Assembly (NCBI GenBank): GCA_937931165.1
Contig: CALHCI010000031.1
Location: 1-64,000 of the forward strand
Direction of reading: 5' to 3'
DNA length: 64,000 bases
Origin: an uncultured Granulosicoccaceae bacterium
GTDB lineage: Bacteria; Pseudomonadota; Gammaproteobacteria; Granulosicoccales; Granulosicoccaceae
The translations under genes were made by a program, and so were the position numbers. The notes below the pieces were generated by a model, which saw only the letters and a list, made by a program, of their open reading frames with translations, had not been told where the DNA came from and ran no database searches. This document shows positions 1 through 64,000 of the stretch, one piece after another; position 1 is the first letter of the stretch, and every line of letters begins with the position of its first letter.

Positions 1-630
1 CTGTGGATGCCTGATTACCGATGAAGCATCCTGCCAGATCGATGTGAAATTCTGTTCACGACGCGCTTCAGCAGGCAGTGTTTCACTCTGATACCACGTA
101 GCGATAAACATGACGAGCGACAATCCAATAAGCAACAGAAACACCGCTCTCCAGCCAGCAGTTGCATAGAGCACAAAACCGAGTAACGGTGCAAGCATCG
201 GCCCCATCGCAAAGAACATACTGGCAATTGCCATGGTCTGTGCAAGTTGAACGCCCTGAAATTTATCTCTGATCATTGCTCTGCAGATGACCGGTGCACA
301 CGCAGCGCCAAAGCCCTGCAAAAAGCGCCCGATCAGCAGTACCTCAATGCTCGGTGACAGTGCACAAACTGAAGCGCCCGCCAAATAGATGCCAAGGCCG
401 ACAAATATGCCCGATCTCCTGCCAATGCGATCTGACAACACGCCGTACAGCGGGTTGGCCATGCCAAGTGCCAGCATATAAACAGGGATAGTTAACTGAA
501 CCGATTCAAGCGGCGCATTTAATCCACTACTAATCGCCAACAGTGCCGGCAACATAATATCGATTGAAAACGCCGAAATGCTCAGCATTAGACCGCAGTA
601 GAGTGCAAACCCGTTGAATCTCACTGGCAT
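1..630 (-). CDS. Bcr/CflA-type MFS drug exporter (partial, N-terminal 210 residues)
   Basis: The reading frame enters from the left edge, so only the first 210 codons are present and the C-terminal half is outside. I translated it by hand. It begins MPVRFNGFALYCGLML and contains the MFS loop 2-3 signature GVLSDRIGRRSG, followed by RFLQGFGAACAP and a short RAMIRD segment, as in the Bcr/CflA subfamily of proton-driven drug exporters. Hydrophobic stretches fit about six membrane helices. The ATG at 630 is chosen because an in-frame TGA lies two codons upstream. The likely role is inner-membrane efflux of small toxic molecules; the substrate cannot be inferred. Confidence 0.85.
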   Translation of the reverse strand, partial: MPVRFNGFALYCGLMLSISAFSIDIMLPALLAISSGLNAPLESVQLTIPVYMLALGMANPLYGVLSDRIGRRSGIFVGLGIYLAGASVCALSPSIEVLLIGRFLQGFGAACAPVICRAMIRDKFQGVQLAQTMAIASMFFAMGPMLAPLLGFVLYATAGWRAVFLLLIGLSLVMFIATWYQSETLPAEARREQNFTSIWQDASSVIRHPQ

Positions 631-1098
631 CAATCAGCCAACTGCAATCGACGTGGCACCGAAGAGACTCGGGACATGGCCTGGATAGAACACTGCTTCA
701 ATAGGACTTTAATAACCACTCATCCGGTATTGTTTGAAAGGCAAACTTCTATTGTTAAAAACAGCCACAACAAGGCAACGTTTGATCAGCTTTGTACTTA
801 AACTTAACCACGCGTCGCCTCACTGCCGCAGTCCGTGCAGGCTAACATACGGGAATGCAATTTCGTGCCTGAATTGTCAGACCAGCGGCGCGGCATTGTC
901 GCAATTAGGACGACGTACAGTAGTCGTCCGGTACACCCGACACCGCCACCTATCCGCGGGACGCAAACGGACACGTTTGATTCCGTATGAGAATCGCCGC
1001 GGCGGCACGATTACCGCAATCTGATTACTGCAATCTAATGGGTGAAACCCGTAATATACGCGGTGCAAACCCCAAACCACCAGCTTTGATAAAGTACC
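631..1098. other. Intergenic region without a convincing gene
   Basis: This 468-base divergent region separates the MFS exporter from the Nudix gene and must hold both promoters. The open frames here have no recognisable protein features and conflict with the flanking genes. The only structure I see is an imperfect 14-bp tandem duplication at 1009-1036 (gattaccgcaatct, then the same with one mismatch). No terminator or RNA gene is evident. Confidence 0.5.
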
Positions 1099-1665
1099 AT
1101 GCAAACTCAAAACAAGAATCCCTGGACGCTCGTAACGAGTGAGCCGGTTTACGAAAATCCGTGGATCAGTGTCAGAGAAGACAAAGTGCTCAATCCGGCC
1201 GGAGGTGATGGCATCTACGGCGTTGTGCACTTTAAAAGCACAGCGGTCGGTGTGATTCCACTGGACCACGAGTTACATACCTGGATAGTCGGTCAGTATC
1301 GCTATCCACTGGAGGCCTATTCGTGGGAGATTCCAATGGGTGGCGCCAGTTTTGAAGATGGTCCGCTGGAAGGCGGCGTCCGTGAGCTTAAGGAAGAGAC
1401 CGGCCTGACCGCAAATCACTGGCACAGACTCATGGAAATTCATACGTCAAACTCGGTAACTGACGAAACCGGTTATGTGTATGTTGCAACAGACCTGACA
1501 CAGGGCCAGTGGCAGCCCGAGGACACAGAGGATCTGGTGGTAAAACGAATACCGTTTAGCACCGCCTATGAAATGACACTGGACAACAGAATCACCGATG
1601 CCATCTCTGTTGCAGGTATACTGCGGTTGCAGGTGGCACTCGCTACCGGTGAGATATTACCCTGA
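1099..1665 (+). CDS. Nudix hydrolase, ADP-ribose pyrophosphatase-like
   Basis: This 188-residue protein carries a Nudix box at residues 81-103, ending RELKEETGL, the metal-binding core that hydrolyses nucleoside diphosphates linked to another moiety. In the consensus Gx5Ex7REUxEExGU the first Glu is Asp here (D87), while the catalytic REUxEE part is intact. The N-terminal part (residues 9-75) resembles the beta-rich extension of ADP-sugar pyrophosphatases, so ADP-ribose or another nucleotide sugar is the likely substrate. The next gene, a nucleoside hydrolase, lies 46 bases downstream on the same strand, so both may act in nucleotide salvage. The start is ATG with a weak ribosome-binding site. 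Confidence 0.85.
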   Translation: MQTQNKNPWTLVTSEPVYENPWISVREDKVLNPAGGDGIYGVVHFKSTAVGVIPLDHELHTWIVGQYRYPLEAYSWEIPMGGASFEDGPLEGGVRELKEETGLTANHWHRLMEIHTSNSVTDETGYVYVATDLTQGQWQPEDTEDLVVKRIPFSTAYEMTLDNRITDAISVAGILRLQVALATGEILP

Positions 1666-1711
1666 GTGACCATTAACCCTCTGGCCGTGCAAAGGCAGTG
1701 AAACAGCTAGT

Positions 1712-2635
1712 ATGAAAAAGATCATAATCGATACAGATCCGGGAATAGATGATGCGTTTGCACTGTGTTATGCGTTTGCACACCCGCAATTGGAGGTTGT
1801 CGCACTCACCACGATCTTTGGCAATGTTAATGTTGACCTCGCTACCACCAATGCGCTGAAGCTTTGCGAACTGAACAACACAGACATTCCGGTTGCTCGC
1901 GGTGCCGTGCAGCCGTTGTCTATTGAACCAAATCCGCACTCAACATTTGTGCACGGTGATAACGGTTTCGGCAATATCGAGCTGCCACCTGCAGACAGTG
2001 CTCCTGCAGACAAAGACGCCACTGACACATTAATTGATATAGTGCTCGCTAACCCGGGGGAAATTACCCTGGTAGCGGTGGGCCCACTGACTAATCTCGC
2101 CCTCGCATTGAAAAAGGCCCCTGAAATTGTCAACGCCGTTGAAGCAGTGGTTATCATGGGAGGTGCTTTCGATCGCCCGGGGAATGTCACGCCGCATGCT
2201 GAAGCAAACGTCTGGAATGACCCGCACGCAGCCAGAGAAGTACTGACCGCAGACTGGCCTGTGGTCATTCACGGACTCGATGTCACCCATCAGATTATCT
2301 TTGACCGTGATACGTTCGATAGTCTCTCCAGCGGCAACCCGAAAGTCGGCAAGTTCCTGCACGACGCCGCCGAGTTTTATATTGATTTTTACCAGCAGCG
2401 CAATAATTTCGCCGGCTGCTGCCCGCACGACCAGCTGGCCCTGAGTTACCTGACCAGGCCGGAGTTATTTGAAAGTGAAACCGCCGCGCTTGATGTTATT
2501 ACTGATGGCGATGAAATCGGTCGCACAATCCGCTCACCCGAAAAAGGCATGGCCAATAAACAGATCGTTAAAAAAGTAGATGCGACTTTGCTGGTCAACG
2601 ACTATCTCGACACCTTAACCCGTAATAGTAAATAA
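1712..2635 (+). CDS. Nucleoside hydrolase (inosine-uridine preferring family)
   Basis: This 307-residue enzyme begins with the family fingerprint DTDPGIDDA (residues 7-15), whose aspartates bind the catalytic calcium. A conserved histidine sits in HDQLAL (about H239), the position that protonates the leaving base. The length matches RihA/RihB/IunH enzymes (about 310 residues), which hydrolyse ribonucleosides to base and ribose in the cytoplasm. It follows the Nudix gene on the same strand, consistent with purine/pyrimidine salvage. Base preference cannot be decided from sequence. Confidence 0.92.
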   Translation: MKKIIIDTDPGIDDAFALCYAFAHPQLEVVALTTIFGNVNVDLATTNALKLCELNNTDIPVARGAVQPLSIEPNPHSTFVHGDNGFGNIELPPADSAPADKDATDTLIDIVLANPGEITLVAVGPLTNLALALKKAPEIVNAVEAVVIMGGAFDRPGNVTPHAEANVWNDPHAAREVLTADWPVVIHGLDVTHQIIFDRDTFDSLSSGNPKVGKFLHDAAEFYIDFYQQRNNFAGCCPHDQLALSYLTRPELFESETAALDVITDGDEIGRTIRSPEKGMANKQIVKKVDATLLVNDYLDTLTRNSK

Positions 2636-2646
2636 CGCAGCGGTGG

Positions 2647-3453
2647 TTAACGATCAAATACAGCGTTAGATAAAGCCGCCAGTCGTTCGAAAACCCCGGG
2701 GCATGCAGCAACCACACGTCCACCATCAGTGAGCATACAAGTGCCATTATCCGTTGGCTGAACAATGCCACCCGCCTCTTCGATGAATAACATGGCTGCC
2801 ATGCAGTCCCACGGGTACATATGAGATTCGGTATAGCCGATCAATCTGCCGCAAGCCACATAAGACAACATCAACGCACCCGACCCGTTCTGATAGAAAA
2901 TTCCGTTTTCCTCTACCAGTAGTTTTTGCACTATCGACACAGCATATGCAGACGGCGCCCGCGAACTGTAACCGGTACCCACTGAACCATCTCCAAGAGA
3001 CATAGACGCTGACGTTTTAATCGGTTTTCCATTGAGAAATGCACCGCTGCCCTTAACCGCATGGAATGTTTCTGCGGCCACCGGGTCGACAACCACGCCC
3101 AGAATGGCTTTATCGTTCTGCACACAGGCAATTACGACACACCAGCCGGGACGCCCGCGCACAAAGCTTGCGGTTCCGTCGATTGGATCAATCACCCAAT
3201 GCAATCCACTTTTGGCAGGTTTGTTTTCAAACTCTTCTCCAACAATTCCATCGTCCGGATAACGCTTGGCAATAGCATCGCGCACAAGCAGCTCCACTTC
3301 ACGATCACCATTGGAAACCAGATCCTGATGGCCCTTTTTCTCAATGTTGAGTGAATCAAACTGCTGGTAGTAGCCATACGCAAGTTCTGCAGCCCGCTTT
3401 GCGGTCTGCAAGGTAAACTGCAATCGCGTTTCAAGTTCGGAAGCAGAGATCAT
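2647..3453 (-). CDS. Inositol monophosphatase family protein
   Basis: This 268-residue protein has the metal-binding signatures of the IMPase superfamily: VGEE (about residue 71), WVIDPIDGTASF (about 86-97) and YPWDCMAA near the C-terminus. Such Mg-dependent phosphatases act on inositol-1-phosphate, histidinol phosphate or 3'-phosphoadenosine phosphates. Its ATG overlaps the TAA of the upstream Gfo/Idh gene by one base (TAATG), so the two are probably translationally coupled. That pairing suggests a sugar or inositol substrate. It could instead be a HisN-type histidinol phosphatase; no his gene is nearby to support this. Confidence 0.88.
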   Translation of the reverse strand: MISASELETRLQFTLQTAKRAAELAYGYYQQFDSLNIEKKGHQDLVSNGDREVELLVRDAIAKRYPDDGIVGEEFENKPAKSGLHWVIDPIDGTASFVRGRPGWCVVIACVQNDKAILGVVVDPVAAETFHAVKGSGAFLNGKPIKTSASMSLGDGSVGTGYSSRAPSAYAVSIVQKLLVEENGIFYQNGSGALMLSYVACGRLIGYTESHMYPWDCMAAMLFIEEAGGIVQPTDNGTCMLTDGGRVVAACPGVFERLAALSNAVFDR

Positions 3454-4415
3454 TATTCCGACGCCTGCAACAACAGCTCAACGTTGCGCACTCCTTCCGC
3501 ACCCGGCACAACAATGCGTGCATTTCCTTCTATGGCATCGATAAAATTCTGCACCTCTCCGACGTAAGGATTTTCAAATTCAAAATCCAGTGGTGCGTTG
3601 TTTATTGAAATACTCCCGCCACCTGTCGGCCCGAGTGTATTTTCGCAAATCACTGTTGCGTCATCACAGTACAATTCAAATCGTGATGGCGCACTGAACA
3701 CCACAGAGGTAGTTATATCGGCAACAACGCCTTTTTCAAATTGCATTGTCACACTGGCTGTTTCATCGTGTGGGCCGCCGTACTGGCTTTTGTCCAGCAT
3801 GCCGCTGCAGCGGGTCACCTCGCCACATTGAGGCATTAGCATCCAGCGCAGCAGATCGACACAATGCGTACCTACCCCTGCAAGCCCCCACCAGCGTCCG
3901 AGCTCCTGATGTGCACGCCAGTTACTATTGTCATCTGCTTTCCAGGTCCACATGGCACGGGCATAACGCGGGTGACCGAGTTTACCGTCATGCAGCATCT
4001 CGGCAATGCGCTGATGGCCTTTGTGCCAGCGCAAATGATAAGCGATGCCAAGCTTTACCCGTTCTTCGGTGCAGGTTTCATTGATTGCCCTGGCATCCTC
4101 AAGAGTTGTCGCCATCGGCTTTTCGAGTAACACATGTTTACCCGCCCTGGCAGCGGCGATTGCCTGTTGCGCGTGAAGCCCGTCTGGTGTGGCAACAATA
4201 ACCGCCTCAAGGCTCGGGTCGGCAAGAAACGAAGCCAGTGACGTGTGCGCATTAACCGGCGCCTGCGCACCGTGGCGACGAGCAAATTCTGCAGCGCGCT
4301 GATTGTCTCTGCTGAGGATACTCCATAGTCTGGCACCGCTGACATGCTGCATCGCAGGCGCTAATTGCATATCGGCTATTCGCCCTGTGCCAATGATGCC
4401 AACGTTGATACTCAT
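3453..4415 (-). CDS. Gfo/Idh/MocA family NAD(P)-dependent oxidoreductase
   Basis: This 320-residue protein has an N-terminal Rossmann fold with GIIGTGRIAD (residues 6-15), the family EKPMA motif that closes the nucleotide site, and GVGTHCVD, which carries the catalytic/substrate-binding His and Asp of the C-terminal beta-sheet domain. Members oxidise or reduce cyclic polyols and sugars such as myo-inositol or glucose. It is the first gene of a two-gene unit with the inositol-phosphatase-like gene. The substrate is unknown; the pair could convert a phosphorylated polyol to a ketose. Confidence 0.88.
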   Translation of the reverse strand: MSINVGIIGTGRIADMQLAPAMQHVSGARLWSILSRDNQRAAEFARRHGAQAPVNAHTSLASFLADPSLEAVIVATPDGLHAQQAIAAARAGKHVLLEKPMATTLEDARAINETCTEERVKLGIAYHLRWHKGHQRIAEMLHDGKLGHPRYARAMWTWKADDNSNWRAHQELGRWWGLAGVGTHCVDLLRWMLMPQCGEVTRCSGMLDKSQYGGPHDETASVTMQFEKGVVADITTSVVFSAPSRFELYCDDATVICENTLGPTGGGSISINNAPLDFEFENPYVGEVQNFIDAIEGNARIVVPGAEGVRNVELLLQASE

Positions 4416-4539
4416 GCGGATTTAGCCTGTTGAACTGGACGCTTTTACTATAACGGAAAGCCTATGAGCCGGATACACTGGAGTCCGGAACGCCCAACAA
4501 CCGCAACAGCCAGATTTAAAAAACGATGGATAAAATTAT

Positions 4540-5139
4540 ATGAGTAAAGCGGTACGCTACAGGCACTGGATATTTGATATGGACGGTACACTAACGGTTG
4601 CGGCACACGATTTCGATGCGATTAGAAAAGAGCTGAATATTGCAATTGGCACTCCGATACTGGAGGCCATTAACTCCATGCCGCCGGCCCTTGCAAAGCA
4701 AACCAACGAAAAGTTACATCAGCTTGAGCTTGATATTGCAGCACAGTCTGTGGCGCAACCGGATGCCGAAGCGATGCTTGCCAACCTTGAAGCGCAGGGG
4801 TGTCAACTTGCCATACTTACACGCAACGCCGAAGACATTGCACAGGTAACGCTTGAAGCCGCTGGCCTGTCACGGTTTTTTCCACAAGACCTGGTCATTG
4901 GTCGCGAAAAATGTCTGCCCAAGCCGGATCCGCAAGGTTTGCAGCATCTGCTCACCGGCTGGCAAGCCAGCGCGCAGCATGCGGTGATGGTCGGGGACTA
5001 TGTGTTTGACTTGCAGGCCGGTCGTAACGCCGGTACCGCAACGGTGCACTTCAGCCCGGCCAATGAATTTCACTGGCCGGAACTTTCTGATCATTGCATC
5101 AACACGCTGGCGGAGATAACAGAAATTAATCAGCACTGA
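4540..5139 (+). CDS. HAD family phosphatase (subfamily IA)
   Basis: This 199-residue protein begins with the HAD nucleophile motif FDMDGTLT (Asp13, Asp15). It has the second motif in LAILTRN, a motif III lysine around KCLPKPDP, and the acidic motif IV in MVGDYVFDLQAG. A short helical cap lies between motifs I and II, as in phosphoglycolate-phosphatase-like members. It should hydrolyse a small phosphate ester in the cytosol. It is divergent from the Gfo/IMPase pair and stands alone. The start ATG at 4540 is the first Met ahead of the motif. Confidence 0.87.
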   Translation: MSKAVRYRHWIFDMDGTLTVAAHDFDAIRKELNIAIGTPILEAINSMPPALAKQTNEKLHQLELDIAAQSVAQPDAEAMLANLEAQGCQLAILTRNAEDIAQVTLEAAGLSRFFPQDLVIGREKCLPKPDPQGLQHLLTGWQASAQHAVMVGDYVFDLQAGRNAGTATVHFSPANEFHWPELSDHCINTLAEITEINQH

Positions 5140-5187
5140 CTGACAGATTGTGGGTAAAGAGGACGGCGGTAAATGGTATGTTTATAT

Positions 5188-6321
5188 TTACTCCCGCGCC
5201 ACCACAAAAGATTCATTCAGAAACCACAGCCCGCCATGTTTGGTGAGTATGTCTCGCGTGGCGTCCAGAAACGTACCGTCCTGCATCGCTTCGTCAATCC
5301 GGTCATCAGCCATCTGCGCGACGTACACGGCCGCGTTCCATGCGGCCAGTAGTGATGACGTGCCGATATGGGACATCTCTTCAGGCAGCGAATGCAACTG
5401 GTATTTAAACAGTGACCCTTCGTCGGTATAGGCGCTGCACTGTAGCTGATCATCATCAGACAGTTCGGTTTTCAATGCTTCGATAATATCGTGACGCGGC
5501 GTTGGAAACGGTAACTCTGCCGGCCAGATACGCCGAATAATTTCCATACCCGGATCGTACCCGGTGGATTGAATCACTACCATGCGACCTCCGCAGGCAA
5601 GCGCTCGCGAAAGCGGTGCGACTACCGTTCGCACTTTTGCATCTGCAGGTTGTCTCGACCGATAGGGCTGCGCGCAGATCACGAGATCGTAGCCATCGGT
5701 AAAAGGCCCCTCAGACGGGATGACCGAATCCAGCGCAAAACGTTGATCCTTGCGATAGATAACGATCATCGATGGGTTTACATACAGTGGATTACCGGTC
5801 TTTTCACTCGGCCTGGTCTGCCAGCCCTCCCGCACTACATCGGTGAGATCGCGCAACTGACGGTCGAAATCTTTAGCTGTGGTACCGTCGAGTTCGATAT
5901 CCCAACGCTTTAGATTCGGTTGATCTTGCGGTTTTGCCGGGTACAGGCGAGGGGCTTCTGTGTAACGCATGTTGGTAATCACCAGTACCATTTGCGGATG
6001 TTCGGCAAAGCGATCCGCCATGCGCTCGAGTCCGATCCGGACGTCCTCCATGCTGATTTCCTTTGCCGCCACCAGCAGGGGTATGTGCGGAAACTGATCG
6101 TGGGTTGCGCGCAATACATGCGACAACACAGTGGCATCTCCCATTCCGGCATCAAATATCCTCAGCGCAGGCGGGTTGGGCTGCAACCGTTCGAGCTCTT
6201 CATTGACTCTTTGTGCAATGCACCATTTTTCGTTAGTCGTCGTGACAAACAGAAGGTATTTCTCCCGACTGTCAAAAAAACGCACAGGTTGGTCACCGGA
6301 ACCACTGGTTTGGCTGGACAA
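5188..6321 (-). CDS. Predicted SAM-dependent methyltransferase-like protein
   Basis: This 377-residue protein is not one I can assign to a named family. Residues 55-70 read as a class I methyltransferase motif I (FDAGMGDATVL, a variant of DxGxGxG), and YDLVICAQPYRS in the middle resembles motif IV. A later GGRMVVIQS strand fits the usual motif VI region. There is no signal peptide or membrane helix, so it is cytosolic. The gene stands alone between a HAD phosphatase and a divergent ABC exporter. SAM binding is inference from the motif pattern; the substrate is unknown. Confidence 0.6.
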   Translation of the reverse strand: MSSQTSGSGDQPVRFFDSREKYLLFVTTTNEKWCIAQRVNEELERLQPNPPALRIFDAGMGDATVLSHVLRATHDQFPHIPLLVAAKEISMEDVRIGLERMADRFAEHPQMVLVITNMRYTEAPRLYPAKPQDQPNLKRWDIELDGTTAKDFDRQLRDLTDVVREGWQTRPSEKTGNPLYVNPSMIVIYRKDQRFALDSVIPSEGPFTDGYDLVICAQPYRSRQPADAKVRTVVAPLSRALACGGRMVVIQSTGYDPGMEIIRRIWPAELPFPTPRHDIIEALKTELSDDDQLQCSAYTDEGSLFKYQLHSLPEEMSHIGTSSLLAAWNAAVYVAQMADDRIDEAMQDGTFLDATRDILTKHGGLWFLNESFVVARE

Positions 6322-6549
6322 TTGAGTTCACCGAGATCAGAAACTTGTAAAATTATAGCGTACTACCACTTTCCCCTGGTAAAAGCGGCAGCCTGCCGGA
6401 ATAACTCAATAACCTTACCAACCGTACCTTACCCACGTGCATGTCAATCAAACTGCGCATGGAATTTTACAGGCGCAGGCTTTACACAACGACAGCAAGA
6501 TACAAAACTAATTCGTCCAATCGTCATTCGAGGCGTTACTATTACACCT

Positions 6550-8391
6550 ATGCTTAGATATTTCGAACGGCTTACCGATCCATTCCCTCAAAGCCAGCCA
6601 TCAACACCCCCGCACAACCTGCTGTCATTTGTTATTCACTACAGTCAGGGTATGCGATGGCCACTGCTCGCACTCGCCTTATTGACCGGTACCATGGCAG
6701 TCCTTGAAGTGATGTTGTTCGGTTTCCTTGGACAACTGGTCGACTGGCTTTCAGTTCGTGATCCCGAAACACTACTGAAAACAGAGGGAAGTACCCTTGT
6801 CTGGATGACAGTGGTGTTATTGGTCATCATGCCGGTGTTAACGCTTGCGCACACATTGATCAATCACCAGTCACTGCTGGGTAATTTTCCGATGGCAATC
6901 CGCTGGAATGCACATCGATATCTACTCGGACAGAGTATGTCTTTTTTTCAGGATGATTACGCCGGCCGTGTCGCAACCAAAGTAATGCAGACTGCACTTT
7001 CTACCAGGGAGGCGGTGTTAAAAATAACTGACGTTTTTGTTTATGTGGTGGTGTACTTTATTTCCATGCTCGGCATTGTAATGAATGCGAGCCTGATACT
7101 CATGGCACCACTTTTTATCTGGCTGTGTCTGTATACCGCCGCGCAGTGGTACTTTATTCCAAGACTGAAACGGGTTTCTACGCTGCAGGCAGATGCACGT
7201 TCCACGATGACTGGAAGAATTGTTGACAGCTATACCAACATTTCAACGATAAAGCTTTTTGCACATACACAGCGCGAGGAAGAATACGCCAGACATGGCA
7301 TGGGTGAGTTTATGGATACGGTGTATTTGCAAATGCGCCTGTCAACCGGCCTTGAACTTTGTGTCAGCACGCTTAATTTTCTACTGATATTCAGCATCTC
7401 GGCAACTGCCATTTACTTATGGATGCATCAGTCCATCAGTATTGGAGCAATTGCAGTTGCCGTGGCACTTGCACTCAGGCTTAATGGTATGTCGCACTGG
7501 ATCATGTGGGAATTAAGCGCGTTGTTCGAAAATATCGGCACCGTCGCAGATGGCAGAAACACATTATCCAAAACGCAATCGGTCACAGACATGGACTCGG
7601 CGCAGCCACTTCAGGTCACCAACGGCGCTATTGAGTTCAGATCGGTTGGCTTTAACTACGGTGGCGAGGAACGGGTAATCAAACAACTCGACCTCACCAT
7701 TAAACCCGGTGAAAAGGTTGGCGTAGTCGGTCGCTCCGGTGCTGGAAAATCTACCCTGGTCAATTTGCTGTTGCGATTTCATGATGTTGAATCAGGGCAG
7801 ATTTTGATTGATGGACAGGATATCGCTACCGTCACCCAGGACACACTGCGAGCAAACATCGGGGTGGTTACGCAGGACACGTCATTACTACACAGAACCG
7901 TTCGTGAGAACATCATGTACGGTAAGCCTTCAGCCTCGGAAGAGGCCATGGTTGAGGCTGCTAATAAAGCACACGCCAGTGACTTCATTACGAGCCTTGC
8001 AGATCCGCACGGAAATCACGGCTATGATGCCCAGGTAGGTGAGCGGGGTGTGAAACTATCAGGTGGTCAGCGACAGCGCGTTGCCATCGCCAGAGTTTTA
8101 CTGAAAGACGCACCCGTTCTGGTACTGGATGAAGCAACCTCAGCGCTTGATTCAGAGGTTGAGGCTGCAATTCAGCAAAGCCTGTTCGCGCTGATGGAAA
8201 ATAAAACCGTGATCGCTATAGCACATCGCTTATCAACGATTGCCGCCATGGACAGACTGTTGGTAATGGATGAAGGAAAAATCGTTGAGCAAGGGTCACA
8301 CGAAACACTCATACAGCTGGACGGCATTTATGCCACATTGTGGAAACGCCAGACCAATGGATTTATCGGTATAAAACCCAACGTTTCCTAG
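6550..8391 (+). CDS. ABC exporter, fused permease and ATPase
   Basis: This 613-residue half-transporter has six predicted N-terminal membrane helices (about residues 35-340) and an ABC domain with Walker A GRSGAGKST (about residue 394), signature LSGGQRQR, Walker B VLVLDEATSALD and the switch histidine in IAHRLST. It should work as a homodimer exporting a lipid, peptide or drug across the inner membrane. The frame is open upstream to 5920, but that part is antisense to the methyltransferase-like gene. The ATG at 6550, giving MLRYFERL, precedes the first helix at the usual distance. Confidence 0.9.
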   Translation: MLRYFERLTDPFPQSQPSTPPHNLLSFVIHYSQGMRWPLLALALLTGTMAVLEVMLFGFLGQLVDWLSVRDPETLLKTEGSTLVWMTVVLLVIMPVLTLAHTLINHQSLLGNFPMAIRWNAHRYLLGQSMSFFQDDYAGRVATKVMQTALSTREAVLKITDVFVYVVVYFISMLGIVMNASLILMAPLFIWLCLYTAAQWYFIPRLKRVSTLQADARSTMTGRIVDSYTNISTIKLFAHTQREEEYARHGMGEFMDTVYLQMRLSTGLELCVSTLNFLLIFSISATAIYLWMHQSISIGAIAVAVALALRLNGMSHWIMWELSALFENIGTVADGRNTLSKTQSVTDMDSAQPLQVTNGAIEFRSVGFNYGGEERVIKQLDLTIKPGEKVGVVGRSGAGKSTLVNLLLRFHDVESGQILIDGQDIATVTQDTLRANIGVVTQDTSLLHRTVRENIMYGKPSASEEAMVEAANKAHASDFITSLADPHGNHGYDAQVGERGVKLSGGQRQRVAIARVLLKDAPVLVLDEATSALDSEVEAAIQQSLFALMENKTVIAIAHRLSTIAAMDRLLVMDEGKIVEQGSHETLIQLDGIYATLWKRQTNGFIGIKPNVS

Positions 8392-8536
8392 CCATCCTTA
8401 TTCACGAGGATTCGCCATTCAGCGGCCCGGTTGATTAAAATATGGGGGCAAAACAGTTCGCCTAATCACTACTTAAAGCTATGTATATAGACATTTCGCG
8501 CGCGCCGGCTTGCAAAAAATGCGGTCTGGAACCTAT

Positions 8537-8932
8537 CTAACAGTGTTTATTTACGACAGTCTCAACAAGAGGTACGTCTGCCGGACACCAGGGAAGCGAC
8601 GACAGGGCATCACCGGGTAACCATTGCAATGCATCGTGTTCAGTCAGCTCCAGGGTCCCTGTCCATTGCCTGACAAGAAAACCGTGCAAAGCGATTTCGA
8701 TCGTATCGGTTTTGTATTCGGATACGCCAACATAGGTACCGGGAATTATAGCGATGCCAAGCTCTTCGTTAATTTCACGCACCAGGCACTCGCGCAAAGA
8801 CTCGCCGTTTTCCTGTTTACCACCGGGAAACTCCCAGTACCCTCTTAGTAAACCTGCGGATTTGCGAAGTGCCAGCGTCAGGCGCGGCCCATTGGTCTGC
8901 AATATTGCAGCAGCAACCTGTATCGATGGAAT
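8537..8932 (-). CDS. MutT-like Nudix hydrolase (8-oxo-dGTP diphosphatase family), unusual start
   Basis: The protein has a full Nudix box: WEFPGGKQENGES followed by REINEELGI. It resembles E. coli MutT, which removes oxidised dGTP. The first canonical start is TTG at 8902, but that cuts into the first beta strand. Translating upstream gives IPSIQVAAAILQTN, which matches the MutT N-terminus in length and pattern, with an ATT codon at 8932 at the position of MutT Met1. A CTG at 8944 is the other option. No ATG or GTG exists in frame before the mlaA stop codon at 8963-8965, which is itself in the same frame. I give the ATT start; the TTG start would leave 121 residues. Confidence 0.72.
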   Translation of the reverse strand: MPSIQVAAAILQTNGPRLTLALRKSAGLLRGYWEFPGGKQENGESLRECLVREINEELGIAIIPGTYVGVSEYKTDTIEIALHGFLVRQWTGTLELTEHDALQWLPGDALSSLPWCPADVPLVETVVNKHC

Positions 8933-8962
8933 GCCTTGTTTCAGCGGACTATGCTGTATTCG

Positions 8963-9862
8963 TTAATCCAGTTGGTCTAACAGATCGAGTTCATCAATGT
9001 CATCGTCCTGAAACTCAGGTGTATCAGACGGCTGGTAGTCGATCTTGTCGCAATCCTGTACCTGACAACGACGATAAGCAAGATAGGCTTCACGCGTGAA
9101 CACGTAAGGATCGAGTGCTGCCTGCTCGAGCAGTTCTGTTTTACCGAGCATTTTTGCACGCTGCTGTATTAAGTTAAGCGAAAGCATCTCGGTAACTATT
9201 TCCTGACCGGTAGCAGCCTCACTGACTGCACCAAGGGTTTCAACCTGCAGGTAGGTATCTAATGCGGTACCGACAGCACTTCGCATGGTTCTCGGACCAA
9301 GCACCGGTAACACAATGTAAGGTCCTTCCGGTACGCCCCAGACACCAAAGGTCTGTCCAAAGTCTTCGTGATTTTTTTCAAGATCCAGCATGGTTGCCAC
9401 ATCGATAACACCGCCCAGCCCGGCAATGGTATTTACTGCCAGTCTGGAAGAATCGTTCAATGCCTGATCGAGCTTTCCCTGCAACACCGAGTTGGTCACA
9501 ACGCCAACATCACCAAGATTACTGAAGAAGTTACTGACACCGGTTTGAACAATATCCGGTGTATATTCGCGATAATTAGTGGCAATAGGCTGCAAGGCTT
9601 TTTCGTCTAGCACCTGGTTAAAACGAAACATCATGCGATTGTATTTTTCGAGCGGGTCGTCCGAGTCAGTATTGACAATAGCGGCAAGATCGCGGGTTGT
9701 ATCGGCAGTGCTCAGGGCAAATTCTGTGACCGTTTCTGTCACCACCTGTGCGGCAGCAGTGAGCAGAGAATCCAGATAGGACGGCGGTTCGCTGTTGTCT
9801 GCAACGACGGGTGAAGCTGAAATAAAACTGAACAGAATCAGTGACAAGCACAAGTGTTTCAT
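8963..9862 (-). CDS. mlaA: MlaA/VacJ family outer-membrane lipid-transport protein
   Basis: This 299-residue protein matches MlaA: DPLEKYNRMMFRFN starting the conserved domain (about residues 67-80), a GVSNFFSNLGD segment, and a GVWGVPEGPYIVLPVLGPRT block. MlaA removes mislocalised phospholipid from the outer leaflet and passes it to the Mla pathway. The N-terminus is a signal peptide ending around SPVVA, but there is no lipobox cysteine, whereas E. coli MlaA is a lipoprotein. About 45 extra residues separate the signal from the domain. The MutT-like gene follows in the same reading frame. No mlaBCDEF genes are in the window. Confidence 0.9.
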   Translation of the reverse strand: MKHLCLSLILFSFISASPVVADNSEPPSYLDSLLTAAAQVVTETVTEFALSTADTTRDLAAIVNTDSDDPLEKYNRMMFRFNQVLDEKALQPIATNYREYTPDIVQTGVSNFFSNLGDVGVVTNSVLQGKLDQALNDSSRLAVNTIAGLGGVIDVATMLDLEKNHEDFGQTFGVWGVPEGPYIVLPVLGPRTMRSAVGTALDTYLQVETLGAVSEAATGQEIVTEMLSLNLIQQRAKMLGKTELLEQAALDPYVFTREAYLAYRRCQVQDCDKIDYQPSDTPEFQDDDIDELDLLDQLD

Positions 9863-9941
9863 TATAAGTCTTGTATTACCTTTGACACTACATAGTATGA
9901 ACGCAGGGCGTTGAAAACAAGCTAATAGCGGGAATACTGCC

Positions 9942-10406
9942 GTGGATATGACGTTTACACTAAAAACGCTGGAGAAACATTCAAAAGTTGTGACAACACT
10001 GCTTGACGGTACAGACTGCGACTATGTCTTTACTGGCAGTGTGGCTGAGCAAGACGGCGTTGAAACGCATGGCTGGTTTGTATCAAGGCCCGCCAACGAT
10101 GACGAAATCGGTGTGGAATCAGAACTTGAGAGCCTGGCAATTCCTTACGACCGCTCACATCGCGGGCCACAATTCAGACTATATAGCCAGCGGTTTTTTC
10201 GCGTAAACAAGGACAATCAACCGTGCGTTTGCGAATATAAGGCCGGAGATAACACCGTTAGATTGCTGGATGAGCTCGAAGACGCCATCGCCGGCAGCGA
10301 CTATACGCTGGTACGCAATTTCATTAGTAACAAACGCACTGCCTACCTGACCCATCTGACCTGGGCGTCACAGCTGCAATATGCAAAAGAATGTGACATC
10401 GCGTAA
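9942..10406 (+). CDS. Conserved-looking hypothetical cytosolic protein
   Basis: This 154-residue protein has no signal peptide, membrane helix or motif that I recognise. It is mixed alpha/beta and acidic, with two closely spaced segments YVFTGSVAEQDG and THGWFVSRPAN suggesting a beta-rich fold. The start is GTG at 9942 (GTG GAT ATG), with an ATG two codons later as alternative. It is divergent from mlaA and lies 71 bases upstream of the GbsR-type regulator on the same strand, so co-transcription is possible. No function can be proposed. Confidence 0.65.
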   Translation: MDMTFTLKTLEKHSKVVTTLLDGTDCDYVFTGSVAEQDGVETHGWFVSRPANDDEIGVESELESLAIPYDRSHRGPQFRLYSQRFFRVNKDNQPCVCEYKAGDNTVRLLDELEDAIAGSDYTLVRNFISNKRTAYLTHLTWASQLQYAKECDIA

Positions 10407-10477
10407 GCAATCTATTTGCTGACGGTTGTGATCAACAGATATACTATTTTCACTTTTTTCAGAAATAGCAGAAACCC

Positions 10478-11065
10478 GTGGAACTGAGCAGCTCGATACA
10501 AGCATTTGTGCTCCACTTTGGGGAGATGGGTAGTCGCTGGGGTATCAATCGCACCGTCGGTCAGATCTATGCGCTTTTGTACCTGAGTGACAAACCACTC
10601 AATGCCGAGGAAATTACAGACACACTCGGCGTGTCGAGAAGTAATGTCAGTATGGGGTTAAAAGAGTTGCAGTCGTGGAGACTGGTGCGCTCGCAACACC
10701 TGCCGGGTGATAGAAAAGACTACTTTTCAACCCCCGAAGACATCATGGAAATCGCCCTGACACTGGTTGAAGAACGACGCAAGAGAGAACTGGACCCAAC
10801 ACTGACACTGCTGCGACAAACCCTGATGGAACCGGCAACCGATGATGCCGAGCGGCATGCACACGAACGTATGCAGCAAATGTGTGACTTAATGGAGCAG
10901 GTTTCAGACTGGTCTCACGATTTGCAAAAACTCAACCCGAAAGAATTACAACGCCTGCTAACACTTGGCAGCGCGGTACCAAAGCTATTGCAAATGAAAG
11001 ACAAGCTATCAGTGATTGGCGGTAAAGATAAACGAAAAAATTCGTCTGATAAGCCGGCAGACTGA
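10478..11065 (+). CDS. GbsR/MarR-type transcriptional regulator
   Basis: This 195-residue protein has a winged helix-turn-helix at residues 25-90: an RTVGQIYALLYLSD helix, LNAEEITDTLGVSRSNVSMGL as the recognition unit, and a wing around RLVRSQHLPGDRKDYF. This layout is that of the GbsR family, which controls osmoprotectant or envelope genes in known cases. The C-terminal half is helical and probably dimerises. The start is GTG. Its stop overlaps the next gene's ATG (ATGA), so both are translated together, and envelope genes follow. Confidence 0.85.
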   Translation: MELSSSIQAFVLHFGEMGSRWGINRTVGQIYALLYLSDKPLNAEEITDTLGVSRSNVSMGLKELQSWRLVRSQHLPGDRKDYFSTPEDIMEIALTLVEERRKRELDPTLTLLRQTLMEPATDDAERHAHERMQQMCDLMEQVSDWSHDLQKLNPKELQRLLTLGSAVPKLLQMKDKLSVIGGKDKRKNSSDKPAD

Positions 11066-11274
11066 TGACCAATAAACCTGCGGGCACCGGATTCTTTAAT
11101 GTCATGAAAAGCGCACTTTCGGCTGCACTGGGTGTGCAGTCAAATGCCAATCGCGAACGAGACTTCAAGCACGGCAAACCGATTCACTTTATTGCCGCAG
11201 GTCTGCTGGTGACACTTCTGTTTATTACCGTTGTTGTGATGATGGTAAAACTGATGATAGCGTCGAGCAACTGA
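11065..11274 (+). CDS. DUF2970 family small membrane protein
   Basis: This 69-residue protein fits DUF2970: an N-terminal FFNVMKSALSAALGVQS segment, then NRERDF, then one membrane helix (about residues 43-65). The function of the family is unknown; it is widespread in gammaproteobacteria. The gene overlaps the GbsR-type regulator by one base of ATGA, which indicates translational coupling. It probably sits in the inner membrane with a cytosolic N-terminus. Confidence 0.85.
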   Translation: MTNKPAGTGFFNVMKSALSAALGVQSNANRERDFKHGKPIHFIAAGLLVTLLFITVVVMMVKLMIASSN

Positions 11275-11398
11275 CACACCACGGTAAGATCCCGACAACA
11301 AATGCTAACAGGATTATTCCGTACGCTTAAAACGCCAATCTTCCGGCATTTTCATCAGGAATCCGGGGCACAATAAAGAAAATTTTCGCCGAACCGTT

Positions 11399-12517
11399 AT
11401 GACGTGGAAGAGTGTCTTAACTACTTTCACTAATCGGTTGAAATGTATGCGTTTACTATCCTTGGGAATACTGGGAATTCTGCTGGCGGCAGTCTATTGG
11501 GTCGGTGCCACCGTCTACTCTGAGCGAATAGAGCAGGACATCACAGAGCGATCCACTGCAGCACTTTCGGAATACTCTGATGATGTATCGGTCGCTGTGG
11601 ACGGACGTGATGTCACCATTGTTGGCGCAGTTTCCTCCGAAAACGAACGCGATCAGGTCAAATCTGTCGCTAACTCTGTGTGGGGAGTTCGCAAAACTGC
11701 CGACCAGATCACAATTGAAGAAGCAGTAGTTCCACGCTTCAACTTCGACGCAGACTACGAAAATCAAAAGCTACATATGGCTGGCACAGTGGATGACGAC
11801 GACACTGTTGCAATGATTAACAATATTCATAAAGCATTACCGCCCAGTACGTTAATCAGTACCGGTGTGATCGGCACGGGTGCTGCAGAACTGATCAGAA
11901 GCCCTGAGAAGGTCGAAACCGGTATTGCAGCAGTGACGCAGTTAAACCGCGGTGATTTAAAAATTACCGATGAAGATTTTATTCTGAACGGTGTTGTCAG
12001 TGACGAAGCAAGACGTGATGCAATTGAAAGACTTATTGCTACACGTGCAGATGCACTGGAACCACTGGACGTACAACTGAATATTGACATAGATCCGTAC
12101 ACGACAATTACACAAGCCTGTAGAGATGCAATGAAAACCGCAACGCACGGAAACGTGCTGAATTACAAAGTCGACTACTCCAACATCGAGAGTCGCTACA
12201 CAGCGCAGCTCGACGCAGTTGCCAGTGTCATTAACGGCGTCTGTGCGGGGCAGGTAACGCATATTCTGGTTGAAAGTCACGCTGATGTTACCGGTGGCGA
12301 GGGCTACAACCAGGGACTTAGTGAACGCAGGGCTGCCACAGTCCATGACTACCTGATTGGCAAAGGCGTTCCGGAACACCAGATTACTGCGTTCGGCTAC
12401 GGCGAATTCAGACCAATTGCTACAAACGAAACTGTTGAAGGCAGAGCTCAAAACAGACGTACCGAGATTCACTTCTCAACAGATCAACTTAATCTTTCAG
12501 CACATTCAGACGACTAA
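11399..12517 (+). CDS. Membrane-anchored BON-like / OmpA-like domain protein
   Basis: This 372-residue protein has one N-terminal membrane helix (about residues 18-36), then BON-like repeats (VAVDGRDVTIVGAVSS near residue 62 and later alpha/beta repeats), and a C-terminal OmpA-like peptidoglycan-binding domain. The last is identified by VESHADVTGGEGYNQGLSE, RRAATVHDYL and a closing RAQNRRTEI. It probably tethers the inner membrane to peptidoglycan. The architecture recalls ArfA-like proteins. The coiled-coil gene begins 23 bases downstream, so the two are likely one operon and may form one envelope complex. Confidence 0.85.
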   Translation: MTWKSVLTTFTNRLKCMRLLSLGILGILLAAVYWVGATVYSERIEQDITERSTAALSEYSDDVSVAVDGRDVTIVGAVSSENERDQVKSVANSVWGVRKTADQITIEEAVVPRFNFDADYENQKLHMAGTVDDDDTVAMINNIHKALPPSTLISTGVIGTGAAELIRSPEKVETGIAAVTQLNRGDLKITDEDFILNGVVSDEARRDAIERLIATRADALEPLDVQLNIDIDPYTTITQACRDAMKTATHGNVLNYKVDYSNIESRYTAQLDAVASVINGVCAGQVTHILVESHADVTGGEGYNQGLSERRAATVHDYLIGKGVPEHQITAFGYGEFRPIATNETVEGRAQNRRTEIHFSTDQLNLSAHSDD

Positions 12518-12540
12518 ACACCGCCTACGGAGTAACCCCA

Positions 12541-14457
12541 ATGGTCTACCTTATTACCCAGTTGCTGTTGTTGCTCGCAATAGCTTCGCTTCTCAGCGCA
12601 GCGATTGGCTGGCTGTGCCGACGCTTTTTCACCGAACAGGCTCATCAGAGTGAACTGGACGATCACAAGCGCGCAAATCGCCAATACTTGCACGAACTCG
12701 ATGACCTGCGTCGTGAACTTACCGATCGCAATACACAGGTTGCCGGATTAAACTCCAAACTGCACTACAACAATGAAGCGATTCAACGCGCTGAGCAGGA
12801 ACGCGACAACCTGTTGCGAGACATTGATGATTTGCGCGCGCTTGAAAATCAATTGCAGGCAGTTGAGGACGACAGAGCCGACCTGGACCATCAGCTTGCA
12901 GCCAGTGAAGCAGAACTGGAACGTGCTCGACAAGCTCACGCTGATAATGTCGAAAGCCTGAAACGCGCTCTTGCAGAAAAAGAACAGAATCTGCTTAATG
13001 CTGCAGATGCCAATCATGAACTGGACAGACAGCTTGGCATTGTTGCAGCCAATGCTGATCAAAAAGATCAGCAACTGAATGCCGTACATGCGGCAGCTGC
13101 AGACAAAGACAAGCAGCTGCGACAGGCACAGGATGCCAACAAGGAAAAAGACCAACAGTTAAAGGATGCTGGTGCAGCGCAGGCAGCGAAAGAGCAACAA
13201 CTTCGAGAAGCTGCGGTCAGAGCGGCTGAAAGTGAAGAGAAATTACGTGCCGCAGAGCGTGTAAACGCAAACCTTGAAGATATCATCGCCAGTCTCAATG
13301 ACGACATCAAAGCGAAAACAGCAGAACGAGAAAACGCTGCACAACAGCATGCGGCACTCAGTGCAGAGCTTGCCAAACTACAGCAGAAACTGGCACAGAC
13401 TGAACAGACAGGCAACGCCAGAATCAGTGAGCTTGAAAGAGCACTGCGCGGCGAGTCTGACAATCTTGCGAAGGCGCGCCAGACCATCGCAGCCGGTGAA
13501 GAAAAGCTTAACGCACTGAACCAGCAACTGTCTGACCGCTCTCAACAGCGGGATAAACTCGAACGTCAAACCGACGAGCAGCAAAAAGAAATTCAGGCAC
13601 TGCAACGGGAAATTGCCAATGCACAGCAGGCAACTGCAGATTCAAAAATTGCAGCGCAGGAATCTGTTGCTAATCTTCAGAATGAGCTCGACAAACAAAA
13701 AGGTGCGGTGGCCGCCCGTGAGGGAGAAGCAAAGAACCTTCACAGAGAAAACAATGATCTCAAGCGCGAGCTAGACGGTTTAAAAGGTGAGCTCAAAGAA
13801 ACCCGCAATGCCGGAGAGAGCAAAGTTGCTGCTACCGCTGAACAGCTGAAGCAACAACAACAGGCAACCACTGGCGCGCAATCCGCCGCTGCTGCTCTGG
13901 AAAAGCAACTGGATGAGTTGAAGAACCAGGCAATGCGGGACAAAGATGCCGCTGACAAGCAGATGAACGCGCTTCGACAAAGTGAAAAGGAGACCACTCA
14001 GTTAGCCGGTCAGATGGCTAATGCTAAAGACAAGATTGCAGATCTCGAAGCGAAGCTTGCCAACGGACAGAACGGTGCAAGTGCCAAAGAAAACGAACTC
14101 ACAGACAAGCTCAATCAACAGGCTAGTGCGCTGGCTGCCAAAGACAACGAACTCAGAGGTGCGATATCCAGATCGATGGAGCTTGAAGATTCCATTGCTC
14201 AGCTGCGCTCCAACGAGGCCGAACTGAGAGCAATGATTGATCAATTGTCAGCGCAATTGACCGAAGAAAGAAAGCTTAACGGTCTCAACCTGCTGTCAAG
14301 AATAAAAGAGCTCGAAGTAATGCTGGATGCTGAACGACGCAAAGCAGATGAAATGCAATCAACTGCAGATATCGGCAAAGTAAAGTGGACAGCCAAATCC
14401 ACAGTGCACACCCGGGCGGCTAACTCCTCGACCGTGCATCGTAAAAAAACAGGCTAA
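12541..14457 (+). CDS. Inner-membrane-anchored long coiled-coil protein
   Basis: This 638-residue protein has an N-terminal membrane helix (residues 3-25) and then about 570 residues of almost unbroken heptad-rich coiled coil, dominated by Ala, Gln, Glu, Lys and Asp. Repeated themes such as AADKDKQLRQAQDA and KEKDQQLKDAG recur. A short basic tail with no heptads (KVKWTAKSTVHTRAAN) ends it. It could be a cytoplasmic or periplasmic spacer or scaffold. It follows the BON/OmpA gene by 23 bases and is closed by a strong terminator, so it is the last gene of that operon. Homology search will be confused by low complexity; no specific function is claimed. Confidence 0.8.
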   Translation: MVYLITQLLLLLAIASLLSAAIGWLCRRFFTEQAHQSELDDHKRANRQYLHELDDLRRELTDRNTQVAGLNSKLHYNNEAIQRAEQERDNLLRDIDDLRALENQLQAVEDDRADLDHQLAASEAELERARQAHADNVESLKRALAEKEQNLLNAADANHELDRQLGIVAANADQKDQQLNAVHAAAADKDKQLRQAQDANKEKDQQLKDAGAAQAAKEQQLREAAVRAAESEEKLRAAERVNANLEDIIASLNDDIKAKTAERENAAQQHAALSAELAKLQQKLAQTEQTGNARISELERALRGESDNLAKARQTIAAGEEKLNALNQQLSDRSQQRDKLERQTDEQQKEIQALQREIANAQQATADSKIAAQESVANLQNELDKQKGAVAAREGEAKNLHRENNDLKRELDGLKGELKETRNAGESKVAATAEQLKQQQQATTGAQSAAAALEKQLDELKNQAMRDKDAADKQMNALRQSEKETTQLAGQMANAKDKIADLEAKLANGQNGASAKENELTDKLNQQASALAAKDNELRGAISRSMELEDSIAQLRSNEAELRAMIDQLSAQLTEERKLNGLNLLSRIKELEVMLDAERRKADEMQSTADIGKVKWTAKSTVHTRAANSSTVHRKKTG

Positions 14458-14482
14458 TCGCGTATAGATTTGCCCTGCACAA

Positions 14483-14509
14483 AACGCCGCTTCTCTAAGC
14501 GGCGTTTTT
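14483..14509. terminator. Bidirectional Rho-independent terminator
   Basis: A perfect 10-bp stem (AACGCCGCTT / AAGCGGCGTT) with a CTCT loop is followed by T residues on the plus strand and, on the minus strand, by TTTT. It ends the coiled-coil operon from the left and the small minus-strand gene ending at 14512 from the right. Confidence 0.9.
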
Positions 14510-14511
14510 CG

Positions 14512-14745
14512 TCATACCTTACGCATCGCCCGATGCAGGTGCGCTGCACTCTTTGGCGCATCATCCTTTTCCGGCTGACTGTACGCTCCGGCACTCACTG
14601 GTGCCAGGTTCCAGGATTTCCACTCTTCAGCATCCGGTGCTTCTGCTGTGGTGCTGCTTTCCAAAGTGGCTTTTCGCATTTTCCTGTATTGATCAACATT
14701 GGTCAGCTGGTTGTTGTTTAACCGCTCCAGGAAGGTGTTGTTCAC
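14512..14745 (-). CDS. Small hypothetical protein, 77 residues
   Basis: This 77-residue acidic, soluble protein starts MNNTFLERLNNNQL and has a DAEEWKSWNLAPV segment. I do not recognise the family. Two observations support a real gene: the GTG start has a good ribosome-binding site (AAGGA, six bases away), and the stop codon lies directly beside the bidirectional terminator at 14483-14509. It is monocistronic and divergent from the exported-protein gene at 14993. No function can be proposed. Confidence 0.65.
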   Translation of the reverse strand: MNNTFLERLNNNQLTNVDQYRKMRKATLESSTTAEAPDAEEWKSWNLAPVSAGAYSQPEKDDAPKSAAHLHRAMRKV

Positions 14746-14992
14746 GATTTTTCCTTAAAGTATTCAGTAGCAACCTCAATTGTAAAGCATTGCCGGAGAC
14801 TGCACTCTGGTAAGCAACAAGCTCTGCCACCCGAACTCCGATACTGTGCATCAGCACACATTTCAGGACCATAATGCTGGCTGTGTCCGCATCAGCGTTG
14901 TGTGGTTTAACCAGTTGTGCCAACACCTTCAATACAAACGCCGGATTTAAAACGTAGTCTGTCGCGCACGATCCGATTAGTGGTGTCAGCGC

Positions 14993-15625
14993 ATGAGATA
15001 CGCAACAATTCTTGCAGCCGGGCTTGCTGTAGCAGTACATACCAACTCGATGGCCAACTCAATGGCCAACGTACTCACCGCTCCGGCTGAATGCAGTCAG
15101 GAACCTCCACTGAGGGACAGTGGTTACTATTTTGAGTTTGAAATTGCACAGCCTTTTGAGGCCGCCGAGATCAACAAAATTAAACACTTTGCCAAAACAC
15201 TGGAGGGCCGGTGGCAAGGCAACGGTATTATTATCGATTGTCTTGAAAGACAAAGAACCAACGCCGGATATCGACGGGAGTTTACGTTTGACGGAGAGAC
15301 TATCGCATTTAACAACGGCGCCCTCGAACTCAAGGGCGAACAGGAAATGCTCACTCAAAGAGTCGTGAATATCGAACGCTTCTCACTTACTCCTGCGTAT
15401 ACCCGTGCGGAGAGGCAACGTTGGCATACACTGCAATTCGATAATGAACATACGATGATCTACTCTGAGAAATACCGCAGAGAGACTGCTGTCGGCAGCC
15501 AGTTTGTCCATGTGATTTATAAAGTGGCTCTGGAAAACGGTGTGCTGCAAATTGATAGCAAGAAATTCATCAATGGTTTTTTTGAACACCAGACTGCTAC
15601 ACGTCTGGTACGCCTCGCGGGTTAG
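14993..15625 (+). CDS. Exported hypothetical protein, 210 residues
   Basis: The N-terminus MRYATILAAGLAVAVH is a signal peptide, probably cleaved before ECSQEPPLRD (about residue 33). The mature part is beta-rich (EGRWQGNGIIIDCLE, YRREFTFDGETIAF, RLVRLAG) and resembles a small periplasmic beta-barrel or lipocalin-like fold, but I cannot assign a family. A 12-base tandem duplication in the signal region gives NSMANSMAN. The gene is alone, divergent from the small 77-residue gene. Confidence 0.7.
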   Translation: MRYATILAAGLAVAVHTNSMANSMANVLTAPAECSQEPPLRDSGYYFEFEIAQPFEAAEINKIKHFAKTLEGRWQGNGIIIDCLERQRTNAGYRREFTFDGETIAFNNGALELKGEQEMLTQRVVNIERFSLTPAYTRAERQRWHTLQFDNEHTMIYSEKYRRETAVGSQFVHVIYKVALENGVLQIDSKKFINGFFEHQTATRLVRLAG

Positions 15626-15680
15626 CCAGCAAAGACTGGCCGGATTGCTATCGTCTGGTGAGGCAAGATTGCAGGGTGAG

Positions 15681-16424
15681 TTACTTTTCTACAGGGACCA
15701 GATCAGCACGTGGTACATAGCCAGTGCGGCCTGATCCATCATTGGCAGCAACCTGAGCCCAGTCACCGGTAGTTTCAAACAGTGTCACCGTCTGTGCGGT
15801 GCGAATCACTGCAATCTGACTGGCATTGAATGATGGCGATTCACGCAATACGGCAGAAGCATTTTTCAGCGTATAGAGCGGCAGTATTCTAGGACCGCTC
15901 ACCGGTGCTTGCTGTGGGCTGATTTCCGGTAGCGCGTTGACTTCAGGTTCTGCAATTATTTTGCTAATCACCTGCGCCGGCACATCGCGCGTGAGCTGCG
16001 CCTTTTCATAGGTACTGGAGGTGCGCAATACACTTTTGTCCGCAGACACTGATTGTGTGCTCATCTCCGAGCGCTCCGACAGCGGATTTTCTGCAGATTC
16101 CGCGCTCACCGACGATGCCGCTTGCACTTCCATCTCGGCGCGCGCTACTTCGCGGCGGGCGCGCTCCTGCTTCAGGCTGTAGAGATTAAAAATCCTGCGT
16201 GCCGACTGCTCGCCCTCGTAGTCCTGCTGCTGGACAATTTGCTCCGGTGTCATCGCCGGTCGGGTTCCGCGAATCAATAAGACGGTCAGTGCAAGCAATG
16301 CGATAGTAACAACAATAGCGCGCACCGCCGTTCCGGCAGTCGAATCCTTATACCTTCGAGGCGCTTCTGCCATATCTTCATCGCTGACATCACCGGTGTA
16401 AAAACGGTTTTGAAACTCAGCCAC
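15681..16424 (-). CDS. Membrane-anchored bacterial SH3 (SH3b) domain protein
   Basis: This 247-residue protein has a cytosolic N-terminus, one membrane helix (about residues 34-51), a long Ala/Ser/Glu-rich linker, and a C-terminal SH3b domain (about residues 180-245). The domain is recognised by the pattern ASAVLRESPSFNASQIAVIR, then VTLFETTGDWAQVA and GRTGYVPRADL. SH3b domains often bind peptidoglycan or cell-surface partners. The domain should face the periplasm. It converges with the exported-protein gene at 14993; no operon partner is visible. Confidence 0.8.
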   Translation of the reverse strand: MAEFQNRFYTGDVSDEDMAEAPRRYKDSTAGTAVRAIVVTIALLALTVLLIRGTRPAMTPEQIVQQQDYEGEQSARRIFNLYSLKQERARREVARAEMEVQAASSVSAESAENPLSERSEMSTQSVSADKSVLRTSSTYEKAQLTRDVPAQVISKIIAEPEVNALPEISPQQAPVSGPRILPLYTLKNASAVLRESPSFNASQIAVIRTAQTVTLFETTGDWAQVAANDGSGRTGYVPRADLVPVEK

Positions 16425-16817
16425 TCTTTTTCACCTTGCTATGTATGCCAACCACGCTATTGTACCTTGTCAACGTTTCAATAATGAAATCATATGATCA
16501 GTTATTGTTACTATCATTGGAAAAGCGGAAAAACACCATATGCTCCGCCCAACTATGGTTTGTAGCACTAAATATCGTACTGATCTGTCAATATCTGTTA
16601 CTCCGGCAACAGCTGGAACTCAAAATATTAAAGAAAATTTGCCGAATCGTTGGCCCAGGCAGTTGTCGACAGTGTTTCTTCAGGCTGAAGCCCGGAACGC
16701 ATATAGCGTAAAACCGTCGCACTCAAGGCCCGATACCCGGCATAACTTTGCTACACTCCGGTATTGGAGCTGTGGCTTCCTAGGGCATGGGAATGAACAG
16801 AGTAAGGAGAGCACCTC
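16425..16817. other. Intergenic region, nothing identified
   Basis: This 393-base AT-rich stretch lies between the divergent SH3b gene and the Crp/Fnr gene. Open frames here give no credible protein. The 3' end carries the ribosome-binding site AAGGAG of the regulator. I see no RNA gene or clear operator. Confidence 0.5.
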
Positions 16818-17480
16818 GTGCCTGAATTGACCGATTTATTAAAGGAAGTGTCTACGTTTTCAGAACTCGAACCGGATGCCCTTGAGTCACTGGCAGCCAA
16901 GGGACGACGGCACACGTTTAAGAAGAACACGGTCATCATGCCGGAAGGTGAACCTGGCGAATGTCTGTATATTATCGCCTCCGGCAGCGTCAAAGTGTTT
17001 GTCGGCGATGAAGATGGCCGAGAACTGGTGCTGTATCAGGAAGGCCCCGGCACCTGCATTGGTGATATCTCCCTGCTCGACGACGCTCCGCGTTCTGCCT
17101 CTGTCATTACGCTTGAAAAAACCGTTGCCTGGTCACTGTCGAAGCATGATTTTCTTACCTGTATTGAGCAAAACCCGCAGATCTCGCTAAAAATCATTCG
17201 CACCCTGACCCGTCGCCTGCGTGATGCCACCGGCGGTATTCGCAGCCTGGCACTGGACAACGTATACCGACGCCTGGCAGACAAGCTGATAGAACTGGCC
17301 ATCGAGGAAGATGGCGTCCTGGCACTTGAAAAACGCTATTCACAGCAGGATCTTGGCAACATGATCGGTGCCTCACGAGAAATGGTCGGCAAAGTAATCT
17401 CCGAACTAATCAACGGTGAATACATTGAGATGCGCGACAAAAGAATTCATATTCTGAAGAATCTTCCCCGCAACTGGTAA
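16818..17480 (+). CDS. Crp/Fnr family transcriptional regulator
   Basis: This 220-residue protein has an N-terminal cyclic-nucleotide-binding fold (about residues 10-125, with GEPGECLYIIASGSVKVF and a DISLLDDAPRSASV segment) and a C-terminal helix-turn-helix (RYSQQDLGNMIGASREMVGK). It lacks the Fnr N-terminal cysteines. The RSA segment resembles the Crp nucleotide pocket, so cAMP or a similar ligand is possible. The GTG start has a consensus ribosome-binding site (AAGGAG). mnmH begins 30 bases downstream and may be co-transcribed. Confidence 0.9.
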   Translation: MPELTDLLKEVSTFSELEPDALESLAAKGRRHTFKKNTVIMPEGEPGECLYIIASGSVKVFVGDEDGRELVLYQEGPGTCIGDISLLDDAPRSASVITLEKTVAWSLSKHDFLTCIEQNPQISLKIIRTLTRRLRDATGGIRSLALDNVYRRLADKLIELAIEEDGVLALEKRYSQQDLGNMIGASREMVGKVISELINGEYIEMRDKRIHILKNLPRNW

Positions 17481-17510
17481 AATATCTGCTGCTAAAGCCG
17501 GAAGTTTGTC

Positions 17511-18608
17511 GTGACCAATTCATCTTTCGATGAACTCTTTCTCAATGATACGCCACTGATGGATGTCAGAGCGCCTTGTGAATTTCAGAAGGGCTTTTTT
17601 CCAACATCTGCCAACCTTCCGATCCTTGACGATAAAGAACGCGAGCTTGTTGGCACCTGCTATAAACAACACGGACAGCAAAGGGCAATTGAGCTCGGGC
17701 ACGCATTGTTAACCGATGAGAAAAGACAGGCACGAATCACGGCCTGGAGTCAGTTCGCAACGACTCACCCACAAGGGTACCTGTACTGTTTCCGTGGCGG
17801 TAAGCGATCACACATATCACAACAGTGGCTTGCGGAAAAAAACATCAGATACCCGTTAATAAAGGGTGGCTATAAGGCTTTGCGTACCTACCTGCTGGAG
17901 ACACTTGAACACTACTCCAACACGTTACCTTTGATACTACTTAGTGGTAAAACCGGCAGTGGCAAAACACTGCTTTTACCCAGGTTGCCTCATCATATAG
18001 ATCTTGAAGGGCTGGCCAATCACAGAGGCTCAAGCTTTGGTTCGGTGTTAACTCCACAACCCACCAACATCACCTTTGAAAACGGACTGGCCGTTTCAAT
18101 GCTGAAGGTAGCTCAAAGCAATCCCCTACAGGTATACATAGAAGACGAAGGTACGCTTATTGGTCGTATTTCTATACCCGAGACGTTAAGAGCACGAATG
18201 CTAAAGTTACCAGCGGTACTATTGACAGCGAGTATTGAAAAAAGAGTAGAAGTATCGGAAAAAGATTACATCGCGGACTTGCTTTCGGCATATCAAATCA
18301 AGCACGGAATAGAGTCGGGTTTAAGCCTGTTTATTGAACATCACAAAGGAGCACTACAGAAAATCCACAAACGCTTTGGTGCAGAAAATGTAAAACGCTG
18401 CCTTAACATGTTTGATGATGGAATCAAAACTCTCAATAACCAAAATAGTACCGCCGGGTTTCACCCTTACATAGAAAATCTCCTTACCCGATACTACGAT
18501 CCGATGTACGAATATCAATTCAAAAGTAAAAACCGCAAGATAGTATTTTCCGGAGATGCAGACGAAGTACTGCAATGGTGTGAAGCCGTAAAACACACAG
18601 GTTTGTAA
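17511..18608 (+). CDS. mnmH: tRNA 2-selenouridine synthase
   Basis: This 365-residue protein (E. coli MnmH/SelU has 364) has an N-terminal rhodanese domain with the catalytic cysteine in YCFRGGKRS (C93) and a C-terminal P-loop domain with GKTGSGKT (residues 146-153). It replaces sulfur by selenium, using selenophosphate, on the wobble 2-thiouridine of tRNAs for Lys, Glu and Gln, through a geranylated intermediate. The start is GTG. It sits 30 bases after the Crp/Fnr regulator. The selenophosphate synthetase gene selD is not in the window. Confidence 0.93.
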   Translation: MTNSSFDELFLNDTPLMDVRAPCEFQKGFFPTSANLPILDDKERELVGTCYKQHGQQRAIELGHALLTDEKRQARITAWSQFATTHPQGYLYCFRGGKRSHISQQWLAEKNIRYPLIKGGYKALRTYLLETLEHYSNTLPLILLSGKTGSGKTLLLPRLPHHIDLEGLANHRGSSFGSVLTPQPTNITFENGLAVSMLKVAQSNPLQVYIEDEGTLIGRISIPETLRARMLKLPAVLLTASIEKRVEVSEKDYIADLLSAYQIKHGIESGLSLFIEHHKGALQKIHKRFGAENVKRCLNMFDDGIKTLNNQNSTAGFHPYIENLLTRYYDPMYEYQFKSKNRKIVFSGDADEVLQWCEAVKHTGL

Positions 18609-18739
18609 ATAATTTCACCGGAACCACTTGGAATTTGGCCTAATTGATACAGTATTCTTCTGCAAATACAGAAATCCTTGACTAGCTTCAGAACCGTAGC
18701 CTTGAGCTGCAGTACTTAGACTTTTACAGGAGATCTGTC

Positions 18740-18940
18740 TTGAATACTTCCAAAACCGTTACCGGTGCGGCAAATCAGTCCCCGGCAGTTAAAAAGCACA
18801 TCCAATCTCAAGCGTCGAATACAACAACAGGCGCAGCAAACCAGTCACCGTCAGTGAAGAAGCATGTAAAAACTTCGTCGAGTACAACGGGTGCTGCCAA
18901 CCAATCCCCCAGTGTAAAGAGACACCTGCAACAGCAGTAA
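18740..18940 (+). CDS. 66-residue triple-repeat peptide
   Basis: The peptide contains three copies of TGAANQSPxVK[K/R]H (residues 8-20, 30-42, 50-62) joined by Ser/Thr/Gln-rich spacers. It has no cysteine, signal peptide or membrane helix and is strongly basic. The TTG start has AGGAG seven bases upstream. The repeats differ at many third codon positions yet keep the same residues, so the amino-acid sequence appears selected. The DUF6065-like gene starts about 20 bases downstream with its own ribosome-binding site, suggesting one operon. Possible roles are a modified-peptide precursor or a trivalent linear-motif scaffold; neither is shown. Confidence 0.75.
   Translation: MNTSKTVTGAANQSPAVKKHIQSQASNTTTGAANQSPSVKKHVKTSSSTTGAANQSPSVKRHLQQQ
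18761..18925 (+). repeat. Three in-frame 39-bp coding repeats with synonymous divergence
   Basis: Units at 18761-18799, 18827-18865 and 18887-18925 encode the same 13-residue motif. Units 1 and 2 differ in nine of thirteen codons, eight of them silent. The serine of unit 2 is TCA while in unit 3 it is AGT. This is the opposite of a recent tandem duplication. Confidence 0.9.
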
Positions 18941-18956
18941 AATCGAAGGGGAGTTG

Positions 18957-19763
18957 ATGATGGAAACAGTTAAGAAACAATTCGACACTGATGTTAAAGA
19001 GCAATCTACACATCAACCTATTATCAGTTTCTATAAGGCTTACCCGGATTCACTCCCGCCTATGGCTGCCGATCGCTCTGCGCTCGGCAGCATTCCCACC
19101 CAGGCCTATCAATACTGTGAAGCAGTAACAACAGCATCAGCGTTCGGGTGGTATGCCTTTCCTGCCGCTTCAGTAACGCTGACTTTTGACGGGGTTGATG
19201 TTTATTTGGTTGAAGAGGGTCAACGAAGAAAATTCTCCGTCCTTCAACTGGATGAGATGGACAGCTGGTGGAATTGTCATTGCCCTTCACACTTGCAGGA
19301 TATGGCACCCCCCTTCATTACCAACCTCGGGATACCCGGCTATGTACAGATATGGTCCGGCCTGCTGGTAGAAACCCGCAAGAGCTGGAGTACTCTGGTG
19401 CGTCCAATTGCCAATACACCAATCAGTAACCAGTTTTTTTGTTTTGAAGGTATGATTGAAACAGATTCCTACTCGCCAGCCCCGCTGTTTATAAATCTGA
19501 AAATTCAGGTGACCAATACACCGGTAGAATTTTCACATCTGGAACCGCTGTTTCAAATACAGCCCATTCACCGATCGTGCTACAGTAAAAAATCCCTAAA
19601 CGACTTTAACAGCAGCAATATCGATAACCACAGCGATATGACCGACCTTCATTGGCATCGCTATTCAAACACTGTAAGAAAAGTCGATCCTCGAACCGAT
19701 GACCATCGGACTGGCCAGTACGCAACCTCGACCCGAAAACGAAGTAAACGAGAAACTCAGTAG
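18957..19763 (+). CDS. DUF6065-like protein
   Basis: This protein of about 268 residues is soluble. It has the pattern I associate with DUF6065: an FYKAYPDSLPPMAADRSALG block, then YCEAVTTASAFGWYAFPA, then GYVQIWSGLLVETRKSWS and LVRPIANTP, with a late LFQIQPIHR. No catalytic motif is known to me. Start candidates are TTG 18954, ATG 18957 and ATG 18960; the AAGGGGAG upstream spaces best for 18957 or 18960. The C-terminal tail is basic and ends inside a 15-bp tandem repeat. It lies just behind the triple-repeat peptide and may act on or with it (inference). Confidence 0.75.
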   Translation: MMETVKKQFDTDVKEQSTHQPIISFYKAYPDSLPPMAADRSALGSIPTQAYQYCEAVTTASAFGWYAFPAASVTLTFDGVDVYLVEEGQRRKFSVLQLDEMDSWWNCHCPSHLQDMAPPFITNLGIPGYVQIWSGLLVETRKSWSTLVRPIANTPISNQFFCFEGMIETDSYSPAPLFINLKIQVTNTPVEFSHLEPLFQIQPIHRSCYSKKSLNDFNSSNIDNHSDMTDLHWHRYSNTVRKVDPRTDDHRTGQYATSTRKRSKRETQ

Positions 19764-19787
19764 CGAGAAACTCAGTAGCGAGAAACT
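19749..19787. repeat. 15-bp tandem repeat across a stop codon
   Basis: The unit cgagaaactcagtag occurs twice exactly and a third time in part (cgagaaact). The TAG stop of the DUF6065-like gene lies within the first unit. It probably arose by slippage and also separates two convergent genes. Confidence 0.9.
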
Positions 19788-19799
19788 AAGTTTTATGCG

Positions 19800-21473
19800 T
19801 TATTCGAACGGCACACCAGCACGGGCAAGCCTGTCGGCTATCTGTCTGCCACTTTGATAAGCCGCGTTTGGTGAGTTTGAAAGATAACTGCTGGTCGTAA
19901 ACATAGGGTCACTTTCCAACAGCTTTCTGGCACTTTGCTGCGCTTTCTCAGTTTTACCCAGGTCCATTTGTATTGCCACTAACGTACGCAGGTTAGAGGT
20001 ATGCTGAGGATTTAGTTCAAAAGCCCTGTCTGCATGAAGCTCGGCATTTTCATAGTCATCTATTGAATAGTAGGCAGCAGCGGCACAGGTATGGAACATG
20101 TTAAGTTGCGGATCAAACGGGGACAGGCTCAGCGCCTTATTGGCGCACTTAATGGCTTCGTGGCCCCGGCCCTTATAAGAGAGCACCGCCGCCTTGTATG
20201 CATAGGTCAACGGTTCATTAGGATTATATTTTTCTGCCCGGTTGTAAATATCAAGACCATTTTCCGGGTTGCGATTGAGTTGTGTTTCAACCAGGCCGCT
20301 GACTGTCAGCGCCAGAGAGTTTCGCGGGTCTGCTTCAAGTGCACGATTAAGGAAGTGCTCGGCGGCAGCCTTCTTTTCTTCGATGCCACTGTTCCAGCCG
20401 CCCTTGCGATTTAATTGCAAAACATACCAGTGCGCAAGTTGCGCGTTTACTGTTGTGTGTGCCGGGTATGACAGAAGAATTTGCTTAAGCGCCGTTCGGG
20501 CTTTAATGAAACCGGAATCGACGCGACTATGCATATTGTAGATACCTGCGACCAGTTTGGTATGCATGGTCAGGCTATCAAGCGGTTCAAAGCGGGCACG
20601 CTTTACCTCCTGAGCAATAATTGAATCTCCGGTGCGATAGATTAATTCATCGGTTAATTCATCTTCTTCACGAAGTAATGCATCGACGGAACAAGGCAGC
20701 TCGCTCGCCCAAATTACCTCAGAGCTGACGCAATCTGCGAGCTCGACCAACAGCTTAAGATGACCTTTGTGGCAAAAGTAGCTACCGGACATCACATAGT
20801 CTGTACCAAGCTGATCAGCAATTTGCCTGAGACTCCAGTCTACATTGCGAAGCTTGTTAGTACTTAGTCTTGAGATCACGTTAAAATGCGATGAACGGGA
20901 TAAGCCGGCTATGACGCTGGCAGCAAGCATCTCTCCAATGACTACTTCAGAGTCATGACTGGAGCCGTGGTATCTGAATGGAATAATCGCGATGGTCGGG
21001 CTGGAATTATCAGTAGCGCGGACCGGCCACAAACGAACACCAACTCCATTTGCCTCATTTGCCGCCTCCCGGCTGGCAATTCGGGGCTTTACTTTCGGCG
21101 TGGCACTGGTGGGTTCACGAATTTCGAAGCTTGCGGTGCTCAGTGATTCAAAAGTTGCAATGTAATTGCCAGCCGGTACATCGATACGAATTGAATCTCT
21201 TTTGCCGACGCCCAGATAGTATTTGTCGAGAGCACGGCGCGCGTGGCGGGCAATGTTGCGCACATAGGGGTCTGATGGATCAAAGCCGTCCCCTTTGCCA
21301 AACGCTTCTACTGCGATGTTGTAAGAGCGAATGGTGTCCTCGCCGGACAGCGTCTTGTTTACCACATAGGAAAGAAATGTTTTAAGTCGTCCGGACTTTT
21401 TAAATTCCGGAGCACAGAGCAGCTTCTCTAGTTGCGAGTTAACCTGCTCGCTCCAGGTACTTGTTTCTGGCAA
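19800..21473 (-). CDS. Winged-helix / FlgO-like / TPR regulator
   Basis: This 557-residue protein has an N-terminal domain (residues 8-112: RLKTFLSYVVNKTLSG, YNIAVEAFGKGDGFDPSDP, RHARRALDKYYL) typical of CadC-like or adenylate-cyclase-associated winged-helix sensors. A FlgO-like domain follows (TIAIIPFRY to about residue 290), then at least five TPR repeats (residues 340-520). No membrane helix is evident, so it is probably a cytosolic signal-responsive regulator. The TTG start has GGGAG seven bases away. It converges on the DUF6065-like gene with a 36-base gap; a regulatory link to that locus is only a guess. Confidence 0.75.
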   Translation of the reverse strand: MPETSTWSEQVNSQLEKLLCAPEFKKSGRLKTFLSYVVNKTLSGEDTIRSYNIAVEAFGKGDGFDPSDPYVRNIARHARRALDKYYLGVGKRDSIRIDVPAGNYIATFESLSTASFEIREPTSATPKVKPRIASREAANEANGVGVRLWPVRATDNSSPTIAIIPFRYHGSSHDSEVVIGEMLAASVIAGLSRSSHFNVISRLSTNKLRNVDWSLRQIADQLGTDYVMSGSYFCHKGHLKLLVELADCVSSEVIWASELPCSVDALLREEDELTDELIYRTGDSIIAQEVKRARFEPLDSLTMHTKLVAGIYNMHSRVDSGFIKARTALKQILLSYPAHTTVNAQLAHWYVLQLNRKGGWNSGIEEKKAAAEHFLNRALEADPRNSLALTVSGLVETQLNRNPENGLDIYNRAEKYNPNEPLTYAYKAAVLSYKGRGHEAIKCANKALSLSPFDPQLNMFHTCAAAAYYSIDDYENAELHADRAFELNPQHTSNLRTLVAIQMDLGKTEKAQQSARKLLESDPMFTTSSYLSNSPNAAYQSGRQIADRLARAGVPFE

Positions 21474-21733
21474 TCAGCTCTCCCACCCAGACCCTGTTCA
21501 CCGGCGTCCCTTCCGCTAACGTGACAATCCCTTTTTTAAAAGACGGGATTTTTATCCATTACTTCAGCGGGTTAAACGGCAACCAACTCAAACAAGCTCT
21601 GTGCGTGCAACCCTCCCTGAACGCTACCACACACACTCAAAAAACTTTCGCACCACGACACGTTTCCCAATAAAACTCTACCAATAAAACTCTACAAGTG
21701 CCCCTGCACAAGAACGGCACAGTGCAAATGGAA

Positions 21734-21810
21734 TGGCACGCCCGGAAGGATTCGAACCTCCGACCACCTGGTTCGAAGCCAGGTACTCTATCCAGCTGAG
21801 CTACGGGCGC
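21734..21810 (-). tRNA. tRNA-Arg (anticodon TCG)
   Basis: The reverse strand folds as a full 77-nt tRNA: acceptor GCGCCCG pairing with CGGGCGT, D arm AGCTCAGCTGGATAGAG, anticodon loop CTTCGAA flanked by CCTGG/CCAGG, T arm with GGTTCGAATCC, and an encoded CCA end. The anticodon TCG reads CGA arginine codons. Confidence 0.97.
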
Positions 21811-21886
21811 TTTATTCTCAATTCCGACCTATTGTAGTTTGTCTGGTGCCATATTGACAGATGAACTACACGACGGATCGTTAATG

Positions 21887-22729
21887 TCAGGCCTGCACCA
21901 CCTGACGCTGATTGCCAAGGCCTGCAATCTCTAACGTGACTACATCTCCTTCTTTAAGGTACTGAGGAGTTGGTTTCATCCCCATACCGACCCCCGGAGG
22001 CGTGCCGGTCGATATCACATCTCCAGCCTGCAGGCTCATAAATCTGGACACGTAAGACACCAAAAACGGCACCTGATACACCATTGTAGCGGTGGAACCG
22101 TTCTGACGTTGTTCGCCGTTGACCTCTAATCGCATCTGCAGATCCTGCGGATCGGTGATCTCATCTCTGGTAACCAGCCATGGACCCATCGGTCCAAAGG
22201 TATCTGCAGACTTTCCCTTGACCCACTGTCCGGAACGGTGGATTTGAAAATCCCGCTCTGATACGTCGTTTACCACACAATAGCCGGCGATATGATCGAG
22301 GGCATTCGACTCATCGACGTACTTGCCATCTTTTCCTATCACGATTGCCAACTCAACTTCCCAGTCCAGTGCTGTTGAGTCGCGTGGGATCTCAATCGCA
22401 TCATTAGGACCGCAGATTGCCGAAGTCGCCTTGAAAAAGACCACCGGTTCAGGCGGCAGGTCGAGCCCTGACTCGGCGGCATGGTCTGAGTAGTTCAGTC
22501 CGATACATATCATTTTACCCACATTGCCAACACAAGGTCCGACGCGCTCCGAGCTGTCAACGACCGGCAATCCGGTCAAATCCAATGCACGCAGTGTGTT
22601 GAGCGATGCATCTGAGATCGTTGCACCGGTGATATCGTCGACATGACCGGACAGATCCCTGATGTTGCCATCGCTATCCATTATTGCCGGGCGCTCTGAA
22701 CCGGAAGGTCCAACACGTAATAGTTTCAT
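21887..22729 (-). CDS. Fumarylacetoacetate hydrolase family protein (likely 2,4-diketo-3-deoxy-L-fuconate hydrolase)
   Basis: This 280-residue protein has the FAH fold markers: ICIGLNYSDHAAESG, PVVFFKATSAICGPND, DWEVELAIVIGK with metal-binding acids, and DVISTGTPPGVGMG. The family cleaves C-C bonds of acylpyruvates using Mg. The neighbouring SDR resembles 2-keto-3-deoxy-L-fuconate dehydrogenase, so this enzyme would split 2,4-diketo-3-deoxy-L-fuconate into pyruvate and lactate. That assignment rests on context; ureidoglycolate-lyase-like annotation is the generic alternative. Confidence 0.85.
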   Translation of the reverse strand: MKLLRVGPSGSERPAIMDSDGNIRDLSGHVDDITGATISDASLNTLRALDLTGLPVVDSSERVGPCVGNVGKMICIGLNYSDHAAESGLDLPPEPVVFFKATSAICGPNDAIEIPRDSTALDWEVELAIVIGKDGKYVDESNALDHIAGYCVVNDVSERDFQIHRSGQWVKGKSADTFGPMGPWLVTRDEITDPQDLQMRLEVNGEQRQNGSTATMVYQVPFLVSYVSRFMSLQAGDVISTGTPPGVGMGMKPTPQYLKEGDVVTLEIAGLGNQRQVVQA

Positions 22730-22870
22730 CTGCGGTACCTGAGTTATTCGCTTCGCTTGTATTCTACGTGTGAAACTACGGATCTGGCTACGGTTTGCCG
22801 TGGAAATCGCCGTTCATACCAGCCGTTGTCCGGCACCGTTGTCCACCAGTCCTTATCCACCAGCAGGGCA

Positions 22871-23605
22871 CTAAATAGCCCAGCCGCCGTCAATCACATG
22901 TGTCTGGCCGGTTGTAAAAGCCGAATCATCGCTGGCGAGGTACAACGCAAGACTGGCGATTTCCTCGACACTACCCAGCCGTCCCATGGGCTGGCGGGCA
23001 ACAAAATCCTGCATGGCCTTTTCGTAGTCGCCGGTCGCCTTTAGGCGTTCGTGTAGTGATGGTGATTCTATTGTTCCGGGACAAATCGCATTGCAGCGAA
23101 TTCCACGGGTAACATAATCTGCAGCCACTGATTTAGTTAATCCGATAACCGCAGCTTTGGTAGTGGTATAAGCAAACCGGTTGGGAACACCTTTAAGGCT
23201 CGACGCAACCGATGACATATTAATGATTGAACCACCGCCGTGTTCGAGCATTGCAGGCAGTGCGGCAGAGATGGTGTAGTACATCGATCTGACATTCAGG
23301 TTAAACGAAAAATCCCATGATGCTTCATCGCATTCGAGGATAGTCCCGTTAGCCACATAGCCGGCGCAGTTGAATAACACATCAAGTTTACCGAGGTCAG
23401 CAACAGCTGCATCTACCGCTTTTTTATCGGTCACATCCAGCACACGGGTCTCAATACCCGGTGTTTTTAACATCGCCAGTGTATCGGTGTTTATATCGGT
23501 TGCCAGAACGCTTGCGCCTTGTGCTGCAAAACGTTCTGCGACTGCGCGACCGATACCCTGACCGGCCGCAGTAACAAGCACTTTTTTGTCTTTTAACTGC
23601 TGCAT
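22871..23605 (-). CDS. SDR family oxidoreductase, 2-keto-3-deoxy-L-fuconate dehydrogenase-like
   Basis: This protein of about 244 residues is a classical short-chain dehydrogenase: TAAGQGIGRAVAERF for the nucleotide, NCAGYVANGTILECD, catalytic Ser in NMSSVASS and YxxxK in YTTTKAAVIGL. The GIRCNAICPGTIESPSLHER block is close to the Xanthomonas 2-keto-3-deoxy-L-fuconate dehydrogenase and to BDH2. It should oxidise the C4 hydroxyl with NAD. The ATG at 23605 is preferred because AAGGA lies seven bases upstream; an upstream start at 23650 adds 15 unconserved residues. It precedes the FAH gene on the same strand. Confidence 0.87.
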   Translation of the reverse strand: MQQLKDKKVLVTAAGQGIGRAVAERFAAQGASVLATDINTDTLAMLKTPGIETRVLDVTDKKAVDAAVADLGKLDVLFNCAGYVANGTILECDEASWDFSFNLNVRSMYYTISAALPAMLEHGGGSIINMSSVASSLKGVPNRFAYTTTKAAVIGLTKSVAADYVTRGIRCNAICPGTIESPSLHERLKATGDYEKAMQDFVARQPMGRLGSVEEIASLALYLASDDSAFTTGQTHVIDGGWAI

Positions 23606-23689
23606 GTTTATTCCTTTTGTCTTATAAAGAAAAGCACTATCGCGGCTCACTGTGCTACCTTCCCAAGGCTGTGCACCGAGATTAGCCGA

Positions 23690-25315
23690 ATGCCTTCAAC
23701 CACCACTAATTTAGTAGCCAATGCCGAACAATACGACTTTATCATTGTCGGTGCGGGTTCTGCAGGATGCGTAGTTGCCAACAGGTTATCAGAAAATCCT
23801 GCACATTCGGTATTGCTGCTTGAGGCAGGCAGAACTGATTCAAATCCATGGCTGCATGTACCCGTGGGTTACTTTAAAACCATGCACAACCCGAAGTTCG
23901 ACTGGTGCTACATGACCGACAACGATCCGGGAATTGCCAACAGACAACTGCAGTGGCCGCGTGGAAAAGTACTGGGGGGTTCAAGTGCTATCAATGGACT
24001 GCTGTACGTGCGCGGGCAACACCAGGACTATGACCGCTGGGCAGAACTGGGCAACCGTGGCTGGGACTACGAAAGCGTATTGCCCTACTTCAAAAAATCT
24101 GAAGATCAATCACGCGGTGCCAATCAGTTCCATGGCAGTGGCGGGCCGCTGAAGGTTTCAGACTTAAGGCTGCGACGACCCATTGCCGATCACTTTATTG
24201 CCGGTGCTTCGGAGTGCCAGATTCCAGTCAATGATGACTACAATGGCGCAACCCAGGAAGGCATTAGCTACTTCCAGCAAACCGCTCACAATGGCTTTCG
24301 CTGGAGCACCGCCAAAGGCTTTCTGAGGCCAGCTAAAAAACGCAGTAATCTGACTGTTATTACCAACGCCCATACATGCAGAGTGATCTTCGAAGATCGC
24401 AAAGCGGTCGGCGTTGAATATCGCCGCCGTGGCAAAAAACTGGTCGCCAAAGCAAACCGAGAGGTAGTGCTTTCTGCCGGCGCTATCGGCTCGCCACAGA
24501 TTCTGCAGTGTTCAGGTGTGGGTGACGGCAAACATCTACAAGCACTGGATATTCCGGTTGTACACGATTTGCCGTGGGTCGGGCGTAACCTGCAGGACCA
24601 CCTGCAAATACGCGCGGTCTATAAAACCCACGAACAAACACTCAACGATGAACTCAACAGCCTTTGGAAACGCATCAAAGTCGGCATGCAATACGCCGCT
24701 TTTCGCACCGGACCGCTGACGCTTGCAGCAAGCCAGGTGACTATATTTACCAAGTCATCTCCCGAACTGGAGCGCCCTGACATTCAGTTTCATATGCAAC
24801 CGTTAAGCGCTGACAAACCGGGTGAGGGTGTGCATAACTTTTCTGCGTTTACCGCATCTGTCTGTCAGTTGCGGCCGGAAAGTCGCGGGGAAATTAAGAT
24901 CAAGTCTGCAGATGCTACCGACTACCCGTCTATTCAGCCTAACTATCTATCAACTGAACTCGACCTCAGAACCGCAGTCAATGGCTTAAAGGTCGCCAGA
25001 AAAATTGCCGCCGCCCCGTCACTGGCACCCCACATCATTGATGAATATGTGCCGGGCTATCAGTATGAAACAGACGATCAGCTCGAACAGGCCGTCAGGC
25101 AGTTCAGTCAAACCATCTACCACCCGGCAGGTACCTGTAAAATGGGCAACGATGCCGAGGCGGTTGTGGATGATCAATTAAGGGTGGCAGGGGTAGAAAA
25201 CCTTCGCGTCGTGGACGCTTCGATTATGCCGGAGATCGTTTCAGGCAATACCAATGCACCGACTATTATGATCGCAGAGAAAGCCTCCGACATGATTAAA
25301 GCAGCACATCAATAA
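23690..25315 (+). CDS. GMC family FAD-dependent oxidoreductase (choline dehydrogenase-like)
   Basis: This 541-residue enzyme begins with the FAD-binding DFIIVGAGSAGCVVANRLSE (about residues 15-34). It continues with GMC signatures WPRGKVLGGSSAINGL and EVVLSAGAIGSPQIL, and ends with YHPAGTCKMG, including the catalytic His, and SGNTNAPTIMIAEKA. GMC enzymes oxidise alcohols such as choline, sugars or long-chain alcohols. It is divergent from the SDR/FAH pair with an 84-base gap, so they may share regulation. A signal peptide is absent; the substrate is unknown. Confidence 0.9.
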   Translation: MPSTTTNLVANAEQYDFIIVGAGSAGCVVANRLSENPAHSVLLLEAGRTDSNPWLHVPVGYFKTMHNPKFDWCYMTDNDPGIANRQLQWPRGKVLGGSSAINGLLYVRGQHQDYDRWAELGNRGWDYESVLPYFKKSEDQSRGANQFHGSGGPLKVSDLRLRRPIADHFIAGASECQIPVNDDYNGATQEGISYFQQTAHNGFRWSTAKGFLRPAKKRSNLTVITNAHTCRVIFEDRKAVGVEYRRRGKKLVAKANREVVLSAGAIGSPQILQCSGVGDGKHLQALDIPVVHDLPWVGRNLQDHLQIRAVYKTHEQTLNDELNSLWKRIKVGMQYAAFRTGPLTLAASQVTIFTKSSPELERPDIQFHMQPLSADKPGEGVHNFSAFTASVCQLRPESRGEIKIKSADATDYPSIQPNYLSTELDLRTAVNGLKVARKIAAAPSLAPHIIDEYVPGYQYETDDQLEQAVRQFSQTIYHPAGTCKMGNDAEAVVDDQLRVAGVENLRVVDASIMPEIVSGNTNAPTIMIAEKASDMIKAAHQ

Positions 25316-25373
25316 CCACCCGGAAAACCTAATCGCCTGGCCCGGATTGTTATTATCCGGAAAAAACCCCTGA

Positions 25374-25853
25374 CTAAATCAAATCCGGTGCCGCGATATC
25401 TCGTCCAACCAGCACACAGTCATAAACTTCCGTGCGATCGCTGTCAGTAATCAAGTCAAACGACAACACTGTGTTTGAAGAACTAATGTTACGAATAACA
25501 AATGGCGAAATAAATGGTGAAGCAACATTGATCGACTGATCAGCCATAGACCGATTCCAGTATACGTCGCGAAATCGAGTCATCACTGCAGTGCCTGATC
25601 GAGAGAAAAAGACTTGATCTTCAGTGACAAACGTCTCGACTGTCACAGTACAAAACCACTGTCTGTCCGATTCTGTAAACAGCAACTCCGCCACGTCAAA
25701 GGCGGGTGCATCACACTGCAGCGGATCGTCAGGTACCATTGCAGCCTGTGGTTCGTCATCGGACAACATGGCCTGCGAGTCGTTATCGCTGCCACACGCC
25801 ACCAGACCAAACAACATCGCAGTTACAAAAGGAACAGTAATTCGGTAATCCAT
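25374..25853 (-). CDS. Small lipoprotein of unknown function
   Basis: The protein starts MDYRITVPFVTAMLFGLVACGSDND, where LVAC is a lipobox, so the mature N-terminal cysteine is lipidated. The mature 140 residues are acidic and beta-rich and contain two further cysteines likely to pair (around WFCTVTVETF and YDCVLVGRD). I do not recognise the family. The ATG at 25853 gives a standard signal peptide; a TTG at 25874 would add seven residues. It is monocistronic. Confidence 0.7.
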   Translation of the reverse strand: MDYRITVPFVTAMLFGLVACGSDNDSQAMLSDDEPQAAMVPDDPLQCDAPAFDVAELLFTESDRQWFCTVTVETFVTEDQVFFSRSGTAVMTRFRDVYWNRSMADQSINVASPFISPFVIRNISSSNTVLSFDLITDSDRTEVYDCVLVGRDIAAPDLI

Positions 25854-26081
25854 AAAACACGCTCGCGATAACAATTGACTCTACTCACCTGCTATAAGCG
25901 TAGTTCAAAATGTCGCGATTGCCGGAATGTACAGCCAGCTTCAATTGCGATCGCACAACTTTGCCAAAGACATTCAATGATTTTCCACTGTGCAAAAAAT
26001 TCTCTGCACGATATGCTGACATTGCTACCCACATTCCTGACTGTTCGAGCGCAGTCTCATAACAACTGACAGGCCAAGCAC

Positions 26082-26360
26082 ATGGTGACATCATTTATTT
26101 TACTTCGCGCCCGCAGAGGCAGCGTTAAATCGCTCGCCGAAAACCTGGCAGAACGACCGGGAATCGCCGAGGTTTATTCAGTCAGCGGGAATTTTGATCT
26201 GGTTGCAATTGCCAGAGTCAAAGATAACGACGCACTTGCCGACCTGGTGACCGGTGAACTCGCCTCAATCGAAGACATTACTCACAGCGAAACTATGCTC
26301 GCTTTCCGGGCATTTTCACGTCACGACCTGCAATCGATGTTTTCTATCGGAACCAGCTGA
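26082..26360 (+). CDS. Stand-alone Lrp/AsnC ligand-binding domain protein
   Basis: This 92-residue protein is only the C-terminal alpha/beta sandwich of Lrp/AsnC regulators (RAM domain): VTSFILLRARRGSV, PGIAEVYSVSGNFDLVAIARV, and a closing THSETMLAFRAF. No DNA-binding domain is present. Such proteins oligomerise and bind amino acids, and may modulate full-length Lrp proteins. It is alone, with the RND operon starting 222 bases further on. Confidence 0.88.
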   Translation: MVTSFILLRARRGSVKSLAENLAERPGIAEVYSVSGNFDLVAIARVKDNDALADLVTGELASIEDITHSETMLAFRAFSRHDLQSMFSIGTS

Positions 26361-26400
26361 TCTTCAGGCAGTCTCATTGTCACGCCTGTAATTCGTCCAC

Positions 26401-26413
26401 TATACTCAGTATA
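26401..26413. promoter_or_regulatory. Short palindrome upstream of the RND operon
   Basis: TATACT-C-AGTATA is a perfect 13-base inverted repeat in the 222-base region before the efflux adaptor gene. It could be an operator half-pair or chance; no promoter hexamers are clearly placed around it. Confidence 0.25.
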
Positions 26414-26582
26414 TTGATCTAATCTGCACCGGGCAGACGTAGCAACCTGCAGCTATTCCTTATCGATGCAGAACCATATTTTCTGCACATTCAAGCAGAT
26501 ACAGTTCTTTAAGCTGGCTTAAACCGAAGCAGCGTGCCGCAGGTAAAAACTGACACCGGCGATTGCTGAGAAAAATAAAATA

Positions 26583-27983
26583 ATGAGACTGCTGATAAAA
26601 GTTTTACTGCCAATTCTGGTTATTGCTGCCTGCGTGTCGATAGCATACGTTGCGATAAACAATCGCCCCGAACCTCAAACACGCCCGCAATTTAAATCAA
26701 CCACCAGTATTGATGCGACACGTGTCAGCAGATCAGATTATCAGGTCACACTACAGACGCAGGGAACTGTAGCTGCAGCCAGGCAGGGATCTCTGGTGCC
26801 ACAGGTTGCCGGAGCCATCAGTCGTGTTGCACCAAACTTTGTGGTCGGTGGCGCTTTTCGTGCTGGCGATGTGCTGGTTGAAATAGATCCACGCGACTTT
26901 GAAATCGCAGTCACCCTTGCTGAAGCTACCTTTGCGCAGTCGCGCGCCGCACTCGCTGAAGAACAGGCTCGTGCAGACCAGGCACAGGCGGACTGGAAAC
27001 GCCTCGGACGTTCCGGTACACCATCAGAGCTCACCCTGAGGAAACCCCAGTTAGCCGCGGCAAGAGCCTCTCTGGAGGGGGCCAGAGCGCAGGTTGAGCG
27101 CGCACGCCTCGACCTCGACAGAAGCCGTATCACTGCAAGCTACGATGGCATTATCCGCGAGAAATTTGTCGATCTCGGGCAGTATGTCAACCGCGGTACT
27201 GTACTGGCGGAAATATACTCTACCGGATCTGCCGAAATTCGCCTGCCACTCAACAACCAGCAGCTCGGTTTTGTCGACCTTAACTCAAGCACCGACACAC
27301 CGGTAATATTGTCAGCAAGCGTTGCAGGCGCAAAGCACGAATGGCAGGCAACACTCACCAGAACGGACGGTGCAATAGATCCGACAAACAGGCAGCTCTT
27401 TGCTATCGCTGAGGTCACCAATCCGTTTCCGGTTGCCAGTGATCAGGCACCGCTTCGTATTGGCCAGTTTGTCCAGGCAGCAGTCACCGGTAAAACACTG
27501 AACGATGTGTTTGTCATACCTCGCTCGGCACTTCGAGAGGACCGCGAGGTACTGATTGTTGATGCGTTAAATACACTGCAGACCAGAGCAGTTGAGGTTA
27601 TCTGGAAGGATGCTGACGTTGCTGTTATTAATGAGGGATTAACAGAAGGCGACGTCCTCAGTCTGACTGCGCTCGGATCAGTCACCAACGGCACCCGCGT
27701 TCGCGCCACGATAGATGGCGAGGCACCACCCTCTGAACGCCCAACTGCTTCCCGCTCCGGAGACCGCCAAAACAGCGGCCAAACCACTGGCCAAACCACT
27801 GGCGAGAACGGTGCGCAAAGTAATGGTCCAGGCAGCGAGCAGACCGCTCGCCTTGAACGACTTAGACAACGAGTTGAAGCCGGTGAATCTTTACCGCCAC
27901 CGGTTGTAGCACGATTCAAAGCACGCCTTGAGGCCGGTCAACCCGTACCTCAATGGATGCGCGATTATCTGGCCAACAACTAA
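26583..27983 (+). CDS. RND efflux periplasmic adaptor (membrane fusion protein)
   Basis: This 466-residue protein has an N-terminal membrane anchor (residues 3-23), then a barrel-lipoyl-hairpin order: ARQGSLVPQVAGAISRVAPN (lipoyl half), a coiled hairpin rich in Ala/Glu/Arg (about residues 110-180), ASYDGIIREKFVDLGQYV (second lipoyl half), and beta-barrel and membrane-proximal domains. A Gly/Gln/Thr-rich linker and a helical tail follow. It links an RND pump to an outer-membrane channel. The pump gene starts 14 bases later. No TolC-like gene is adjacent. Confidence 0.92.
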   Translation: MRLLIKVLLPILVIAACVSIAYVAINNRPEPQTRPQFKSTTSIDATRVSRSDYQVTLQTQGTVAAARQGSLVPQVAGAISRVAPNFVVGGAFRAGDVLVEIDPRDFEIAVTLAEATFAQSRAALAEEQARADQAQADWKRLGRSGTPSELTLRKPQLAAARASLEGARAQVERARLDLDRSRITASYDGIIREKFVDLGQYVNRGTVLAEIYSTGSAEIRLPLNNQQLGFVDLNSSTDTPVILSASVAGAKHEWQATLTRTDGAIDPTNRQLFAIAEVTNPFPVASDQAPLRIGQFVQAAVTGKTLNDVFVIPRSALREDREVLIVDALNTLQTRAVEVIWKDADVAVINEGLTEGDVLSLTALGSVTNGTRVRATIDGEAPPSERPTASRSGDRQNSGQTTGQTTGENGAQSNGPGSEQTARLERLRQRVEAGESLPPPVVARFKARLEAGQPVPQWMRDYLANN

Positions 27984-27997
27984 CACGGAAGCCGACA

Positions 27998-30900
27998 ATG
28001 CATTCAATGATCGCATGGTTTACCCGCAACGGTGTTGCTGCCAATCTGCTGATGGCAGGCATCGTAGTATGGGGGCTGCACGCACTGTGGAATCGTATCC
28101 CGCTTGAAGTGTTCCCGTCGTTCGAACTTGACGTTGTCAACGTACGCGTACCGTTAAAAGGCGCATCACCGAGCGAAGTAGAAGAAGCCATTACTATTAA
28201 GGTTGAGGAAGCTGTACAGGACGTTCAGGGCATTAAGTCATTGTCGTCTACTTCTGCTGAGGGGCTTGGCACAGTCCGAATCGATATTAATTCCAACGCA
28301 GACATCGACAAAGTACTCGATGATGTAAAACAACGCGTCGATCAGATCAGCACGTTTCCTACAGATGCAGACGCGCCGGTCATCTACATCCCGGAACGGC
28401 AACGAGAAGTTATCAGTGTCATCATTGCCGGTGACTTGTCAGAAAAAGAGCTCAGACAACTCGGCAGCCGGGTACGCAACGAAATTGAAGCACTGCCTAA
28501 CGTCTCGCAGGTTAGTCTGTCAGGTGTCAGAGATTTTGAAATGGCTATCGAAATCAGTGAACAAACACTCAGCGAATATAACCTGACTTTCGGGGAAGTG
28601 GCCACAGCAATCAGAAATTCATCACTGGATTTATCCGCCGGCGCAATACGCACTGCAGGGGGAGAAGTGTTAATACGCACCGCCAATCAGGGTGAGACGG
28701 CAGAGGATTTCAGCAATATTGTTATCGTAAAAAACGCCGACGGCAGTCGCGTAACACTAAATGATCTGGCGACTATCAATGACGGCTTTGAAGAAAACGG
28801 ACTGGACCAGCGCTACAACAGCCGCAGCAGCATTGAAATTGACGTGTTTCGAGCAGGCAATCAAAGCGCAATTACGGTTGCCGATGAAGTAAAAAATTAC
28901 CTCGAAGAAGCCCGTTACACGATGCCTGAGAACGTCACACTCGATTACTGGCGTGATCGTTCAAGAATTGTTAAAGCACGTCTTGCCACGTTAAACAAAA
29001 GCGCTATTCAGGGCGGCTTGCTGGTGATTGTTTTACTCGCACTTTTTTTACGTTCGGCAGTAGCTTTCTGGGTTTTTATTGGGGTACCAGTTGCTTTTAT
29101 GGGTGGCCTGGCACTGATGCCGGAAATAGGTGTCACGATCAACCTGATCAGTTTATTCGCGTTTATTCTGGTACTCGGCATTGTAGTTGACGACGCGATT
29201 GTGACTGGAGAAAACATCTATACCCATATGCGACGAAATCCGAATGCAACGCAAGCGGCTATCAGCGGTGCACAGGAAGTGGCTATACCAGTGACGTTCG
29301 GTGTGCTCACAACAGTGGCTGCATTTGTACCGCTGTTAATGATAGAAGGCACACGCGGTAAAATATTCGCACAAATACCGATGATCGTTATTCCGGTATT
29401 GCTGTTTTCACTGGTAGAAACCAAACTGGTTCTGCCCGCACATATGAAGCACCTCAACTTCCATAAAGACACACGCCCCAACTTCTTTGCACGTATTCAA
29501 CACAAGATTGCAGACGGACTCGAGTGGGCAATAAAAAATCTCTACCAGCCGGCACTTGCCGCCTGTATGCGCCAGCGCTACCTGACACTTTCGGTATTTA
29601 TTGGCACCGCCATTATTGTATTCAGCCTGGTGAGCGCCGGATTTGTTAAGTTTATATTTTTCCCCCGAATACAAAGCGAAACAGCCAACGCTTCTTTAAC
29701 TATGCCAATTGGCACGCCTTTCGATGTGACGCAAAAACATATCAACAGCATTAATGAGGCCGCAGTGGCGCTGCAGCGGAAATATGTAGACGAGGACAGC
29801 GGCGACAGCGTCATTGAAAATATTATGGCAACCGCCGGTGCACAGGGAAGTTCAGCCGGTCAGTCCCACATCGGACGGGTGATGTTTGAAATCACTCCGC
29901 CTGAGGAACGCAGTTCGCCTGTCACCAGTCGGCAACTGGTCAGTGAATGGCGGCGCATGATTGGCGATATTCCAGGAGCAAAAGAAATTAACTATCGGGC
30001 TGAAATCGGTCGCGGTGGATCACCAATCAATATTCAACTTTCAGGGCAGAACTTTGAAACACTGCGAAGTGCTGCCACTCAGGTAAAGGAGGCGCTCGCC
30101 ACCTACCCGGGCATTGAAGATATCACCGACAGTTTCGATGGTGGCAAGCAGGAAATAAAACTCACTATACGACCACAGGCACAAGCGCTTGGTCTGTCCC
30201 TTGCCGACCTTGCCGAGCAGGTGCGTCAGGCATTCTTCGGGTTTGAAGTGCAAACTCTGCAACGAGACCGGGACGATGTTCGCGTGGTTGTACGACTCCC
30301 CGAGCAGGAACGTCAAACGCTCGATAGCCTGCAAAATATGCGAATTCGTACCCCCGACGGCAGCAGTGTTCCGTTTTCAGAAGTCGCAAACGCAACCATG
30401 GGGCGCGGCTTTGCCACCATTAAAAGAGTCGACAGACGACGCACCGTTGACATCGAAGCCGATGCCGACAAACAAACCGCCGACCTTGAAGGGATTAAAA
30501 GACAATTGAAGTTGCAGGTACCTGTCATTCTCGAGGCCTACCCCGATGTAAATTATACGCTCGAAGGCGAAGCGCGCGAACAACGCGATTCTTTCGGCAG
30601 TTTGCGCACTGGTCTGATGTTTGTACTGGCCGTTATATTTGCGTTACTGGCTATTCCGTTGCGATCATACTTTCAGCCAATACTGATCATGCTGGTCATT
30701 CCGTTTGGTGTCGTTGGCGCTATTCTCGGACATATGATTATGGGTATGAACCTGAGCATCATGAGTTACATGGGCATGCTGGCGCTGACCGGTGTTGTGA
30801 TCAATGACAGCCTGGTACTTGTTGACTACGTTAACAAACGCCGCGCGGAAGGCAATGCACTGTTTCATGCGGTCAGAATATCCGGCGTCGCAAGATTTCG

Positions 30901-31159
30901 AGCCATTCTGCTTACGTCGCTCACCACTTTCTTTGGATTAATGCCTTTGATATTTGAAAAAAGTACACAGGCCCAGTTTCTTATTCCAATGGCAGTATCA
31001 CTGGGCTTTGGTATTCTTTTCTCTACACTGGTGACACTGATACTGATACCAGTGAACTATATGGTGTTTGAGGATATTAAAACGGCTTTTAGAAAAATTT
31101 TCAGCCCACAACAAAAGAAGCGTACGCTACCCACCGTTGAAGTGCGCTCAGACTTCTGA
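27998..31159 (+). CDS. RND family efflux permease
   Basis: This 1053-residue protein has the RND layout: helix 1 near residues 12-30, a periplasmic porter domain, a block of six helices including the proton-relay aspartates in GIVVDDAIVTGENI, a second periplasmic domain, and a second helix block ending at about residue 1020. It is AcrB/MexB-like and proton-driven, with drug or lipid substrates. The ATG at 27998 follows GGAA by eight bases and places helix 1 correctly; the frame extends 15 codons upstream but overlaps the adaptor. Its 3' end overlaps the convergent sirtuin gene by 12 bases. Confidence 0.93.
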   Translation: MHSMIAWFTRNGVAANLLMAGIVVWGLHALWNRIPLEVFPSFELDVVNVRVPLKGASPSEVEEAITIKVEEAVQDVQGIKSLSSTSAEGLGTVRIDINSNADIDKVLDDVKQRVDQISTFPTDADAPVIYIPERQREVISVIIAGDLSEKELRQLGSRVRNEIEALPNVSQVSLSGVRDFEMAIEISEQTLSEYNLTFGEVATAIRNSSLDLSAGAIRTAGGEVLIRTANQGETAEDFSNIVIVKNADGSRVTLNDLATINDGFEENGLDQRYNSRSSIEIDVFRAGNQSAITVADEVKNYLEEARYTMPENVTLDYWRDRSRIVKARLATLNKSAIQGGLLVIVLLALFLRSAVAFWVFIGVPVAFMGGLALMPEIGVTINLISLFAFILVLGIVVDDAIVTGENIYTHMRRNPNATQAAISGAQEVAIPVTFGVLTTVAAFVPLLMIEGTRGKIFAQIPMIVIPVLLFSLVETKLVLPAHMKHLNFHKDTRPNFFARIQHKIADGLEWAIKNLYQPALAACMRQRYLTLSVFIGTAIIVFSLVSAGFVKFIFFPRIQSETANASLTMPIGTPFDVTQKHINSINEAAVALQRKYVDEDSGDSVIENIMATAGAQGSSAGQSHIGRVMFEITPPEERSSPVTSRQLVSEWRRMIGDIPGAKEINYRAEIGRGGSPINIQLSGQNFETLRSAATQVKEALATYPGIEDITDSFDGGKQEIKLTIRPQAQALGLSLADLAEQVRQAFFGFEVQTLQRDRDDVRVVVRLPEQERQTLDSLQNMRIRTPDGSSVPFSEVANATMGRGFATIKRVDRRRTVDIEADADKQTADLEGIKRQLKLQVPVILEAYPDVNYTLEGEAREQRDSFGSLRTGLMFVLAVIFALLAIPLRSYFQPILIMLVIPFGVVGAILGHMIMGMNLSIMSYMGMLALTGVVINDSLVLVDYVNKRRAEGNALFHAVRISGVARFRAILLTSLTTFFGLMPLIFEKSTQAQFLIPMAVSLGFGILFSTLVTLILIPVNYMVFEDIKTAFRKIFSPQQKKRTLPTVEVRSDF

Positions 31160-31876
31160 TTGTCGAATGAGTTTGTCTACGACCTCTGGAACCAACTCGG
31201 TGGCCGGACCGAAAAACGACTGATTAAAACTGCCTGGTGTATTTGATGCTTCCAGGTTGAGTTGCAGCGTATGTGCACCTGCATGCGCCGCCTGCTGTGC
31301 AAAGCCAGCAGCGGGGTAAACATTACCGGATGTACCGATAGATATAAACAGATCACATTGCATTAGTGCCTGCTGTATTCGATCCATTTCAAACGGCATT
31401 TCACCAAACCAGACAATATGCGGTCTGAGCGATCCCTGAGTACCACAATGGTCGCAATGATCTTCGACAGACAAATCTTTCACACAATCTGCCACCGTGC
31501 AACACGATGTACAACGGCTTTTCAGTAATTCCCCATGCATATGAACCAGAGACTGACTACCTGCACGCTCGTGAAGATCATCTATGTTTTGCGTAACAAG
31601 AGTAAATGAACCAGTGTGAGTTGCTTCCAGTTTTGCCAGCGCTACATGCGCTGCGTTCTCACTGATATCACTGCCAAGGAGTTGTTGTCTGCGTGAATTG
31701 TAAAACCGTTGCACCAGCGCCGGGTCTTTTTTAAAACCCTCAGGCGTCGCCACCTCATCAATTTTATGTGCTTCCCATAAGCCATCGCTGGCGCGGAAAG
31801 TTTGGATACCGGACTCTGCAGATATGCCGGCGCCGGTCAGTACAACGATTGAACGATAGGTTGAACGCAGATCCAT
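31148..31876 (-). CDS. cobB: Sir2-family NAD-dependent protein deacylase (SIRT5/CobB-like)
   Basis: This 242-residue protein has GAGISAESGI (NAD site), TQNIDDLHERAG, the catalytic histidine in HMHGEL (H114) and a zinc site from two CxxC pairs (C122/C125 and C141/C144). Tyr59 and Arg62 in the FYNSRR segment match the acyl-pocket Tyr/Arg of SIRT5-type enzymes, so removal of succinyl or malonyl groups as well as acetyl is likely. The start is ATG at 31876. The upstream lipoprotein gene is four bases away, so they may be co-transcribed. Confidence 0.92.
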   Translation of the reverse strand: MDLRSTYRSIVVLTGAGISAESGIQTFRASDGLWEAHKIDEVATPEGFKKDPALVQRFYNSRRQQLLGSDISENAAHVALAKLEATHTGSFTLVTQNIDDLHERAGSQSLVHMHGELLKSRCTSCCTVADCVKDLSVEDHCDHCGTQGSLRPHIVWFGEMPFEMDRIQQALMQCDLFISIGTSGNVYPAAGFAQQAAHAGAHTLQLNLEASNTPGSFNQSFFGPATELVPEVVDKLIRQSEV

Positions 31877-31880
31877 TGAC

Positions 31881-32669
31881 TCAGTATTTGATTGCTCCGG
31901 GCAAACTTTTCGCTACCTGCCGCCACAGATGATCGAGTGTTACGTCTTTACCAGGCGCTTTTGGATGCTTTAGATCACTGCCGTGCCTTATGCGGTTGGT
32001 TACACCGTTTGCAATGGCAGCCAGCAGTGAGTTACCCACGTATCGGACACCGCCTTCTTCAGTAGCGAGCATCGTGTTTTGATCATCACTGCTGAATTCT
32101 TCTTCAAACACCTTCTGACCACCACGGGTGTCATAGACCTCAATGCGGATCAGGTTGAGTCGCACAGTGTGCAATCTCACCTGCTCGTAGTCGTCGAGTT
32201 CGTAATTGCTCGGACCAGGCCTGGGTCGAACCTCCGCAGGCAATTCAACCACCTGATCCACCGGTGCAATGGTTGCCAGCATCAGGTAACGCCGTCGCAA
32301 CTGAGCTGTTTCGATTTGCCTCAATGCGCGGTTGCTGAGTTCACCCTCAAGACGATAGCTGTTGATCAGTTCTGAAAATCCATCACCGACACGCGCGGAC
32401 ACATAACCGTAGCTGTCGAGCTTACCAGTGAGATCCGGGTTGAATTCGAGAATGGCTGAGGCGAGTTTATCGGTGTAACGCTGTCTTTGGTACGGCTTTA
32501 AGGCAGACGTCGCCCCGCTGTTGACCACAAACCCGACAGCAAGCCCGTCGGCGTAGCTACCGCGCTGAAAACCGGTGCGTGGATCAACCGGATCATGGGC
32601 GCACCCAGCGCTAAACGCCACAATCGCGAGTAGAGTCGCGCCAAGGCCAACTGGTCTAATTTGAAGCAT
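31881..32669 (-). CDS. Lipoprotein of unknown function, 262 residues
   Basis: The protein starts MLQIRPVGLGATLLAIVAFSAGCAHDP; FSAGC is a lipobox, so it is anchored through Cys23. The mature part has about 100 residues with SYGYVSARVGDGFSEL, then a beta segment LHTVRLNLIRIEVYD typical of lipoproteins that assist export or assembly. No family is recognised. The ATG at 32669 gives the standard signal peptide; the frame continues seven codons upstream. It precedes the sirtuin gene by four bases. Confidence 0.72.
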   Translation of the reverse strand: MLQIRPVGLGATLLAIVAFSAGCAHDPVDPRTGFQRGSYADGLAVGFVVNSGATSALKPYQRQRYTDKLASAILEFNPDLTGKLDSYGYVSARVGDGFSELINSYRLEGELSNRALRQIETAQLRRRYLMLATIAPVDQVVELPAEVRPRPGPSNYELDDYEQVRLHTVRLNLIRIEVYDTRGGQKVFEEEFSSDDQNTMLATEEGGVRYVGNSLLAAIANGVTNRIRHGSDLKHPKAPGKDVTLDHLWRQVAKSLPGAIKY

Positions 32670-32742
32670 GATGGTCCAGATTTGAAACAAAACCCAAAAG
32701 ATAGTCGATTTGACCGACTAAAACCATCATGACTTGTTACAT

Positions 32743-32762
32743 CTGCCGCCGCATTGCGGCAG
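32743..32762 (-). terminator. Possible weak terminator hairpin
   Basis: A perfect 7-bp stem (CTGCCGC / GCGGCAG) with a six-base loop lies 43 bases downstream of the DUF2892 gene. No T tract follows on either strand. A second, weaker hairpin (TAGTCG / CGACTA, 32702-32720) is followed on the minus strand by TCTTTT. One or both may attenuate transcription into the lipoprotein gene. Confidence 0.3.
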
Positions 32763-32804
32763 AAACTACCACTAAACCAGCAAACTGGTCTGTGCTGCTG
32801 GTGC

Positions 32805-33038
32805 TTATAGTGTGTCGTGCTTAAGGAAGGCGTAGATCGGGCAAATGCCGAAATAAACAGTCGCCAGGATGATCAGGCCGATCACCAGCCACAACTTGGA
32901 ACCAAAGATTCCTACCAGCAACAATGCACCACCGGCGCCAAGGCGGACGTTTTTGTCCGTGGAGCCAATATTTTTGACCATATCCGGCAATTTCTTGCCA
33001 CCAGATTCGACTTTCTTAACGTTTGAAGATTCTTCCAT
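32805..33038 (-). CDS. DUF2892 (YgaP-like) inner-membrane protein
   Basis: This 77-residue protein has a basic, charged N-terminus, then NIGSTDKNVRLGAGGALLL and two membrane helices (about residues 33-68) with GICPIYAFLKHDT at the end. This is the DUF2892 pattern, the same as the membrane part of rhodanese YgaP. Here the rhodanese domain is absent. The extended N-terminus (VKKVESGGKKLP) is longer than in the usual 65-residue form. Its function is unknown. Confidence 0.85.
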   Translation of the reverse strand: MEESSNVKKVESGGKKLPDMVKNIGSTDKNVRLGAGGALLLVGIFGSKLWLVIGLIILATVYFGICPIYAFLKHDTL

Positions 33039-33173
33039 TGGTATGTCCTTGATTTGATTAACTTGTTACACCGGATATGGCTCGCCGGCAAACACACTAT
33101 TCTATCGCGAAAATTCCAATCGCTGTGAAGTTTTGACGATTTTTTAAGGTTTGGCGCTAATTGCAACCGTTTT

Positions 33174-34382
33174 TCAGGATCTGCGGCGCGCGGCAATCCG
33201 CATGCGCAGGGCGTTAAGCTTGATGAAACCTTCGGCATCACGCTGATGGTAGGCGCCACCGTCATCTTCGAAAGTGGCCACCTTTTCGTCGAACAGGGAG
33301 TCGTCTGACTGTCGGCCGGTCACGCTGATCCCGCCTTTGTAAAGTTTCAGTCTTACCGTTCCATTAACATACTGCTGGGAGTTGTCGATTGCCGCCTGCA
33401 GCATCAGTCGCTCAGGACTCCACCAGTAACCGTTGTAAATAATACTCGCGTAACGCGGCATCAATTCATCTTTAAGGTGGGCAACCTCACGGTCCAGCGT
33501 CAGGGACTCCATCGCCCGGTGCGCCTTCAGCATGATTGTGCCGCCAGGAGTTTCATAGCAGCCACGCGACTTCATACCGACGTAGCGGTTTTCGACAATA
33601 TCGTCGCGCCCGATGCCATGCTCGCCGCCAATGCGGTTAAGTTCGGTAAGGACTTGCGCCGGCGTCATCGATTTTCCGTCCAGAGCGATGATGTCGCCAC
33701 CAGCAAACGTCAGACTAAGCTCACGGGGTTGATCCGGGGCGTCTTCAGGGGAGACTGTCCAGCGCCACATATCAGACTCTGCTTCAACCCACGGGTCTTC
33801 GAGCTGATCGCCCTCGTAGGAGATGTGCAACAGGTTGGCATCCATTGAGTACGGCGACTTGCCCTCGCGCTTACCTTCGATAGGAATCTGGCGTTCGGCA
33901 GCGTAGGCGAGCAGTTTTTCCCGCGAGTTCAAATCCCATTCACGCCACGGCGCGATGACTTTGACATCAGGAGACAACGCATAGGCGCCAAGCTCGAAAC
34001 GAACCTGATCGTTGCCCTTGCCAGTCGCACCGTGGGAAATCGCATCAGCGCCGGTTTGCGCGGCAATCTCAACCAGCCGCTTGGCAATCAGCGGTCGGGC
34101 AATGGAAGTTCCAAGCAGGTACTCGCCTTCGTAAATGGTGTTGCAGCGCATCATCGGATAGACAAAATCGCGAACGAACTCCTCGCGCAGATCTTCGATA
34201 AATATTTCTGACACACCGAGCATTTGCGCTTTCTCACGCGCCGGCTCGACTTCTTCGCCCTGCCCCAGGTCAGCGGTAAAAGTCACCACTTCGCATTCAT
34301 ATTCGTCCTGCAGCCAACGCAGAATTACCGATGTGTCCAGACCACCGGAGTAGGCAAGCACTACCTTATTTACAGAGCTCAT
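33174..34382 (-). CDS. argG: Argininosuccinate synthase
   Basis: This 402-residue enzyme has the N-type ATP-pyrophosphatase motif [10 protein letters not shown] (residues 9-18), [15 protein letters not shown] and the citrulline/aspartate-binding [17 protein letters not shown]. The length is that of type I enzymes. It condenses citrulline and aspartate with ATP to argininosuccinate, the penultimate step of arginine synthesis. The gene is alone; argH and the other arg genes are not in the window. It is divergent from gltA with a 310-base gap. Confidence 0.97.
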
Positions 34383-34692
34383 TAAGTTTTGTTCGATCCA
34401 GGAAAGTAACGATATTTTACTCTGCCGGGCGGGCAGAGGTCGCCAGAGTGAAAAAAGAAGTCCTTAATTTTACATGTCCTGCCGATTCAGCAATAGTGCG
34501 GCTGTTGCTGCCGTCGGACGCTATATTAAAAAAAGCAATATTGAATATATTCAATATTTAGCAATACATGGCATATACTCTGCGAATTGTACCCTTATTT
34601 TTTCGAATTATTACCGACAACTTGGGTCCAGCGCCCCGCCACCCTTGCAAGGCGTTCGCGGCGTTTTCCAATGAGACCGGAATGCTCAAATC
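34383..34692. promoter_or_regulatory. argG-gltA divergent regulatory region with 22-bp perfect palindrome
   Basis: The region contains a perfect inverted repeat at 34537-34558, with half-site AATATTGAATA and its exact complement, no spacer. A TATACT hexamer at 34574-34579 could be the gltA -10 element, with the palindrome covering the -35 position. This arrangement suits a dimeric regulator acting on gltA. I see no ARG box that I could place with confidence, and no gene in this interval. Confidence 0.5.
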
Positions 34693-35973
34693 ATGACAAA
34701 TAAAAAAATTACCTTAACCGACTCTGATGGCAAATCCAGTGAGTTCGACGTTCTGGAGGGTACCCACGGGCCCGGCTGTATTGCTATTTCAGATCTGTAC
34801 AAAAAAACCGGCCATTTCACTTATGACCCGGGCTACGGCGCTACAGGCAGCTGCAAAAGTGCGATCACTTTCATTGATGGCGAAAAGGGTGTTCTGTTAC
34901 ACCGGGGTTATCCGATTGAGCAGCTGGCGGAAAAAAGCTCCTACCTGGAAGTCTGCTATTTACTGCTGAACGGCGAGCTGCCGAATAAATCTGAATTTGG
35001 CGAATTCGCTGACACCATCAAAACCCACACCATGGTGCACGAGAACATTCGCGACTTTATCAATGGGTTTCGCTACGACGCACATCCGATGGCGATGCTG
35101 GTCGGCACCGTCGGCGCGCTTTCGTCGTTTTATCACGACTCTATTGATATCAATAACCCGGAGCATCGGGTTATCTCGGCACACAGACTGATTGCCAAGC
35201 TCCCGACTATCGCCTCCTACTGCTACAAGCACCATCGCGGTCAACCATTCATGTATCCGGATAACAGCGTCGGCTATGTCGAGAATTTCATGCAAATGAT
35301 GTTCGCGGTACCGGCGCAGCAGTACACGCACAATCCGGTTGCTGCCAAAGCACTCGAAGTGATGATGATCCTGCACGCAGACCACGAACAAAACGCCAGC
35401 ACCTCGACTGTCAGGCTGGCCGGCAGCTCGGGTGCCAACCCTTTTGCATCGATCGCGGCGGGTATTGCCAGTCTTTGGGGGCCGGCACATGGCGGCGCTA
35501 ACGAGGCGGTGATCAATATGCTGGAAAATATCTATCATTCCGGCGAAACCATTGAAACCACCATTGCCAGAGCGAAAGACAAAAACGATCCGTTCAGATT
35601 AATGGGCTTTGGCCACCGGGTTTACAAGAACTTCGATCCGCGCGCCAAGATTATTGCCGGGCTTTGTCACGAGCTGCTCGATGACCTCGATGGTGATCAG
35701 CCGATGTTCAAACTGGCACTGGAACTTGAAAAAGCCACCCTTGAAGACGACTACTTCCAGGAGCGCCGGTTGTACCCGAATGTCGATTTCTACTCCGGCA
35801 TTATCATGCGCGCACTGAACATTCCGATGAACATGTTTACGGTAATGTTTGCCATGGCACGCACTGTAGGCTGGATATCGCACTGGCTCGAAATGCACAG
35901 CGACCCGGAATTCAGAATCGGACGCCCACGTCAGATCTACACCGGTCACGCCAAACGCGATTACCCGTCCTGA
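34693..35973 (+). CDS. gltA: Citrate synthase
   Basis: This 426-residue enzyme has the two catalytic histidine motifs, [11 protein letters not shown] and [15 protein letters not shown], plus HRGYPIEQL near the N-terminus. E. coli GltA has 427 residues, so this is the hexameric proteobacterial type often inhibited by NADH. It condenses oxaloacetate and acetyl-CoA, starting the citric acid cycle. It is monocistronic with a clear terminator downstream. The ATG at 34693 gives [15 protein letters not shown]. Confidence 0.98.
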
Positions 35974-36045
35974 TGATCGGTCAGGTGGTCATCGCTGTTT
36001 CGCTGCAAACGACTAACTGACATCTGATCCGGCAATGGCACCAGA

Positions 36046-36074
36046 AAACCAGGCAATCAGCCTGGTTTTTTTTT
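36046..36074 (+). terminator. Rho-independent terminator of gltA
   Basis: A 9-bp stem AAACCAGGC / GCCTGGTTT with an AATCA loop runs into an uninterrupted T tract at 36066-36074. It lies 72 bases after the gltA stop. Confidence 0.92.
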
Positions 36075-36246
36075 GCCAGAGTGACCAAAATCAATCAAAT
36101 GTAAATCACTGACAACTTACAACAGAGTGCGTAACCTGAAAAATTGTGATTCTGATCTATTCTCAAGTGACAGGCCAAGGCGGCGATAAGCCTTCTATAA
36201 CCACAATAAACATCCGGTAGACAGTTCCGGAGAAGACGGCACTTAA

Positions 36247-37590
36247 ATGTCACGAAGGTCCATCGAAATAAGGAAACTGCCAGCTGCACTACTGGCTGCG
36301 CTGTTGTGCTTTTATCCGCAACTGGCCACGGCGCAGGTCTATGACAGCTTTCGACTCGTTGGAAATCACCCGGCCACCGCTTCAGGTTTTGTGACCTCGA
36401 TAACCTTTAATGCCGACACAGACAGCGTCACCGTTGATTATTTGAATGTTGCCGGTGTCAGTTCGGTATTTGAAGCAGCGCTCACACCGGCAGTATCGAT
36501 ACCGGCAACCACCCCGGTTTTCATGCCACCTGCAGAATTTCTCGATACCCTTCCGCCCTCTCTCGATCTTGACCAAATAGATTTCTACAATGGTCGCTTT
36601 GTCAGCGCTGACGGCACTGAACCACCTGGCCACTGGTTTCGGCTAACCCGGTTCAACGATCGTTTTAGCGGGGTATTTCGAATAGACAATCGCCTGTATG
36701 CGATCAATCGCTACTCGGCGGATCCCACGGTACTGGTGCATGCGGCACAGCCAAACACCAACCGCTTTCTGCCGAATCGTCGCGTTAAAGTCAGTGCAAT
36801 TATTGATGAAGAGTACTTACAGGCAGATACCCTCGACGACGGCCTGGGTATGGACAATATCGGTCATCTGTTCGCGCTCGAATCCATCAATGTAATGGAT
36901 GGACTGCTGACAGACAGCATGGGCATTAGCGTGTTACTCGAGCAACTGATTTACCAGCCATCGTCAGCACTGGCAGTGAATGCACAACTGCACGATGTCA
37001 TCACAGGGGCACAAAACTGGTACCGCTCCAACGCCGATGCATTCGGACTGACCGACAACCTTGCAACACTATACTTCCGCGGTACGGTAAGCGGCACTAA
37101 CACCAGTCCTGACAGTCACCCGCAAACAGCACAGACCTCCGACAACATCGTGGTACAAGGTAACAGTGCCAGCTATCAGTTTGCTACCGCGCACTACTTC
37201 GGTGCTGTGCTTGGCATTATCAGTGAACCCGGCACACTACAGGACTGGCAATTCAGCGGTGCGCAGGCGTTGCCAAATGTGCATTGGAGCGAACGACAAC
37301 GAAGCCTGCTGGAATTAAACCCGCCACCTGCCGAATATACCCAGACCATCAGCAACGATGAGCCGCAGGTTGCCAGCCCGCCTGATGAAACCGTCAATGA
37401 AGTAGATAGTCAACTCGTCATTGCCGAGAGCCCGGAAAGCAGCAACCCGTCAGGCAATGGATTGATTAGTGATGATTTCGGCAACGAAACCACACTGGCC
37501 GACACAACAACGAGTGGTGGCGGCAGCGTTGACTGGTTGTTTTTATGGCTACTGTTGATCCCTGGCTTGCGTATCTTCCACAACCGATGA
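36247..37590 (+). CDS. Exported protein with GlyGly-type C-terminal sorting tail
   Basis: This 447-residue protein has an N-terminal signal peptide (cleavage near ATAQVYDSF, about residue 29), a beta-rich middle part I cannot assign, and an acidic Ser/Thr/Asn-rich linker. It ends with GGGSVDWLFLWLLLIPG followed by basic residues. A GG motif, membrane helix and basic tail match GlyGly-CTERM signals processed by rhombosortase-type proteases. It is probably cell-surface anchored or released. Its stop overlaps the ATG of the next gene (ATGA), so the two are coupled, an odd pairing of a surface protein and a cytosolic sugar enzyme. Confidence 0.7.
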   Translation: MSRRSIEIRKLPAALLAALLCFYPQLATAQVYDSFRLVGNHPATASGFVTSITFNADTDSVTVDYLNVAGVSSVFEAALTPAVSIPATTPVFMPPAEFLDTLPPSLDLDQIDFYNGRFVSADGTEPPGHWFRLTRFNDRFSGVFRIDNRLYAINRYSADPTVLVHAAQPNTNRFLPNRRVKVSAIIDEEYLQADTLDDGLGMDNIGHLFALESINVMDGLLTDSMGISVLLEQLIYQPSSALAVNAQLHDVITGAQNWYRSNADAFGLTDNLATLYFRGTVSGTNTSPDSHPQTAQTSDNIVVQGNSASYQFATAHYFGAVLGIISEPGTLQDWQFSGAQALPNVHWSERQRSLLELNPPPAEYTQTISNDEPQVASPPDETVNEVDSQLVIAESPESSNPSGNGLISDDFGNETTLADTTTSGGGSVDWLFLWLLLIPGLRIFHNR

Positions 37591-38501
37591 ACGATAAGAT
37601 CGTCGAGCGTTCCGCCGGTGGCAATAGTGCTGCAGAGCATTGCATTGAAAATGATCACCTGCGTGTGATTATTAGCGAGCTGGGTGCAGAGCTACAATCC
37701 ATTGCGTCAGTAGCAACAGCAGAAAATTACCTGTGGCATGGCGACCCATCAGTCTGGTCAGGACGTTCGCCGCTGTTGTTTCCAATCGTCGGCTCACTGA
37801 AAGACTCACTGCTAAAACACAATAATCACGAGTACCCGCTTCCCCGTCACGGCATTGCCAGACGCCAGTCGTTTACCGCAGCATCTGTCAGTAACGGTGC
37901 AGCAGAGTTTGAACTGCGCAGCAGCGCGGCAACACGGGAAGTGTTTCCGTGGGATTTTTCTCTGACCGTTGCCTACACGCTTAGCGGTAACTCTGTTTAT
38001 ATTGAGAATCGTGTTCAATCACTCAGTGATGACACCATGCGCTTCACCATAGGCGCTCATCCGGCATTCAGCCTCCCACTGCATAACACTTCAATCGATA
38101 ATTACAGCATCAGATTTAACGACGATAACGCACTGCGCAGGTACGCCCTTGACGACTCCGGACTGTTGGCAACAAAAGGCAACCCCTACCCGCTAAACAA
38201 CAACCGGATTGATCTCAGTGCATCATTGTTTGACGACGACGCACTGGTGTTTAAACAGATAAACTCAACATGTCTGACGCTTTGCCACAATGATCAGGCA
38301 CGTCTTAGTGTGCATACCGGGGGGGCACCGCATCTGGGGTTATGGGCAAAGCCGGGTGCCGCATTTGTCTGCATAGAACCGTGGTTTGGCTACAGCGATG
38401 CTGAAGACGCCACCGGTCAGTGGGCAGACAAACCTGAATTGCGTAGCCTGGAAAAGAATGAAACGTTCGTCCACCAATGGCGTATTGAAATCAACGCCTG
38501 A
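37587..38501 (+). CDS. Aldose 1-epimerase-like protein (LacX type)
   Basis: This 304-residue protein has the galactose-mutarotase-like beta sandwich pattern: ENDHLRVIISELGAELQSI at the start, SPLLFPIVGSL, a histidine in GIAR context, IGAHPAFSLP, and a late KPGAAFVCIEPWFGYSD with the conserved Glu. Such enzymes interconvert sugar anomers. The ATG at 37587 overlaps the upstream TGA; an earlier ATG at 37545 would extend 14 codons into the upstream membrane tail and is less likely. The stop codon lies at the edge of a 17-bp tandem repeat. Confidence 0.82.
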   Translation: MNDKIVERSAGGNSAAEHCIENDHLRVIISELGAELQSIASVATAENYLWHGDPSVWSGRSPLLFPIVGSLKDSLLKHNNHEYPLPRHGIARRQSFTAASVSNGAAEFELRSSAATREVFPWDFSLTVAYTLSGNSVYIENRVQSLSDDTMRFTIGAHPAFSLPLHNTSIDNYSIRFNDDNALRRYALDDSGLLATKGNPYPLNNNRIDLSASLFDDDALVFKQINSTCLTLCHNDQARLSVHTGGAPHLGLWAKPGAAFVCIEPWFGYSDAEDATGQWADKPELRSLEKNETFVHQWRIEINA

Positions 38502-38550
38502 GCTGCTGCGAACTATGAGCTGCTGCGAACTATGAGCGGCTGCGAACTAA
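38500..38550. repeat. 17-bp tandem repeat, three units, starting in a stop codon
   Basis: The unit gagctgctgcgaactat occurs twice exactly and once with two differences. The TGA stop of the epimerase-like gene contributes the first bases. It resembles the repeat found at 19749-19787. Confidence 0.9.
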
Positions 38551-38568
38551 AGCACGCTGCCCGTCAGG

Positions 38569-39219
38569 CTAGTTGGCTGGTGAGGTGATATTGATGGTCA
38601 GCGGTACATCACCGCCAGTGCCCGTTCCGTTACCGTTACCATCTCCACCCGATGAAGCACTGACCAGCAGACCTACCGCCAGTGCACCCAACAGCACATA
38701 CAACAGCTTCGACTGTCCACCGCCGGATTCCTCTACCGATGTGCTTGTTGTGATGGTTGGTTGTACTGGCACCGGTACCTCGAGGTTGCGCACCAGAGGG
38801 AAAAAGGGAAATCCCTTGAGCACTCGATTACCGCCGGTATCTGCGGCCTCTATGTAATACTCAATTCTTGCCTGCCCCAACTCGGTTGGCACTGTAACCG
38901 TGTATCTGTCCGAATCGGAAGTCGCCGCCATCGGTGCTTTCAGGTAATCGTTGTTGGCGCTGGCACGGTAATACATATCTACGTACTCAATGCCTTTATC
39001 ATCAATTATCTGTGCAGAAAACAACTGCGACTCTCCAGCTACACCGATCTCAAGCGCTTCATGATCAATGACTGGTGGATCGATATCGAGATCCGGGCTC
39101 AGATATTGCGCATGCACAACGGCAAACTGCTGCAATGCAAACAGCACAACAAAGCCCCACACCGACAGGCGTCTGGAAGATAGTGGAAATCTACCCTGTA
39201 ACTGGTTGTTGTTAATCAC
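38569..39219 (-). CDS. Exported Ig-like protein with C-terminal membrane segment
   Basis: This 216-residue protein has a signal peptide ending near VVHAQYLSP. An Ig-like or fibronectin-like domain follows (about residues 48-145: LFSAQIIDDKGIEYVDMYYR, TVTVPTELGQARIEYYIEAAD). Then come a Ser/Thr linker, one membrane helix (about residues 172-186) and a Gly/Asn-rich tail. It follows the Ser/Thr kinase gene by 114 bases on the same strand and may be its partner or target. No family name can be given. The start is ATG. Confidence 0.68.
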   Translation of the reverse strand: MINNNQLQGRFPLSSRRLSVWGFVVLFALQQFAVVHAQYLSPDLDIDPPVIDHEALEIGVAGESQLFSAQIIDDKGIEYVDMYYRASANNDYLKAPMAATSDSDRYTVTVPTELGQARIEYYIEAADTGGNRVLKGFPFFPLVRNLEVPVPVQPTITTSTSVEESGGGQSKLLYVLLGALAVGLLVSASSGGDGNGNGTGTGGDVPLTINITSPAN

Positions 39220-39333
39220 GAGCCTCCGGGCACCCTCTACGCCACTTTTTCGTCATGACGTTATCACACAACCGCAAGCGGATCAATGCACATCAGTTAT
39301 CGCTGCGAATCATCCCGCAATGCAGCGTGATAA

Positions 39334-41466
39334 CTACCAGTTTATCGCTGACCAGCTATAGCGTTGCCGTTCAATGGCGAGCTCGGAATCGCGATAGGAG
39401 GCCGAAGGATACACAACATCGCCATTCGGCAGCGCCATTTTGTCTATCCGCAACACTGCCGTCACTCGTTTGGGATTGAGTTGCGGCTCAACATCCACAA
39501 CGCGAACGGTGATTTGCGTGTAGCGATCAAACAAGGTTTCAAACAACCGCACTTTATTTGACCCGGGGGTGATCAGTTCATTGATTGCTGCGCGGTTTTT
39601 ACTCTCGACGGCACGCTTCAGCGCATTAAACTGACCACTGGCATAGCTGATTTCATAGCTGGTTAACGGCTTCTCCTCCGCCTCCTCCGCTGCCTGTAAA
39701 CGGGTTTCGAGCTCAGATAACGCAGCATCACTGATCTGCATTGATCTGGCACTATCCAGCCACTTGCGCGCACTGGGGATGTTGTCGTTTTGCAGCGCCC
39801 AGCGCGCACTGCTGATGTACTGCTGATAGTCCCTGCGACGCTGCCGTTGCCTTTCATTGGCCTCTTCCACGCGCCGCGCGGTATCCATCCGGCTTTGTTC
39901 TCGCTGCAGACGCTCCTGCTCGAGTTGCTTCTGACGCTGCTGCTGTTGCCTTATCTTCGCCCGTACACGACTTTCAAGTATCGCAGTACGTGACTGATCC
40001 AGACCGTCCTGTTCCATTTGAGCCAGCGCCTGCAGCGCCGAATTATGTTCTCCTGCATCAATTTGCTGCTCTACCTTAACGAAGCGCGCCTCGTCACGGC
40101 TATCCTGCTGCAGCTTTTGACGCTCGGCATCCAGCGACGCCGCGCGTTGTGGTTCAACTTCAGCATATTGGCTGGTTAATTTTTCTGCAGCGGTATAATC
40201 CGCTTTGGCCAGCTGCGCCCTGATATCTGATTCCAGTAACGCATTAATACGCTGCAGCTGCTGTTTGGCATGCGAATTCTCTGGTTCTGCCTCAAGCACC
40301 CTCAAATATAACGGCCTGGCGCTCTGCAGGTAGTTCCCTTCATCAAAGGCACTGTCTGCGTTTTCCACCAGCTGTGTGAATTCCTGCTGGTTCGACTGGT
40401 TTTCAAGATAGCCGTAGCCAATCACCGAAGCCACACCCAGCAGCACAATCCCGACACCGGCAAACAAATATCGCAGTGCAGGCGATTGTTGTGTAGCCCT
40501 GTCCTTTGCCATGAGCTTTCTGGCGGCAGCTGCTTTCGGCCTTACCGCCTGCGTTCTGCGCACCGCCAGTGAAGGCTGAATGGCCTGCCGCCACTCAGCC
40601 AGATTTTGCGGGCGATCTGCGATTTTAAACTGCAGTGCCCAGTCGATAGCTTCGAGAAACTCTTCGCTATACCTGCCGTGACCGATTTCGGTGGCTGCGA
40701 CAAGGGGATCAGGGGATTTTTTTACCAGGGCTGCCAAACGACCCACCGCACTGACCGGTGTCTCGCCACTAATGGCATAGTAGAGCGTCGCGCCTAGTGA
40801 GTAGATGTCAGTCCACGGGCCGACGCTGAGGTTCTCCCCTTCCTGATATTGTTCAAGCGGCGTGTAGCCTACCGATACAAACGAAGTATGCTTGCCCCCT
40901 CCTTCGCCATCAGCAACCCTGGTAGCGCCGAAGTCGAGAAGCACCGGACTGCCGTCGTTGCGAATAATCAGATTTACCGGCTTGATGTCACGATGAATAA
41001 ATCCGTGTTGATGCACTTGATCAAGGCCGTCAATCACGCTCAGTATGAGGTTCTTGAGCCTCGGCTCATCAATGCCACCCGATGCAGTCACCGATTCTTT
41101 AAAACGCTCGCCTTCTTCGTACTCCATGACCAGATAGGCGGTGTTATTGGCTTCGAACACCGCCATCACACGGACAATATTAGGGTGGCGAAACTTGACC
41201 AGTGTGCGCGCTTCGGTAAGAAAGCGCTTCAGTCCTTCCTGGTATTGCAGCTCTGATGCTTCTGAAACCGGCCACAGTGATTTGTCGGCACGCCTTTGCA
41301 CCAGTGATGCAGGCAGATACTCCTTAATGGCGACGCGATGATCGAGATTGTTATCGGTTGCCAGATAGGTAATACCGAAACCGCCACGCCCGAGCACGCG
41401 GTCGACACGATACCACTGGATCGTCTGACCTTCTGTAAGTGCTTGGTGGGTGTCTGGAGCGTTCAT
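39334..41466 (-). CDS. Membrane Ser/Thr protein kinase with coiled-coil and C-terminal sensor region
   Basis: This 710-residue protein has an N-terminal Hanks-type kinase (residues 18-290): glycine loop GRGGFGITY, Lys48 in VAIKEY, HRDIKPVNLI with the catalytic Asp (about residue 158), and DFGATR. A membrane helix lies near residues 330-350. A TPR-like segment follows, then an Arg/Gln/Glu-rich coiled coil (about residues 500-560) and a C-terminal beta domain in the periplasm. It likely senses envelope state and phosphorylates cytosolic targets. The start is ATG. A possible partner lies downstream; no PP2C phosphatase is in the window. Confidence 0.9.
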   Translation of the reverse strand: MNAPDTHQALTEGQTIQWYRVDRVLGRGGFGITYLATDNNLDHRVAIKEYLPASLVQRRADKSLWPVSEASELQYQEGLKRFLTEARTLVKFRHPNIVRVMAVFEANNTAYLVMEYEEGERFKESVTASGGIDEPRLKNLILSVIDGLDQVHQHGFIHRDIKPVNLIIRNDGSPVLLDFGATRVADGEGGGKHTSFVSVGYTPLEQYQEGENLSVGPWTDIYSLGATLYYAISGETPVSAVGRLAALVKKSPDPLVAATEIGHGRYSEEFLEAIDWALQFKIADRPQNLAEWRQAIQPSLAVRRTQAVRPKAAAARKLMAKDRATQQSPALRYLFAGVGIVLLGVASVIGYGYLENQSNQQEFTQLVENADSAFDEGNYLQSARPLYLRVLEAEPENSHAKQQLQRINALLESDIRAQLAKADYTAAEKLTSQYAEVEPQRAASLDAERQKLQQDSRDEARFVKVEQQIDAGEHNSALQALAQMEQDGLDQSRTAILESRVRAKIRQQQQRQKQLEQERLQREQSRMDTARRVEEANERQRQRRRDYQQYISSARWALQNDNIPSARKWLDSARSMQISDAALSELETRLQAAEEAEEKPLTSYEISYASGQFNALKRAVESKNRAAINELITPGSNKVRLFETLFDRYTQITVRVVDVEPQLNPKRVTAVLRIDKMALPNGDVVYPSASYRDSELAIERQRYSWSAINW

Positions 41467-41777
41467 TCTGCAGGCAGGGACTTCAACTCGTTTACGAACT
41501 CGGCCACTATAGGCAAAAAATTCTCTGACGCGGGTTTCATGAGCGCATTGTCAATGATTCGGCGCGCAAAACTTCCCAATTCGCAACAAATACAAATTGA
41601 GTCTGCCTGTAAATAACTGCAAACATCATTATACGCTTTGCCAATGATGGACCATAGTACCGCAGGAAGATATAAAATCAGCTGTGTCCGGAGTAGTGTA
41701 AGTCGACTTCATGCTCTAGACTCCACAACGCATTCCGCCATTTAATCAAACGTTTCAAAGCCTTTAGTGAGGGGCCA
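41467..41777. other. Intergenic region, nothing identified
   Basis: This 311-base divergent interval lies between the kinase and terC genes and should contain both promoters. No credible open frame or hairpin-T terminator is seen. A GAGGGG ribosome-binding site precedes the terC ATG. Confidence 0.5.
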
Positions 41778-42575
41778 ATGGATTTATTTACCCTGGACAA
41801 CCTGATCACCCTGTTTTTACTGATCCTGCTACAGGCAGTATTGGGTTTTGACAATCTGCTGTACATATCCCTCGAATCCAAGCGTGCCCCCGAGCACAGG
41901 CAGGCGCAGGTGCGCCGATGGGGCATTGGGATCGCAGTTGGTCTGCGCCTCGTTCTGCTCGTTTTATTGGTACAACTTGTCGAAAAGTTTCAAAACTCTG
42001 TTTTTGCTGCCAAATGGGAAGGAATTCTGGAGTTCGACTTCAACCTGCACTCGATCATTGTATTGTTCGGTGGCATATTCATCATCTACACGGCAATGAA
42101 AGAAATCCTGCATATGATGTCGCTGGAAGAGCACGATGCTGCAGACAGGAGGCAAAGCTCGGCAGCCATGGTTATCACATGGATTGTACTGATGAACCTG
42201 GTGTTCTCTTTCGATTCGATACTCAGTGCGATGGCATTGACCAAGGTGGTTCCAGTGATGGCTGTTGCAATCATTATCAGCGGCATCATGATGATCTTGC
42301 TCGCAGACCGCGTATCAGATTTTTTGCAGAAAAACAGAATGTACGAAGTACTTGGATTGTTCATCCTGTTTGTCGTCGGCATCATGCTGATTTCAGAGGG
42401 CGGCCATCTGGCGCACATGAAGATACTCGGTACAGAAGTCCAGCAAATGACCAAAGCAACTTTCTACTTTGTTATTGTCGTGATGGCACTCTCAGATGTC
42501 GTGCAAAGTCGGTATCAACGCAAAATTCTGCGCGAGAAAAAAGCCATGCTCCAAAACCAGGGTCAGGAAGTCTAG
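41778..42575 (+). CDS. TerC family integral membrane protein
   Basis: This 265-residue protein has about seven membrane helices and the TerC markers: LLQAVLGFDNLLYISLES near the N-terminus with the helix-2 acidic pair, and NLVFSFDSILSAMALT in the middle. TerC proteins are linked to metal (Mn) export or tellurite resistance and to co-insertion of exported proteins. The C-terminus is short and soluble. It has a clear ribosome-binding site. It is alone, converging on the giant lipoprotein gene. Confidence 0.9.
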   Translation: MDLFTLDNLITLFLLILLQAVLGFDNLLYISLESKRAPEHRQAQVRRWGIGIAVGLRLVLLVLLVQLVEKFQNSVFAAKWEGILEFDFNLHSIIVLFGGIFIIYTAMKEILHMMSLEEHDAADRRQSSAAMVITWIVLMNLVFSFDSILSAMALTKVVPVMAVAIIISGIMMILLADRVSDFLQKNRMYEVLGLFILFVVGIMLISEGGHLAHMKILGTEVQQMTKATFYFVIVVMALSDVVQSRYQRKILREKKAMLQNQGQEV

Positions 42576-42628
42576 CCCGGCGGATTCACCGGAACTATTT
42601 TTCTTTACCGGGCTGCTTATCCACCGGG

Positions 42629-45600
42629 CTACTGCGGCCCGGTTGAATAACCAAGCGTACGATCTGCGTCCGCTGCACTACGGTTAATCGCTGCGTCGGG
42701 GTAGTGATCTACCCCGATCCCGCCATACGGCGTGTTAACTGCACGAAGATAAATCCGCATATCCTGTGGATTACCCAGAAGCTGCCGCGATACAGACAGC
42801 TCACCAATATCACCGCCAACGGCAACCTCAGTCGCCCCTTCTGTCACCCAGGTCCAGTTAGTACCACTGCCGGTATAGCGATGCACGTCGTCACTTTCGA
42901 TCAGGATATCTGCTCCCAGTGGATACTCGGAAGAAAAACCGCGAAAGCCGGTATTAATATTGTTGTCAGTATCGATATAAATGCCGTGCCCCCAGCTGAG
43001 TTCAAAAGCACCATCGTTGCGATACGCCATATAAATATTCGAGCTGTCATGCGCTACCCACAGCTCTCGCCAGTCGAGCGGATTATTCGGCCCGGTGACA
43101 TCATCGGGGTCCAGGCCAAAAGACGCCACACCTGCCCAGTCGCTGATCACACCATCAATTGATATTCCGCTCACCGGGTTGCTTACCAGTCCGTTTGGTG
43201 CAGTACCGACATTGATCGTCACGGTTGCTACATCACTGCTCAAAGTACCGTCACTGGCGACAAACTGAAAACTGTCCAAACCTGAAAAATCCGCGTTTGG
43301 CGTATATACATAGCTTTGCCCGCTGCCGGAAAGACCACCACTAACCGGCTGCTGCACTATGATGTAAGACAACGGCTGCTGTTCAGGATCGACCGCACTA
43401 AGACTAATGCTTAACGCCTGTGCAAACGCGGTTGACAGGGTCTGCCCGTTGGCAAGTGGCGGACGGTTGCTGGGTTGCACCGGCAGTATGTTTATGACAA
43501 CGCTGGCAGGCTGACTATCAACGATGCCATCATTGACCACAAAGCTGAAAACATCCGCACCACTGGCACCCTCAAAAGGCACATAGGTCAGTGCAGGTGC
43601 GGAACCCTGTAAGCTGCCTTTCAACGGATCAGCTGTTATCCGGTAGGTCAGCGTTTGACCGTCTATGTCACTGCCGCTTAATGCAATGCCCAGCGCTGTT
43701 TCATAGGCGGTAGTGACACTCTGACTGGTTGCAGATGGTGCCGTGTTAACTGGTTCGCCCTGCCCTACTTCAATGGTGACAGTCGCAATGGCACTGTCGT
43801 CTGACCCATCATTAACTTTGAAGCTAAAACTGTCGGTGCCAAGAAACCCGTCGACGGCGGCATAGGTCAGATCAGGAGGTGTTCCTGTCAGAGCACCATG
43901 CTGTGGCTCGGACACAATTGAAAAGACCAGTGCGCTGCCTTCAGCGTCGCTGCCGTTAAGTACTATAGGCAAGGCAGTTCCAGTAACTGCAGACAATGAC
44001 TCAGATATTGCCTGCGGCGCACTGTTGACAGCAGGCGGTGCAACTACGTTAATCTCGATGTTTACAGCATTACTGGTCAGTGCACCGTCACTTACCGTAA
44101 AGCTCAGAGTTTCTGTTCCAACAAAGCCATCAGCCGGTTGATAAGCAATCAGCGGTGGCTGACCGGTTACCTGACCATTGGCTGCGCTATTTAGTAAAGT
44201 ATAGATCAGCGCATCTCCGTTGATGTCAGTACCTGTCATCAACAACTCAACACGCGCGTTGCTGTTAATGCTTATTTGTTGCGCATTGGCAACCGGTGCA
44301 ACGTTACCTATCGTGGTGTTCGGGTTGACTGAATAACTGAACTTACGCTGCTTTAGTAACGCCTGTGAATCAGTCACCTGGTCTGGAAACAGATCAACCG
44401 TACTGCCGCCGGTCGCTACACTGTCGCCGTAAAAGAACAGATCAAGGTTGACCGGATTGGCAATCAGACTGCGTGGCAGTGATATCTCAACATTCTGTGC
44501 GTTAATTCTGGACGGAACACTTTGCACGTACTCCCATGACCATTGATTCTGGGCTACCGCCGTGTACTTAAATAAGCTGTTCCCTTCGAGCACAAAATCG
44601 GCCCCGAATGGAAACTCTGCGGAAAATCCATGAAAACCGGTACTGGAATCGGTATCCGTGTCCAGATAAATCGAATGACCCCAGGTGATATTAGAAGCAT
44701 TAAACTGCGTGTAGGCGATGTAGAACTGACTGGCATCATGACCCATCCATGCCTCGCCCCAATCAATCAGGTTATTCGCACCACTCACATCGTCTGCATC
44801 TGCACCAAAGCTCTGTAGCCCGGCCCACTCTGACAGGTCACCATCAATTACCACACTACCAAGCGGATTGGACAATGTTCCGCCATCAATCACCAGCTGC
44901 GGGTTGATGTTAAAAACAATGCTCTCGGCGGCACTGGTTTTGTCGCCGTCGTTTACGGTGAATTGCAATTCATCTATACCGGCATAACCACCGTTTGGCA
45001 CATACTGCAAATTGGGAGCGGTTCCGACAATAGTGCCACTCGCAGGCTGCGTGACTATCTGATAGGTCAGCAATTGATTTTCATTGTCGCTGCCGCTGAG
45101 TACAAACGCGAGTGGCTGATCGACCAGTGTTTCAAGTACCTGCCGGTTTGCTACCGGAGCGGTATTAGCAGGGCGTGGCAGGGTAACGTTTATACTCACA
45201 CTTGCCGCACTGCTGTCGAGCGCACCGTCACTGGCAATAAATTCAAAACTGTCGACACCGGTAAATCCGGCATCTGACAGATATTCGATCCGCGGCCCGT
45301 TGCCGGACAACGTACCATGCTGTGGTTGCGTGGTCACCTGATACTGAAGCGCATCGCCATCTGCATCTGAACCTGTGAGCATTATGACAGCGACTGATTG
45401 TGTTTCAGTACTCACCGTTTGCGGTATTGCTTCCGGTGCACTGTTTATTGGTGCGATCAACCGTAACGACACGCTATGCACACCCGCATTGTCAAATTGC
45501 AGTGTCAGTACGCCCTGCTGCTCATCAAACGATGCCGGCCCACTAACAGAGACATTATTCTGCATCGCTGTACTTAACGTAATTTCAACCTCACCTTCTC

Positions 45601-47485
45601 CGTCAAAGGTAAAGTCCAGCTCGTTACCATCGCCTGTTACCGCTAGCAGGCGGGCACGCATGGGTAACGCACTGATGCGGGTGACATCATCCGGTGTGTT
45701 ACCCAACCGGATAGAATAACTACCACCGGCATCACTGACAAACACCTGATTGTCATCATACGCATACCAGTTCTGTACGCTGCGAATTTTTCTGTCTTTG
45801 CGTACTTCAAGCGCCAGCTGACCAACACCGCTAGCATCCAGGGTAACTTCTACGGTGTCACCTGTACCGACCACCAGATCGGCCGACTGAAAAGCACGAA
45901 TCCGGTCATGCAAATTCTCAAGCGTAGTGAACTCTGTACCCTGGTTATAAGCGTGCTCAAGGGTGTCGGTAAACATCGCCTTGTTATAGCGACCAATCGC
46001 TGTCTGGGTAGTCGGTCCGTAGTCGTGCCACAACCAGTGCAATACCGGTGTTTCGGCATGTTTGAGTAAATGATCAATTTCATCACTCCAGATTTGCGTG
46101 GCCTGTTGTGGTGAATAATTAAGAAAGTCGATTAGCGTAAAATCCGGTGCCATATTAAGACTGAAATAAAGCATGTCATGTTGTGGCTCCAGAAAACCGA
46201 TGGCATTCTGATACCCACTGCCTATATTCCCCGAGCGACCGCTGAAGTAACTAAACCACTGATTAAGCTCTTCAACAACGGCCAGCGATTCCGCATTGCC
46301 CGGAATCGCCCCGCCAACGACCGGCACACCAATCTCGGTGCTGATTTTGTTCTTGCTTTGATTAAACTCAAACTCGAGTTCGGTTGCAGTCAGATTGCTG
46401 GTGTAGTGCGGATGCGTCCATGAGTGCGTGCCTATCTCACTGCCCAGTGCAATATAGTCACGGTACAGCGGTGCAGAAACACCCCAGTCTGTGTATTGAC
46501 CCAGTGCCGGGTTATTGCCAATGTCGATGTAATAAGAGCCGACAAAGTTATAGTCGTTTTTCCAGTCAGTGATGATATCCAGCAGCGGGATCTCGGTCTC
46601 CGTCAATGAAGCAGCAATCATCGCCTGATCCATGTCATTGCGGGCGATAAACACACTATCGTTTCTGGACAACTGCAATGAAACCGGCGCAACATCACCA
46701 TATACCGCCCAACGCAACGTGCTCCACAGCAGATTGTTATCGGCCATCACCTGCTCGTTGGCAAAGTGTACTACCGGCCCTGGGCGCTCTATGATCTGGG
46801 CTCCGACAAATTGCTCACCCTCTGCAGATACAGTGGTTAATATCGTTGCCGTTTCACCTTCAACCGCACTGAAGCCTGCAAACCATATTTGTTGATACGC
46901 GACGATTTCTTCACCCGCGTTGTAGTCACTGGTTATCGGGTGCTCAGCAGTAGCAACATTGACAGTAGCTGCGACACCGGAAAGATAGTTCACCACATTT
47001 AAACCAAGTAACTGCCGCGACAGATCACCCGCATCAGGATAGGATTGCCCATTCGACCTAAATGCCATTAATTCGCCGGAAGTTATAATTGACGTGCCGG
47101 CATTCTGAGCCTGCAGCAGTGCATCTCTGATGGTATTGCGTTGAGTATTTTGGACATGGGAAAACGATGGAATTAACAACGCATCGTATTGCAGCAGTGC
47201 ATCTGCCGAGAGCAGATCGTCTTCGCTGAGCAAATCAAACGGAACACCTGCCATCGTTGCCTGGTTTTGCATGGCAGCAAATAACTGGTTATAGGCAAAC
47301 GGATCGTAAAAATTCTGTTTGGATGTTTCTGAGTGCACAATGCCGATGCGGCGGTCTTCGCCGGGCATGCTGACCAATGCCGAACCCACGTCAGGACCAG
47401 TAGACACGGCTTTGCCGCCGTCGCTACACCCCGCTGCGGTCAGGAGTACGCTGAGCAGAAGTGCGCACCTGATAAATAATTTCAT
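42629..47485 (-). CDS. Giant lipoprotein: deacetylase-like domain, six cadherin-like repeats, duplicated beta module
   Basis: This 1618-residue protein has a signal with lipobox-like TAAGC (Cys20). Residues 40-250 resemble a glutamine-amidotransferase-like fold (RRIGIVHSETS, YDALLIPSFSHV). Residues 270-520 resemble a NodB-type polysaccharide deacetylase, with RNDMD near 282 and HSWTHP near 353 as metal ligands, and WLWHDYG. Six cadherin-like repeats of about 90 residues (each starting N[ST]APxA) follow in a two-plus-four arrangement. A module of about 170 residues starting IDGDLSEW (near 875) occurs again at the C-terminus (IDGVISDW), CBM9- or DOMON-like. It probably modifies or binds surface polysaccharide. 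The ATG at 47485 is preferred over the start at 47509. Confidence 0.8.
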   Translation of the reverse strand: MKLFIRCALLLSVLLTAAGCSDGGKAVSTGPDVGSALVSMPGEDRRIGIVHSETSKQNFYDPFAYNQLFAAMQNQATMAGVPFDLLSEDDLLSADALLQYDALLIPSFSHVQNTQRNTIRDALLQAQNAGTSIITSGELMAFRSNGQSYPDAGDLSRQLLGLNVVNYLSGVAATVNVATAEHPITSDYNAGEEIVAYQQIWFAGFSAVEGETATILTTVSAEGEQFVGAQIIERPGPVVHFANEQVMADNNLLWSTLRWAVYGDVAPVSLQLSRNDSVFIARNDMDQAMIAASLTETEIPLLDIITDWKNDYNFVGSYYIDIGNNPALGQYTDWGVSAPLYRDYIALGSEIGTHSWTHPHYTSNLTATELEFEFNQSKNKISTEIGVPVVGGAIPGNAESLAVVEELNQWFSYFSGRSGNIGSGYQNAIGFLEPQHDMLYFSLNMAPDFTLIDFLNYSPQQATQIWSDEIDHLLKHAETPVLHWLWHDYGPTTQTAIGRYNKAMFTDTLEHAYNQGTEFTTLENLHDRIRAFQSADLVVGTGDTVEVTLDASGVGQLALEVRKDRKIRSVQNWYAYDDNQVFVSDAGGSYSIRLGNTPDDVTRISALPMRARLLAVTGDGNELDFTFDGEGEVEITLSTAMQNNVSVSGPASFDEQQGVLTLQFDNAGVHSVSLRLIAPINSAPEAIPQTVSTETQSVAVIMLTGSDADGDALQYQVTTQPQHGTLSGNGPRIEYLSDAGFTGVDSFEFIASDGALDSSAASVSINVTLPRPANTAPVANRQVLETLVDQPLAFVLSGSDNENQLLTYQIVTQPASGTIVGTAPNLQYVPNGGYAGIDELQFTVNDGDKTSAAESIVFNINPQLVIDGGTLSNPLGSVVIDGDLSEWAGLQSFGADADDVSGANNLIDWGEAWMGHDASQFYIAYTQFNASNITWGHSIYLDTDTDSSTGFHGFSAEFPFGADFVLEGNSLFKYTAVAQNQWSWEYVQSVPSRINAQNVEISLPRSLIANPVNLDLFFYGDSVATGGSTVDLFPDQVTDSQALLKQRKFSYSVNPNTTIGNVAPVANAQQISINSNARVELLMTGTDINGDALIYTLLNSAANGQVTGQPPLIAYQPADGFVGTETLSFTVSDGALTSNAVNIEINVVAPPAVNSAPQAISESLSAVTGTALPIVLNGSDAEGSALVFSIVSEPQHGALTGTPPDLTYAAVDGFLGTDSFSFKVNDGSDDSAIATVTIEVGQGEPVNTAPSATSQSVTTAYETALGIALSGSDIDGQTLTYRITADPLKGSLQGSAPALTYVPFEGASGADVFSFVVNDGIVDSQPASVVINILPVQPSNRPPLANGQTLSTAFAQALSISLSAVDPEQQPLSYIIVQQPVSGGLSGSGQSYVYTPNADFSGLDSFQFVASDGTLSSDVATVTINVGTAPNGLVSNPVSGISIDGVISDWAGVASFGLDPDDVTGPNNPLDWRELWVAHDSSNIYMAYRNDGAFELSWGHGIYIDTDNNINTGFRGFSSEYPLGADILIESDDVHRYTGSGTNWTWVTEGATEVAVGGDIGELSVSRQLLGNPQDMRIYLRAVNTPYGGIGVDHYPDAAINRSAADADRTLGYSTGPQ

Positions 47486-47787
47486 GCCAGTCCAATAAAT
47501 AGTTAACACCCTGAAGTACTAAAACGGCGAACAGCCGCACAGCTTTATCAGCGTTGCTGAAGATGGCACACAGGTCCACACATTCAGGGGCGAATCGGCG
47601 CAATATCAGAAATGCAGGCGTTAAATCAGATTTCCCTGTGAATACAGGTTTCTACCGGATGGGCTGCTCGGAATTACACTACGCCGGCCGCGGCTACTCA
47701 CCACGGTATCCGGGAAGCTACGCTGCCATCCGTGTTGTGATGATATTCACATCCGGTACAGCCCGGTTAGCGCTGCTGCGAATAGTT
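47486..47787. other. Intergenic region, nothing identified
   Basis: This interval of 302 bases lies upstream of the giant lipoprotein gene and downstream of recQ. An open frame on the plus strand (47554-47880) overlaps the end of recQ and has no protein-like features. No clear terminator is visible. Confidence 0.5.
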
Positions 47788-49956
47788 TTAGCCGGACTCT
47801 TCAAGCTCATATTCAACCCCGGCCTGCACAATCCGCAATGTCTCCACAGAATAGGTACCACTAAATTGCTCATGCATTGATGAAACACTCGAAGCATCAT
47901 CGAGATGGACAAGTAGTTCCTCTTCTATTTCGGCTATCTGCTCTTCATTCAGCTCGTTTTCGATTACTTGTAGTGCCGTGTTTTTATCGAGCTGGCCCTG
48001 ACGCACCATCTGCCTGATGCTCCGGTGACAAACAGTTTCATCGGTACCAAGCTCCGCGGCCAGTGCACTTATGCCCGTCAAACCCCCATCAATCAGCTCA
48101 AGCATTTGATTGTCGTCGATGCCTTTATTGACACTGACAGGCTCACTGTTGAGTGAATTAATCGCATTTAAAAATATCTCACCGTACTTCTCAAGTTTAG
48201 CCTCACCAACGCCGGATATTCTCGCCATTGCACCAAGTGATGCAGGACGCTTTTCCATCATTTCCATTAATGTCGCATCATGAAATATAACGTAAGCCGG
48301 TATGCCTTGTTCTTTGGCTATGTCCATGCGGGTCTCGCGAAGCTTTTCCCACAATGCAGAGTCCTGACTTGAAACACTGGCAGAAGCTTTCGATTTACGG
48401 GTGCGCTTGCCTGAAGTTTTGGTTTCCTCCCTGAAAGACACCTTTTCATCGCCCTTGAGAATAGGTCTGGCTGCCTCGGCCAGTTTCAGACCACCTTTGC
48501 TATCGAGGTCTGTGGTCACCAGTGAACGGGCAATCATTTGTCTGAATACACTGCGCCAGGTGGCGGCTTCCATATCAGCACCAATACCAAATACAGATAA
48601 TTTATCGTGTCCAAACCTTTTGATACGATCGTCGGTCTTGCCCTGCAGTACATCAATGACATAGTTAGTACCAAAGCGCTGCCCGGTACGATAAACCGCG
48701 GACAGTGCCTTACGGGTTACCTCGGTGGCATCCCAGGTGGCCGGAGGAGAAAAACAGTTGTCACAGTTGCCACACGGTTGTGACAGAGTTTCACCGAAGT
48801 ACCCAAGTAATGTTTTACGTCGGCACACTGTCGATTCACACAAACCTGACATGGCTGTGAGCTTGTGCCTTTCCAACTGCACTACACTGGCAGATGCTTC
48901 AGACTGGTTTAACCATTGTTGAAACATAATACTGTCCTGCAGGCCATAGACCATCCATGCGGTGGCCGGTAGTCCGTCACGCCCGGCACGTCCGGTCTCC
49001 TGATAGTAGGACTCAATACTTTTAGGCATATCCAGATGAGCCACAAAGCGGACATCAGGTTTATCTATACCCATACCAAACGCCACTGTGGCTACAACAA
49101 TGACATTTTCCTCAATAATAAACCGTTGCAGATTGGTCTTGCGCTGCTCGGCGGTCATGCCTGCGTGATAAGGCACTGCCGTCATTCCCTGATCACACAA
49201 ATAGTCTGCAGTCTGTTCGGTTTTTTTTCGGGACAGGCAATACACAATGCCAGATGCCTGTGGATACTCGTTATGAATAAACTGCATCAGTTGTCGACGC
49301 GGGTTATCTTTAAGCTCTATCCGGTACTGGATATTCGGTCGATCAAAACTACTGATGTACTCCTGCGCCTGTGTGAGCCTGAGATGTGTTTTTATATCGT
49401 TGCGGGTGTTCTTGTCTGCTGTAGCAGTTAGCGCGATTCGCGGAACATCTGGATAATCGTCAATCAGTCTGGAAAGACCTGTGTATTCAGGCCGGAAATC
49501 GTGACCCCACTGCGACACACAGTGCGCCTCGTCAACTGCAAACAGCGCAATCTCCAGCTGCTGAATTAACGCCAGACCGGAATCAGTCAATAGCCGTTCG
49601 GGCGCGAGGTATAACAGATCGAGTTCACCGGCAATGGCCTGCTGTTGTACAGCAGCCTGTTTTGACGATGATAAAGTCGAATTCAGAAACTCGGCTCGTA
49701 TACCATTTTGTTGCAGGTGCTGAACCTGATCCTGCATCAGCGCGATCAACGGTGAAATCACAACACCAACCCCAGCGCGCAAAAGCGACGGAATTTGATA
49801 ACAAAGGCTCTTACCACCACCTGTCGGCATCAGCACCAATGCATTCTGATTGCTTAGCAGCGCCAGGATGATATCCAGCTGCTGCCCGCGAAACTCCTCG
49901 TAGCCAAAATGGCTGCGTAAACATTCCGTAACGTTTTCAACGTCTCTTTTCATCAT
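47788..49956 (-). CDS. recQ: ATP-dependent DNA helicase RecQ with extended C-terminus
   Basis: This 722-residue protein has Walker [16 protein letters not shown], the DEAH box in [18 protein letters not shown], and [13 protein letters not shown] of the second RecA lobe. A zinc-binding cysteine set follows (CESTVC, CGNCDNC), then a winged helix and an HRDC domain (about residues 520-600: [28 protein letters not shown]). About 110 additional helical residues extend beyond HRDC with an HTH-like [13 protein letters not shown]. It unwinds recombination intermediates. Tandem ATGs at 49956 and 49953 are the likely starts; the frame runs 28 codons further up without conservation. Confidence 0.95.
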
Positions 49957-50083
49957 CTTCTGACTCAAGTTACCAGGGTCTCCACCGTTAACGGGCCATC
50001 GCCGAGATGCCATTGTAGCCGTCAGGCACGACGACTTCACAATAATCCAACCATCTCAAGCGCTTACAAAAAGGCCCGTATAG

Positions 50084-51787
50084 ATGAGCTTCACAAATCG
50101 CCTGTACAAATCAGTTGTCGTACTACTCTGCGCGTCGGTCGTTACGGCGTGCGGCGGTGGCAGCGAGGAAAAAAGGTTCTCTGCACCCGGCATCGACAGC
50201 GGCAGTGCCAGCCAGGGTTACACGGATACCCCAGCAAACACGCTACCGGAGATCGGTGCGGCGCTGGCCGGCCCGCTGGACGACGACTTCAAAGCCATCA
50301 GATTTCTGCACCGATCCACCTTCGGTCCGACTGAAGCCTCAATTGATGCGCTGACGAAAATCGGCTACTCAGCCTTCATAGAATCGCAAATGCAGATGGC
50401 ACCGACATTCCTGCTGCCGGTCACACGGCAAAGAAGCGAACCGAGATGGCTTGAGCATATCAACAGCTGGATGAAAAACAGTGTTAATGCCCCGGATCAA
50501 CTGCGGCAGCGGGTGGCCTATGCACTGTCGCAGTTTTTTGTGGTCTCCGGTGAGGGCGAGCTCGGCCAACACCCGAATGCACTGGCAAATTACTACGACA
50601 TTCTTATTGCCAACAGTTTTGGCAATTTTCGCGATCTGCTCGAACAGGTAACACTGAGTCCGGTGATGGGCAATTACCTGAGCATGAAGGGCAACAGTAA
50701 ACCCGATCCACAAAGCATGATCAGGCCGGATGAAAACTACGCACGAGAACTGCTGCAACTGTTCTCTATAGGTCTGGTTGAACTCAATCTCGACGGCTCC
50801 GTGGTGGTAGACAATAACAACATTCCGCGCCCGACCTACAACCAGGAAACAGTAGAAAACTTTGCACGCATTTTTACCGGCTGGCATTTTAAAAATGTTG
50901 ATCACTGGGACTACCCGACCGAAGAAGACTGGTTCAGCCCGATGCAGGCCTACCAGGAAAGACATGACACGGATGAAAAGACACTGCTAAACGGATTGGT
51001 CGTACCCGCCGGTCAGAGCGCCGAACAGGATTTAGCCGCAGCACTCGACAACATTTTTAACCACCCGAACGTCGGGCCTTTCGTCAGCACACACCTGATC
51101 AAACAACTGGTCACCAGTAACCCGTCACCAGATTATGTCAGACGGGTAGCCGGTGTGTTTAATCGTGACCACAACGGACAGCGCGGCAACCTTGCATCGG
51201 TAGTTGCTGCAATTCTGCTCGACGAAGAAGCACTGAACGGGTTCGAGCGCAATAGCCAGCAGTTCGGCAAGCTGCGCGAGCCGATTATTCGGCTGGTGGC
51301 ACTTTGGCGAGCGTTTGATGGTAACCCTGATCACCCGGACTTTGACTATTCGTGGATTGGCAACCGACTGGCGCAGGCACCGGTGCAATCTCCGTCGGTA
51401 TTTAATTTCTTTTCCGCAGATTTTAGTCAGCCCGGTGCCATTAGAGATAATGGACTGATATCCCCTGAATTCCAAATACACAATGAAAGCACCATGGTAT
51501 CCATTACCAGCACATTACTCGCGCACTCGGTATGGCGAAACAATGTCTCTGATACCGACCCTGAAATGGCACCGGTAAATATTACAAAACTGATGTCACT
51601 CGATGGTGATGTCAACGCGCAGTTTACTTATCTCAGCAAACTGATACTGGGTAAGCCGATGAGTGAAGCACTCAGAAAACAGGCGCTGTATCTACTCAGT
51701 GAGCGCAGCAACGCCAACGCACAGATACGTGCAGAAGAACTCCTGTTTTTGTTTTTAAGTGCTCCGGAAGCGGCGGTACAGAGATAG
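50084..51787 (+). CDS. DUF1800 family lipoprotein
   Basis: This 567-residue protein starts with a signal and lipobox VTACGGGS (Cys about 23). It has the DUF1800 hallmarks: FLHRSTFGPTEASIDALTKIGY, RQRVAYALSQFFVVS, NYARELLQLFSIGL, and FTGWHF. The function of the family is unproven. DUF1800 genes are regularly followed by DUF1501 genes, as here (five-base gap), and the pair is thought to act in the envelope. The Met at 50084 gives a standard signal. Confidence 0.9.
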   Translation: MSFTNRLYKSVVVLLCASVVTACGGGSEEKRFSAPGIDSGSASQGYTDTPANTLPEIGAALAGPLDDDFKAIRFLHRSTFGPTEASIDALTKIGYSAFIESQMQMAPTFLLPVTRQRSEPRWLEHINSWMKNSVNAPDQLRQRVAYALSQFFVVSGEGELGQHPNALANYYDILIANSFGNFRDLLEQVTLSPVMGNYLSMKGNSKPDPQSMIRPDENYARELLQLFSIGLVELNLDGSVVVDNNNIPRPTYNQETVENFARIFTGWHFKNVDHWDYPTEEDWFSPMQAYQERHDTDEKTLLNGLVVPAGQSAEQDLAAALDNIFNHPNVGPFVSTHLIKQLVTSNPSPDYVRRVAGVFNRDHNGQRGNLASVVAAILLDEEALNGFERNSQQFGKLREPIIRLVALWRAFDGNPDHPDFDYSWIGNRLAQAPVQSPSVFNFFSADFSQPGAIRDNGLISPEFQIHNESTMVSITSTLLAHSVWRNNVSDTDPEMAPVNITKLMSLDGDVNAQFTYLSKLILGKPMSEALRKQALYLLSERSNANAQIRAEELLFLFLSAPEAAVQR

Positions 51788-51792
51788 AACCA

Positions 51793-53148
51793 ATGAATAA
51801 GCACAATCGTCGACAATTTTTAAAACTCGGTTGCCAGACCATTGTTGGTGCCGGGCTGCTGTCAAGTACTGCAGCCAGACTTGCAAACGCGCAAACAGGC
51901 AGCGACTATCGCGCGCTTGTCTGCATTAATCTCGACGGCGGCAACGACGGCTTTAACATGCTGGTGCCATCCAACGGCGCCGCTTATGACGAATACCAGG
52001 ACAGCCGCAGACATCTGGCAGTTGGCGCTGCCGACTTGATTGGATTGTCTCCGGCAACCGCTAACACCACAGCGGTTGGCCTCAACCCTTTTATGCAAAA
52101 GCTTAAACCGCTGTTTGATCAGGGTGATGTGGCATTTCAGGCAAATGTCGGCACGATGATCGAACCAACAACGCCTGATGATGTTCGCAACGAAAGTGTC
52201 CGGCTGCCTGAGCAACTGTTCTCACACCACGATCAGGCAAGACAGTGGCAGAAGCTTGATCACTACCACCACTGGAACAGTGGCTGGGGTGCACGCGCAG
52301 CAGATATTTTTGCATCACAACAAGCCTATCCGAATCTTGCTGCAATCAGTCTGGTGGGCAGCAACGAGTGGCAGGCAGGCGGTGAGCAGGCAGCATTTAC
52401 CATTAGCAGTGAAGGAGTGTCTGCTTATTCAGGCATGGAAGATATGTCACAGGATAGCTGGCAGATGCCACGACGACAGGCATTTATCGAACTGTTAAAC
52501 CATCAGTACCAAAATGTATTTGAGCGTTCGTACGCCGAGCTGCAGTCAAGAGCTCTGGTACTGTCAACCAATGTCGGTGCGGCACTTACACGACTGGGTG
52601 ATTTGCAAACCCCGATTCCAACAGACAACCAACTGGCTCAACAGCTGGCTATGGTCGCTAAACTGATTGCGATCAAAGACGAGTTCAGAATGACAAGGCA
52701 GCTGTTCTACGTCAATCTGAGCGGTTTTGACACACACGACGATCAGCTGCGTGTGCAGCCTTATCTATACTCCCAGGTCGCAGACGCACTGGCATTTTTT
52801 CATCAGGCACTGCAGGAAATCAACCAACTGGATAATGTGACCAGCTTTACCACCTCTGACTTTGGTCGCAGTGTCTCGGGTAATGGTGATGGGACAGATC
52901 ACGGCTGGGGCAACCACCACATTGTGATGGGTGGTGCGGTTCACGGCACTGATGTCTACGGCACCATGCCACGGGTCACCGTTGATGGTCCGGATGATTA
53001 TCGCAATGGTCGGATTGTACCGTCTACTGCCGTCAGTCAATACGCCGCTACCCACTTAAGATGGCTGGGTCTTGACGAATCAGACATTGACAACCTGCTG
53101 CCATCACTTAAAAACTTTGATCGCAGAGATCTTGGTTTTTACGGCTGA
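51793..53148 (+). CDS. DUF1501 family Tat-exported protein
   Basis: This 451-residue protein starts with a twin-arginine signal (NRRQFLKLG) and a hydrophobic stretch ending near ARLANA. It has the DUF1501 pattern, a sulfatase/phosphatase-like fold: LVCINLDGGNDGFNMLVP near the N-terminus, GFDTHDDQ, and TTSDFGRSVSGNGDGTDHGWG with the metal-type Asp and His. It probably acts on a periplasmic substrate together with the DUF1800 partner. Its 3' end overlaps the convergent ABC gene by 10 bases. Confidence 0.92.
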   Translation: MNKHNRRQFLKLGCQTIVGAGLLSSTAARLANAQTGSDYRALVCINLDGGNDGFNMLVPSNGAAYDEYQDSRRHLAVGAADLIGLSPATANTTAVGLNPFMQKLKPLFDQGDVAFQANVGTMIEPTTPDDVRNESVRLPEQLFSHHDQARQWQKLDHYHHWNSGWGARAADIFASQQAYPNLAAISLVGSNEWQAGGEQAAFTISSEGVSAYSGMEDMSQDSWQMPRRQAFIELLNHQYQNVFERSYAELQSRALVLSTNVGAALTRLGDLQTPIPTDNQLAQQLAMVAKLIAIKDEFRMTRQLFYVNLSGFDTHDDQLRVQPYLYSQVADALAFFHQALQEINQLDNVTSFTTSDFGRSVSGNGDGTDHGWGNHHIVMGGAVHGTDVYGTMPRVTVDGPDDYRNGRIVPSTAVSQYAATHLRWLGLDESDIDNLLPSLKNFDRRDLGFYG

Positions 53149-54950
53149 TCTTCCGCCTCACTCTGCTGCATATCCCAGAGCTTTCTATACAGGCCCTGGC
53201 TGCGCAGCAGTGACTGGTGCGTGCCGGTCTCGACAATACGGCCTTCATCTAGAACAATAATCTGGTCAGCGTCGATTATTGTTGATAACCGGTGGGCAAT
53301 CACCAATGTTGTGGCATTTTCAGATACCGCATTGAGTGCGGACAGTATGGTTTGTTCAGACCGGCTGTCGAGACTCGAGGTCGCTTCATCAAAAACAATA
53401 ATACGTGGCGCTTTCAGAATCACCCTTGATATTGCCAGACGTTGTTTCTCACCACCGGACAATTTAAGGCCGCGCTCACCGACCACGGTATCCAGTCCCT
53501 CAGGCAGACGTGAAATCAGTGTTGAAAGATCAGCGCGTTCTGCTGCTGCTTCTATCTGTGCCTCTGTGGCATCAGGATGGGCATAACCGATGTTGTAGCG
53601 GATCGTATTATTAAACAATACGGTATCCTGTGGCACGATACCGATCGCCTTGCGCAGACTCTGCTGAGTGCAATCCGCTATCGACTGACCATCGATAGAA
53701 ATTTCACCGGAAGTGATATCGTAAAAGCGAAAGAGTAATCGCACCAGTGTCGACTTACCGGAACCCGAAGGGCCAACCACGGCAAACTTCTGTCCAAGGT
53801 CAATAGAAAAGCTTACCTCTTTAAGTATCTGCCGGTTGTTGTCGTATTGAAAAGATACATTTTCAAACTTTACACCACCCTTTTTAACAGCAAGATCTCT
53901 GGCATCTTTTGCATCAACTATTTCGGGAGTTTTCTCAAGTAACTTAATGACCAGATCCATATCGGCTAACGAGTATTGCAATGACCGATACACCGACCCG
54001 AGAATACTTAGCGGAATAAAAAGCTGCAACATCATGGCATTAATAAGTACCAGATCACCGATTGTGATCTCACCGGCAGCGACGGACTTAGCCGCAAGAA
54101 TCATAATAATCGTCACACCAACTGTCACTATGGCGCCTTGCCCGAAATTAAGCGCAGACAGACTTATCTGGGTTTTTTGTCCGGCACTGCCCCACAGCTT
54201 TAATTGTTCATTGTAATTGCTGACTTCCATGGCTTCGTTGTTGAAATACTTAACCGTTTCATAGTTAAGCAGACTGTCTACTGCGCGCCCGTTGGCGGCG
54301 CTGTCGTATTTATTCATTTCATGGCGAAAGCTCATTCGCCATTTGCTCATCGATAGCGTGAAAACCACATAGACCATCACTGTCGCGAGAATAACGACCA
54401 TCAAAATAGAGTCGTAGCGATACAACAATATGCCGCCCACCAGTAGAAATTCCGTTATTGTCGGCAGAATACTGAATACCAGCAGATTAAGCACAGAGGC
54501 CAGACTGCGTGTACCACGTTCAAGATCCCGTGAAATACCGCCGGTGTTGCGTTCAAGATGAAACCGCAAAGACAATCCATGTAAATGCGTAAGTACATCA
54601 ACTGCCATCTGATGCATTGCGCTATAGCGTACACGTGAAAACAGAATATCCCGCAGTTCACTAAACAAACCACTGACCAGCCGCAGTGCACCGTAGCCAA
54701 TCAACAATGCCAGCGGAATGGCTAGCACCAGGTTCTCTGCGAACACGCCTTCGGCCTGATGATCCAGAGCATCAATAATTCCTTTAAGCACCAGTGGCGT
54801 ACAAACCGTGGCAAACTTTCCCAACAGCAGACAACCGAGCGCAAATGCCACACGCCTGCGATAGCGCCACACATAAGGCAGCAGTTTCGTCAGATTGGCA
54901 AAGTCATCGCGATCATGATGTGGACCTTCATCGCGTGCAAAACTACGCAT
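53139..54950 (-). CDS. Atm1-type ABC exporter
   Basis: This 603-residue half-transporter has six membrane helices (about residues 28-320) and an ABC domain with GPSGSGKST, LSGGEKQRLAISR, IIVFDEATSSLD and a switch histidine in IAHRLST. The N-terminal YNSAANGRAVDSLLNYETVK and RYSLADMD-like segments resemble Atm1/HMT1 proteins that export glutathione-linked metals or sulfur compounds. It acts as an inner-membrane homodimer. The start is ATG at 54950. The gene is monocistronic and divergent from the dehydrogenase at 55079. Confidence 0.88.
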   Translation of the reverse strand: MRSFARDEGPHHDRDDFANLTKLLPYVWRYRRRVAFALGCLLLGKFATVCTPLVLKGIIDALDHQAEGVFAENLVLAIPLALLIGYGALRLVSGLFSELRDILFSRVRYSAMHQMAVDVLTHLHGLSLRFHLERNTGGISRDLERGTRSLASVLNLLVFSILPTITEFLLVGGILLYRYDSILMVVILATVMVYVVFTLSMSKWRMSFRHEMNKYDSAANGRAVDSLLNYETVKYFNNEAMEVSNYNEQLKLWGSAGQKTQISLSALNFGQGAIVTVGVTIIMILAAKSVAAGEITIGDLVLINAMMLQLFIPLSILGSVYRSLQYSLADMDLVIKLLEKTPEIVDAKDARDLAVKKGGVKFENVSFQYDNNRQILKEVSFSIDLGQKFAVVGPSGSGKSTLVRLLFRFYDITSGEISIDGQSIADCTQQSLRKAIGIVPQDTVLFNNTIRYNIGYAHPDATEAQIEAAAERADLSTLISRLPEGLDTVVGERGLKLSGGEKQRLAISRVILKAPRIIVFDEATSSLDSRSEQTILSALNAVSENATTLVIAHRLSTIIDADQIIVLDEGRIVETGTHQSLLRSQGLYRKLWDMQQSEAEDQP

Positions 54951-55078
54951 GGTAACGGGCAGAATCAGACAACCAGACGGGCTCTTCTTTAGGTAATGGT
55001 GAGATAACTATAGCAAGCAAGACGGTGCTTCAGTACAGTTTCCGCTACGTACACAATAAAACTAAGTGAGACAGTGAA

Positions 55079-56020
55079 ATGGCCAATATCAGCTTCTATT
55101 CTGTAGATGATCATGCTGCACAAGCGCTGACACTGCTAAGAGAGAAACTTACCGGTCATAGTATCTGGCAATGGCCTGATATCGGTTGCGCCGCAGATGA
55201 GCTTGATTACGCAATTTGCTGGCAACCACCAAAGGATTTTTTCGACCGCGCAGACAACCTAAAAAGCATATTGTCGATGGCCGCCGGTGTTGATCACTTG
55301 CTGCAGCATCCCGGCCTTCCACAAGGTATACCGTTGATTCGACTGTGCGATGCCGGAATGGGACATAAAATAGCCGAATACGTGCACTATGGCGTTCTGC
55401 GTGCACATCGCAATTTTGACCAGTATCAGCGGTATCAGCAGGCCCGCAACTGGTGCCCCCAACCGGATATAGACGCAGCTGATTACCGTGTGGGCGTCAT
55501 GGGATTCGGCGTCATTGGCAAGGTTGTCGCCAACCATCTTCACAATGCCGGCTATCAGGTAAGCGCATGGAAAAGAAGCCCGCCGGATGACACGCATCCA
55601 TACGCAGTATTTAGCGGTGACCACAGCGAGTTTTTAGCATCACTGGAGGTACTGGTGTGTGTGTTGCCACTCACCGCACAGACAAAAAATATTGTCGACA
55701 AAAATCTGCTCGCACAATTACCTGCTCAAGCGCACTTCATTAATGTCGGCAGGGGAAGCCAGGTAGTAGAAGAAGACTTACTGCAGGCACTGGACAACGG
55801 CCAGTTGCAAAGCGCACTGCTCGATGTCTGTTCACAGGAGCCGCTGCCACAGGATCATCGGTTTTGGACGCACCCCGGTGTCAGCATCACTCCCCACGTT
55901 GCCGGCCCCACACAATTGCATCTGTCAGTCACACAGATTGCTCAATCGATCAAAGCCATGGAAGCCGGTCAGCCGGCACAGGGGCTGCGCGGCGCAGTCA
56001 ACATTTCAGCCGGTTACTGA
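55079..56020 (+). CDS. D-2-hydroxyacid dehydrogenase, glyoxylate/hydroxypyruvate reductase A-like
   Basis: This 313-residue enzyme has the NAD-binding GVMGFGVIGKVVANHL, the catalytic Arg in FINVGRGSQVVEEDLL, Asp/Glu in LLDVCSQEPLP, and the catalytic His in ITPHVAGPTQ. The overall pattern fits GhrA, which reduces glyoxylate and hydroxypyruvate with NADPH. The start ATG at 55079 gives MANISFYS. It is followed by a strong terminator shared with the convergent aquaporin gene. Confidence 0.88.
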   Translation: MANISFYSVDDHAAQALTLLREKLTGHSIWQWPDIGCAADELDYAICWQPPKDFFDRADNLKSILSMAAGVDHLLQHPGLPQGIPLIRLCDAGMGHKIAEYVHYGVLRAHRNFDQYQRYQQARNWCPQPDIDAADYRVGVMGFGVIGKVVANHLHNAGYQVSAWKRSPPDDTHPYAVFSGDHSEFLASLEVLVCVLPLTAQTKNIVDKNLLAQLPAQAHFINVGRGSQVVEEDLLQALDNGQLQSALLDVCSQEPLPQDHRFWTHPGVSITPHVAGPTQLHLSVTQIAQSIKAMEAGQPAQGLRGAVNISAGY

Positions 56021-56047
56021 TAATGTCCACTTTTTTATCAGACAAAA

Positions 56048-56075
56048 AAAACGCGACATCGAAGTGTCGCGTTTT
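56048..56075. terminator. Bidirectional Rho-independent terminator
   Basis: A perfect 11-bp stem (AAAACGCGACA / TGTCGCGTTTT) encloses a TCGAAG loop, with A and T tracts on both sides. It lies between the convergent dehydrogenase (ending 56020) and aquaporin (ending 56117) genes and can serve both. Confidence 0.92.
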
Positions 56076-56116
56076 CTGATACCACTATTTCAAGTACTAC
56101 CTGGAGCAATCAGCGC

Positions 56117-57019
56117 CTAGTAGCGGTCATCACGGTAGTCGCGATAGTCGTCTCTGTACTCACCACGGTCGCGGTACTCAGCACGCTCACCGCGGTACTC
56201 ACCACGATCACGATACTCAGGCTCACGAACTTCAACTCTTTCACGTGGCGCAGGTGCTGCTGCTTCTGCAGGTGCCGCACCTGAAACGATCAGGCGGTAG
56301 ATGATTGCACCCAGAACCGCACCGACGATTGGCGCTATCCAGAAAACCGGAAGCTGGGTAACCGCAACGCTGCCAGCTTCGGCATCACCAAACAACTTGG
56401 AAACCAGAGCAGGACCAGTACTACGTGCAGGGTTAACAGAAGTGTTAGAAACCGGAATCGAAATCAGGTGGATCAAGGTTAATCCCAAACCAATCGCGAT
56501 AGGTGCGAAGCCCGCTGGAGCGCGCTCATCAGTAGCACCCATGATAATGATCAGGAAGAAGGCAGTCATGATAACTTCCATCACAATCACTGCTTCCATG
56601 CTGAATTTACCTGGAGAAGCAGCATCGTAGCCGTTAGAAGCGAGTGTTGGCACAGCACCGGCGTTCAGAGACGCAGCCGCATCACCAGCATTGGTTACAA
56701 ACCACTGAAGAACAAACGCTGCTGCGATCGCACCCAGTACCTGGAACACAATATAAGGAATCAGGTGACCGAAGCCGAAGCGTCCGCCAACCCACAAGCC
56801 GATAGAAACAGCCGGGTTGAAGTGGCCACCGGAAACGTGTCCCACTGCGTAAGCCATGGTCATTACAGTAAGACCGAAAGCCAAAGAAACACCGACCAGG
56901 CCGATGTTAATACCGATATCCCCTGCAAATGTAGCGGCGAAAATCGCGCTGCCGCAGCCCCCTAGCACAAGCCAGAAGGTGCCGAAAAATTCGGCCAGGT
57001 ACTTATTGTGAAAATGCAT
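56117..57019 (-). CDS. aqpZ: Aquaporin Z-like channel with Arg/Tyr/Asp repeat tail
   Basis: This 300-residue protein has the two aquaporin pore boxes, GHFNPAVS (first NPA) and [11 protein letters not shown] (second NPA), and six membrane helices. E. coli AqpZ has 231 residues. Here about 35 residues of Ala/Pro-rich linker and a repetitive tail of YRDRGE and YRD units are added at the C-terminus, with DYRDDRY at the end. The tail would be cytosolic and highly charged. It passes water and perhaps small solutes. The tail DNA is itself repetitive (cgcggtactc-like units), so its length may vary between strains. Confidence 0.9.
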
Positions 57020-57427
57020 ATGTATTTCCTTTGTTGATTGAGTGAAGCACTATATTTTTGTTGTTATCACGAATAACCGGATAAACACGGCCCATGATTC
57101 CCTGTTCAGGCTGGGTTCCGGTATCCCTGTTGTATCTCGCAGCAGCATCATAGCCAGCGCACGCATAAACTCCAATACGGTTCCGTAAACCTTTGTAAAT
57201 GCACAGAGGAACCGCGCGCTGCAACAGCACTATTGTGGCAGATTTTCAGCGAACCGAGCGTAAAATCACATCAGCAGGACACAATTGTTAAAATTTCGCA
57301 GCTGCCCGGTCGGCACTTTCGCTATACTCGCCCCGAACTAAACGGCCGTACTATCCGTAGCGTTGCTGGTAAGCGCGGTTTTATCGTTCGTACTCTATAT
57401 TAAGCGTATGTCTACGCGGAGACTGAT
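57020..57427. other. Intergenic region, nothing identified
   Basis: This 408-base divergent region lies between the aquaporin gene and the TIM-barrel gene. A TATACT hexamer at 57323 could be a -10 element, but I find no good -35 partner. A GGAG ribosome-binding site precedes the TTG start at 57428. No RNA gene or repeat stands out. Confidence 0.45.
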
Positions 57428-58321
57428 TTGTCCAGACTAGAGATCTACCAATCGCTTTGGGCCATGGATGCCGGCAGGGGAAGCCACCCGGCGGTAAGTC
57501 ATGAAGAAGCATTTGCGATGGTCAGAGATGCCGGATTCGCAGGGATAGCCATCAATCTCGGTGCGGCAGATATCGAAACTGCCTACAAAACGCTGCCCTA
57601 CTTCCGTCAGTATGAACTGGGATGTGTGATCAATGCTTTCCCGGCAAGTATGGAAGATATGCTGCCCGTGCTGACTATGGCGCGTGAATTCAATGCTGTT
57701 GCTGTCAATGTTATCGCCCAGGTGATTCCCAGTAGCGTCGATGAGGCCTCGCTAATGGTGCAGGACTGGATGGAAGAAGCAGAAAAAGAAGAGGTCACGA
57801 TTGAGTTTGAAACACACCGCAATTCCATTACCAACGATCTCAACTACACCACGCAGTTGCTCGATGCTGTACCGGACATGCGCTTAAGTGTCGATCTGTC
57901 GCACTATGTTGTTGATCGCGAATTTTCGCTGCCAATGGTGGAAGAAGAACAGCAAATGATCGACACCATCCTGCGGCGTGCCGATGCTTTTCAGGGGCGG
58001 GTCGCATCAGCGCAGCAAATACAGCTGCAGATCGAATTTCCACAACATCAAAAATGGGTGGTGCAGTTTCTCGATTGGTGGGAAGCCGGCTTTCGCCACT
58101 GGCGTAAACGCGCCTCTGACAAAGACACACTGATATTTCAAACCGAACTGGCACCGCCGGAGTACGCCATGACTGATGCAGAAGGCATGGAAATGTCCGA
58201 TCGCTGGCAGGAATCACTCATTATGAAAGGCTGGGTAGAGGACATGTGGGCACGGCTGGTCAAAGAAGAAGCAGAGCAGGCAGTACAGCGCAAAGAAACC
58301 GCCAGCGAGTCTGCCAGCTAA
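57428..58321 (+). CDS. Sugar phosphate isomerase/epimerase-like TIM-barrel protein
   Basis: This 297-residue protein fits the xylose-isomerase-like (AP endonuclease 2) TIM barrel: EEAFAMVRDAGFAGIAIN, VTIEFETHRNSIT with the first Glu/His pair, and MRLSVDLSHYVVDRE with a conserved Asp/His. The C-terminus departs from the family in its Trp-rich FLDWWEAGFRHWR segment. It probably isomerises a sugar or polyol. The TTG start has GGAG seven bases upstream. truC begins four bases after its stop, so the two are co-transcribed although the functions seem unrelated. Confidence 0.78.
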   Translation: MSRLEIYQSLWAMDAGRGSHPAVSHEEAFAMVRDAGFAGIAINLGAADIETAYKTLPYFRQYELGCVINAFPASMEDMLPVLTMAREFNAVAVNVIAQVIPSSVDEASLMVQDWMEEAEKEEVTIEFETHRNSITNDLNYTTQLLDAVPDMRLSVDLSHYVVDREFSLPMVEEEQQMIDTILRRADAFQGRVASAQQIQLQIEFPQHQKWVVQFLDWWEAGFRHWRKRASDKDTLIFQTELAPPEYAMTDAEGMEMSDRWQESLIMKGWVEDMWARLVKEEAEQAVQRKETASESAS

Positions 58322-58324
58322 CGG

Positions 58325-59083
58325 ATGTCTGAAGATGCAGGTACTGCACAGAAAATACCTGTGCTGTACAGAGATAAGCGCCTGGTAGTCGTGGTAAAAC
58401 CCGCCGGGCTGCTGGTGCATCGCACACCACTCGATTCTTATGAACAAGAAAACCTGGTCAAACAACTGGGTCTGCAGTTAGACCAGCCGGTCTATCCGGT
58501 GCACCGGCTCGACAAACCAACCTCCGGAGTCATGGTGCTTGCACTGGACCCTGACTGTGCAAGATCAGTGACCAGCCAGTTTGAGCAACGCACCGTCAGC
58601 AAACACTATTATGCCGTTGTACGAGGTTACACCGAGTCAGAAGGCAGTATTGACTACGCTATTGGCGACAAAGACGCCCGACATAACAGACGATCACCGG
58701 CGCTAAGCCACTATAAAACACTTGCATCTATCGAATTGCCACACCGGGTAGACCGCTATCCCACCACACGCTACAGCCTGGTGGAAGTCACGCCGGTAAC
58801 CGGCCGCCGACATCAGATACGTCAGCACATGAAGCACATCAATCACCCGCTGATTGGCGATACCAGCTACGGCAAAGCAATACACAACCGGTTTTTCAGT
58901 GAACATTACCAAAGTCACCGGCTGCTGTTACATGCCACCGGTTTATCATTTGTTCATCCTGACAGCGCTGACAAATTATCGTTCAGCGCACCGTTCATGG
59001 ACGAGAGTATCTCAGACAACGGACAGTTTGCCCGTGTTCTAAACGATCACCGATGGCATTGGCACCATAGTCAGATTGTGTAG
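58325..59083 (+). CDS. truC: tRNA pseudouridine(65) synthase
   Basis: This 252-residue protein is a RluA-family pseudouridine synthase with catalytic Asp in HRLDKPTSGVMVL. Family landmarks follow: RSPALSHYKTL, then TTRYSLVEVTPVTGRRHQIR. The last block together with GDTSYGKAIHNRFFSEHY is characteristic of TruC, which modifies U65 of tRNA. It starts four bases after the TIM-barrel gene. It ends three bases before the convergent repeat-protein gene, with no visible terminator in that gap. Confidence 0.93.
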   Translation: MSEDAGTAQKIPVLYRDKRLVVVVKPAGLLVHRTPLDSYEQENLVKQLGLQLDQPVYPVHRLDKPTSGVMVLALDPDCARSVTSQFEQRTVSKHYYAVVRGYTESEGSIDYAIGDKDARHNRRSPALSHYKTLASIELPHRVDRYPTTRYSLVEVTPVTGRRHQIRQHMKHINHPLIGDTSYGKAIHNRFFSEHYQSHRLLLHATGLSFVHPDSADKLSFSAPFMDESISDNGQFARVLNDHRWHWHHSQIV

Positions 59084-59086
59084 TGC

Positions 59087-60679
59087 CTAGGCCTTGCGCC
59101 GAAACAGGCCGACAAGTGATAAACACAACAGCATCAGTAAACCCGGGTCAACCGGTCCGCTGCTTCTAAAAGAAAATACACAGCCGCCATCAAGACCGGT
59201 ACGGACAATGGTGTTGGTCCTGATGTTCACCGCCGTTTCATCGGCATCAAGGTAGGCCGGAATGCCATCACCGTCGGCATCTACCACCCCTTCGGCACGA
59301 TCTGCAATACCATCTGCATCGCTGTCGTTATCGAGGTAGTCAGGCACACCGTCACCATCGCTGTCTACTACACCTTCTACCGAATCCGGAATGCCATCGG
59401 CATCACTGTCAAGATCGAGAAAATTCGGCACGCCGTCAGCGTCAGCATCGGAATTGGTTTCAACGGCGTCCGGAATGCCGTCACCATCACTGTCGTCATC
59501 GAGTGAATTTACAATGCTGTCTCCGTCAATATCATCCTGTCCTTCTACAGCATCCGGAATACCATCATTGTCTGAATCAATGGCAGTATCTGTCGGTGCC
59601 GGAAGAGTCGTGTCGTTGTCTACAAAGTTCGGAATAAAATCACCATCGGCATCGGCATCTCCCTCAATCTGATCGGGTACGCCGTCACCGTCACTGTCCA
59701 GATCCAGATAGTTTGGCGTGCCGTCATTATCGGTATCACCATCCCCTTCTACGGAGTCGGAAAGTGTGTCGTTGTCGTCGTCCGGATCTGTGTAATCAGG
59801 AACACCATCGCCGTCTGAATCCAGAAAACTGCTGCCGTCTGCCGGATCTGTACCTTGTTCTGCTTCGACCGCATCCGGCACACCATCATTGTCGCCATCG
59901 GCTTGTGTGTTGGTGTCAGTGGCGTCCTGAAAGGAAGCCGTGCCGTCACCATCAGGATCAAACAACGGCTGTACAAGACCATCGGCATTTCCAATCCTGA
60001 AGTCGTAGTCGTCATCATCGAGATACGCAGGCACACCATCACAATCGCGATCAAAGTACGGGTACACGCCGGCTTCGAGAAGATTACCTATACCGTCACC
60101 GTCTGCATCACCATCAATGATATCGGGCACGCCATCAGCGTCGGTGTCGAGAAATGAGAGTGCCGATGATTCATCAGTGCCCTCGGAAATTTCAATACTA
60201 TCGTGCACACCATCGCCGTCTGAATCGGCTTCATGGTCGTGCGAAGAATCCTGAAACGCCGCGGTGTTGTTATTGTCCGGATCGAAGGCGGGTTGAACCC
60301 TGCCATCGGCGTTGACTATGTTTGGATCGTTGTCATCATCATCAAGATAGGCCGGTACACCATCCATATCACTATCAACATAGGGGTTACGGCCGTACTC
60401 AAGAAGATCGGGTACATCATCGCCGTCGGAGTCTGCATCGAGATAGTCAGGTATGGTGTCACCATCACTGTCGAGAAAGTTGCTCGCCACATCCGGATCG
60501 GTACCTTCTGCAATTTCAACCTCGTCCGGAACTCCGTCGCCATCTTTGTCGGTCATGGCAAGGGCACTGCCCGCTGTCAACAGACACACTAACGTACCGG
60601 TGAGCAATAAATTTTGCTGCCGCTTTTTGGTAACGGTGTTTTCAATTTCCTGCGAGAGGAGTGTTTTTGTATAACTCAT
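59087..60679 (-). CDS. Thrombospondin type 3 repeat protein with Cys-type sorting tail
   Basis: This 530-residue exported protein starts with a long N-terminal region and a signal core ending near GSALA. It is then composed of about 20 Asp-rich calcium-binding units of the type DSDGDGVPDYLD, many linked by VEGxxDxD spacers. It ends GLDGGCVFSFRSSGPVDPG followed by a membrane helix and FRRKA. The Cys after GG, the helix and the basic end resemble JDVT- or MYXO-type CTERM sorting signals. It follows the larger repeat protein by 12 bases and is probably in the same operon. It may form a calcium-dependent surface structure. Confidence 0.85.
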   Translation of the reverse strand: MSYTKTLLSQEIENTVTKKRQQNLLLTGTLVCLLTAGSALAMTDKDGDGVPDEVEIAEGTDPDVASNFLDSDGDTIPDYLDADSDGDDVPDLLEYGRNPYVDSDMDGVPAYLDDDDNDPNIVNADGRVQPAFDPDNNNTAAFQDSSHDHEADSDGDGVHDSIEISEGTDESSALSFLDTDADGVPDIIDGDADGDGIGNLLEAGVYPYFDRDCDGVPAYLDDDDYDFRIGNADGLVQPLFDPDGDGTASFQDATDTNTQADGDNDGVPDAVEAEQGTDPADGSSFLDSDGDGVPDYTDPDDDNDTLSDSVEGDGDTDNDGTPNYLDLDSDGDGVPDQIEGDADADGDFIPNFVDNDTTLPAPTDTAIDSDNDGIPDAVEGQDDIDGDSIVNSLDDDSDGDGIPDAVETNSDADADGVPNFLDLDSDADGIPDSVEGVVDSDGDGVPDYLDNDSDADGIADRAEGVVDADGDGIPAYLDADETAVNIRTNTIVRTGLDGGCVFSFRSSGPVDPGLLMLLCLSLVGLFRRKA

Positions 60680-60691
60680 ATGCTATTCCAA

Positions 60692-63600
60692 CTAACAATT
60701 TATTTGTCTTAAACCGCGTCTTCGATATGCCAGCCCGCAAACTGCACTTACAAGTAAAAGCAGCAGGCTCCAGTCGTATCTCTGCACGTTGTTTCTGTGA
60801 CCGAATATCATTGAACACCCATTGCCCAATACACCGGTTCCGGTACCCAGTACGGCGCCTGCATCCGGCACAAATTCATAGACGTCAGCGAGACTCTCGG
60901 GCGGTGGCGCACCTGCGAGGCTATCGAGAAATCCATCTCCATCAGCATCCACGTCAAAAGCATCTACTATTCCATCGGCGTCCAAATCCTCACCGGAAGT
61001 GTGGTCAACGTCATATAAATCATCAATAAAATCCTGATCAGCATCAATACCCCGGGTATAAAACTGATCTACCTGATCCGGTATGCCATTGCCGTTGCGG
61101 TCAGCGAAGTCGTCGAGTTGCCCGTCCTTATTGTTGTCTACCACCATTGACTCAACGATATCTGTGCGGCCATCGCCGTCACTGTCCAGATCGACCGTAT
61201 TGGCCAGTCCGTCGGCATCGGTGTCCTGTGCAGTATCTGCAGCAAGCAGATCGTCATGCAGCCCATCAACATTCATATCAACAAATTCATCGACACGGCC
61301 ATCCCGGTCAGAATCAGTCAGGAACTGCTCGATAATATCTGCAAGCCCATCCTGATCAGAATCAAGATCACGATAATCCGGAATCCGATCAAGATCGGTA
61401 TCGAGCGCAAGTGGCGTGGTTTCACTACTGGCACCGGCATTTTCCAATGCATCAGTAAGCCCATCGTTATCACTATCGATATCCCGGTAGTCGTCAATAA
61501 GATCACCGTCGGTATCTCGAGGCGCTCTAACCTCACCACTGCCGGGTGATTGTTCAAACTGATCAGGAATACCGTTATCGCCTACCGGGCTTTTTGCGTT
61601 AACTGAACTAAATCCTGCCTCTATCAGATCACTGATACCGTCACCATCACTGTCAATATCGCGATAATCACGAGTACCATCATCATCGGAATCGAGCAGG
61701 CTTTCGTAGTGATCGGTAATACCGTCATTGTCACTGTCTAAATCAATGTAGTCCGGCACCCCATCCTGATCTGTGTCTGCAGTGCTTTCTATATCATCTG
61801 CAATGCCGTCACCATCACTGTCAGTTGCACTGGCAACTCTAACGGTAAACTGGATTGCGGCCTGATTATCAAGTTCATCCGCACCTGTCGCTACCAGGTT
61901 ATTGTCCCCGACACTGAGCAGTTTTCGAACGCGACAACGCCATTGTCCGTCTTTAACCAACGCTTCACATAACGGACTACCCTGATCGACTGTAACCAGT
62001 ACCTTGCTGTTATTGGATTGATCTGTGAAACCACGAATCATTGGTGCTGTATCAGTCGATAATCCAACATTGTCGACCACTAGCGCAGGTGGTTTGAGGT
62101 CTACAGCGAGTTCGGCCGATGTATTGTCGTTAACCGCATTGCCGGCAATATCTGTCACAGTCGCGATTACGTCGTACACACCGTGTGGCAGCGCATCGGA
62201 TGCCGGTATACTAAGCTGCCACTCACCCTGTGGCATTTTTTGCAAATATCCGTCACCTGCCACATAGGTCACTCCATTCACGGCCACTGCCAGCAAATAA
62301 TCATTATCTATCGGATGTAGACCATTTATAACCGGCGTTGCACTCGATGTATGTAACCCACTGACCTGTGGCAGCGGTGGCGGTGTCGTATCAATCTGCA
62401 CTGAATCACTGCCGGTCTCAGAGCTATTACCTGCCTCGTCAGTGATTACGGCAGTCAGGGAAAACGACTGTCCGTCGGGGGCTGCCGGTAACACGACTCT
62501 TACCATACCCTCTGCAACATCGAGCGGGGTAAGCACAATAGTCTGCCGGTCATTATTGTTGGCGATCGTTACCTGGTCGTTGACGACAGCGGTTGCCGGC
62601 AAGTGCACAAGCACCGTCAGCTCGGATTGATATTCATCAGCTGACAAGAAACCACTGTTGTCGACATCTGCGACTATTTCTATCTGAGGCTTTTCAGTCG
62701 GCGTCAGATCCAGCTTTACAGATCTTGTCTTTTGCGTCAGCAAGTCATCATTGGCGCTGATATACAACAAGGAAAAATCCAGTGTTGCTCCGTCCGAAGG
62801 TGTTTCAAACGATACAGACACAACACCTTCACGCAAATGATCCTCATCAAGCACAACATTAACCCGTTCAAACTGCGAACTGATGATCATGCGCTGATCA
62901 CTGAGCGCATCGGACGGTACTGTCACTGCTACATTGATCCGGCCACTTAGTTCTGCACGATTAATATACCCGTCATTGTTGGTATCTTCCGAGATGGTCA
63001 ACACCGGATCCGTGACATTAGCGGTGGTTCTTTTCACACCACGATTTAGCGCGAGCAGAGACAACGTGCCAAAGTCGTCAGCGCCGTGTTCATCCACTAA
63101 CCGATAATCAATACCCGCAATATTTCCGGTGAAATTAACTGACGGCATAAACTCGAATGCACCATCCTGACTAATAGTCAGTGTACCCTCCGAGATACTG
63201 ACCGCGGTATCCGGCGGATACGTAATCTCGTTGATTTCGAAAGAGTCAATACTAATTCTGTCACCGTCGATCAGCGTGTCCGCATCCGTATCATTTGACA
63301 ACAGCCCTTGTTCTGCCGGCACATCAAGGCGTTCATTGCGGTTAACGATTTCCCGGTCGTCATTGGCAATCGGTGCATCATTAATATTATAAAAAACGGG
63401 GGCAACAAACGGTACAGGTTCGAATAAAACTGATCCACTAAAGCTACCTGATTTTCTGGCAGTCACTCTTACAATCAGTTTTTTCTGTTGATTAAGCGTT
63501 ACAGAGGCTGCATAAACGCTATCGGATGGACGCACACCCTGCACTGCATCGACAGAATAAAGATGCAGTGTGGCGGGTGAATCCACCATTGCGGTAACAA

Positions 63601-64000
63601 ACGATCCTGTCTCAAGCGTGTAATCAGATGCACTATAAATAGTGGTGATATTGTTCACCAGTCCGATAACACTGGCTTGCAGATCGATGCGATGAATCTC
63701 AGGTCGCCCGGACGCTGTCAGGCTGACCGCAATTTCAACAAAGGCCCCCTCAGCATTAGCACGCATAGCCGGTTGCAACGCACGAGGCAATGCCATGTTG
63801 TTATCAATGCTTAACAAGTCACCCTGGTGGATGCGCAACACTTCGACCGTGGCATCAACAAAAGGAGCTACGTTGGGAATACGGTAAACAGCACCTGACT
63901 GTAGCGAATTACCAGAGAGCAGCGTAGGCTCAGAAGAGAAATTAAGGACTTTGCTGCTGTCCGGATACGCTGGAAACGTGGCCGCCAGCAGCAACAAGCC
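60692..64000 (-). CDS. Large exported protein with Ig-like and thrombospondin type 3 repeats (5'-partial)
   Basis: The frame runs off the right edge; about 1100 residues are visible. The first in-window residues, LLLLAATFPAYPDSS, are the end of a signal peptide, so the start codon lies outside. A beta-rich region follows, then Ig-like repeats with an NDAPIANDDREI-type junction, and about eight thrombospondin-type-3 calcium repeats (about residues 720-1040, such as DTDQDGVPDYIDLDSD). The C-terminus has GNGC, a membrane helix (YDWSLLLLLVSAVCGL) and RRRG. It is upstream of and co-oriented with the smaller repeat protein, with a 12-base gap. Confidence 0.82.
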   Translation of the reverse strand, partial: GLLLLAATFPAYPDSSKVLNFSSEPTLLSGNSLQSGAVYRIPNVAPFVDATVEVLRIHQGDLLSIDNNMALPRALQPAMRANAEGAFVEIAVSLTASGRPEIHRIDLQASVIGLVNNITTIYSASDYTLETGSFVTAMVDSPATLHLYSVDAVQGVRPSDSVYAASVTLNQQKKLIVRVTARKSGSFSGSVLFEPVPFVAPVFYNINDAPIANDDREIVNRNERLDVPAEQGLLSNDTDADTLIDGDRISIDSFEINEITYPPDTAVSISEGTLTISQDGAFEFMPSVNFTGNIAGIDYRLVDEHGADDFGTLSLLALNRGVKRTTANVTDPVLTISEDTNNDGYINRAELSGRINVAVTVPSDALSDQRMIISSQFERVNVVLDEDHLREGVVSVSFETPSDGATLDFSLLYISANDDLLTQKTRSVKLDLTPTEKPQIEIVADVDNSGFLSADEYQSELTVLVHLPATAVVNDQVTIANNNDRQTIVLTPLDVAEGMVRVVLPAAPDGQSFSLTAVITDEAGNSSETGSDSVQIDTTPPPLPQVSGLHTSSATPVINGLHPIDNDYLLAVAVNGVTYVAGDGYLQKMPQGEWQLSIPASDALPHGVYDVIATVTDIAGNAVNDNTSAELAVDLKPPALVVDNVGLSTDTAPMIRGFTDQSNNSKVLVTVDQGSPLCEALVKDGQWRCRVRKLLSVGDNNLVATGADELDNQAAIQFTVRVASATDSDGDGIADDIESTADTDQDGVPDYIDLDSDNDGITDHYESLLDSDDDGTRDYRDIDSDGDGISDLIEAGFSSVNAKSPVGDNGIPDQFEQSPGSGEVRAPRDTDGDLIDDYRDIDSDNDGLTDALENAGASSETTPLALDTDLDRIPDYRDLDSDQDGLADIIEQFLTDSDRDGRVDEFVDMNVDGLHDDLLAADTAQDTDADGLANTVDLDSDGDGRTDIVESMVVDNNKDGQLDDFADRNGNGIPDQVDQFYTRGIDADQDFIDDLYDVDHTSGEDLDADGIVDAFDVDADGDGFLDSLAGAPPPESLADVYEFVPDAGAVLGTGTGVLGNGCSMIFGHRNNVQRYDWSLLLLLVSAVCGLAYRRRGLRQINC

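Follow-up and report, generated by a model that had tools for sequence, protein, structure and literature searches.

A repeat-peptide gene paired with DUF6065 genes in Proteobacteria

What is the role of a 66-residue peptide, built from three copies of one short unit, whose gene lies directly before a gene of the DUF6065 family? The two genes are neighbors in a contig of an uncultured Granulosicoccaceae bacterium, whose 64,000 analyzed nucleotides are here called the window. A first-pass annotation made from the letters alone suggested either a multi-core modified peptide with its processing protein or a trivalent binding scaffold. Our comparisons leave little doubt that peptide and DUF6065 protein belong together, and they point to an undescribed peptide-plus-partner system, possibly one that yields a signal or a natural product.

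Table 1. Features of the window at and around the repeat-peptide gene
Feature	Position	Strand	Basis
Upstream neighbor, rhodanese-like plus P-loop	17511..18608	+	syntenic in close relatives alone
Repeat peptide, 66 aa, three units	18740..18940	+	ORF call, translation; L028 orthologue
TGAANQSP(A/S)VK(K/R)H units	18761-18799, 18827-18865, 18887-18925	+	repeat peptide ORF
DUF6065 protein (PF19541 subfamily), about 267 aa	18957..19763	+	Pfam, AF2, Foldseek
CadC-like regulator, linked accessory, not proven part	19800..21473	-	convergent with DUF6065

The repeat peptide gene in the window

The peptide reading frame starts with TTG, is preceded by ACAGGAG and encodes MNTSKTVTGAANQSPAVKKHIQSQASNTTTGAANQSPSVKKHVKTSSSTTGAANQSPSVKRHLQQQ, confirming the three TGAANQSPxVKKH units read at first pass; the first unit begins seven residues past the start codon. 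The distance to the DUF6065 gene, put earlier at about 20 bases, measures 16-19 nt to two ATG starts (18957 and 18960). These are preceded by AAGGGGAG, and each gene indeed has its own ribosome-binding site. The peptide carries no Cys, signal or membrane helix, as had been stated, and no hydrophobic stretch (maximum Kyte-Doolittle value over 15 residues, -0.19).

The codon differences noted earlier were confirmed in full. Of the 13 codons, 9 are not the same in units 1 and 2, with 8 of the changes silent, and a serine codon changes from TCA in unit 2 to AGT in unit 3. By the Nei-Gojobori method, pS between window units is 0.83, 1.13 and 1.02, which is saturated, while pN is only 0.034, 0.110 and 0.113. 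The ratio dN/dS between repeats is thus far below one, and the proposal of selection on the peptide, as opposed to fresh duplication, stands. In L028, the nearest gene-bearing relative and a member of the same genus, the peptide is equally long and has three units, with ATG replacing TTG; over the whole reading frame, pN is 0.18 and pS is 0.80 relative to the window.

It is hardly credible, then, that the array is a functionless product of replication slippage or chance, or a translated regulatory leader. Arrays at three other loci (L064, L034 and L065) have been homogenized recently at the DNA level, as slippage would predict, but silent sites between the window units are saturated while residues are kept, and both motif and position are common to distant classes of bacteria. 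A promoter and terminator scan performed no better on the real sequence than on shuffles.

Distribution of the pairing

DUF6065 matches were found in 11 of 57 genomes, including that of the window. Ten carry the peptide-linked kind, and the eleventh (G046) has a weak partial match (E 6e-4). At each intact locus of the peptide-linked kind in these ten genomes, a small repeat- or unit-bearing ORF lies directly upstream, with units that vary in sequence and number: three copies of TGSANQSP, two of AMGFANQPT, one of GMGGVLQSPAVKKH, two of SMGSGVKSPAIKKH, about seven of TTGAGTKSCSS and one of MRLGARSSAFRP. A plasmid search for relatives returned two Rhizobium records and no others, and both carry three VHIANKSPAF units 16 nt ahead of the DUF6065 gene.

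A one-genome-per-species scan with a 12-row alignment yielded 171 relatives, of which the best 80 were read. Loci occur in Rhodospirillales, Acetobacteraceae, Sneathiella, Reyranella and kin, Bradyrhizobium, Roseibium, Hydrogenophaga, Variovorax, Ramlibacter, Granulosicoccaceae and Arenicellales. Inspection by eye and by script identified an upstream small ORF with related units at about 73 of 82 DUF6065 loci from Alpha-, Beta- and Gammaproteobacteria, a figure that involves some judgement because the unit lists were curated by eye after the automatic choice of peptide ORF had taken shadow frames at several loci. Eight of the 82 loci have no detectable peptide, and one more (L077) is interrupted by a contig end.

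Two scores set these upstream ORFs apart from their surroundings. At 57 of 82 loci the upstream ORF has a motif-blind self-repeat score of 45 or more, compared to 2 of 82 for downstream and 5 of 82 for far-upstream ORFs on the same strand; the opposite strand gives 11, which are partly shadows of the same repeats. Scored with a motif matrix, 41 of 82 loci have two or more upstream units, against 0 of 82 each for shuffled peptides, the opposite strand and the downstream side. Since the same loci served to train this matrix, the unbiased self-repeat score is the better evidence. Repeat peptides do stand beside other DUF6065 genes, and their presence in three classes marks the pairing as a real system. 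With dN/dS far below one as well, neither of the refuting conditions set at first pass applies.

Several loci have irregular forms. In one genome, a DUF6065 remnant disrupted by an internal stop (L014, G012:C6:12470-12670) shares a contig with an intact copy about 15 kb away, and another contig carries a third, different DUF6065. Runs of N interrupt the arrays upstream of DUF6065 at L061 and L091, as expected from assembly collapse or masking, and unit counts there may be too low. At L054 (4648-5856), two successive open frames with RFGxGGEAPSLKA-type repeats precede DUF6065, forming an array that is much longer or interrupted.

The unit and its possible fate

The general unit is roughly [KR]-[VI]-x-[LIMF]-[GA]-x-x-[SA]-P-x-[FLV]. 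The alphaproteobacterial version is approximately D-x-[GS]-[KR]-[VI]-[RKH]-[LIMF]-[GA]-x-x-[SA]-P-x-[FL], and that of the window group is T-G-A-A-N-Q-S-P-x-V-K-K-H. Among curated units, only Gly, present in all 70, and Pro, present in 64 of the 70, come close to universal. No Cys, Ser, Thr, Asp, Glu, Tyr or Trp is invariant across them, and the units of 13 loci wholly lack Ser, Thr and Cys. The 15 peptides examined are mostly basic and polar, with a membrane-like stretch in none, and no N-terminus common to peptides across loci was found that could represent a leader. No Pfam or NCBIfam family covers the repeat peptides; matches to LpxI_N, LiaG, HIF-1 and others appear to be repetition artefacts, most of which contain no self-sufficient passing stretch.

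Purifying selection acts on the units of four further arrays (L036, L059, L067 and L082) as well as on those of the window. Moreover, unit type tracks the sequence identity of the DUF6065 partner, with a Mantel r of 0.70 against a maximum of 0.18 in 2000 permutations; among distant pairs alone r is 0.19, and part of the correlation may reflect common descent. The last unit stops exactly after P-x-[FLI] in 11 loci (L045, L057, L058, L064, L065, L070, L083, L088, L089, L091 and L097), which is expected if that end is a functional C-terminus. Peptides with a single unit, about 22-37 aa long, are encoded at L071 (the shortest, 22 residues), L073, L078, L086, L103 and L107, and therefore one unit can suffice.

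These features, along with the upstream peptide at most DUF6065 loci, lead us to favor, tentatively, a multi-copy precursor or ligand that is handled by DUF6065 and whose units become a signal or an exported product. We infer a module of two genes: the peptide, a leaderless series of short recognition units, would be the dedicated ligand and substrate of DUF6065. The DUF6065 protein, probably an oligomer like trimeric dUTPases, would hold one extended unit in each binding site, and the array would release short peptides that are all alike and have [SA]-P-x-[FLV] at their end. In some lineages the product would be exported by a neighboring EamA or MFS carrier, and a neighboring TolB/TPR regulator with a variable output domain (winged helix, BTAD, cyclase or histidine kinase) would read it. 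Unit copy number could set the dose, which would explain why the number varies freely while the unit is conserved. Against the precursor reading, the module encodes no protease and no secretion signal, and eight DUF6065 loci lack a detectable peptide.

The main rival is a peptide that stays intact: its short linear motifs would form a flexible array drawing several DUF6065 molecules, perhaps together with the regulator, into a larger assembly or condensate, with no processing. We regard this as possible but rather unlikely. Near-universality of Gly and Pro only is typical of a binding motif and not of a reaction site, and the mostly basic, polar, leaderless character of the peptides, their freely varying repeat number and the predicted likeness of the partner to homotrimeric dUTPases (see below) are all compatible with such an array. 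However, the peptides of several lineages have a single unit and would be unable to cross-link anything, and the exporters that frequently neighbor these genes would be left unexplained. The trivalent scaffold suggested at first pass is rejected because unit number is not conserved: it ranges from 1 to about 19 across relatives, and three is not defining.

The DUF6065 protein and neighboring genes

The window protein matches PF19541 above the gathering threshold (E 5.9e-07, 29.6 bits, cut-off 26.6), although only in part (residues 131-213, 83 residues). Residues invariant in an alignment of 79 DUF6065 sequences include C53, G63, W143, N152, E163, G164, E167-T168-D169 and W232. A canonical member of PF19541 from a gammaproteobacterium (G047) shares the conserved Cys, Gly-Trp and [IV]VETD segments, but it has no repeat peptide in view and is missed by the A2 profile at E <= 1e-10.

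The AlphaFold2 model of the protein (pLDDT 92.3, pTM 0.83) predicts a dUTPase-like beta-clip fold. Foldseek returned 78 PDB matches at E <= 1e-3, and the best 50 of the 78 are all dUTPases; the top match, a trimeric dUTPase, has E 6e-6, probability 1.00 and TM scores of 0.35 (query) and 0.74 (target). Among viral models, uncharacterized phage proteins (BFVD A0A6J5MPI8 and A0A6J7WVY4) are nearest, followed mostly by dUTPases. Sequence profiles do not reproduce this likeness. Alignment by hhalign to 29 dUTPases was not significant (probability 1%, P 0.05) and covered only the region around motifs 3 to 4, and a PDB sequence search with the DUF6065 profile gave no credible match, those to VirB11 being chance. 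DUF6065 also differs from dUTPases in having about 110 extra N-terminal residues and a paired peptide. The precursor reading is weakened in that DUF6065 is only a putative catalyst, with a dUTPase homology that profiles leave unsupported.

Much as dUTPases and the Stl repressor affect one another, the peptide could inhibit or activate a DUF6065 enzyme that works on nucleotides, the two forming a regulatory or toxin-antitoxin-like pair, but this is improbable. The predicted fold and the reading of two small adjacent genes as one unit would suit such a pair, as would a conserved G-[IV]-[IV]-E-T-D-x-[YW] segment that resembles dUTPase motif 3 (G-x-I-D-x-D-Y-x-G). However, the catalytic Asp position of this motif is Glu throughout DUF6065, motifs 2 and 5 (R-S-G and GGFGxTG) are not recognizable, and antitoxins do not usually come as multi-copy arrays. 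A Sneathiella DUF6065 matched no phage record, and 80 pattern matches in viral contigs included no relative. At the end of the window gene (19749-19793), three tandem 15-nt copies of CGAGAAACTCAGTAG, the third diverged, extend across the stop codon of DUF6065, with the result that the in-frame stop is repeated too.

Exporter genes bear on what might become of the units. At about a dozen loci an exporter gene lies directly downstream of DUF6065 on the same strand, encoding an MFS (L025, L035, L044 and L082), EamA (L046, L048, L066, L087 and L098), CDF (L060 and L101) or TauE (L056) carrier; those of L035, L066, L098 and L060 were assigned by sequence likeness. This arrangement favors the precursor reading, but the window has no adjacent exporter, and we know of no EamA, CDF or TauE carrier that exports peptides.

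A classical RiPP pathway, in which DUF6065 would chemically modify each core of a multi-core precursor to give an exported natural product, also draws on these exporters and on the small precursor gene directly upstream of one candidate enzyme. To our knowledge, the predicted DUF6065 fold resembles no RiPP enzyme. Graspetides likewise have short ribosomal peptides with repeated cores and an adjacent processing gene (PMC8939145), but here there is no conserved leader or follower recognition sequence, no conserved reactive residue, and no ATP-grasp, second maturation or other known class-defining enzyme. Indeed, a scan of 78 neighbors found no known RiPP modifying enzyme among the 25 commonest Pfam families. 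We judge the RiPP pathway improbable; of the multi-core peptide with its processing protein proposed at first pass, the precursor part may hold and the classical RiPP part is not borne out.

The precursor reading also gains from the regulator. The window protein has a winged-helix-like N-terminus, a TolB-like middle and a TPR C-terminus, and a structure search places CadC, including its periplasmic domain, close to it among generic TPR matches. Unlike CadC, it has no evident membrane helix among its predicted elements, and the output domain varies between loci, with N-termini of BTAD, cyclase-like or histidine kinase type in some relatives. Within its own genome, nothing else matches the C-terminal half of the window protein at E <= 1e-10, and in G003, G004, G009 and G011 the best match to this half adjoins DUF6065. 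Relatives flank 36 of 80 loci, even though genomes have only 1 to 17 strong copies, with 2 to 17 in each of ten genomes searched. On the other hand, the regulator is missing at more than half of the loci and its orientation varies; neither regulator nor exporter is universal. All neighbor counts are rough lower bounds because the codon-position gene caller, used in place of six-frame ORF clustering that was noisy in high-GC loci, misses genes.

RRNPP systems resemble this arrangement in that a small propeptide gene, reportedly often with internal repeats, is found close to a TPR regulator that carries a DNA-binding domain (PMC10075063). However, the conserved partner here is DUF6065 and not the TPR protein, and the hosts are Proteobacteria instead of Firmicutes. 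RRNPP propeptides have 10-100 aa and a Sec signal, whereas the window peptide fits in size and lacks the signal; the adjacent RRNPP receptor has 250-500 aa, whereas the TPR protein here mostly has 550-880 aa and a TolB-like domain. Since some defining features of RRNPP systems, of RiPPs and, at the sequence level, of dUTPases are absent, we file the module under no known kind. This agrees with the first-pass view that no system of such form had been described: none was found in Pfam, NCBIfam or the literature searched (preprints and most subscription journals lay outside its scope), where no paper contained 'DUF6065' and only analogies emerged. A new Gram-negative system for peptide communication or product formation, in which a leaderless multi-copy precursor is served by a new beta-clip processing or carrier protein (DUF6065) and by an exporter that varies, and is read by a TolB/TPR receptor whose outputs are interchangeable, is conceivable but doubtful.

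Through the pairing, a domain of unknown function acquires a partner, and a peptide family missing from Pfam and NCBIfam is defined. If units are released and sensed, they would constitute a peptide signal of Proteobacteria unlike the Firmicutes systems in build; if they are only bound, the peptide would be a naturally occurring multivalent array of motifs that has a reader of its own. In both cases, synthetic peptides allow a direct test of motif and reader.

Upstream of the peptide gene, the rhodanese-like gene, whose product we take to be a tRNA 2-selenouridine synthase, is outside the system. Past the regulator, a tRNA-Arg (TCG) gene occupies positions 21734-21810 on the minus strand.
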